Shown piece by piece: positions 1 to 27,196 of a stretch of 27,196 bases of DNA (position 1 is its first letter; every line of letters starts with the position of its first letter). The DNA comes from a virus. A program made the translations under genes and the position numbers. Under the pieces are notes generated by a model, which saw only the letters and a program-made list of their open reading frames with translations, ran no database searches and was not told the origin of the DNA. The DNA is taken from IMG/VR virus record IMGVR_UViG_3300023176_005074, positions 1 through 27,196 of that record. One strand, 5' to 3'.

Positions 1-282
1 GCAGATTGGAATGCCGCCGCAAGTTGCCACGCAGAATATAGACAAGCAGTTCGCAAAGCGGAACTTGCTGAACTAAGAGACTTTCTCAAACACAATCCAC
101 GTTATAGAGTACCAGGCCAAAGCTTAAATAGTTGCTTCGGAAAACCTCGTGAAATGCCATTTGAAAATGCAGGCATAGAAATTTCTGGAGTTGGTATGAG
201 AGCATGGGTGAATTACAAAGATACAATTCCAGCTGGGTGTTATGAAACTGCGCCATGGGATAATAGAAAGGAAAACAAATGA
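1..282 (+). CDS. Hypothetical protein, 3' end only
   Basis: Frame 1 is open from the window edge to a TGA at 280-282, giving the last 93 residues of a protein whose start lies outside. It begins with a charged helical stretch (HAEYRQAVRKAELAELRDFL) and ends in a Trp/Asn/Lys-rich tail. Two isolated Cys and one SCH are visible, but I recognise no catalytic motif. Its stop overlaps the start of the cupin gene (ATGA), so it is translationally coupled to the downstream operon. Function unknown. Confidence 0.75.
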   Translation, partial: ADWNAAASCHAEYRQAVRKAELAELRDFLKHNPRYRVPGQSLNSCFGKPREMPFENAGIEISGVGMRAWVNYKDTIPAGCYETAPWDNRKENK

Positions 283-620
283 AAGCCGGTAAAGTATGGG
301 GAATGACAGAACAATTAGAAATGAATGGTGTTTTGGAATTTCATAGAATTGAAATGAATAAAGGCGGTGTTTGTTCTAAGCATTGTCATGAATTTAAATG
401 GAATGGATTTTATGTTGAAGAAGGACGTATGCTTATTCGTGTATGGCAAAACGATTACGATCTAGTTGATGAAACTATTCTAGAACCAGGACAATATACA
501 AAGGTCAAACCGGGTGTTTATCATCAGTTTGAATGTCTAGAAGATGGTGTTGCCTTTGAATTGTATTGGGCTGAATTTAATCATAATGATATTAAAAGAG
601 AAACAGTAGGTCACGCATGA
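279..620 (+). CDS. Small single-domain cupin protein
   Basis: The 113 residues fit a single cupin beta-barrel. Motif 1 is visible as GGVCSKHCHEFKWNGFYVEE with metal-ligand candidates His35, His37 and a Glu near 47. Motif 2 is KPGVYHQFE with Pro78-Gly79 and His82. Single-domain cupins include sugar-phosphate isomerases, epimerases and dioxygenases, so the reaction cannot be fixed from sequence. The preceding stop overlaps its ATG, SD GGAAAA lies just upstream, and its own stop overlaps the next gene, a nucleotidyltransferase. That pairing suggests work on a small sugar- or polyol-phosphate that is then activated with a nucleotide; this is inference from context. Confidence 0.8.
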   Translation: MKAGKVWGMTEQLEMNGVLEFHRIEMNKGGVCSKHCHEFKWNGFYVEEGRMLIRVWQNDYDLVDETILEPGQYTKVKPGVYHQFECLEDGVAFELYWAEFNHNDIKRETVGHA

Positions 621-1048
621 AAGTTGGACTAACCGCATCAACATTTGATCTCTTACATGCAGGTCATATCGCAATGTTAAGAGAAGCGAAAGAAAATTGT
701 GATTATCTTATCTGCGCTTTGCAAGTAGATCCGTCAGTTGATCGACCAGATAAAAACCAACCTATTCAAACTATTGTTGAAAGATATACGCAACTTGCAG
801 CAGTAAAATATGTTGATGAGATCATTGTTTATTGTACAGAACCTGATTTACTTGATATAATAAACATGTATCCTATTGATGTACGTATCCTAGGGGATGA
901 ATATAAAGATAAAGATTTCACTGGTAAAGACGAATGTCGCCGAAGAAATATTCAACTTTACTTCAACAAGAGAGATCATAGATTTTCTTCTTCTGGTTTA
1001 CGTGAAAGAGTATTTGAAAGAGAGTTACAAAAACATGATTCAACATAG
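617..1048 (+). CDS. HxGH cytidylyltransferase-like protein (TagD/RfaE type)
   Basis: A compact 143-residue nucleotidylyltransferase. The signature HAGH is at residues 14-17 after the first beta-strand (KVGLTASTFDLLHAGH). An RYTQLAAVKYVDEI segment around 56-69 matches the region in glycerol-3-phosphate cytidylyltransferases, and SSSGLRER at 124-131 occupies the place of the C-terminal nucleotide-binding ISTS/STSGLR motif. Length is typical of TagD-like enzymes (about 130-150). It would transfer a nucleotide, probably CMP, onto a phosphorylated polyol or sugar. ATGA overlap with the cupin gene, and a 14-nt overlap with the dCMP hydroxymethylase gene, place it in the DNA-modification operon. The substrate is unknown; a NAD- or pantetheine-pathway enzyme is a less likely alternative. 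Confidence 0.85.
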   Translation: MKVGLTASTFDLLHAGHIAMLREAKENCDYLICALQVDPSVDRPDKNQPIQTIVERYTQLAAVKYVDEIIVYCTEPDLLDIINMYPIDVRILGDEYKDKDFTGKDECRRRNIQLYFNKRDHRFSSSGLRERVFERELQKHDST

Positions 1049-1727
1049 CGTAAAAGATATTCGTGAATATTTTAAAAGCGAATTAGCTGATGAAGCGTTT
1101 ACTATTGATAAAACTGGTCAAAAAACAATTGAATTAATTGGTGCAAGTTTTCTTGCTGATGAGGAAGCGATCTTTGGTATACCAAACACTGATTATATTA
1201 CTCAAGAAATCTTGTGGTATGAAAGCGAATCAACAAATATTCAAGATATTTACGGTGAACTAAGACCTCCTCCCGCAGCATGGTTATACTCAGCAAATTC
1301 TCATGGTGAAATTAATTCAAATTATGGCCACTTAATTTTTTCTGATAAGTACTTTAATCAATACGGCATGGTTCTTGATGAACTGTTAGCAAACCCTGAC
1401 GGTCGCCGCGCATCAATGATTTATCAAAGACCTTCAATTTGGATGGAATTTAGCGAACATGGAAAATCAGATTTTATTTGTACTAACGCTGTCACTTACT
1501 ACATTCGTGATGGTTTACTTCATTGTGTAGTTCAAATGAGATCGAACGATGTTGTGTTTGGTTATAAAAATGATTATGCATGGCAATTACATGTTATGAA
1601 AAAGTTATGTTGGGATTTTAATAATCTTGATAGATATGATAATGGTAGAGTAATTGATCCTGGCATGATGATTTGGCAGGTACAAAATCTTCACGTTTAT
1701 GAAAGACACTTTAATTTGGTGAAATAA
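1035..1727 (+). CDS. 42: Deoxycytidylate 5-hydroxymethylase (T4 gp42-like, thymidylate synthase fold)
   Basis: Predicted to convert dCMP to 5-hydroxymethyl-dCMP with methylene-tetrahydrofolate, so that hmC enters the phage DNA. The 230 residues (T4 gp42: 246) show thymidylate-synthase landmarks: phosphate-binding Arg124-Arg125 (DGRRASMIYQR), catalytic Cys149, the RS-N-D-x4-G segment at 169-176, and His220-x-Tyr222. Where thymidylate synthases have an Asn that reads uracil, this protein has Asp180 (FGYKNDYAW). An Asp here is the known switch to cytosine in T4 gp42, whose key residues are Cys148 and Asp179. The frame is open upstream to 897, but that would overlap the previous gene by 150 nt; Met at 1035 gives a 14-nt overlap and a normal length. 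A separate ThyX is present at 9553, so this gene is not needed for dTMP. Confidence 0.9.
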   Translation: MIQHSVKDIREYFKSELADEAFTIDKTGQKTIELIGASFLADEEAIFGIPNTDYITQEILWYESESTNIQDIYGELRPPPAAWLYSANSHGEINSNYGHLIFSDKYFNQYGMVLDELLANPDGRRASMIYQRPSIWMEFSEHGKSDFICTNAVTYYIRDGLLHCVVQMRSNDVVFGYKNDYAWQLHVMKKLCWDFNNLDRYDNGRVIDPGMMIWQVQNLHVYERHFNLVK

Positions 1728-1939
1728 TGAGTAATCTTATACTTATCACAGATATTCTAGAAACAAAACTTCGTAAAGAAAAAGAATTAGAATATTATCA
1801 AGCTGAATTAGAAAAGCTACAACAAAAAATGTTTTTTATAAAAAAAGATATCGACATCACTAATCTAATTATAGACATGATAGAAAAAGAAAAAGTTTAT
1901 GATATTCAACAAAACATGATTGGAAAAGATAGTGAGTAA
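1727..1939 (+). CDS. Small coiled-coil protein, unknown function
   Basis: 70 residues, mostly Lys/Glu/Leu with heptad-like spacing (LRKEKELEYYQAELEKLQQK), so a short helical hairpin or coiled coil. The ATG shares one base with the preceding TAA, and the 3' end overlaps the dCMP deaminase start. It could be an oligomerisation or adaptor subunit of the nucleotide-metabolism enzymes around it, but no family is recognised. Confidence 0.7.
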   Translation: MSNLILITDILETKLRKEKELEYYQAELEKLQQKMFFIKKDIDITNLIIDMIEKEKVYDIQQNMIGKDSE

Positions 1940-2381
1940 ATGGGATGTTCGTTACTTAAATCTTGCTAAGGAAGTAAGCACTTGGTCTAAAGACCCATCA
2001 TCTAAAATAGGCGCTGTTGCTGTTGGATCAAAAGGTCAAGTATTATCACAAGGCTATAACGGATTTCCTAGAGGCATTTTTGATGGAGGTGCTAGACTAA
2101 ATGATAGAGAAATTAAGTACAAATATATTGTACACGCTGAACAAAACTTAATTTATAACGCTACATATAATGGTGTTTCTCTTGATGGCGCAACACTATA
2201 TGTAACTGGTTTACCAGTATGTTCTGAATGTGCTAAAGGTGTAATACAGGTTGGAATTAAACGAGTAGTTATGCCGGAACAAGAAATTAAAGAACATTGG
2301 AAAGAATCTTGGAACTATTCAAAAGTATTTTTTCATGAAGCTGGAGTAAAATATGATTTTGTTAACATCAATCTTAAATAA
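1932..2381 (+). CDS. cd: dCMP deaminase
   Basis: Deaminates dCMP to dUMP, feeding dTMP synthesis (ThyX at 9553). The zinc site is complete: HAE at residues 68-70 (His ligand and catalytic Glu) and PVCSEC at 96-100 with Cys97 and Cys100. The N-terminal DPSSKIGAVAV and SQGYNGFPRG blocks are typical of the dCMP deaminase family. I chose the GTG at 1932 because GGAAAAG at 1922-1928 stands just upstream as a ribosome binding site; an in-frame TTG at 1920 would add four residues and has no such site. It overlaps the coiled-coil gene by 8 nt. Together with the dCMP hydroxymethylase it divides the dCMP pool between hmdCMP and dUMP. Confidence 0.93.
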   Translation: MSKWDVRYLNLAKEVSTWSKDPSSKIGAVAVGSKGQVLSQGYNGFPRGIFDGGARLNDREIKYKYIVHAEQNLIYNATYNGVSLDGATLYVTGLPVCSECAKGVIQVGIKRVVMPEQEIKEHWKESWNYSKVFFHEAGVKYDFVNINLK

Positions 2382-2392
2382 CAAAGTGTTAT
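2378..2392 (+). terminator. Weak hairpin after the dCMP deaminase gene
   Basis: ATAACA, loop AAG, TGTTAT forms a 6-bp AT-only stem beginning at the stop codon, followed by AGAATTTT. The T-run is short, so at best it is a weak terminator separating the 1-2381 operon from the promoter at 2412. Confidence 0.3.
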
Positions 2393-2411
2393 AGAATTTT
2401 GGAAAAAATAG

Positions 2412-2440
2412 TTTACAAAGCTATTATTTTATGATAGAAT
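2412..2440 (+). promoter_or_regulatory. Sigma70-like phage promoter P1
   Basis: TTTACA at 2412-2417, 17-nt spacer, TAGAAT at 2435-2440. Predicted transcription start is near 2447, about 40 nt ahead of the glycosyltransferase ATG. This copy has TGA rather than TGG before the -10 box. It matches six other sites in the window with the same spacer length. Confidence 0.8.
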
Positions 2441-2453
2441 ATAGTTATAAAAT

Positions 2454-2461
2454 CATAAATA
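2454..2461 (+). promoter_or_regulatory. Late-promoter-like box CATAAATA
   Basis: CATAAATA fits the NATAAATA late motif of T4-like phages and lies 25 nt before the ATG at 2487, downstream of P1. If both sites work, the glycosyltransferase operon would be made both early/middle and late. An 8-base AT-rich match alone is weak evidence. Confidence 0.4.
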
Positions 2462-2486
2462 CATATGCGTAATTAAGGATAATTAT

Positions 2487-3734
2487 ATGACTAGAATTGC
2501 AATCGTCCTCGGTCGTGGAACTGAAGGATGTGGAGTAACTCAGTGCGCTATTCAAATGCAAAAGGTTACAGATGCAGATATTTTTTCTGCTTATGATAAA
2601 AAGTGGGGTCGTGCTAAAGGATTAGAGATCCAAGAAAAACAATTTATGATGGGCACTGAATGGGAGATTACTGCAGATGTTATTAATAATAACTATGATT
2701 TAGTAGTTATTTATTCTGTTCCATCTAAAGGACATCCTCAAGATTGCCAAGATAATTTTATCCCGTTCCTTCAACGTCTAAAAATTCGTAAAGCATTTAT
2801 TAATGTTGACCATAAAGCAGCATCCATTGCACGTAATGCTAATCTAAAAGAAGTGTGTGAAAATGTTGATGTGATTATGACGCATAGCATGGAAAATGAT
2901 TTCTGTAAATTCATGCGTAAAAATAAAATTCAAACCCCGCTTACAAAGATGGGTTTAGGATTTGATTATGACGGTCATCGTCAAAAGTACTGGCGTCCTA
3001 TTGAAGAACAACAAGATAATGTGGTACGTTGGATTGGCCGCACAGCAATGTGGAAAGGTCCAAGTCTTATGATTGATTTCCACCAAGACGCTTTGATGGA
3101 GAATGGATTCATCACAGTACTAGAAGGATTAGAAGCTTCAATTCAATATCCTCTTGTTTTGTATCGTGATAATAAAGCTGAAAAGCCTATAGATCGTCGT
3201 ATTGTAGAAAATTATTTCCGACCAGAAAAACAATTTAATGAAGTCAAGTTTACACCTGACTTATATGGTAAAGAAGAAGTAAACAAAGGTGCTTATCTTT
3301 ATCCACAATATATTAATGATGAAGCAATGATGCGTATGGCTCGTTCAGCCTTTGGCTCAGATCTTTATCATTTAAAAGCAGAAACATATGGAAATAATAT
3401 TGAGAACTGCCATGCTGAGTGTATCGCATCAGGTACAGTTCCATTGTTCCATAAACATTTCTGTGATAACGTAATTCACCCAGTACAGGGTGATCCTATT
3501 AGTCAATGCAAAAACTCTGGCACTATTGGTGTTGACTATACTAACTTTGAAGAGTGCCAACAACTTATGATTAAACTTAAAAATGATCCTGCGATGAGAG
3601 ATGATTGGAGAGAGATGGCATTTGAATTTTGGAAGCAACACTCAGACGGTGAGACAGTTGTGAACGAAATTGTTGATCTCGCTTTGAACACTACTAGCAA
3701 CCAACCACAAGGACTCGAGGAATTTTTCGGATGA
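2487..3734 (+). CDS. agt: DNA alpha-glycosyltransferase, T4 AGT-like
   Basis: 415 residues against 400 for T4 alpha-glucosyltransferase, which moves glucose from UDP-glucose onto hydroxymethylcytosine in DNA. From memory the match to T4 AGT is clear across the protein: N-terminal RGTEGCGVT (T4 RGLEGCGVT), RWIGRTAMWKG at 181-191 (T4 RWIGRTTTWKG), then DFH and VLEGLE at 211-216 (T4 VMEGLE), and a C-terminal FEFWKQHSD segment (T4 YEFLYQHQD). It is a GT-B fold enzyme acting on phage DNA in the cytoplasm. It leads an operon with a UDP-uronate epimerase and a UDP-glucose dehydrogenase, each overlapping the last, so the donor may be a UDP-uronic acid rather than UDP-glucose (inference). A dCMP hydroxymethylase 0.8 kb upstream supplies the acceptor base. 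Confidence 0.9.
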   Translation: MTRIAIVLGRGTEGCGVTQCAIQMQKVTDADIFSAYDKKWGRAKGLEIQEKQFMMGTEWEITADVINNNYDLVVIYSVPSKGHPQDCQDNFIPFLQRLKIRKAFINVDHKAASIARNANLKEVCENVDVIMTHSMENDFCKFMRKNKIQTPLTKMGLGFDYDGHRQKYWRPIEEQQDNVVRWIGRTAMWKGPSLMIDFHQDALMENGFITVLEGLEASIQYPLVLYRDNKAEKPIDRRIVENYFRPEKQFNEVKFTPDLYGKEEVNKGAYLYPQYINDEAMMRMARSAFGSDLYHLKAETYGNNIENCHAECIASGTVPLFHKHFCDNVIHPVQGDPISQCKNSGTIGVDYTNFEECQQLMIKLKNDPAMRDDWREMAFEFWKQHSDGETVVNEIVDLALNTTSNQPQGLEEFFG

Positions 3735-4681
3735 AAATTTTAATTACTGGCCAAGCCGGCATGATAGGCTTCCACTCTGCTAAACACTTTGCTTCAAAAG
3801 GGCATACTGTTGTCGGAGTAGATAACTTTAACGATTATTACGATGTTAGTTTAAAAAATGAACGAGCTCGTATTCTACAAGATGATTATGGCGTAGAAAC
3901 TATTTACTGTGATATTCAAGATAATAAAATTAAAGAACATAAAATGTTACAAGATGTAGATGTTATGCTTCATCTTGCGGCATATGCTAATCCAAGACAT
4001 GCTCTTGAAGAACCACAACCATATATTGATACTAACATTACTGGTACTCAAAGATTGATTGAAGCAGCTGAGGAATATGATGTTCCAGTTGTATACGCTT
4101 CAAGTTCATGTGTTATGCATGGTCAGCCATTGCCTTGGAATGAGCATGATAGACCAGATATGCAAAACAACCCATATGGTTGGTCTAAACGAGCAAATGA
4201 GTGTCAGTTTGGACACTCACGATTAAGCCGATCAGCCGGCCTGCGTTTCTTTACTGTGTATGGACCGTATGGTCGTCCAGACATGGCTTTATTTAAATTC
4301 ACTGATGGTATCGTAAATAATGAGCCAATCACACTTTATAATTTTGGTGATATGAAACGTGATTTTACCTATGTACAAGACATTGTAAATGGTATAGAAT
4401 TAGTAGTAGATAAAGCAGTGAACGACAATGATTCTTGGCATGAGATTTACAATATTGGATATGGCCAACAAGTAGATTTGCTCGAGTTTGTAAATGAAAT
4501 TGAAGCAAATCTTGATCGTAAAGCAGAACGTATTTTGGCTCCTAAACACCCTGCAGATGTCCCTGAGACGTGGTCTGACACTACTAAATTACAAGCGTTA
4601 GGTTACAAACCTACAACTTCTGTAAAAGAAGGAGTACGTGAATTTGTGACTTGGTACAAAGGTTATTATGGAGTTAACTAA
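3731..4681 (+). CDS. NAD-dependent epimerase, UDP-glucuronate 4-epimerase-like
   Basis: An extended short-chain dehydrogenase/reductase of 316 residues. The NAD-binding glycine motif is GQAGMIG at 7-13. The catalytic set is Ser125/Ser126 (YASSSCV) and Tyr149-x3-Lys153 (YGWSK). The DNFNDYYDVSLK block at 31-42 is characteristic of UDP-glucuronate 4-epimerases, which make UDP-galacturonate; UDP-xylose synthases and UDP-glucose 4-epimerases differ here. It overlaps the glycosyltransferase gene by ATGA and the UDP-glucose dehydrogenase by one base. Together they read as UDP-glucose to UDP-glucuronate to UDP-galacturonate, then transfer. Activity on another nucleotide sugar cannot be excluded. Confidence 0.85.
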   Translation: MKILITGQAGMIGFHSAKHFASKGHTVVGVDNFNDYYDVSLKNERARILQDDYGVETIYCDIQDNKIKEHKMLQDVDVMLHLAAYANPRHALEEPQPYIDTNITGTQRLIEAAEEYDVPVVYASSSCVMHGQPLPWNEHDRPDMQNNPYGWSKRANECQFGHSRLSRSAGLRFFTVYGPYGRPDMALFKFTDGIVNNEPITLYNFGDMKRDFTYVQDIVNGIELVVDKAVNDNDSWHEIYNIGYGQQVDLLEFVNEIEANLDRKAERILAPKHPADVPETWSDTTKLQALGYKPTTSVKEGVREFVTWYKGYYGVN

Positions 4682-5493
4682 TGAAGATGACAATTGTTGG
4701 CCACGGATTTGTTGGCAAAGCTGTGGATTATGGATTCAGCAGTGCAGTAAAACAAATCGTGGATCCGATCTATGGTGTTTCACTATCAGATATTAAATTA
4801 AATGAAGACGTTACATTTGTATGTGTACCAACGCCTATGGGTGAAAACGGTGAGATTGATTGTTCAATTGTGGTTGACACTGTTAATGAGCTATCACAAA
4901 GACAATCAGGTATTATTGTTATTAAGTCAACAGTAACACCTGATGTTATTGATACTCTAACAAGTGGAAGCTGTCGTAATCGTATCGTCTATAATCCTGA
5001 GTTCCTTACAGAAAAGAATGCATGTGAAGATTTTGTAAACCCAAAAATGCATATTTTTGGTGGATACAAAGAAGCAACTGAAAGGTTAGAAGAGATATAT
5101 AATCAATATAGCTTATGCAAACCTTGTCCAGTTCATCATATGTCAGCTACAGATGCTAGCTTTGTTAAGTATGGAATCAACTGTTTCTTAGCAACAAAGG
5201 TTTTGTGGTTCAATCAATTCTACGATGTAGTAGATAATTTTGGAGGCAACTTTGGACATATTATTAATGCAATCAGCGGTGATCCTCGTATTGGTGGGAG
5301 CCATACTCGTGTACCTGGCTTTGACGGTAAGCGGGGTTACGGAGGCGCCTGTTTTCCAAAAGACACTTCAGCGTTTGCGAACTTTGCTGAAACGTTTTCA
5401 GTTTTGGAAAAAGTAATCGATGTCAATAATGAATATCGTAAAGAATATGATAAAGACGAACGTGAACTAGCTCAGAACGTGAAATATGGTTAA
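4681..5493 (+). CDS. UDP-glucose 6-dehydrogenase, short form
   Basis: Expected to oxidise UDP-glucose to UDP-glucuronate with two NAD. The Rossmann start IVGHGFVGKAV is at 5-15, VCVPTPMGENGEID at 47-60, IKSTVTP at 81-87, YNPEFL at 104-109, the central helix around Lys163-Asn167, and the catalytic cysteine motif GYGGACFPKD with Cys224. At 270 residues it ends soon after the catalytic Cys. Canonical enzymes run to about 390-450 residues with a C-terminal UDP-binding domain, which is missing here. I see no frameshift: the stop overlaps the following methyltransferase start, so the short form looks natural. A missing C-terminal domain leaves open whether it is active alone or pairs with another subunit. 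Confidence 0.87.
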   Translation: MKMTIVGHGFVGKAVDYGFSSAVKQIVDPIYGVSLSDIKLNEDVTFVCVPTPMGENGEIDCSIVVDTVNELSQRQSGIIVIKSTVTPDVIDTLTSGSCRNRIVYNPEFLTEKNACEDFVNPKMHIFGGYKEATERLEEIYNQYSLCKPCPVHHMSATDASFVKYGINCFLATKVLWFNQFYDVVDNFGGNFGHIINAISGDPRIGGSHTRVPGFDGKRGYGGACFPKDTSAFANFAETFSVLEKVIDVNNEYRKEYDKDERELAQNVKYG

Positions 5494-6676
5494 TTACGCA
5501 AGCATAGTTCCACTTATTGGTGGGGAAACAATAGCAATGAACAATGTATTCGGGAAACGTCCCGAGTACATCTTATCTTACACGGACTTTGAAGCGAATG
5601 ATAGGCAACTTCTTAATTACTATGATAATAGCGTTCCTTATCTTAAACTTGATATGGGGCATGTTGCACCTCATAGTGTGGATGTTGTCAACACTGTTTG
5701 CCCTTGTGCTGGTTTGTCTTCCCTTTCTCCTAGCAGCAGCTCTGATAGCAGCACTAATGACTGGATGGTTAAATCCGCACACTATGTCATTGAACAAGTT
5801 AGGCCAACAGTATTCTGGGGAGAGAATGCACCAAGATTAGCAAGTAAAATGGGAGAAAAGGTTGTAGCTCAATTAAGAGATCTTGCTCGTAATAATGGAT
5901 ACACTTTTAGCATTTATAAAACTAAGTCTATTCTTCATGGTTTAAGTCAAGTTAGAGATCGTACTTTTTATTTCTTTTGGAAAGGTAACCATGTTCCAGT
6001 ATTTGAATATTATAATAGACCTCATGAAAAAATTGAGGACACTATTCGTAATGCTGCTACTAATGAACTTGACGAAATGTTTGAACTTCGTGCTAATGAA
6101 AAGATTCCGTCTAAAGAACCTTTTTATGAATATGTTTTAGAAGAAATACATGGAGGAATATCTCATATGGATTTCTTTAATATGATTGAGAAGACTACTA
6201 ATCCTTTGCACTATATTGAAGACAAAGGAATCAATTATCACGATGTTGCAAAGTGGATGGATTCAAAAGGATACGAAAATCATGCACGTAAGTGTCGTAG
6301 AATGGGAGATAAATTAAAAGCAGGTGGAAACATCATGCGGAAGACTACAGAAATTGGTAAGAATTTTATTGGCGCGTTTGTTGGCCACTTTCCAATTGAA
6401 CTTACACACCCAGATCAAGATCGTTACATTAATGTACGTGAAGCATTATCAATTATGAAAATGCCAAAAGATTTCCAGCTTATTGGTGGAAAGAAAAATG
6501 TTAATATGATTTGTCAAAATGTTCCTGTTACTACAGCAATGGACATGGCAGAAAACGTAAAAGACTTTTTAAGTGGAGATTGTAAAACTATTGAATCTCA
6601 ATTTGCTATACAAGATAATAAAACAAAAAAATTCTGGTCAGAACCAGCACCATCAACACTTGAAGCGTTTTTTTAG
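5486..6676 (+). CDS. DNA (cytosine-5) methyltransferase
   Basis: 396 residues with the C5-MTase motifs in order: motif I-like ASIVPLIGGETIAM at the N-terminus, the catalytic Pro73-Cys74 (VCPCAGLS, motif IV), ENAP at 113-116 (motif VI, normally ENV), QVRDR at 155-159 (motif VIII), and C-terminal IMKMPKDF plus CQNVPV (motifs IX-X). The target-recognition region would be about 170-300. Its start overlaps the UDP-glucose dehydrogenase by 8 nt, so it is the last gene of the P1 operon. In a phage that builds hmC into its DNA, C5 would already be blocked. It may therefore methylate the remaining cytosines, act on host DNA, or have been recruited to another modification. Confidence 0.87.
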   Translation: MVNYASIVPLIGGETIAMNNVFGKRPEYILSYTDFEANDRQLLNYYDNSVPYLKLDMGHVAPHSVDVVNTVCPCAGLSSLSPSSSSDSSTNDWMVKSAHYVIEQVRPTVFWGENAPRLASKMGEKVVAQLRDLARNNGYTFSIYKTKSILHGLSQVRDRTFYFFWKGNHVPVFEYYNRPHEKIEDTIRNAATNELDEMFELRANEKIPSKEPFYEYVLEEIHGGISHMDFFNMIEKTTNPLHYIEDKGINYHDVAKWMDSKGYENHARKCRRMGDKLKAGGNIMRKTTEIGKNFIGAFVGHFPIELTHPDQDRYINVREALSIMKMPKDFQLIGGKKNVNMICQNVPVTTAMDMAENVKDFLSGDCKTIESQFAIQDNKTKKFWSEPAPSTLEAFF

Positions 6677-6705
6677 TTTACAATCAATATATTATATGGT
6701 AGAAT
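6677..6705 (+). promoter_or_regulatory. Sigma70-like phage promoter P2 (uvsX)
   Basis: TTTACA at 6677-6682, 17-nt spacer ending in TGG, TAGAAT at 6700-6705. It begins at the base after the methyltransferase stop. Predicted start near 6712, giving an 18-nt leader that carries AAGGAG at 6718-6723, well placed for the ATG at 6730. Confidence 0.85.
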
Positions 6706-6729
6706 ATATCCATAACAAAGGAGACAGTT

Positions 6730-7779
6730 ATGTCAATTATGGACAAACTTAAAAAGAATTCTAAGTTAAAAAACACAGAAATTCTTTCGGAATCAAAATT
6801 CTTTACTGAAAAAGATATGGTTCCAACCGACGTGCCAATGGTAAACGTGGCATTGTCTGGCTCCGTGGATGGCGGACTTACACCCGGACTTACAGTCTTA
6901 GCGGGTCCATCCAAACATTTTAAAACCTCATTTGCTTTGCTTATGGCTGGAGCATATATGAGAAAATATCCTGATTCAGTAATGTTATTTTATGATTCTG
7001 AATTTGGTTCACCTCAAGCTTACTTTGAACAATTTGAAATTGATACATCACGTGTTCTTCATACACCAATTACAAATGTAGAAGAATTAAAATTTGATAT
7101 GATTGGTCAGCTTGAAAACCTTGACCGTGGAGATAAGGTAATTGTTGTCATTGATAGTATTGGTAACCTTGCTTCGAAAAAAGAAATGGAAGACGCACTG
7201 AATGAAAAATCAGTTGCAGACATGTCTCGAGCAAAAGCATTAAAAGGTTTATTCCGTATGGCTACACCATATCTTGCAATGAAGGATATTCCTATGCTTG
7301 CGGTCAACCATACTTACAAAGAGATTGGTTTATTCCCTAAAGATATTGTTGGCGGTGGTACAGGCATTTATTATTCTGCTGACAACATTTGGATTCTAGG
7401 TAGACAACAAGATAAAAAAGGTACAGAAATCCAAGGCTATCACTTTGTTATTAATGTTGAGAAGAGTAGATATGTTAAAGAAAAGTCTAAAATTCCTATT
7501 ACTGTTTCCTGGGACGGTGGTGTTCGCAGTTATTCTGGCCTGCTTGACGTGGCTCTTGCTGGTGGGTACGTTGTTAAGCCTTCCAATGGCTGGTATGCAA
7601 CGGTTGATATGGAGACAGGTGAAATTGGTGGCAAGGTTAGGTATGATCAAACTTTAGAACACGAATTTTGGGAACCAGTTTTTGCAAATACTGATTTTAA
7701 AGAGTTTGTAAAAAAGCAATATTCAATTGGCCACAAAGAACAAGTATCAATGGATGAGATTGTAATTGAAGATGTTTAA
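6730..7779 (+). CDS. uvsX: UvsX, RecA-like recombinase
   Basis: Strand-exchange ATPase of T4-type recombination-dependent replication and repair. It shares many blocks with T4 UvsX: SKFFTEKD near 22-29, MVNVALSG at 37-44, Walker A GPSKHFKTS at 59-67, LFYDSEFG, VVIDSIGNLASKKE (Walker B), MSRAKALKGLFR, AVNHTY, GGGTGIYYSAD, VEKSRYVKEKSK and the SGLLDVAL/VKPSNGWY region. At 349 residues it is a little shorter than T4's (about 390), lacking most of the acidic C-terminal tail. It has its own promoter and a strong SD, and its 3' end overlaps the next gene. Confidence 0.97.
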   Translation: MSIMDKLKKNSKLKNTEILSESKFFTEKDMVPTDVPMVNVALSGSVDGGLTPGLTVLAGPSKHFKTSFALLMAGAYMRKYPDSVMLFYDSEFGSPQAYFEQFEIDTSRVLHTPITNVEELKFDMIGQLENLDRGDKVIVVIDSIGNLASKKEMEDALNEKSVADMSRAKALKGLFRMATPYLAMKDIPMLAVNHTYKEIGLFPKDIVGGGTGIYYSADNIWILGRQQDKKGTEIQGYHFVINVEKSRYVKEKSKIPITVSWDGGVRSYSGLLDVALAGGYVVKPSNGWYATVDMETGEIGGKVRYDQTLEHEFWEPVFANTDFKEFVKKQYSIGHKEQVSMDEIVIEDV

Positions 7780-8086
7780 AGAAAATACAGATTATGAATT
7801 TGTTCCAGCACCTAACACTGATGATGAAGCATGGTGTGTTAGAATTTTAACAGGACAATTTACTGAAACAGTCGTGCAATATGGCACTATTCGATTTAAT
7901 GAAAATGATATTAATGAAGATGGAATGGAGATGTCTTTTAATTTTGATGTTATTGAAACTCCAGATCCAGAAGCATTTCCTGAAAATCCAGTATTACAAG
8001 AAGTTGTAGGTGATTTGCTTCTTCAAATTATCGAAAACGCTATAAGTAATAATGAATTAGTTTCAAAGGAAGTTGATGTCGACTAA
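7772..8086 (+). CDS. Conserved small acidic protein between uvsX and gp41
   Basis: 104 residues from the ATG at 7772, overlapping the uvsX stop by 8 nt; a TTG at 7766 is a poorer start. The protein is acidic and looks like a beta-strand domain (WCVRILTGQFTETVVQYG) followed by a helix (VVGDLLLQIIENAI). I know no function. Its place between recombinase and helicase, with overlaps on both sides, suggests a replication accessory role. Confidence 0.8.
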   Translation: MFKENTDYEFVPAPNTDDEAWCVRILTGQFTETVVQYGTIRFNENDINEDGMEMSFNFDVIETPDPEAFPENPVLQEVVGDLLLQIIENAISNNELVSKEVDVD

Positions 8087-9443
8087 TATCGAACAAACAA
8101 TTATTAAAAATATCATTACTAATGAAGAATTTATGAGAAAAGTCTTGCCGTTCATTCGGCCAGACTATTTTGAAGGTACATACCAAAAACTATTTAAAGA
8201 AGTTGGAAAGTTTGTAGGAAAATACAATAAGCTTCCAACAAGTGAATCATTTAAAATTGAATTAGATCAAAGTGATTCATTTAATGAAGAGCAATATCGT
8301 CACGCTGTTGAAATCATACCTCAACTTTTTGATGGTGAGACTGTAGACCAACAATGGTTGCTTGATACAACTGAAAAGTGGTGCCAAGATAGAGCATTAT
8401 ATAATGCCGTAATGGAATCAATCACAATTATTGATGGCAAACACCAGAACTTAACGAAAAATGCCTTACCGGATATACTTACGAAAGCGCTCGGAGTCTC
8501 GTTCGACACGAACATTGGTCACGACTATATTGAAAACTTTGAAGAGCGATATGAATTCTACCACCGAGACGAAGAAAGACTTCCTTTTGACCTTGACTAT
8601 TTTAACAAAATTACGAAGGGAGGTCTCCCGAATAAAACTCTTAATATTTGCCTTGCTGGTACTGGGGTTGGTAAATCTTTGTTTATGTGTCATTGTGCTG
8701 CTTCAAATCTAGCAGATGGTAAAAACGTTTTATACCTTACAATGGAAATGGCAGAAGAACGTATAGCTGAACGTATTGATGCTAACTTACTTGATTTACC
8801 AATAGATCAAATCGCGAATTTAAGTAAAGATATGTTTGCAGATCGTGTACATGGACTATCAAAACGCACAAATGGTAAACTTATTATTAAAGAATATCCA
8901 ACTGGCCAGGCCAATGCAGCACACTTCAGGTCACTGCTCAATGAGCTTAAATTAAAACGATCATTTGAACCACACATTATTTACATTGATTATCTAAATA
9001 TCTGCGCTTCAAGTAGAATGAAAGGTATGGGAGGATCTATTAACTCTTATAACTATATTAAAGCTATTGCTGAAGAAATTCGTGGCTTGGCTGTAGAATT
9101 TGATGTCCCTATTGTCTCAGCAACACAAACTACACGTTCTGGTTATGGAAATTCAGACGTAGGTTTAGAAGATACATCTGAATCATTTGGATTACCAGCA
9201 ACAGCTGATCTTATGTTTGCGTTGATTTCAACTGAAGAACTTGAAGGTATGGGTCAGATTGCTGTTAAACAATTAAAAAATAGATACAATGATCCAACAT
9301 ATAAAAAGAGATTTGTAATAGGAGTAGACCGATCTAAAATGAAACTATACGATGTGAATGAAGGTGAACAAACTTTAATTGATGACACACCAACATTTGA
9401 TAAAACTGAAATTGGAAATAAATTCGAAGGATTTAAACTATGA
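8076..9443 (+). CDS. 41: Replicative DNA helicase, gp41/DnaB family
   Basis: Hexameric 5'-3' helicase of the phage replisome, 455 residues (T4 gp41: 475). The N-terminal DnaB-like helical domain (about 1-150) precedes the RecA-like ATPase core, with Walker A GTGVGKS at 195-201, Walker B IIYIDYLN, a TQTTRSG sensor segment and QLKNRYNDP near the C-terminus. AAAGGAAG at 8065-8072 is the ribosome site for ATG 8076; a TTG at 8073 is unlikely. About 8455-8640 is richer in C/G-ending codons than the rest of the gene. Confidence 0.95.
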   Translation: MSTNIEQTIIKNIITNEEFMRKVLPFIRPDYFEGTYQKLFKEVGKFVGKYNKLPTSESFKIELDQSDSFNEEQYRHAVEIIPQLFDGETVDQQWLLDTTEKWCQDRALYNAVMESITIIDGKHQNLTKNALPDILTKALGVSFDTNIGHDYIENFEERYEFYHRDEERLPFDLDYFNKITKGGLPNKTLNICLAGTGVGKSLFMCHCAASNLADGKNVLYLTMEMAEERIAERIDANLLDLPIDQIANLSKDMFADRVHGLSKRTNGKLIIKEYPTGQANAAHFRSLLNELKLKRSFEPHIIYIDYLNICASSRMKGMGGSINSYNYIKAIAEEIRGLAVEFDVPIVSATQTTRSGYGNSDVGLEDTSESFGLPATADLMFALISTEELEGMGQIAVKQLKNRYNDPTYKKRFVIGVDRSKMKLYDVNEGEQTLIDDTPTFDKTEIGNKFEGFKL

Positions 9444-9553
9444 ATAGAAACTATAAGAAAACCAGCATTGGTCGTAGAAACATTAAAACATCTTCTATGA
9501 ATAAAAGCAAACGTCGTAGTTATAAAAAATATCGTGGCCAGGGAAAATCTTAA
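9440..9553 (+). CDS. 37-residue basic protein downstream of gp41
   Basis: A short gene: MNRNYKKTSIGRRNIK at the start and YKKYRGQGKS at the end, with 14 Lys/Arg in 37 residues and no Asp or Glu. The ATG overlaps the gp41 stop (ATGA) and its TAA overlaps the thyX ATG. Exact couplings on both sides and the biased composition argue for a real gene. A nucleic-acid-binding role is likely by charge. I recall similar small basic genes after gp41 in T4-like cyanophages, but this is unverified. Confidence 0.75.
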   Translation: MNRNYKKTSIGRRNIKTSSMNKSKRRSYKKYRGQGKS

Positions 9554-10239
9554 TGCATGCACGTCTCATCTCATACTCACAACCTTTTCCCCATATACAC
9601 TCAGGTGAACCAGGAATCATGGGCCTCGACAACATCCAAGATCTCATCGCGTATTGTGCCCGTGTCTCCAACCCAAAGAACCAAGCTAACACCAAGACAA
9701 CGGGAAAGCTACTTGACTACCTCATCGAACACAAGCACTGGTCACCGTTCGAAATGGCATCAGCCTGCATCGAAATCGAAACAACAAGAGATATTGCAAG
9801 ACAACTCCTCCGTCATAGATCATTCTCATTCCAAGAGTTTTCTCAGCGGTATGCTGACATCCGCGATCTTGATGATTCTGTTGTAATTCGTAAAGCGCGT
9901 TTGCAGGATCCAAAGAATCGTCAAAATAGCATTATCCATGATGACGTAAGTCTACATCAGTCATGGGAAACACATCAGCGTTTAGTATGGAACGCTGCAA
10001 TGAAAGCATATAATTGGGCAATTGAAAATGGAATCGCAAAAGAACAAGCAAGAGCAGTGCTCCCTGAAGGGAACACACCATCAAGACTATACGTCAATGG
10101 GACTATTCGAAGTTGGATTCACTACATTGAACTTCGTTCAGCAAACGGAACACAGCTTGAGCATATGGAACTCGCGAAAGCCGTGGCCGAAGCTATAGCT
10201 AGAATTTATCCTAAGGTTAAAGATTTTGTGGAGGATTAA
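9553..10239 (+). CDS. thyX: Flavin-dependent thymidylate synthase ThyX
   Basis: Makes dTMP from dUMP with FAD, NADPH and methylene-tetrahydrofolate. The family signature RHRxxSxxExSxRY is intact at residues 87-100 (RHRSFSFQEFSQRY), with HWSPFE upstream and ARAVLPEG / HYIELR downstream as expected. Length (228) is normal. It uses the dUMP made by the dCMP deaminase at 1932. The first 90 codons are strongly enriched in C-ending codons; the rest is A/T-ending like the neighbours, so the gene may be a recombinant mosaic. Confidence 0.97.
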   Translation: MHARLISYSQPFPHIHSGEPGIMGLDNIQDLIAYCARVSNPKNQANTKTTGKLLDYLIEHKHWSPFEMASACIEIETTRDIARQLLRHRSFSFQEFSQRYADIRDLDDSVVIRKARLQDPKNRQNSIIHDDVSLHQSWETHQRLVWNAAMKAYNWAIENGIAKEQARAVLPEGNTPSRLYVNGTIRSWIHYIELRSANGTQLEHMELAKAVAEAIARIYPKVKDFVED

Positions 10240-10455
10240 ATGGGAAGAAAACTAAGTACGTATTATTCTGAAATTGGTAAAGGCTATTGTGAAGTTCATA
10301 TGGACTTTAAAGAAGAAATGGCATACATCAAATATTTTGATAATAACGGCAAGATGTTTTTTATTGAAGATTTTCCAGAAAAATCTATTCATTATGTAAA
10401 TGATGCAGCTGAAAACTGGTGCATAGGCATAAAAAAATTAGAAAATATTGCATAA
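10240..10455 (+). CDS. Hypothetical protein, 71 residues
   Basis: Starts directly after the thyX stop with a good SD (GGAGG) inside the thyX tail. The sequence is rich in aromatics, with a beta-like start (GKGYCEVHMDFKEEMAYIKY) and a short helix (YVNDAAENWCIGIKKLE). No family is recognised. It is the last gene before promoter P3. Confidence 0.75.
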   Translation: MGRKLSTYYSEIGKGYCEVHMDFKEEMAYIKYFDNNGKMFFIEDFPEKSIHYVNDAAENWCIGIKKLENIA

Positions 10456-10460
10456 AATGG

Positions 10461-10489
10461 TTTACAATTGAAAAGAAATGTGGTAGTAT
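10461..10489 (+). promoter_or_regulatory. Sigma70-like phage promoter P3 (sleB)
   Basis: TTTACA at 10461-10466, 17-nt spacer ending TGTGG, TAGTAT at 10484-10489. Predicted start near 10496, followed by AAAGGG and the ATG at 10519. Almost identical to P6 at 22333 over the whole element. Confidence 0.85.
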
Positions 10490-10518
10490 AATTACAAGAT
10501 AAAGGGTTATAAATACCA

Positions 10519-10986
10519 ATGAAACGAATTGTAACTATAGCAAGTGGAATGTTAACTATGGCTGGACTTGGAACATTAGTTGTTGCATCGATGATGTCTT
10601 TACCTGAATTGGATCCAAAGGAACATGAGTGTTTAGCTTTAAACATTTACCATGAAGCTAGAGGAGAAAGAGTAGAAGGCCAGATTGGTGTTGCTCACGT
10701 AACATTAAATCGTGTTAATCATGAATCATGGCCTAATACTATTTGTGAAGTTGTTTATCAGAATAAACAATTTAGCTGGACTCATACCATTAAAGATCAC
10801 ACTCCGAATGAAGATAAATCATGGCAAAAAGCTAAAGTTATAGCCAGAGATGTTATGATTGGTAACGTTACAGATCCAACACATGGTGCTGAATTTTATC
10901 ATGCTAACTATGTGAATCCGTATTGGGCAGATTCATATAACTTGACAAAGGTGATTGGGAATCATTTGTTCTATAGCATAGATTGA
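10519..10986 (+). CDS. Membrane-anchored cell wall hydrolase, SleB/Hydrolase_2 family
   Basis: 155 residues. An uncleaved-looking signal anchor (about 5-27) is followed by a SleB-type peptidoglycan hydrolase domain: CLALNIYHEARGE at 38-50 with candidate catalytic Glu46, GVAHVTLNR, and a later FYHANYVNPYW region. This fold cuts glycan strands in the periplasm. As a phage protein it is the best endolysin candidate in the window, and the N-terminal anchor would allow Sec-dependent export in the manner of SAR endolysins. It is transcribed from P3, and its stop overlaps the DUF1289 gene. A role in softening the envelope during infection is an alternative. Confidence 0.87.
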   Translation: MKRIVTIASGMLTMAGLGTLVVASMMSLPELDPKEHECLALNIYHEARGERVEGQIGVAHVTLNRVNHESWPNTICEVVYQNKQFSWTHTIKDHTPNEDKSWQKAKVIARDVMIGNVTDPTHGAEFYHANYVNPYWADSYNLTKVIGNHLFYSID

Positions 10987-11186
10987 TGATATACATGTAT
11001 GTTACTCCTTGCGTGTCAGTATGTAAGATAGATAAAGAAACACGAACATGTTTAGGTTGTAAACGTACTATAGATGAAATTACACAATGGACTTCATACA
11101 CAGATAATGAACGTATGGAAATAATGAAGAGATTAGGTTATGGCAAAAGAACACGAAATAGACGTAGTAGTAGATCTAAAAACTAA
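10986..11186 (+). CDS. DUF1289 small cysteine protein
   Basis: 66 residues from the ATG at 10986, overlapping the sleB TGA; an in-frame ATG at 10995 is also possible. The domain signature is the four-cysteine PCVSVCKIDKETRTCLGCKR, followed by a helix with a conserved Trp (EITQWTSYTDNERMEIMKRL) and an Arg/Lys/Ser tail. DUF1289 is common in proteobacterial chromosomes; four Cys suggest a zinc or iron-sulphur site, but the function is unknown. The last 47 bases also encode the start of the next protein. Confidence 0.85.
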   Translation: MIYMYVTPCVSVCKIDKETRTCLGCKRTIDEITQWTSYTDNERMEIMKRLGYGKRTRNRRSSRSKN

Positions 11187-11478
11187 CACATTTGAATTGG
11201 CAAATAAAATAGATTATAAGTTTAATGAAGGAGCTCTAATTGAAGAGTTCAAAGCATATATTGATAGCACATATGGTCAACACTATGCTAAAGATAAATT
11301 TCAAGCAACTGAATTTATTATTGACGGAGGTCATGGCACTGGCTTTTGTATCGGTAACGTATTGAAGTACGCACAACGTTACGGTAAAAAAGGTACTCGT
11401 GCAGATGCCCGTAAAGACTTAATGAAAGTGTTACACTATGCTTTGATTCAGTTATATGTTCATGACGAAGAGCTGTAA
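11140..11478 (+). CDS. DUF3310-like phage protein
   Basis: 112 residues. The C-terminal half has the arrangement of DUF3310 proteins (often labelled nucleotide kinase without proof): FCIGNVLKYAQRYGKKG then ARKDLMKVLHYALIQLY. The N-terminal half (about 1-50) is unassigned. It overlaps the DUF1289 gene by 47 nt in another frame. Its role is likely in nucleotide metabolism, but I cannot name a reaction. Confidence 0.7.
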   Translation: MAKEHEIDVVVDLKTNTFELANKIDYKFNEGALIEEFKAYIDSTYGQHYAKDKFQATEFIIDGGHGTGFCIGNVLKYAQRYGKKGTRADARKDLMKVLHYALIQLYVHDEEL

Positions 11479-11515
11479 CAAAAAAGTCACACTTAAATAA
11501 AATCAGTTTAGCCTA

Positions 11516-11544
11516 TTTACATTTTTGCGTAAATGTGGTTAAAT
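11516..11544 (+). promoter_or_regulatory. Sigma70-like promoter P7 for the tmRNA
   Basis: TTTACA at 11516-11521, 17-nt spacer ending TGTGG, TTAAAT at 11539-11544. The predicted start near 11551 coincides with the 5' end of the acceptor segment of the tmRNA. It is the same element as P1-P6 with a weaker -10. Confidence 0.75.
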
Positions 11545-11604
11545 ATACTCGTGGACGTTATAACGTTTATATGGACTCCGGGGCGGTACCGGACGCCTCC
11601 ACCA

Positions 11605-11633
11605 TAAACACATTTAGATAAGTGTGTTTTTAT
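11605..11633 (+). other. Intervening segment of the permuted tmRNA
   Basis: 29 nt between the encoded CCA and the 5' acceptor strand. AAACACA (11606-11612) pairs with TGTGTTT (11623-11629), closing a 10-nt loop. In split tmRNAs such a segment is removed during maturation, leaving two RNAs. Confidence 0.8.
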
Positions 11634-11681
11634 GGGGGCGAAATAGGTTTCGACATATGGGCCAGTCTACAAAACACAAAT

Positions 11682-11726
11682 GCAAACGATAACTTTGCAC
11701 CATCTGGTTTTGCTCTAGCAGCATAA
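11682..11726 (+). other. tmRNA proteolysis-tag reading frame
   Basis: GCA AAC GAT AAC TTT ... GCA GCA TAA gives ANDNFAPSGFALAA (14 residues). The ANDN start is usual for proteobacterial tags and the ALAA end fits ClpX recognition. Confidence 0.92.
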
Positions 11727-11739
11727 ACACAGGGAGCTG

Positions 11740-11780
11740 GCCACTTGCTTAGCAACAGAAAAGTGGCACTTTAATTTTTT
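11740..11780 (+). terminator. Hairpin and T-run at the tmRNA 3' end
   Basis: GCCACTT (11740-11746) pairs with AAGTGGC (11761-11767), followed after ACTTTAA by TTTTTT. The stem may belong to the coding piece of the tmRNA and also act as a leaky terminator. The T-run is 7 nt beyond the stem, so termination would be partial. Confidence 0.45.
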
Positions 11781-11797
11781 AAACAAGGGAAAATAAA

Positions 11798-12178
11798 ATG
11801 AAAATCGCAGCAATCGCAGCAGCAGCACTTATTACAACAACAGCCGCAGTATCAGCAGCAGAAATCGGCGCAACAGGCATTTCAATTGGCGCGGAACTAG
11901 AAAATCGTTACAATGTAGACACTGAAACAATGACATCAACATTGACACCAGGTCTTGGCTATGACATCGCTGGTTTTGGCGTTTCTGCCGAAATGGACTT
12001 CGTTCTATACAACGATGAGTTCACACTAAACAATGATGAACTACCAACTCTAGACTTAGGTGTAGAATATGGTCTAGGTCTTATGGGTCTAACATCAACA
12101 GCATTTGTTGAAACAGGCTACAACTTTGAGACAGAAGACATGTCAGACGTAGAAGTTGGCATTAGCTTTAAGTTCTAA
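11798..12178 (+). CDS. Exported outer-membrane beta-barrel-like protein
   Basis: 126 residues. A signal peptide MKIAAIAAAALITTTAAVSA is predicted to be cut near residue 21-22. The mature part has alternating hydrophobic/polar strands with Gly (TPGLGYDIAGFGVSAEMDFV, LDLGVEYGLGLMG, VEVGISFKF) and ends in Phe, as outer-membrane barrels do. At about 105 mature residues it could form only a small barrel (perhaps 6-8 strands) or a porin fragment. It follows the tmRNA with its own SD (AAGGGAAAA) and is closed by the strong terminator at 12225. C-ending and GCA codons are more frequent than in nearby genes, suggesting high expression or a recent source. Function unknown; receptor masking or superinfection exclusion are speculative options. 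Confidence 0.75.
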   Translation: MKIAAIAAAALITTTAAVSAAEIGATGISIGAELENRYNVDTETMTSTLTPGLGYDIAGFGVSAEMDFVLYNDEFTLNNDELPTLDLGVEYGLGLMGLTSTAFVETGYNFETEDMSDVEVGISFKF

Positions 12179-12184
12179 TTACTA

Positions 12185-12192
12185 TATAAATA
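12185..12192 (+). promoter_or_regulatory. Late-promoter-like box TATAAATA
   Basis: An exact TATAAATA lies 7 nt after the stop of the barrel gene and upstream of the terminator at 12225. Transcripts starting here would run about 50 nt into that terminator before reaching the 12267 gene. Confidence 0.4.
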
Positions 12193-12224
12193 AAGTATAT
12201 CGGGTCGTTCCGTAATGGACGCGC

Positions 12225-12251
12225 GGGGAGCCACGGTTAGCTCCCCTTTTT
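12225..12251 (+). terminator. Strong Rho-independent terminator
   Basis: GGGGAGC (12225-12231), 8-nt loop, GCTCCCC (12240-12246), TTTTT. A perfect 7-bp GC-rich stem in AT-rich DNA, closing the tmRNA/beta-barrel unit. Confidence 0.93.
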
Positions 12252-12266
12252 ATAAGGAGAACTGAT

Positions 12267-12491
12267 ATGCTATTTACTGCAGCAATAATGCTGTGCTTAC
12301 AAGACGAACCTCATACATATGAAAATTGTCAAATAATAAACGCAGAATGGAAATATCCCAGTGAAGAAATTTGTTGGGCAGCTATAAATGGAAAATTAGC
12401 TACAATGGTTAATGCTCCAGAACTAATGAGAAAATATAAAGTTACTGATGCAAAATGCATTTCTTGGATTGAGAAAAAACAAGAATTATAA
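12267..12491 (+). CDS. Small cysteine-containing protein, possibly exported
   Basis: 74 residues with SD AAGGAGA just upstream. A short hydrophobic N-terminus (MLFTAAIMLCL) may be a weak signal sequence. Four Cys are spread through the chain (residues 9, 21, 36, 64), and a second half WAAINGKLATMVNAPELMRK looks helical. No family is recognised. Confidence 0.65.
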   Translation: MLFTAAIMLCLQDEPHTYENCQIINAEWKYPSEEICWAAINGKLATMVNAPELMRKYKVTDAKCISWIEKKQEL

Positions 12492-12494
12492 ATA
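12487..12494 (+). promoter_or_regulatory. Late-promoter-like box TATAAATA before the export cluster
   Basis: TATAAATA overlaps the stop of the previous gene and lies 72 nt ahead of the ATG at 12566, a normal distance. A TTGACT-17-AATAAT pair at 12511-12539 is a possible extra sigma70-type start, weaker than P1-P7. Confidence 0.5.
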
Positions 12495-12565
12495 GATATT
12501 ATCTGATTGATTGACTGTTTACTTTGTTATTAAAATAATATGTTAACATAATAACGAGGTATAAT

Positions 12566-13150
12566 ATGTTAAAAAAACTAGGATTACTAGTAACATTGAT
12601 TTTTGTTGCTAATTTATCGTTTGCTCAAGAGGAAGCAGCGACTACTACAGATAACACAATAGTTACAGAAAACTATAATGAGAGTGTTATTGATTCAAAT
12701 ACTAATTCAAATACTAAAGTTGAATCACCTCCACCATCTGCAATATCACCATCAATTAACACGTCCAATTCTGACTTATGTACAGTTGGAGTTGCTGGTG
12801 CTGTGCAAACACAAATTTTAGGTATCTCAGCGGGTAAAACTGTAAGAGATATGAATTGTGAAAAATTAAAAAATGCAAAAACTTTATACGATATGGGTAT
12901 GAAGGTTGCAGCAGTGTCTGTAATGTGTCAAGATGAAAGAGTCTTTGATGCTATGATGAATGCTGGTACACCTTGTCCATATGATGGATTAATTGGAAGT
13001 GAAGCAAAAGCTGCATGGATGGCGAATAAAGAAGAGCAGCCAAAAAAGAATGTAAGTAAAAACCCCTTTAAAAATATGGATAAAGATGATAAATCGACTG
13101 TTTACGGCATTGGTGCTGTGGGTAGCCTCCTTCTCTTATTGCTACTCTGA
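12566..13150 (+). CDS. Exported protein with C-terminal membrane anchor
   Basis: 194 residues. The signal peptide (about 1-20, ...FVANLSFA) is followed by a Thr/Asn/Ser-rich linker to about 70. A compact domain (about 72-150) has VGVAGAVQTQILGISAGKTV, CEKLKNAKTLYDMGMKVAAV and four Cys. A C-terminal hydrophobic run (YGIGAVGSLLLLLLL) ends at the stop. That topology suggests a periplasmic domain held at the inner membrane. I recall similar proteins in T4-like cyanophages but no function. The last 65 nt also encode the signal peptide of the next protein in the +1 frame. Confidence 0.8.
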   Translation: MLKKLGLLVTLIFVANLSFAQEEAATTTDNTIVTENYNESVIDSNTNSNTKVESPPPSAISPSINTSNSDLCTVGVAGAVQTQILGISAGKTVRDMNCEKLKNAKTLYDMGMKVAAVSVMCQDERVFDAMMNAGTPCPYDGLIGSEAKAAWMANKEEQPKKNVSKNPFKNMDKDDKSTVYGIGAVGSLLLLLLL

Positions 13151-13970
13151 TATAACATATGGCGTTTCACCTAATGCCGCAGCCCAAGGTTTAAATTGGT
13201 CTATGGGTACAGTTGTCCCTGATGCTTCTCAGCCTTGGGTGACATTAGAAATTGGCGGATTAGCTTATCGTTATAGAATAGAAAAAGATCCAAACACCGA
13301 TGGCAAAGTTCATATTAGAAATGAAGATCCAGTAAATGGAGGATACGTTTTTGAAGAGACTGATGATTGGTCCGGCTCTCCTGGTGGTGCTATTCAAAAG
13401 TATTTTAGATTTCCTTATACAGATTCAACAAGATGGGGAGATGGTGAAATTGCTGTAGAAGGAGATGGGACAATAAGTGATGCAATAGTAACTTATAATT
13501 ATAAGTTAGATATTAATGATCAGCTAATGATATGTTCTATATCTCCATTACTAGATCCAGCTTGCCCTGGATTTCAAGACGCATTATATAAATACTTACA
13601 GTCAATGGAACAACCTAGTATTGACGATCCTTTTTATGATGAATGGGTTCAAGCTCAATTAAATAAAGAAGTTGATCTTGAAGAAGAAACCGATATTGAA
13701 GAAAAAAAAGAAAGTGAAGAAGATTTAGAAAAAGAGTTAGGCGGTCAGAATACATTAGACGCTCTTGCTGGACCTGATCAAGATGGAATTTTAATTCAAC
13801 TTGCTCAAGTTCAAAAAATTGAATCATATTATAAAGTAGAAATTCAGGGTGGTTCATATGATGAAACCATAAAACTTGAAGACACAAACATCCCTGATAA
13901 TAAAAGAGCATTGAGTAATTTAGCATCTGATGCTAAACATAAAGAAATGGTGCGCTCTCAATATGATTAG
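13086..13970 (+). CDS. Exported phage protein with acidic coiled region
   Basis: 294 residues starting at 13086, with SD-like GGATAAAG upstream. The signal peptide MINRLFTALVLWVASFSYCYS is read from the same DNA as the C-terminal anchor of the previous protein. The domain after cleavage starts DITYGVSPNAAAQGLNWSMG and continues with GGYVFEETDDWSG and WGDGEIAVEGDGT, a beta-rich module. Residues about 195-220 are almost all Glu/Asp/Lys (LEEETDIEEKKESEEDLEKE), a charged helix. A periplasmic or cell-surface location is likely. Function unknown. Confidence 0.8.
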   Translation: MINRLFTALVLWVASFSYCYSDITYGVSPNAAAQGLNWSMGTVVPDASQPWVTLEIGGLAYRYRIEKDPNTDGKVHIRNEDPVNGGYVFEETDDWSGSPGGAIQKYFRFPYTDSTRWGDGEIAVEGDGTISDAIVTYNYKLDINDQLMICSISPLLDPACPGFQDALYKYLQSMEQPSIDDPFYDEWVQAQLNKEVDLEEETDIEEKKESEEDLEKELGGQNTLDALAGPDQDGILIQLAQVQKIESYYKVEIQGGSYDETIKLEDTNIPDNKRALSNLASDAKHKEMVRSQYD

Positions 13971-13985
13971 AACAAGGAGATAAAA

Positions 13986-14486
13986 ATGTTCAAATCTATA
14001 ACAACCCTCGGCGCTGTGTTGTTGGCTACTGCATCTTTTGCAAACGAATCGCCGATTTCTGGAAATGTTTCATCAAAATGCTCAGTGTATACTGATGTTG
14101 CGGGTGTATATGGTAACCCTAATCCAGATGAACTTAGCACTTTACCAGCAGATGGTGGTGTACATCCAATTATTCGTTATGATGTATCCATTGCTGATTA
14201 TTATAAAGCTAAAATTTCGTGGCCAACATCTTTTACAACTGCACCAACACTAACTGACTCATTAACATGGGACGGTGAAGTGGAAGTTTCAGCTGTATCA
14301 GATGCAACAGGTATGACTGGATACGAAACAGCAAAAGTTGAATATGATAATCATACCGAATATGATTTAACAGCAGCAGGAACAACTTGGTTTAAAGTAA
14401 CATCAAACGTTACTTATGGTGTTGATAAATCTTTGCCTGGCGGTGAATATAAAGCAAACGTTGTTGCTCTTTGCATCGCTAAATAA
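13986..14486 (+). CDS. Exported beta-sandwich protein, fimbrial-subunit-like
   Basis: 166 residues with a clear signal peptide (MFKSITTLGAVLLATASFA). The mature part has two Cys near the ends (SKCSVYTDVAGVYG and VVALCIAK), which could form a disulphide closing an Ig-like sandwich. The final strand LPGGEYKANVVALCI resembles the last strand of spore-coat-U/fimbrial proteins. SD AAGGAGATAAAA precedes the ATG. The next gene looks like a fimbrial chaperone, so the pair may work together. The assignment is structural guesswork from pattern. Confidence 0.7.
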   Translation: MFKSITTLGAVLLATASFANESPISGNVSSKCSVYTDVAGVYGNPNPDELSTLPADGGVHPIIRYDVSIADYYKAKISWPTSFTTAPTLTDSLTWDGEVEVSAVSDATGMTGYETAKVEYDNHTEYDLTAAGTTWFKVTSNVTYGVDKSLPGGEYKANVVALCIAK

Positions 14487-14501
14487 AAGGCTTAATTTAT
14501 T

Positions 14502-14873
14502 ATGATAAGATTAATATTAGCTGCAGCACTTTTTACATCTAGTGCTGCAGCCCATGAATTGACACCTACATATCCAGAATTAGTTCCTTCTTATGTAACT
14601 GGTGTCAGTATGACAAGAATGCATCTTTGGAATAGAAGAAATGATGTTGAATATTATGAAATAGAAGTTTTTGATGAAGAGTTTAATGGTCTTCCATTTG
14701 CATCTGCAGATAGAATTATTAAAGTTGGTTATCTTGAACATAAAACTTTTGAAGTGTATATACGTGAAGCGGATTTAATTAAAGTAAAATATATTTGCAC
14801 AAGTTCTAAGCAATTAAAAGAAGATGTATTATCAACAGGAGTAAAGTCAAGGATTTGCTCAAAAGTAAAGTGA
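14502..14873 (+). CDS. Exported protein resembling a periplasmic fimbrial chaperone domain
   Basis: 123 residues. The signal peptide (MIRLILAAALFTSSAAA) is followed by one domain with the strand pattern of the PapD N-terminal Ig domain: MTRMHLWNRRNDVEYYEIEV, then FASADRIIKVGYLEHKTFEV, then YIREADLIKVKYICTSSK. Canonical chaperones have two domains (about 220 residues); here only one is present, as in other short phage versions I recall. It probably acts in the periplasm on the exported protein encoded just upstream. Moderate confidence in fold, low in role. Confidence 0.65.
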   Translation: MIRLILAAALFTSSAAAHELTPTYPELVPSYVTGVSMTRMHLWNRRNDVEYYEIEVFDEEFNGLPFASADRIIKVGYLEHKTFEVYIREADLIKVKYICTSSKQLKEDVLSTGVKSRICSKVK

Positions 14874-14881
14874 GATAAATT

Positions 14882-15304
14882 ATGAGATTTTTTTATAGCT
14901 TAGCATTATTATTATGTCTATTAGTTTACGTTTCAGCATCCTGGGCTGATTCGAGTTCTTTAAATTTAGCGCTTCCAGGCGCACCAGGATCTTACCAATC
15001 AGATAAATTTAGAGCAGGGGATTTAGATTGTTCTAATGCTATAGGCTCAGCAACAAATTTGGAATTTGGTGTTACCGGTATCATTAGTAAGGGCGAATAT
15101 GATGCTATAAATAATTACTTCAATGACACTAAAAGTGGAGACGTTGGTGTATATGCAAGAATCATAATACCATTAGGAAAACGTGTTCACAATAGAGTCG
15201 ATTGCAGTAGATTATACGACTTAGAATTGAGAAAAAAACAATTGGAAGTTGTTAAATTAGAAGCTGAAATTAAAAGACTAAGAGAGTTACAATTTGAGGA
15301 CTAA
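14882..15304 (+). CDS. Exported protein with C-terminal coiled coil
   Basis: 140 residues. The signal peptide (about 1-22, ending ASWA) is followed by a beta-rich part with two strands typical of outer-membrane or trimeric proteins (LEFGVTGIISKGEY, VGVYARIIIPLGKRV). The end is a Lys/Glu/Leu coiled coil (ELRKKQLEVVKLEAEIKRLR). Two Cys lie in the middle (DLDCSN, VDCSRL). No family recognised. Confidence 0.7.
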   Translation: MRFFYSLALLLCLLVYVSASWADSSSLNLALPGAPGSYQSDKFRAGDLDCSNAIGSATNLEFGVTGIISKGEYDAINNYFNDTKSGDVGVYARIIIPLGKRVHNRVDCSRLYDLELRKKQLEVVKLEAEIKRLRELQFED

Positions 15305-15309
15305 ATGAT

Positions 15310-15648
15310 ATGTGTAATTTTTTGATCGGCGCTGCACTATCATTACATGTTGGATTAGCAGAAGAATATAATGAAGTTCATCCTAATGTAAAAGTTGAGT
15401 GTGGAAACTATGTAAGTGGGTTATATTATAATAGTATAAACAATTTCAGTGCTTATGCTGGATTTAGATTTGATTTATCAGAAAATGTTTCAACTGAAAT
15501 AGGACTAGTTGATGGATATGATAAAGCAGATACAATTAAACCAATGCTTAAACTTAATTATGATAACTATTTTATTATGCCAACTTATGAAGAAAGTTCT
15601 GGACGTGGTGGAGTAGTTTTAGGATACGAGTTTTTTATAGGAGATTAA
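15310..15648 (+). CDS. Small beta-barrel-like exported protein
   Basis: 112 residues. The start at 15310 gives a short hydrophobic segment (MCNFLIGAALSLHVGLA) that could be a weak signal peptide. The rest alternates strand-like segments (FSAYAGFRFDLSENVSTEIG, GGVVLGYEFFIGD) as in small outer-membrane barrels, with two Cys. It continues the run of exported proteins and ends one base before the next gene. Confidence 0.6.
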   Translation: MCNFLIGAALSLHVGLAEEYNEVHPNVKVECGNYVSGLYYNSINNFSAYAGFRFDLSENVSTEIGLVDGYDKADTIKPMLKLNYDNYFIMPTYEESSGRGGVVLGYEFFIGD

Positions 15649-15649
15649 A

Positions 15650-16312
15650 ATGGCTGAAGTAGAATTCGCTGGAATGACATTTAAAGGTGGAAAAATGTTT
15701 GCCATCTTAACAGCTTTGTCAACCCTTGGTGGAGCTGCATGGGGAGGTTTTGAGTTCTACAAAGACTACATGGATATGAAAGAAATTATTCAAAACATAG
15801 ACATTCAAGAAATACAAGCAGCCAATGAATTACAATTGCAAAAATTAAATGATGCAATAAACTACACTGTAGAAATTAGAAAAGATTTAGCTAACGATGT
15901 ATCTAGAGTAGAAGCCACAGTAAGAGTATTAGAAAGTCAAGTTCAAAAAGCAGAAGAAACTGTTAGGTCTTTACGTAGTGATGTATATGAAAAGCTTGAT
16001 ACTTTTGAAGAGCGTTTAAGATTAACTTTAAAAGATAATCAAGACACTATGGCTAATTTAAGAGATAGGATTAGTACAAATTTAGAAGATTCTGAAGCTA
16101 GAATTAAACAGACTCAGGGATCAATTGGAGATACTCTCGAAGGCATAAGAAATGAGATGAATCAGTTGCAGAAAGATGTAACAGCTTCTATTAGAGAAGT
16201 AGAAAGTGGCGTTAGACAAACTGATAAAGACATTAGAGCAGATATGAAACAGCTAGATAAAGATATAAGTGAAAGATTACAAGAAGCTCTAGATAATCCA
16301 TTATCTAATTAA
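15650..16312 (+). CDS. Membrane-anchored long coiled-coil protein (i-spanin-like candidate)
   Basis: 220 residues. An amphipathic start with FAGMTFKGGKM is followed by one transmembrane helix (about 16-36, FAILTALSTLGGAAWGGFEF). The remaining 180 residues are an almost continuous coiled coil (VSRVEATVRVLESQVQKAEE, with DKDIRADMKQLDKDI repeats near the end). An N-terminal anchor with a periplasmic coiled coil is the layout of an inner-membrane spanin, and the next gene is a tiny lipoprotein, the layout of an outer-membrane spanin. At 220 residues it is longer than most i-spanins, so a different envelope-spanning or scaffold role is possible. Confidence 0.8.
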   Translation: MAEVEFAGMTFKGGKMFAILTALSTLGGAAWGGFEFYKDYMDMKEIIQNIDIQEIQAANELQLQKLNDAINYTVEIRKDLANDVSRVEATVRVLESQVQKAEETVRSLRSDVYEKLDTFEERLRLTLKDNQDTMANLRDRISTNLEDSEARIKQTQGSIGDTLEGIRNEMNQLQKDVTASIREVESGVRQTDKDIRADMKQLDKDISERLQEALDNPLSN

Positions 16313-16322
16313 AGGAATTGAA

Positions 16323-16460
16323 ATGAAATATTTTGTTATGTTATTTGTATTAGCTTTGATTATAGGATGCATAAAATTGCTTCCAGCTAGTACTTCTTAT
16401 TGGGAAAATGTTGGTCCGCAATGGGACCAGATGTTAAACCCAAATAAATATGAAGAATAA
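16323..16460 (+). CDS. 45-residue lipoprotein (o-spanin-like candidate)
   Basis: The lipobox LALIIGC gives lipidation at Cys16 and a mature peptide of 30 residues (CIKLLPASTSYWENVGPQWD and a short tail). The ATG at 16323 follows AAAGGA at a good distance. It sits 10 nt after the coiled-coil membrane protein and 11 nt before the lipase. Size, lipobox and neighbour fit the outer-membrane half of a two-component spanin. Confidence 0.72.
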   Translation: MKYFVMLFVLALIIGCIKLLPASTSYWENVGPQWDQMLNPNKYEE

Positions 16461-16471
16461 AGGGGAAAGTT

Positions 16472-17197
16472 ATGATAGAAAATTGTCATAAAATGGCACT
16501 TATGGCACATATCGCTTATGAAGATGGAAAAGAAGCTAAGCCTAAATATAAAGAATTAGGATATAGCTATCATAAATTTATTGAAAATGATGGTGCACAG
16601 TGTCATGTAGTTTGGAATAAAGAAGAATTGACAATATGTTTTAGAGGTACTGAACCTTCAGAATTTTCTGACATAAAGGCAGATTTAAATGCTCTTCCAG
16701 ATAGAGCACAAAATGGTTCTGGTTTTGTTCATAATGGATTTCAAGAAGAAGTAAATAAAATTTGGGATGAGATAGTAAAACTTCTTGATCAACATAAAAA
16801 AGAAAGAAAAGTATTCATCACAGGACATTCACTTGGCGGTGCTATGGCAACAATAGCTGCAAGTAGAATTTTACCTGATGCATTCTATACCTATGGATCA
16901 CCAAGAGCAGGGACTAGAAAATTTGTTAAAAGTTTTTCTCATATTCCTCATTATCGTCACGTTAATAATAACGATATTGTACCAAAAGTTCCTTTTGCCA
17001 TCCTTGGATACAAACATCATTCTCCCTCCCGTTATATCAATTACTACGGAAATATTAGATCCCTTACCTACTGGCAAAGATTAAAAGATCAGTGGAGAGG
17101 TAGAGTGACTGCTTGGAAAAAAGGCACACCTTTTGATGGTGCATATGATCATGGAATGGATCACTACTGTAAATACACGGAGAAAAACAATGGCTGA
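16472..17197 (+). CDS. Class 3 lipase / phospholipase
   Basis: 241 residues of alpha/beta-hydrolase Lipase_3 type. The strand LTICFRGT at 53-60 carries the oxyanion region. The nucleophile elbow is TGHSLGGAMA with Ser120, the acid is in NNNDIVPKVP (Asp168), and candidate His residues are at 182-183 or 227/231 (YDHGMDHY). No signal peptide is visible, so it would act from the cytoplasm or after membrane permeabilisation, or be carried in the virion. AGGGGAAAG gives a strong ribosome site. It lies among spanin- and holin-like genes, so attack on host phospholipids at lysis is the most natural reading. Confidence 0.9.
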   Translation: MIENCHKMALMAHIAYEDGKEAKPKYKELGYSYHKFIENDGAQCHVVWNKEELTICFRGTEPSEFSDIKADLNALPDRAQNGSGFVHNGFQEEVNKIWDEIVKLLDQHKKERKVFITGHSLGGAMATIAASRILPDAFYTYGSPRAGTRKFVKSFSHIPHYRHVNNNDIVPKVPFAILGYKHHSPSRYINYYGNIRSLTYWQRLKDQWRGRVTAWKKGTPFDGAYDHGMDHYCKYTEKNNG

Positions 17198-17396
17198 TAA
17201 GTTACCAAACGATACTCCAGAAGGAAAATTTGAATTAGCAATAAGAGTGCTAGGAAATGAACTTATTGCAATGAAAATGGTAGTAGATGATTTTAAAATG
17301 AAATGGGTTTTAATTGGATTGATTGCTATGATTGCTATTTTATGGGGAGCCTCAGCATTTGGCCCTGATTTAGTAAATGCATTCAAAGGAGAATAA
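17190..17396 (+). CDS. Single-span membrane protein, holin-like candidate
   Basis: 68 residues from the ATG at 17190, which has SD CGGAGAAAA; the frame is open further upstream but inside the lipase gene. A polar N-terminus (MADKLPNDTPEGKFELAIRV) is followed by one transmembrane helix (about 39-58, WVLIGLIAMIAILWGASAFG). It overlaps the lipase by 8 nt. Function unassigned. Confidence 0.75.
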   Translation: MADKLPNDTPEGKFELAIRVLGNELIAMKMVVDDFKMKWVLIGLIAMIAILWGASAFGPDLVNAFKGE

Positions 17397-17399
17397 GCA

Positions 17400-17672
17400 A
17401 TGGAAATGTTATCAAGAATGTTTGATGATACTTTGTGGATATATACAGCAATAGCCGGATCTGTTGCAGGTGCTGCTTTTTTAGCTTATTTTAAAGAAAC
17501 AAAAGCAGGACTTTGGGCATACGCAAAACTTGATTTAACACTTGATTATTTGATTGAGCGTTTAGGTTGGACATGGTTAGAGCAACCGGAGGATGCTTGG
17601 AGAAAAAAGTATCCTAAAATTACTAAAAAAATCGACACTCTCGAAAAAAGAATAGAGGAATTAGAAAAATGA
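17400..17672 (+). CDS. Membrane protein with C-terminal coiled coil
   Basis: 90 residues. One transmembrane segment (about 13-31, IYTAIAGSVAGAAFLAYF) is followed by a Trp-rich amphipathic helix (YLIERLGWTWLEQPEDAWRK) and a short coiled coil (IDTLEKRIEELEK). It is the second of four consecutive small membrane proteins. No family recognised. Confidence 0.75.
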   Translation: MEMLSRMFDDTLWIYTAIAGSVAGAAFLAYFKETKAGLWAYAKLDLTLDYLIERLGWTWLEQPEDAWRKKYPKITKKIDTLEKRIEELEK

Positions 17673-17776
17673 AAAAATTAATCACAGCAGTTGTAATTGT
17701 AGTAGCTGCAGCCGCAGCATGGTATGGTTATACTACTTGGATGGCTCCTGCAGAAGTAGAAGCAGCAGCAGAATAA
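17669..17776 (+). CDS. 35-residue Ala-rich membrane peptide
   Basis: MKKLITAVVIVVAAAAAWYG then a short tail PAEVEAAAE. The ATG overlaps the preceding TGA (ATGA). A single hydrophobic helix with a basic N-terminus could be a membrane peptide or a signal peptide with almost nothing after it. Translational coupling supports it as a real gene. Confidence 0.65.
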   Translation: MKKLITAVVIVVAAAAAWYGYTTWMAPAEVEAAAE

Positions 17777-17797
17777 TTTTTCAAAAGGAAAAATAAA

Positions 17798-17956
17798 ATG
17801 AAATGGATTAGAAAAAGACTAAAAGAAAGAACAACTCTTGACGGGGCATCACTTATTGCTCTTGGTGTTTTAGTTCTTTTTGCACAGCCATTTGCAAAAA
17901 TTGCTGCAGGAGCAGCAATTGTTTATGGTGCATGGACAGTAATTAAAAAAGGATAA
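17798..17956 (+). CDS. 52-residue membrane protein
   Basis: A basic start (MKWIRKRLKERTTLDGASL) is followed by two short hydrophobic stretches, LIALGVLVLFAQPF and KIAAGAAIVYGAWTVI, separated by Pro and Lys, so a hairpin or a single kinked helix. SD AAAAGGAAAAA lies upstream. A small holin-like membrane protein is possible; no direct evidence. Confidence 0.68.
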   Translation: MKWIRKRLKERTTLDGASLIALGVLVLFAQPFAKIAAGAAIVYGAWTVIKKG

Positions 17957-17958
17957 TT

Positions 17959-18606
17959 ATGGCTTTTTTGGTGCACCCTTTGCCACCTATTAATGTTTTT
18001 GTTAGAAAAGAATATCTTTATGATTTGGAAAAAGGCCACGGTGAATTTACACCTGGAATTTGGATAAGCGTAAAAAGTGTACAATATAAAGCATTATATT
18101 TTGAAACACTACTCACAGATTATGGAGCTCTCTATGATAAATTACCAATATCTGCTTTCGTTTGGAAAACTGATCATGGTGAGCTCCTTCCTCTTGATGT
18201 TCTCCAGTTATGGGATTGCTTCGACTACGACATCACTGTGGTCCAAAAGCCAATCTTGTCAAGATGCGAATTCTTTGGGAAAGACAGACATATGCACGCC
18301 GGAGAATACGAATTCACAATCGATAATTGTCACAGGGATACTTCCGTCCTTAACACCAACTTCTCAGAACACGACCCTGAGCACAAATCATTTAATGTTA
18401 TTAGACTCGACAATGGTCAATTCGCTGCGCAGCCTAATAACCGGGTTCTCTGGAGAGATAGCTCCTTAACACCTGATAAATTAGAAAGACCAGACTTTAA
18501 AGTTTGTACACAAAATTACGCGGTTGAAACAGAACCTAAATGGTCTGTTGGTCATACTGACGAATGGCAGTACAAAACAAAAGACGAAGAAGAAAATAAA
18601 TTTTAG
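17959..18606 (+). CDS. Conserved T4-like phage protein, unknown function
   Basis: 215 residues. The N-terminus HPLPPINVFVRKEYLYDLEK and IWISVKSVQYKALYFE are blocks I recall as strongly conserved in T4-like cyanophages and related marine phages. The protein has many His, Cys and aromatic residues (LWDCFDYDITV, CEFFGKDRHMHAGEYEF), which could bind metal. It starts 2 nt after the small membrane protein. Codons in about 18180-18460 are unusually C/G-ending relative to both flanks. No enzymatic motif recognised. Confidence 0.8.
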   Translation: MAFLVHPLPPINVFVRKEYLYDLEKGHGEFTPGIWISVKSVQYKALYFETLLTDYGALYDKLPISAFVWKTDHGELLPLDVLQLWDCFDYDITVVQKPILSRCEFFGKDRHMHAGEYEFTIDNCHRDTSVLNTNFSEHDPEHKSFNVIRLDNGQFAAQPNNRVLWRDSSLTPDKLERPDFKVCTQNYAVETEPKWSVGHTDEWQYKTKDEEENKF

Positions 18607-18635
18607 TGTTACCGATAACATTATTACTGTAGCTA

Positions 18636-18643
18636 CATAAATA
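18636..18643 (+). promoter_or_regulatory. Late-promoter-like box CATAAATA
   Basis: CATAAATA lies 30 nt before the ATG at 18673, with SD AGGAG at 18661-18665 between. The spacing is right for a T4-type late promoter. Confidence 0.45.
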
Positions 18644-18672
18644 ATTTTATATAGTTATAGAGGAGATTGAAC

Positions 18673-18894
18673 ATGACCGATAAAGAATACAAGTTTGCAA
18701 ATGAACTTCATTACGCAGTTAAAGGACATCTTATTAATCCTAATTATTCTGAAAATGAAGTAAAAAGAATTTCAGATTCGTATTTAAAAAGGTTATGGGG
18801 CAATCATGAAAGACTCCGATATTGTTCAGAAGATTTTGAAAAAGCTTGGGAAGAAAGAGAATTAGAACAAGTTGCCGTTTTAGGTTACAATTAA
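18673..18894 (+). CDS. Hypothetical protein, 73 residues
   Basis: Starts at the ATG at 18673, seven bases after AGGAG; a TTG at 18667 is unlikely. Largely helical and charged, with an aromatic cluster (YLKRLWGNHERLRY) and acidic C-terminus (FEKAWEERELEQ). It stands alone between a late-type box and a hairpin, so it is its own transcription unit. Unknown function. Confidence 0.75.
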   Translation: MTDKEYKFANELHYAVKGHLINPNYSENEVKRISDSYLKRLWGNHERLRYCSEDFEKAWEERELEQVAVLGYN

Positions 18895-18901
18895 TTTGAA
18901 A

Positions 18902-18923
18902 AAAATGCAAATAAATGCATTTT
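18902..18923 (+). terminator. AT-rich hairpin before promoter P4
   Basis: AAAATGCA (18902-18909) pairs with TGCATTTT (18916-18923) around a 6-nt loop. It is AT-rich with a TTTTA end, so a modest terminator between the 73-residue gene and the -35 box at 18929. Confidence 0.45.
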
Positions 18924-18928
18924 AGGGG

Positions 18929-18957
18929 TTTACAATTGATTTGTTTTATGGTAGTAT
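18929..18957 (+). promoter_or_regulatory. Sigma70-like phage promoter P4 (DUF932 gene)
   Basis: TTTACA at 18929-18934, 17-nt spacer ending TATGG, TAGTAT at 18952-18957. Predicted start near 18964, which supports ATG 18987 over ATG 18969 as the translation start. Confidence 0.85.
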
Positions 18958-18986
18958 AGTCTTATCAAATGAATGGAGATTATATT

Positions 18987-19955
18987 ATGGCACATGAAGT
19001 AGAAATCATCAACGGTCAAGCTCAAATGGCATATGCCGGTGATGTCCCTTGGCACGGCCTTGGAGTTCAGGTTTCAAACGATTTGACACCAGTTCAAATG
19101 ATGCAAAAAGCGGGTCTTGACTGGACCGTTGAAAAACAAAAGATTGTAACTACTGCAGGTGTTCCTGTTGGTCAGAAACAAGCTTTAGTTCGTACATCTG
19201 ACAATAAAGTTCTAGATGTTGTAGGTACTGATTGGAATCCAGTGCAAAACGAAGAAGCTTTTGAATTCTTTGCAGAGTATGTTGCTGCTGGTGATATGGA
19301 AATGCACACAGCTGGTTCACTTAAAGGTGGGCAAATGGTCTGGTCTCTCGCAAAAATCAAAGAGTCATTTGACATTTTTGGTGAAGATACTGTAGAGTCT
19401 TATCTTCTTTTCTCAAATCCTCATCAATATGGTAAGTCAATTGACATTCGATTTACTCCTATTCGTGTTGTTTGTAGTAACACTTTGACTTTATCATTAA
19501 GCCAACAAGCTCAGCGAGCAGTTAAAGTTGGTCACCGTACCGAGTTTGATGCTGAGCAAGTAAAAGAAACACTCGGTCTTGCACATGAGAAGTTTGCACA
19601 ATATAAAGAAATGGCTCAATTCCTAGGCTCTCGTAAGTTCACAGCTGAGTCACTTATTCAGTACTACAATGAGGTATTCCCTAATACTTCACGTAAGACT
19701 GAAAAAGCACCAGTCAATACAGTTGAAGATCTAAGCCGTGCTGCTCGTCAGTGCTATGAAGTTTTGGATACTCAGCCAGGTGCTGAGTACGGTGCTGGCA
19801 CATGGTGGCAAGCATTTAACTCAGTTACTTACCACACTGACCATGTTCAAGGTCGTAATGCTGAAAATCGCTTACATAGCCAATGGTTTGGTGGTAATCA
19901 GTTACGTAAAGTTAAAGCAGCGGAAAAAGCGGTTGAATTCGCCAACGCTGCTTAA
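18987..19955 (+). CDS. DUF932 (TIGR03299-type) phage/plasmid-like protein
   Basis: 322 residues. Typical opening for the family: MAHEVEIINGQAQMAYAGDV then PWHGLG. The middle has IDIRFTPIRVVCSNTLTLS with the conserved R-V-V-C-x-N-T core, and the end GTWWQAFNSVTYHTDH followed by a HSQWFGG segment. The family is widespread in phages and plasmids and has no settled function; nucleic-acid binding has been suggested. The start at 18987 has GGAG eight bases upstream, while ATG 18969 would leave a leader of about 5 nt with no ribosome site. It is transcribed alone from P4 to the terminator at 19992. Confidence 0.9.
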   Translation: MAHEVEIINGQAQMAYAGDVPWHGLGVQVSNDLTPVQMMQKAGLDWTVEKQKIVTTAGVPVGQKQALVRTSDNKVLDVVGTDWNPVQNEEAFEFFAEYVAAGDMEMHTAGSLKGGQMVWSLAKIKESFDIFGEDTVESYLLFSNPHQYGKSIDIRFTPIRVVCSNTLTLSLSQQAQRAVKVGHRTEFDAEQVKETLGLAHEKFAQYKEMAQFLGSRKFTAESLIQYYNEVFPNTSRKTEKAPVNTVEDLSRAARQCYEVLDTQPGAEYGAGTWWQAFNSVTYHTDHVQGRNAENRLHSQWFGGNQLRKVKAAEKAVEFANAA

Positions 19956-19991
19956 TTGCTTACATAATAATAAAAAAAATGCAAAAAAGTG

Positions 19992-20020
19992 AAAAAAGGG
20001 GGTTTACAACCCTCTTTTTT
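19992..20020 (+). terminator. Long-stem terminator containing the P5 -35 box
   Basis: Six A, five G and TT (19992-20004) pair with AACCCTCTTTTTT (20008-20020) around the triloop TAC: 13 pairs with one G-T. The A-tract/T-tract makes it potentially bidirectional. It ends the DUF932 transcript. The TTTACA of promoter P5 (20003-20008) is the apex of this hairpin. Confidence 0.88.
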
Positions 20021-20031
20021 TATGGTAAGAT
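20003..20031 (+). promoter_or_regulatory. Sigma70-like phage promoter P5
   Basis: TTTACA at 20003-20008, 17-nt spacer ending TATGG, TAAGAT at 20026-20031. Predicted start near 20038, leader 19 nt with AAGGAAAAG before the ATG at 20057. Confidence 0.82.
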
Positions 20032-20056
20032 AGTTATATCAAATGAAGGAAAAGAC

Positions 20057-20320
20057 ATGAAGATTGATACTAGCAAACCACGTACTGATGCTTATATTGG
20101 AACATTTGATTTCAGTGAGCAAGATCAAAAAGAACTTTCTCAAATTCGTAAGATGGTTACCAACTTAAATAAAGATTTGAAAAAGCTTGGATATGATTAT
20201 CGTTATTATGTAAAGTGTCAAGGTCGTGGACCACGACGTCGTGGAAATCGTAACTATCTTCATTCATTACCTCTTCCTTTTGCTGATTACATGGATGCGT
20301 ATATTTACCGTCGCATCTAA
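20057..20320 (+). CDS. Small basic protein, unknown function
   Basis: 87 residues from ATG 20057; the frame is open upstream, but that part overlaps the promoter and terminator. An N-terminal stretch with YIGTFDFSEQDQKELSQIRK leads to a basic patch GRGPRRRGNRNYLHSLPLPF and a C-terminal DAYIYRRI. The Arg/Gly patch suggests nucleic-acid binding. It has a private promoter and terminator. Confidence 0.78.
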   Translation: MKIDTSKPRTDAYIGTFDFSEQDQKELSQIRKMVTNLNKDLKKLGYDYRYYVKCQGRGPRRRGNRNYLHSLPLPFADYMDAYIYRRI

Positions 20321-20346
20321 TGCATTAACTCTTACTTCCCCAACTC

Positions 20347-20368
20347 GGCGCTCCGGCGCCTATTTTTT
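20347..20368 (+). terminator. Rho-independent terminator abutting the tRNA
   Basis: GGCGC (20347-20351), loop TCCG, GCGCC (20356-20360), then TATTTTTT ending at the base before the tRNA 5' end. It closes the P5 unit. Confidence 0.85.
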
Positions 20369-20445
20369 CGGGGTGTAGCTTAGTCTGGTAAAGCGCTCGG
20401 TTTGGGACCGAGAGACCGCAGGTTCGAATCCTGCCACCCCGACCA
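20369..20445 (+). tRNA. tRNA-Pro (anticodon UGG)
   Basis: 77 nt. Acceptor CGGGGTG pairs with CACCCCG, then A and an encoded CCA at 20443-20445. The D-arm has TAGCTTAGTCTGGTA. The anticodon stem CTCGG/CCGAG holds loop TTTGGGA with anticodon TGG at 20403-20405. The T-arm GCAGG TTCGAAT CCTGC is canonical. It reads CCA/CCG/CCU, a natural supplement for AT-rich phage genes. No own promoter is visible between the terminator and the tRNA, so it is probably made by read-through and processing. Confidence 0.97.
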
Positions 20446-20450
20446 ACTTA

Positions 20451-20458
20451 TATAAATA
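20451..20458 (+). promoter_or_regulatory. Late-promoter-like box TATAAATA before the capsid-targeted cluster
   Basis: Exact TATAAATA six bases after the tRNA and 28 nt before the ATG at 20486, ideal spacing for a T4-type late promoter. The downstream genes look like virion or prohead proteins, which fits late expression. Confidence 0.6.
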
Positions 20459-20485
20459 CTATAAAATTAACTTAAGAGTTGGGCC

Positions 20486-21460
20486 ATGATGAGATTTAAA
20501 ACATTTTTATCGGAAAAAGTCTATGCTGACTTAAAACACAACGATCTCACCAAAAGAGGTGGAGATCGTCTTTTAGCATTTATCAAAAAAATAGACGATA
20601 AAGAATATTTTGCTACTAAAAAAGGTGCAGTTATTATTACTGAACCTGATACGGAAACTTTGAAAGCTGAAATGCCTTCAAAAGGATTTAGCAAAAATAT
20701 GAAAGGTAAAACTGACAAAGGTAAATCCATTAATTTAAAATACCCTCATGATTTTTATAAAACTCCAGAATTTGGTGGTAAAGGTGTAGGCTCAGGCACC
20801 GCCGCAGAAGATAGAGAACTTTCAGGATTGCGTAAAGAAATAGAAAACGCAATGGTTAGAGATGGTCTATCAGTTCTTCCTATGAAAGTTGGTAAAAAGA
20901 CAGTAATGGTTGCTGGAGTTCAATCTACACCAGGAACTCCAAAATCTGATTTTCATTTGGTAGATGCTGCAGGTAATGAAGTAGCTTGGCTATCACATAA
21001 AGATGGTTCAACTGCAAAAGACTTCCAACAATATGGTGGACTTACTCATAAAGTTTTTGCAAATAATTCTGAAGTTAAAGAATTTATGTTAGCTCTAGCT
21101 AAAAAATATCCAGACGGTATGCAAAGAGGTACATCCGCATGGAGATGGTGTAAAGATAAAAAACTTATTAATCAATCAGTATGGGGTGTAGATTATGGCG
21201 GCAAACGTGGAAGAAATAATGTAGATGAATTTCATCAAGGTCCTATGAAAGTTGTTAAAACCGGCAAAGTTTATTCTATACAATCTAGACACCAAGATAC
21301 AAATGGGAACATTCCAAAAGGGAATGAATATGATGCAATATTGTATGCAAGATTTACAAGTGATAGAGGTTCTAAAGTTGCAGGAGTAACTGTTAATAAT
21401 GCCAGAGTGGGAGTTTTTCCAAAGGCAAGCGCTAGATCCAAAAACGCTGAAGAGATTTAG
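20486..21460 (+). CDS. Putative capsid-targeted protein with nuclease-like core
   Basis: 324 residues. The N-terminus MMRFKTFLSE ends in L-S-E, which fits a T4-type capsid-targeting peptide cut by the prohead protease. The core has TPKSDFHLVDAAGNEVAWLS then HKDG (Asp155 and S-H-Lys172), spaced like the D...(E/D/S)xK centre of PD-(D/E)xK nucleases, followed by AKDFQQYGG. The C-terminal third (PMKVVKTGKVYSIQSRHQDT onward) is beta-rich. I recall homologues in T4-like marine phages without a proven function. Nuclease activity is inference from a short pattern, and the acidic residue of the ExK is Ser here. If packaged, it could act on host DNA or RNA right after injection. Confidence 0.75.
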   Translation: MMRFKTFLSEKVYADLKHNDLTKRGGDRLLAFIKKIDDKEYFATKKGAVIITEPDTETLKAEMPSKGFSKNMKGKTDKGKSINLKYPHDFYKTPEFGGKGVGSGTAAEDRELSGLRKEIENAMVRDGLSVLPMKVGKKTVMVAGVQSTPGTPKSDFHLVDAAGNEVAWLSHKDGSTAKDFQQYGGLTHKVFANNSEVKEFMLALAKKYPDGMQRGTSAWRWCKDKKLINQSVWGVDYGGKRGRNNVDEFHQGPMKVVKTGKVYSIQSRHQDTNGNIPKGNEYDAILYARFTSDRGSKVAGVTVNNARVGVFPKASARSKNAEEI

Positions 21461-21462
21461 AT

Positions 21463-22329
21463 ATGGTACAATATAGCGTTAAAAGAAGAAGAAATTTCCA
21501 TAGAGGTAATAATGACATCTATGAAGTACAGATGTTATCGGTTGATAGAGATGGCACGGTAGTTGACAGCGATCATCCATTGCCTGTTACTAATATCAAT
21601 ACACAATCTTCAGTTGGTTCTAATAAACCTTTTTATTTAGAAGTCGCCCAGGGATTAATTGAAGGATATAGTTTTAACCATAAATTTGGCGCTGTACCAA
21701 GTATGAGTAGTGGTGCGGCTGGATCTATATGGGATGTTAATGATACTTTGTATCCATGGGATGCATTAGGCTCAGGCAGTGTAGTAAATGTTGAAAGAAA
21801 TGACGTAGCTGATAATGGAATAGATGTAACAATTCAAGGACTTGATGACAATTATAATTTTGCTGAAGAAACTATTACAATTACCGGCGCTGATCAGGTT
21901 GGGACACAATTATTTACAAGAGTAAATAGAGCATTTATTAGTGGAGCAGTTACGAATGCTGCTAATATAGATATTGAAGCGGGCTCTGTAGGTGGAACTA
22001 CTGTTGCTAGAATTACTGCCGGATTTGGACAAACGCTAATGGCAGTATATACGATACCTGCTGGAAAGACAGGTTATTTGTTACACGGAACCACCACGGG
22101 ATCAAGTGACACCGATGCTAGTGGTTTGATGATGGTCCGTTATTTTGGTACTAGTGCATTTAGAGTTGCGCACTCATTTGAATTACAACTTCGCGGCGGT
22201 CAATACGATTACACTTTTACAACACCACCATCAATTCCAGAAAAAACAGATATTGATATAAGAGCATCAATGCGCTCCAATAACAAACGCATAACCGCTG
22301 CGTTTGATATTTTATTAGTAGATAATTAA
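21463..22329 (+). CDS. Beta-rich virion structural protein candidate
   Basis: 288 residues, few Cys and Lys, many Gly/Thr/Asp, with repeated strand patterns (VNVERNDVADNGIDVTIQGL, AYTIP-like VYTIPAGKTGYLLHGTT, FELQLRGGQYDYTFTTPPSI). An N-terminal segment VKRRRNFHRGNND is basic. Composition and position in the late cluster suggest a capsid- or tail-decorating protein. It lacks the FKxFLxE start seen in its neighbours, so it is probably on the outside or in the tail, not a core protein. No family assigned. Confidence 0.72.
   Translation: MVQYSVKRRRNFHRGNNDIYEVQMLSVDRDGTVVDSDHPLPVTNINTQSSVGSNKPFYLEVAQGLIEGYSFNHKFGAVPSMSSGAAGSIWDVNDTLYPWDALGSGSVVNVERNDVADNGIDVTIQGLDDNYNFAEETITITGADQVGTQLFTRVNRAFISGAVTNAANIDIEAGSVGGTTVARITAGFGQTLMAVYTIPAGKTGYLLHGTTTGSSDTDASGLMMVRYFGTSAFRVAHSFELQLRGGQYDYTFTTPPSIPEKTDIDIRASMRSNNKRITAAFDILLVDN
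22284..22315 (+). terminator. Hairpin at the end of the 21463 gene
   Basis: CAAACGC (22284-22290) pairs with GCGTTTG (22300-22306) around 9 nt, followed by ATATTTTAT. It lies inside the coding sequence just before P6, so it may attenuate read-through. The T-run is interrupted. Confidence 0.3.
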
Positions 22330-22332
22330 TGG

Positions 22333-22361
22333 TTTACAAATAGAAAGAAATGTGGTAGTAT
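22333..22361 (+). promoter_or_regulatory. Sigma70-like phage promoter P6, predicted leaderless start
   Basis: TTTACA at 22333-22338, 17-nt spacer ending TGTGG, TAGTAT at 22356-22361. With the usual 6-7 nt from the -10, transcription would start at about 22368, the A of the ATG of the ligase-like gene. Confidence 0.82.
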
Positions 22362-22367
22362 ACTTCT

Positions 22368-23597
22368 ATGGAAAATTTTAAAACGCATATTACTGAGAAT
22401 AAGAATACACATATGACTCACATTGAAGATAAAGTTATCTATGGTGGAGTAAATGGCACACGTCAAGCTATTATGGCTTTACGATCATTAAGAGATATGT
22501 TAGGTGGTGTTAAAGATGGTAATGTTAGTGTTAAATGGGATGGCGCTCCTGCTATTTTTGCAGGCACTGATCCTAATGACGGACGTTTCTTTGTTGCCAA
22601 AAAAGGCATTTTTAACAAGAATCCCAAGGTCTACAAGACTCCTGCTGACGTTGATGCTGATACAAGTGGTGATCTTGCTGACAAGCTCAAAGTCGCTTTG
22701 CGAGAGTTACCTGCCTTGGGTATCAAAGGTGTCGTGCAAGGTGACTTTTTATATGGGCCTGGAGACATAACTACTAAAAACATTAAAGGTCAGAAATATG
22801 TTACCTTTCACCCAAATACTATTGTATATGCGATTCCTGCAGATACAGATGCAGCTAGAGAAGTTAAGTCAGCAAAAATTGGTATTGTCTGGCATACAAC
22901 CTATAAAGGTAACTCGTTCGAAACTATGCGAGCTTCGTACGGAGTTGATGTAAGTAAATTTAAAAAATCTAAAAATGTTTGGTCACAAGATGCTATGCTA
23001 AGAGATATGACTAAATTAACCATGAGCAAAAGTGATACGGAGGAAGTCAATGAATATCTTTCACAAGCTGGTCAAATCTTTAACAAAATCTCAGGTTCTA
23101 CTCTCAGACAGTTGGAACAACAGGAAGAGTTACAGAGCCTCATTGAGCAATTCGGTAACAAGTACGTCAGAAAAGGACAAGTTATTGGAGATACAGGACG
23201 ACATGTATCCATGCTCATTCGTTGGATTAGATTACGTTACGCAAAAGAGATTGCCAAGCGTAAAACAGAAAAAGGAAAGTCTACCCAAAGAGATAAATTA
23301 AATGTAATTTTAAACTTTTTCTCAGAAAATAATAAAAAAAGTTTACAAATGATGTTCGATTTACAAAAAGTAATAGTTTTAGCAAAATTAAAACTTATAA
23401 ATATACTTGATAAACTAAACAAAGTTAATACTTTTGTTAAAACCAAAAAAGGATTTAAAACGACAGGTCACGAAGGTTATGTAGCAATTGATAGACTTGG
23501 TGGTGATGCGGTAAAGATTGTTGATAGATTAGAATTTTCATACAACAACTTTTCGCCTGATATATTAAAAGGATGGGATAAGCCAACGAGGAAGTAA
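22368..23597 (+). CDS. Covalent nucleotidyltransferase (RNA/DNA ligase-like), putatively capsid-targeted
   Basis: 409 residues. The ligase-superfamily motif I is VSVKWDGAPAIF with the nucleotidyl-Lys candidate Lys56 in KWDG. It is followed by RFFVAKKG at 73-80, the GE-type motif as VVQGDFLYG at 122-130, and GIVWHTTYKG at 172-181 in the region of motifs IV/V. The second half (about 200-409) is helical and Lys/Arg-rich. The N-terminus MENFKTHITE resembles the capsid-targeting starts of its neighbours. I recall homologues of unknown function in T4-like cyanophages. It could seal nicks, ligate RNA or cap. No ribosome site precedes 22368; an internal ATG at 22413 would remove the targeting-like peptide. 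Confidence 0.8.
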   Translation: MENFKTHITENKNTHMTHIEDKVIYGGVNGTRQAIMALRSLRDMLGGVKDGNVSVKWDGAPAIFAGTDPNDGRFFVAKKGIFNKNPKVYKTPADVDADTSGDLADKLKVALRELPALGIKGVVQGDFLYGPGDITTKNIKGQKYVTFHPNTIVYAIPADTDAAREVKSAKIGIVWHTTYKGNSFETMRASYGVDVSKFKKSKNVWSQDAMLRDMTKLTMSKSDTEEVNEYLSQAGQIFNKISGSTLRQLEQQEELQSLIEQFGNKYVRKGQVIGDTGRHVSMLIRWIRLRYAKEIAKRKTEKGKSTQRDKLNVILNFFSENNKKSLQMMFDLQKVIVLAKLKLINILDKLNKVNTFVKTKKGFKTTGHEGYVAIDRLGGDAVKIVDRLEFSYNNFSPDILKGWDKPTRK

Positions 23598-24023
23598 ATG
23601 TTAGGTTTTAAAGATATGATGGTCGTCGATTATAGACCCGGCGAACCAGAAGAAATTAAATATAAAGCGCAAAAGCGTAAAAGAACTACGATTGGCGGAG
23701 AACCGTCAGAAGCTTTAACTGTACCGCAACGTCTTGCGAAATCAAGACAGATGAAGAAGTACAAGTCTAGACTTAAACTAGGAAGACAAAGAGCTGCTCG
23801 TAGAATTGCTTCAAAAGAAAAATTAGAAAGAAGAGCTCGTAAAAAAGCGAGAGAGGCTATTTTGAAAAAGCTGACTAAGGATGTTCCTAAGTCAGAGTTG
23901 ACTTATCAAAGAAGAGCTGAACTTGAAAAAAGACTAGATAAAATGAAATCTAGAATTGATAGAATGGCTCGTAAAATGTTGCCTCAAGTTCGTAAAGCTG
24001 AGTTGTCAAAAAGAAGAAACTAA
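23598..24023 (+). CDS. Highly basic helical protein, DNA-binding or head-core candidate
   Basis: 141 residues, extremely rich in Lys/Arg (KLGRQRAARRIASKEKLERR, ARKKAREAILKKLTKD) with a helical C-terminus LEKRLDKMKSRIDRMARKML. It starts MLGFKDMM, sharing only the FK of the neighbouring targeting peptides and lacking the x-E cut site. It starts directly after the ligase-like gene and its TAA overlaps the next ATG. A packaged DNA-condensing or prohead-core protein fits composition and context; this is inference. Confidence 0.75.
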   Translation: MLGFKDMMVVDYRPGEPEEIKYKAQKRKRTTIGGEPSEALTVPQRLAKSRQMKKYKSRLKLGRQRAARRIASKEKLERRARKKAREAILKKLTKDVPKSELTYQRRAELEKRLDKMKSRIDRMARKMLPQVRKAELSKRRN

Positions 24024-25534
24024 TGCACACATCTTTTAAGCAATTTTTAATTGAAGAAGAAAAAACGGTTTATTTTACCTTTGGTAGAATGAATCCTCCA
24101 ACTATTGGTCATGGAAAATTGTTAGATAAACTGGCTTCTGTAGCGGGTAAAAATCCATACAGAATATTTCTATCACAGTCTAATGATCCTAAAGAAAATC
24201 CATTGCCATATACAGATAAAGTTAAGCATGTAAGAAAAATGTTTCCTAAGCATGCTAGATCTGTTATGATTAATAAAAAGGTAGTAACACCATTCCATGC
24301 TCTTACTTCATTATATAATGAAGGTTTTATTAGAGTTGTAATGGTAGCAGGATCAGATAGACTTGCTGAATATGATTTTCGTTTAAACAAATATAACGGT
24401 AAACAAGGTAGTCACGGCTTTTATAACTTTGAAGGCGGAATTAAATTAGTATCAGCAGGTCAGCGTGATCCAGATGCTAAGGGTGCAGAAGGTGCGTCAG
24501 GAACTAAACAACGTAATTTTGCTAAAGATAACAACTTTACTTCTTTTGCACAAAATCTCCCAAAGGCAATGTCAAATCCTGATGCAAAGCGTCTATTCAA
24601 TGATGTACGCAAAGGAATGGGTTTAAAAGAACAAAAAGAATTTAAAAACCATATTCAACTAGAACCAGTATCTGAGTTAAGAGAAGCTTATTTACGAGAT
24701 AATATTTTTGAAGTAGGTGAGGAAGTTGTTATCACAGATAAAGGTATTGTTGGAAAGATTAAACATCTTGGAACAAATTACTTAGTAGTAGAATCAAAAG
24801 GTGAAACTTGGAGGTGCTGGTTAGATGGCGTATCTAAGTTAGATCCAAACTTTAAACCATCATGGGAAGTTGAAGATTTAAAAATTGGTGTGATGACTGA
24901 AGCAACAGATCGTTGGTACAAAAATCAGCCTGAATGGGGAACACCTGAGTCTACTAAAAAAGCAAAGAAAATAACTCCAGGTGAAATGAAAGAATCTATT
25001 TTCGACACCGCTGATTTTTCTGTTGAAAAACAAGGTGAAATGACTGTTTCTCTTGACGATTTAGATGAAGGCGCGTTTAAACGCATCGCACAGGTCCAAT
25101 CAAATAAAGCTGATCGTGTAGCATCAAACGATAAAAAAGGCTTAGAAACTTTTAAGAAAAAGCCAAAGGCTGAAGCTACTTCATCACCTCAAGATCCTGA
25201 TATTAAAGATCGCAAAGGTACTCAACCTAAAGCGTATCACGCAGGCCTATCAAAAACGCAGAAAATTTCAAGAGATCGTCAGTTTAAAAAACAATCTAAA
25301 ATGGATGATAATAATCCTGCAGCGTATAAGCCAGCAGCTGGTGATAAGACAACCAAAACAAAACCTTCTAAACATACTTTAAAGTTTAAGCAAATGTTTG
25401 GTGAAAATGATAATGTAAATCTAGCAAAAGCGAAAATTGATCGTGAAAAGAAAATGGATAAAATGAAGCACGATAGAATGATGGATAGAGCTAGAACTAG
25501 AGATACTAAAATAAAAAATAAGGAAACAAAATGA
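24023..25534 (+). CDS. Multidomain HxGH-type nucleotidyltransferase, putatively capsid-targeted
   Basis: 503 residues. The N-terminus MHTSFKQFLIEEE contains FKQFLIE, a good capsid-targeting/gp21-type start. Domain 1 is a nucleotidylyltransferase: FTFGRMNPPTIGHGKLLDKL with TIGH at 27-30 (T/HxGH motif), AGSDRLAEYDF at 109-119 and SGTKQRNFA at 159-167 in the place of ISxTxxR. A KOW/SH3-like barrel follows (about 228-270, VGEEVVITDKGIVGKIKHLG). The last 220 residues are low-complexity, Lys/Asp/Thr-rich, and end in a basic coil. It could adenylate or cytidylate a small metabolite such as an NAD precursor. The combination of packaging signal, enzyme and basic tail is unusual. Confidence 0.8.
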   Translation: MHTSFKQFLIEEEKTVYFTFGRMNPPTIGHGKLLDKLASVAGKNPYRIFLSQSNDPKENPLPYTDKVKHVRKMFPKHARSVMINKKVVTPFHALTSLYNEGFIRVVMVAGSDRLAEYDFRLNKYNGKQGSHGFYNFEGGIKLVSAGQRDPDAKGAEGASGTKQRNFAKDNNFTSFAQNLPKAMSNPDAKRLFNDVRKGMGLKEQKEFKNHIQLEPVSELREAYLRDNIFEVGEEVVITDKGIVGKIKHLGTNYLVVESKGETWRCWLDGVSKLDPNFKPSWEVEDLKIGVMTEATDRWYKNQPEWGTPESTKKAKKITPGEMKESIFDTADFSVEKQGEMTVSLDDLDEGAFKRIAQVQSNKADRVASNDKKGLETFKKKPKAEATSSPQDPDIKDRKGTQPKAYHAGLSKTQKISRDRQFKKQSKMDDNNPAAYKPAAGDKTTKTKPSKHTLKFKQMFGENDNVNLAKAKIDREKKMDKMKHDRMMDRARTRDTKIKNKETK

Positions 25535-25779
25535 TTGGTTTCAAACGCTATATCTCAGAAGATGCTTCATCTGCATTAAAGAAAAAGGCTGAAAAGTCTG
25601 GAATGCCTCTTGGTGTATTACGTAAAGTATACAATAGAGGTGTAGCTGCTTGGCGGACCGGTCATAGACCAGGAACCACACCACAACAGTGGGGATTGGC
25701 AAGAGTAAATTCATTTGTAACTAAATCTTCCGGTACTTGGGGTAAAGCCGATAAAGATCTAGCAGCGAGGGTAAAATAA
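25531..25779 (+). CDS. Small conserved phage protein with capsid-targeting-like start
   Basis: 82 residues beginning MIGFKRYISEDASS, where FKRYISE matches the FKx(F/Y)(L/I)xE pattern. The rest, MPLGVLRKVYNRGVAAWRTG then RPGTTPQQWGLARVNSFVTK and a TWGKADKDLA end, is a compact helical module I recall as common in marine T4-like phages (a DUF family, name uncertain). ATGA overlap with the preceding gene and one-base overlap with the following one. Removal of the peptide after Glu10 would leave a basic 72-residue protein. Confidence 0.78.
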   Translation: MIGFKRYISEDASSALKKKAEKSGMPLGVLRKVYNRGVAAWRTGHRPGTTPQQWGLARVNSFVTKSSGTWGKADKDLAARVK

Positions 25780-26759
25780 TGCCAGCACCAAAAATAGACG
25801 ATAAAAAGTTTGCAGCTCACATGGCTAGAAATAAAAAGCCAAAGAAGATGACTTCAACTCAAAAATCATTAGCTGACATTAGTAAACGTGCTAATGAAAA
25901 TTACGATAAAGAGCCTCCTTCTCCAGATGAGAAGTCGATGGCAATGCGTCAAGCTAAGTTCATTGGCTATGTCGCAGAAGAGATTATGGAGCATGTTGAA
26001 GGTGATAATGATTTTCCTGAGTGGATGCAAAATAAATTGTCTGAGTTTCATCAGAAAGCAAAAGATATGCATTCCACTATGGCTGGGGAATATGAAGATG
26101 ATGAAGAAGAAATGGACGAAAATTATAAGTCAGAATATCAACGTCATTCTCAAGGGTTAAAAGATGCTAAGGCAGATATGAAAGCCGCTAAAACAAACTC
26201 TGATATGGTTAAAGCAATGAATAAAAAAGCACACCACTCAAAAGCTCTTTCAAAGATGAACCGTATGGAATCAGTAAATGAAATGGGACCTAGGCATACA
26301 TCTAAACCAATGAAATCTAGATTTGGTGGTGCGGTAGATTCTAAAAAGTTTGACACATATAAAAAGTTTGTTAAGCAACGCAATGTTGATGAACCTACAG
26401 TACGTATGGTTATCGACAATCCAAATGATGCTGAGTCAAAGCGGATGATGAAAAACGCCAATATTGCAAAAGCAGTTGAATTGCGTAAAGCAGCAATGAA
26501 AGAATCTATTAGTGAAAAGCTTTCAGTGTCTGATGGTATGGGTGCATGGATTGATGATTTTAAAAAATCAGACGCTCCACAGTTTAAAGGTAAAAACGAT
26601 AAAGAACGTAGAGACATGGCCATTGCAGCATACCTTTCTGCTAAGAAAGGCGAAAAACAAGAAGGATATGTCTCAATGGCTCAGCAAAGAGCTGTTTGGG
26701 CCACTCGTAAAGATGGCGGTAAAGGACATCCTGATAATAAAAAAGGCAAAAAGAAATGA
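25779..26759 (+). CDS. Charged helical prohead-core/internal-protein candidate
   Basis: 326 residues, Lys/Asp/Glu/Met-rich. Several blocks are visible: an N-terminal region ending KLSEFHQKAKDMH, a basic helical middle (KDAKADMKAAKTNSDMVKAM), then ISEKLSVSDGMGAWIDDFKK followed by SDAPQFKGKNDKERRDMAIA and AAYLSAKK, and a C-terminal SMAQQRAVWATRKDGGKGHP tail. LSE and ISE tripeptides fit gp21-type cleavage sites and could divide the chain into pieces. It lacks an FKxFLxE start. Composition and neighbours suggest a scaffolding or internal head protein. Function not proven. Confidence 0.75.
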   Translation: MPAPKIDDKKFAAHMARNKKPKKMTSTQKSLADISKRANENYDKEPPSPDEKSMAMRQAKFIGYVAEEIMEHVEGDNDFPEWMQNKLSEFHQKAKDMHSTMAGEYEDDEEEMDENYKSEYQRHSQGLKDAKADMKAAKTNSDMVKAMNKKAHHSKALSKMNRMESVNEMGPRHTSKPMKSRFGGAVDSKKFDTYKKFVKQRNVDEPTVRMVIDNPNDAESKRMMKNANIAKAVELRKAAMKESISEKLSVSDGMGAWIDDFKKSDAPQFKGKNDKERRDMAIAAYLSAKKGEKQEGYVSMAQQRAVWATRKDGGKGHPDNKKGKKK

Positions 26760-27019
26760 AATCATTTAAAGTCTTTGAAGCTGAATATCAGGGTAGAAAA
26801 GTTACTCTGAATAAGCCTATGAAAGGTGACGTAGCAAAGTCTAAAGTCTTTGTAAAAGATCCTTCAACAGGTAATGTTAAGAAAGTTAATTTTGGCGATC
26901 CAAATATGACTATTAAAAAGCATATTCCAGCTCGCCGTAAATCATTTAGAGCTCGTCATAATTGTGACAATCCAGGACCAAAGACCAAAGCTCGTTATTG
27001 GTCGTGTAAAGCGTGGTAA
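26756..27019 (+). CDS. Small conserved basic protein with Cys pair
   Basis: 87 residues beginning MKSFKVFEAE, related to the targeting-like starts but with A-E in place of (L/I)xE. The rest is a beta-rich stretch (GRKVTLNKPMKGDVAKSKVF) and a strongly conserved-looking end, GDPNMTIKKHIPARRKSFRA then HNCDNPGPKTKARYWSCKAW with two Cys. I recall this C-terminal block in many phage proteins (DUF of unknown role). ATGA overlap with the gene before. Confidence 0.8.
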   Translation: MKSFKVFEAEYQGRKVTLNKPMKGDVAKSKVFVKDPSTGNVKKVNFGDPNMTIKKHIPARRKSFRARHNCDNPGPKTKARYWSCKAW

Positions 27020-27024
27020 ATAAT

Positions 27025-27196
27025 ATGGCTGATATAGACGATAGACTTGTTCGAATAGAGCAAAAAGTAGACAAATTATCTGAAGCTTTAGTTGCAATGG
27101 CAAGAGCTGAAGAAAAACTAATTGGTTTAAAAGAAGATCATGATCGAGCCTTTGAAAGACTTAATCGTTTTTCGGCTAAACTTGATGAAATAGAAA
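27025..27196 (+). CDS. Coiled-coil protein, 5' end only
   Basis: Starts at ATG 27025 and is open to the window edge, 57 residues seen: MADIDDRLVRIEQKVDKLSE, later AEEKLIGLKEDHDRAFERLN. Heptad leucines and charged residues indicate a coiled coil. This layout is frequent in small phage proteins with a C-terminal membrane helix (XhlA-like), but the C-terminus is outside the window. Confidence 0.7.
   Translation, partial: MADIDDRLVRIEQKVDKLSEALVAMARAEEKLIGLKEDHDRAFERLNRFSAKLDEIE

Follow-up and report, generated by a model that had tools for sequence, protein, structure and literature searches.

The question raised by this locus is which sugar a phage would place on 5-hydroxymethylcytosine (hmC) when its T4-like DNA glycosyltransferase gene is followed by genes for a nucleotide-sugar epimerase and a dehydrogenase. 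The locus lies in a viral DNA stretch of 27 196 nucleotides (IMG/VR record IMGVR_UViG_3300023176_005074; hereafter the window), in which an initial annotation had read positions 1035–5493 as an operon for the attachment of a uronic acid to hmC.

Gene order and limits of the operon

All four genes of the proposed operon are present at these positions on the plus strand: a dCMP 5-hydroxymethylase of the T4 gp42 type (1035–1727), an AGT-type (GT-B) DNA glycosyltransferase (AGT; 2487–3734), a UDP-glucuronate 4-epimerase-type SDR (EPI; 3731–4681) and a short UDP-glucose-6-dehydrogenase-like enzyme (UGD; 4681–5493). The coupling of the last three by overlapping codons was read correctly, with an ATGA overlap between AGT and EPI and a one-base overlap between EPI and UGD. 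The extent was drawn too short, as the unit runs on by one gene that had been missed: a C5-cytosine-methyltransferase-like protein (MTase; 5486–6676, plus strand), which overlaps UGD by eight bases and is part of the AGT–EPI–UGD unit. Promoter-like sites are found at both ends of this unit on the plus strand, one ahead of AGT (TTTACA-N14-TGATAGAAT; 2412–2440) and one ahead of uvsX (6677–6705), which closes it. Among relatives, the AGT-type site recurs upstream of AGT in 19 of 52 cases and never upstream of EPI, UGD or MTase, and a promoter-like site is present in 27 of 36 uvsX upstream regions.

Two further plus-strand genes lie nearby. A dCMP deaminase (1932–2381), which is a nucleotide-pool enzyme, is located between the hydroxymethylase and AGT and starts at either GTG 1932 or TTG 1920. 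A HIGH-type nucleotidyltransferase (cytidylyltransferase-like; 617–1048) overlaps the hydroxymethylase by 14 bases and adjoins EPI or UGD in some relatives; its membership of the operon is uncertain, and a pathway-specific role was rejected because it occurs without EPI and UGD in Vibrio and Caulobacter phages.

The gene order is identical in about 80 related contigs. Purifying selection acts on the genes for the hydroxymethylase, AGT, EPI, UGD and MTase (dN/dS of 0.07–0.20, with dS near saturation). Since the order recurs in relatives and the genes are under purifying selection, the operon is more than a chance arrangement. In some relatives, extra genes encoding radical SAM and small methyltransferase-like proteins are present within it. 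A scan of bacterial genomes for the host returned no relative, and psbA is absent in 20 records, which decides a cyanobacterial host neither way.

Active sites of the pathway enzymes

The hydroxymethylase contains the catalytic Cys149 and the dCMP-specifying Asp180 exactly as first annotated, with Asp at the position at which thymidylate synthases have Asn. Its closest solved relative is T4 dCMP hydroxymethylase (1b49; E = 2.6e-67), with thymidylate synthases at 3e-5 or worse. The sequence identity is 51% to T4 gp42 and 23% to the RB69-type 5-hydroxy-dCMP synthase, and assignment to the latter type was therefore rejected.

The assignment of the downstream gene as an AGT-like DNA glycosyltransferase is borne out by matches to the Pfam AGT family (PF11440; E = 3.6e-31) and to T4 AGT (E = 2e-40), and by the predicted model, which has the GT-B fold and superimposes on T4 AGT with a TM score of 0.81, every other structure being far behind. 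The phosphate and ribose contacts Gly15, Arg204, Lys209 and Glu311 are conserved. Of the three glucose-contacting histidines, His116 and His140 are kept and His114, a glucose contact in T4 AGT (PMC6024577), is replaced by valine (Val107), as in 61 of 61 AGTs of the clade. The protein is thus classed as an AGT family member with no donor assumed. A second AGT type that occupies the same operon in relatives retains His114, which weakens the substitution as proof of a donor switch.

EPI was compared with characterized epimerases using published active-site residues (PMC7984243; PMC12338863). It contains Ser125, Ser126, Cys127, the Tyr149/Lys153 pair, Thr175 and Arg182; the equivalents of BcUGAepi Thr178 and Arg185 are kept in all 55 EPI sequences, and the residues that would hold the carboxylate are present. 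The position of BcUGAepi Ser128, which was read by hand because the automatic alignment is one column off there, is Cys and in none of the 55 the Glu found in decarboxylases (PMC7984243). These residues agree with the initial reading as a UDP-glucuronate 4-epimerase, and EPI is predicted to interconvert UDP-glucuronate (UDP-GlcA) and UDP-galacturonate (UDP-GalA). Together with the PDB ranking, they led us to reject a UDP-GlcA decarboxylase of the UDP-xylose synthase or ArnA type. The annotation had also seen no separate decarboxylase, and a search of 14 related records, with ones of 146 and 121 kb among them, likewise gave neither a UDP-xylose synthase nor a UDP-glucuronate decarboxylase; besides EPI, these 14 records encode only UDP-sulfoquinovose-synthase-like and dTDP-glucose-dehydratase-like SDRs.

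The dehydrogenase was named only partly correctly. UGD has the Rossmann and central domains with the catalytic Cys224, and its motifs are conserved in relatives (NPEFLxE 48/48, KYxxN 47/48, GGxCxPKD 48/48). The C-terminal UDP-binding domain that defines UDP-glucose dehydrogenases is absent here and in all 48 relatives, in which only 42–69 residues follow CFPKD. Oxidation of UDP-glucose is thus not assured, and judging by its domain content we file the protein as a UDP-glucose-dehydrogenase-like short form only. UGD is nevertheless kept in all ten searched records of at least 33 kb, in two of which it lies away from EPI; in L037 and L110 it is directly upstream of the hydroxymethylase.

Glycosyltransferase partners and C-terminal tails

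EPI lies directly downstream of AGT in relatives, with a four-base overlap in 46 of 69 cases. Counts from the set of AGT loci are biased, as AGT itself served as the query for most of them. A search with EPI as the query is free of this bias: of 64 distinct loci whose upstream DNA was long enough, 61 contain a candidate DNA glycosyltransferase. The partners are AGT in 44 loci, TAGT in 14 (three of which also carry a 393-residue GT4-like protein), a 415-residue glycosyltransferase in two and the GT4-like protein alone in one. TAGT (PF20691) is a GT-A family unrelated to the GT-B AGT (PMC13216743), and the two never occur in one locus. TAGT was dismissed as the true user of the donor in AGT-type records, as it is absent from all 14 of them; TET was likewise not found in such records. 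The supplier of the sugar donor stays while the transferase is exchanged. The complete phage C48C1 also has EPI–UGD at this site, and there a TET oxygenase takes the place of the hydroxymethylase. EPI–UGD–TAGT contigs of up to 177 kb contain no recognized hydroxymethylase or TET, so a role outside DNA is possible in those contigs.

AGT (C-terminus GLEEFF) and the MTase-like protein (LEAFF) share an L-E-x-F-F tail with the phage DNA polymerase. Tails of the form L[DE]xF[FLMY] are present in 69 of 74 AGTs, four of six proteins of the second AGT type and 48 of 60 MTases, compared with 0 of 379 EPI, UGD, hydroxymethylase, deaminase, uvsX and dnaB proteins (Fisher p = 1e-98, which is indicative only as the sequences are related). 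Other carriers are mostly family-B DNA polymerases. The alpha-GT of T4 is a binding partner of the clamp gp45 (PMC13216743), and the match to the polymerase tail suggests that AGT and the MTase-like protein may dock on the sliding clamp.

Nature of the transferred sugar

Our best explanation, to which we assign a probability of roughly 0.6, is a T4-like phage DNA hypermodification operon for the replication-coupled transfer of a hexuronic acid, most likely galacturonic acid, to hmC. The hydroxymethylase would produce 5-hydroxymethyl-dCMP, to be put into DNA by the phage polymerase; UGD would form UDP-glucuronate by oxidizing host UDP-glucose at C6, and EPI would convert this to UDP-galacturonate; and AGT, docked on the clamp via its LEEFF tail, would attach the hexuronic acid, most likely as alpha-galacturonic acid, to the hydroxymethyl group during DNA synthesis, giving the base a negative charge. 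The MTase-like protein, with the same type of tail, may act on the same DNA. The acidic-sugar reading of the initial annotation thus remains the best supported, being favored by the gene neighborhoods, the mutually exclusive partner glycosyltransferases, the clamp-like tails and the EPI active site, and weakened by the missing UGD domain, by the related phages that have EPI and UGD but no recognized hydroxymethylating enzyme and by LPS-type genes upstream in some relatives; the substrates, the flux, the sugar itself, clamp binding and the extent of substitution are predicted from these features.

A variant of the same DNA pathway, in which a host enzyme or an unlinked phage enzyme alters the sugar before or after its transfer (by decarboxylation to a pentose, amidation or some other change), seems unlikely. 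Some T4-like phages do carry pentoses on their DNA (PMC6024577; PMC13390438), the loss of His114 would suit any donor without a 6-OH group, and the radical SAM and small methyltransferase-like genes of some operons could serve such a change; against this, no UDP-glucuronate decarboxylase was found in the 14 records, no additional sugar enzyme recurs constantly in the operon among relatives, and a dedicated C4 epimerase that grips the carboxylate would serve no purpose had that group already been removed. UDP-GalA is a common precursor of lipopolysaccharide (LPS) and capsule. EPI and UGD might accordingly feed a surface polysaccharide while AGT glucosylates hmC as in T4, and the relatives with EPI–UGD and no recognized hydroxymethylase, together with a KDO-8-phosphate synthase gene upstream in two relatives (L008 and L021), fit that arrangement. 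We regard it as rather improbable, since there is translational coupling to AGT, retention within the hydroxymethylase–AGT block persists when UGD moves, the partners are strictly DNA-type glycosyltransferases, drawn from two unrelated folds, the operon encodes no membrane glycosyltransferase and lies in the pol43–uvsX island, where T4 and RB69 also have their modification genes, and T4-type glucosylation requires neither EPI nor UGD. Alternatively, AGT could add glucose or galactose and UGD, in its short form, could then oxidize C6 of the sugar on DNA; such oxidation after transfer would explain why UGD is missing its UDP-binding domain in all relatives and yet retains the catalytic residues. 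This order is very improbable: the clamp tail carried by DNA-acting enzymes is present in 0 of 78 UGDs, UGD and EPI travel together and, for an EPI of this type, the substrate must be a UDP-uronate (PMC12338863).

A hexuronic acid on hmC would set the operon apart from its closest known systems. It resembles T4 (gp42, alpha-GT and beta-GT) in its gp42-type hydroxymethylase, AGT fold, location between the DNA polymerase and uvsX and likely clamp docking of AGT, and differs in its own epimerase and dehydrogenase, the His114 replacement, the lack of a beta-GT and the added MTase-like protein. RB69 and other Mosigvirus phages likewise carry sugar-donor genes in this island; however, they have a 5-hydroxy-dCMP synthase, an arabinose-5-phosphate isomerase and an NTP-transferase, with no UGD, EPI or AGT reported. 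The initial annotation had cited RB69 for arabinosyl-hmC made through a decarboxylase, which is outdated: the arabinose is on 5-hydroxy-dC, and the sugar cluster consists of an isomerase, a kinase and an NTP-transferase (PMC13390438; PMC6024577). The route known for RB69 thus does not run through a decarboxylase either. With a gp42-type enzyme and none of the RB69 sugar genes among the annotated genes of the window, the operon does not fit RB69-type arabinosylation. The negatively charged decoration had been called unusual, which stands for cytosine and not for phage DNA in general, as a modified uracil in the DNA of Bacillus phage SP-15 bears phosphoglucuronate (PMC5977210). SP-15 also has a UDP-glucose dehydrogenase, but its base is uracil with a long side chain bearing phosphodiester-linked glucuronolactone and glucose, and no AGT or hmC is reported; it is a partial precedent. 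In clusters with MT/TET-dependent glycosyltransferases (TAGT), hmC is also the acceptor and relatives pair TAGT with the same EPI–UGD, whereas the clade of the window makes hmC at the nucleotide level and uses AGT. Such clusters in phage metaviromes have reportedly been surveyed by Pyle et al. (Cell Reports, 2024); the literature searched, which did not cover that survey, contained no report of a uronic acid on cytosine.

If the hexuronic acid reading is correct, modified cytosines add negative charge to the DNA of T4-like phages that form a widespread group in metagenomes. Type IV and other restriction enzymes, CRISPR and DNA glycosylases would then recognize this DNA differently, and packaging would have to accommodate the charge. 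The carboxylate would offer a handle for enzymatic DNA chemistry (coupling, enrichment and sequencing), and EPI–UGD beside a DNA glycosyltransferase would be a gene signature for finding such phages. The MTase-like family raises a concrete question of its own in phages with homologs of the dCMP-type hydroxymethylase. A speculative extension, which we think doubtful, is that galacturonic acid is added to hmC at the fork by clamp-docked AGT while the clamp-docked MTase-like protein, rather than being a plain methyltransferase, uses its cysteine to edit or modify hmC, for example by eliminating or exchanging the hydroxymethyl group at selected positions. The protein has the fold of C5-cytosine methyltransferases with an intact Cys74, the ENV-type Glu113 and RxR, and the SAM-binding motif I (FxGxG) is altered to PLIGG.

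Operon organization and transcription

Among the T4-like phage genes in this 27 kb IMG/VR record (uvsX, a DnaB-type helicase and thyX), the four enzymes named in the initial annotation are present: a T4 gp42-type dCMP hydroxymethylase (1035–1727; E value of 2.6e-67 to the T4 enzyme), which has Cys149 and Asp180 as claimed, an AGT-type (GT-B) DNA glycosyltransferase (AGT; 2487–3734), an SDR epimerase (EPI; 3731–4681) and a short UDP-glucose-dehydrogenase-like enzyme (UGD; 4681–5493). A dCMP deaminase (1932–2381) lies between the hydroxymethylase and AGT. The proposed operon extent of 1035–5493 leaves out a C5-methyltransferase-like protein (MTase; 5486–6676). Overlaps along AGT, EPI, UGD and MTase are 4, 1 and 8 bases, which agrees with the overlapping codons described for the first three genes.

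A promoter-like motif, TTTACA-N14-TGnTAgaAT, occurs ten times in the window, always on the + strand, compared with three copies expected (≤3 mismatches), and is found ahead of AGT (2412) and uvsX (6677). In relatives it precedes AGT in 19/52 cases and uvsX in 27/36, and is absent from the 130 bases ahead of EPI (0/57), UGD (0/49) and MTase (0/53). The motif is likely to be a promoter class of this phage, and AGT–EPI–UGD–MTase is a predicted single transcription unit. Further copies of the form TTTACA-N14-TGGTAgtAT are located at 10461, 18929, 20003 and 22333, all on the + strand. The phage genome also encodes a class 3 lipase (PF01764; 16472–17197).

T4 draws on host UDP-glucose and needs no dehydrogenase or epimerase; it has no dedicated EPI or UGD, whereas the window operon has both. 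The operon lies in the same genome island as gp42 and β-GT of T4, which are found between DNA polymerase and uvsX, as is the RB69 arabinose cluster (PMC13390438). The modification in RB69-type phages is arabinose on 5-hydroxycytosine; both the TS-family enzyme and the sugar route behind it differ from those of the window (PMC13390438), and the earlier comparison with arabinosyl-hydroxymethylcytosine is out of date. The one partial precedent for an acidic sugar on phage DNA is SP-15, which encodes a UDP-glucose dehydrogenase and whose DNA bears phosphoglucuronate on a modified uracil (PMC5977210); the description of an acidic base decoration as unusual is tempered to that extent. No report of a glycosidically linked uronic acid on hydroxymethylcytosine (hmC) was found in the literature searched, to which a 2024 metavirome survey did not belong. 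That survey, by Pyle et al., reportedly covers such clusters.

Gene neighbourhoods in relatives

In 80 contigs retrieved with AGT as the query, EPI directly follows AGT wherever covered and is usually followed by UGD, MTase and uvsX. UGD is kept in all ten searched records of at least 33 kb, in two of them apart from EPI. A second search with EPI as the query, which is free of AGT-query bias, gave 64 distinct loci whose upstream sequence covers 1.2 kb or more. A candidate DNA glycosyltransferase is present in 61 of these (44 AGT, 14 TAGT of Pfam PF20691, two with a 415-residue glycosyltransferase and one with a 393-residue GT4-like protein alone) and in three there is none; the GT4-like protein also accompanies three of the 14 TAGTs. 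TAGT belongs to the GT-A family and is unrelated to AGT (PMC13216743); the two were never found together in the loci compared, and TAGT is absent from all 14 AGT-type records searched. Five loci contain an AGT of a different type (33–36% identity to the window AGT) with the other operon genes the same where covered. Since EPI and UGD are retained while the glycosyltransferase type differs, the simplest explanation is that they supply a donor used by different DNA glycosyltransferases.

MTase occurs in 40/46 EPI-query loci with AGT or the 415-residue glycosyltransferase and in 0/14 TAGT loci. It has the C5-methyltransferase fold and intact catalytic residues, with PLIGG rather than FxGxG as motif I. 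Its relatives occur in only eight of 50,697 phage records, those of phage G, XG4 and the S-TIM cyanophages. Like the window clade, S-TIM and phage G encode AGT homologues together with dCMP-type (Asp) TS-family enzymes; in XG4, a gp42-like enzyme accompanies an RB69-like sugar cluster.

Several relatives contain additional genes. Between the deaminase and AGT lie radical SAM proteins that appear to be divided into two ORFs (L009 6869–7905, L021 5415–7601 and L030 6311–7286). A small protein at L021 7637–8008, and just 5′ of AGT in L030, L037, L057, L061 and L069, has no Pfam match; by eye its GxNPS and HPSGLN-like motifs are uracil-DNA-glycosylase-like, and it could remove hmU arising from hmC deamination. 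A eukaryotic-type phosphomannomutase (PF03332) is near a nucleotidyltransferase at L138 1342–2052, and in record G005 (L179 765–2447) a phosphomannomutase-similar ORF, a nucleotidyltransferase and the displaced UGD adjoin, hinting at a longer sugar-nucleotide route. Record G010 (L178 664–1782) has a second nucleotide-sugar dehydrogenase (372 residues) besides the short UGD, and its neighbours may form a separate sugar cluster.

Sugar enzymes and donor specificity

The closest solved structures to EPI are 5u4q and the UDP-glucuronate 4-epimerases 6zl6 and MoeE5, with UDP-xylose synthases ranking far below. Tyr149, Lys153, Thr178 and Arg185 (Bacillus cereus enzyme numbering) are kept in 55/55 EPI relatives; Arg185 grips the carboxylate of the product and acts together with the Thr/Ser pocket to block decarboxylation (PMC12338863). 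Position 128, a Glu in decarboxylases (PMC7984243), is Cys in EPI, as read by hand where the automatic alignment is off by one column. No SDR other than EPI was found in 12 of the 14 AGT-type records; the other two contain UDP-sulfoquinovose-synthase-like and dTDP-glucose-dehydratase-like proteins. UDP-xylose synthase is not among the SDRs of these 14 records, which, like Cys128, agrees with the reported lack of a decarboxylase. The UDP-sulfoquinovose-synthase-like gene of the 146 kb record G008 (L176 142–1284) matches NF041015 with an E value of 1e-106, below the NF041015 cut-off. UGD retains the motifs NPEFLxE (48/48), KYxxN (47/48) and GGxCxPKD (48/48) and ends 42–69 residues past the last of them; the C-terminal UDP-binding domain is missing and the protein is therefore named UGD-like.

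The nine best matches of the predicted AGT model (mean pLDDT of 80) are all T4 AGT, with TM scores of about 0.8; no other listed solved structure scores above 0.57. The residues that contact phosphate and ribose are conserved. His114, a named glucose contact in T4 (PMC6024577), is replaced by Val in 61/61 AGTs of the window clade and retained in T4-type, S-TIM and phage G AGTs. The replacement would fit a donor altered at C6, but is suggestive only because the second AGT type of the same operon also keeps His114.

C-terminal tails and destination of the donor

The window AGT and MTase end in GLEEFFG and STLEAFF, respectively. In relatives, the tail L[DE]xF[FLMY] is carried by 69/74 AGTs, 4/6 AGTs of the second type and 48/60 MTases, compared with 0/379 among EPI, UGD, hydroxymethylase, deaminase, uvsX and DnaB proteins (Fisher p of about 1e-98, for related and hence non-independent sequences). 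Other carriers are mostly family-B DNA polymerases with TLEDFF-type ends; the rest are the two further glycosyltransferase types encoded close to EPI, plus an unassigned ORF. When the pattern is relaxed slightly, 4/176 ORFs of the complete phage C48C1 carry it, namely those for the polymerase, a Dam-type methyltransferase, a TET oxygenase and a single baseplate protein. Because the tails are of polymerase type and T4 α-GT binds the clamp gp45 (PMC13216743), AGT and MTase are predicted to dock on the clamp, and would act on newly made DNA.

EPI and UGD might instead serve lipopolysaccharide synthesis, a role that would fit the genes for 3-deoxy-8-phosphooctulonate (KDO8P) synthase upstream of the operon, and of cupin and nucleotidyltransferase genes, in two relatives (L008 5127–5933, passing NCBIfam cut-offs, and L021 3023–3586, recognised by eye). 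Against this role, C48C1 has EPI–UGD at the same site, beside uvsX, and a TET oxygenase with a clamp-like tail, an independent co-occurrence with hmC chemistry. Use of the donor for DNA is likely. Transfer of an unchanged uronic acid to hmC, as originally proposed, is given a probability of about 0.6: the position of EPI and UGD beside a DNA glycosyltransferase and the carboxylate-holding residues of EPI speak for it, while the truncated UGD and the EPI–UGD–TAGT relatives, in whose records of 77–177 kb no hydroxymethylase or TET was recognised, speak against it. If a uronic acid is transferred to hmC, galacturonic rather than glucuronic acid is likely. In C48C1, the TET/JBP oxygenase, an unknown protein and a UDP-galactopyranose-mutase-like protein stand in a row (L082 27584–31031, corresponding to OQ984149.1 49583–53030), possibly another sugar-on-DNA system.
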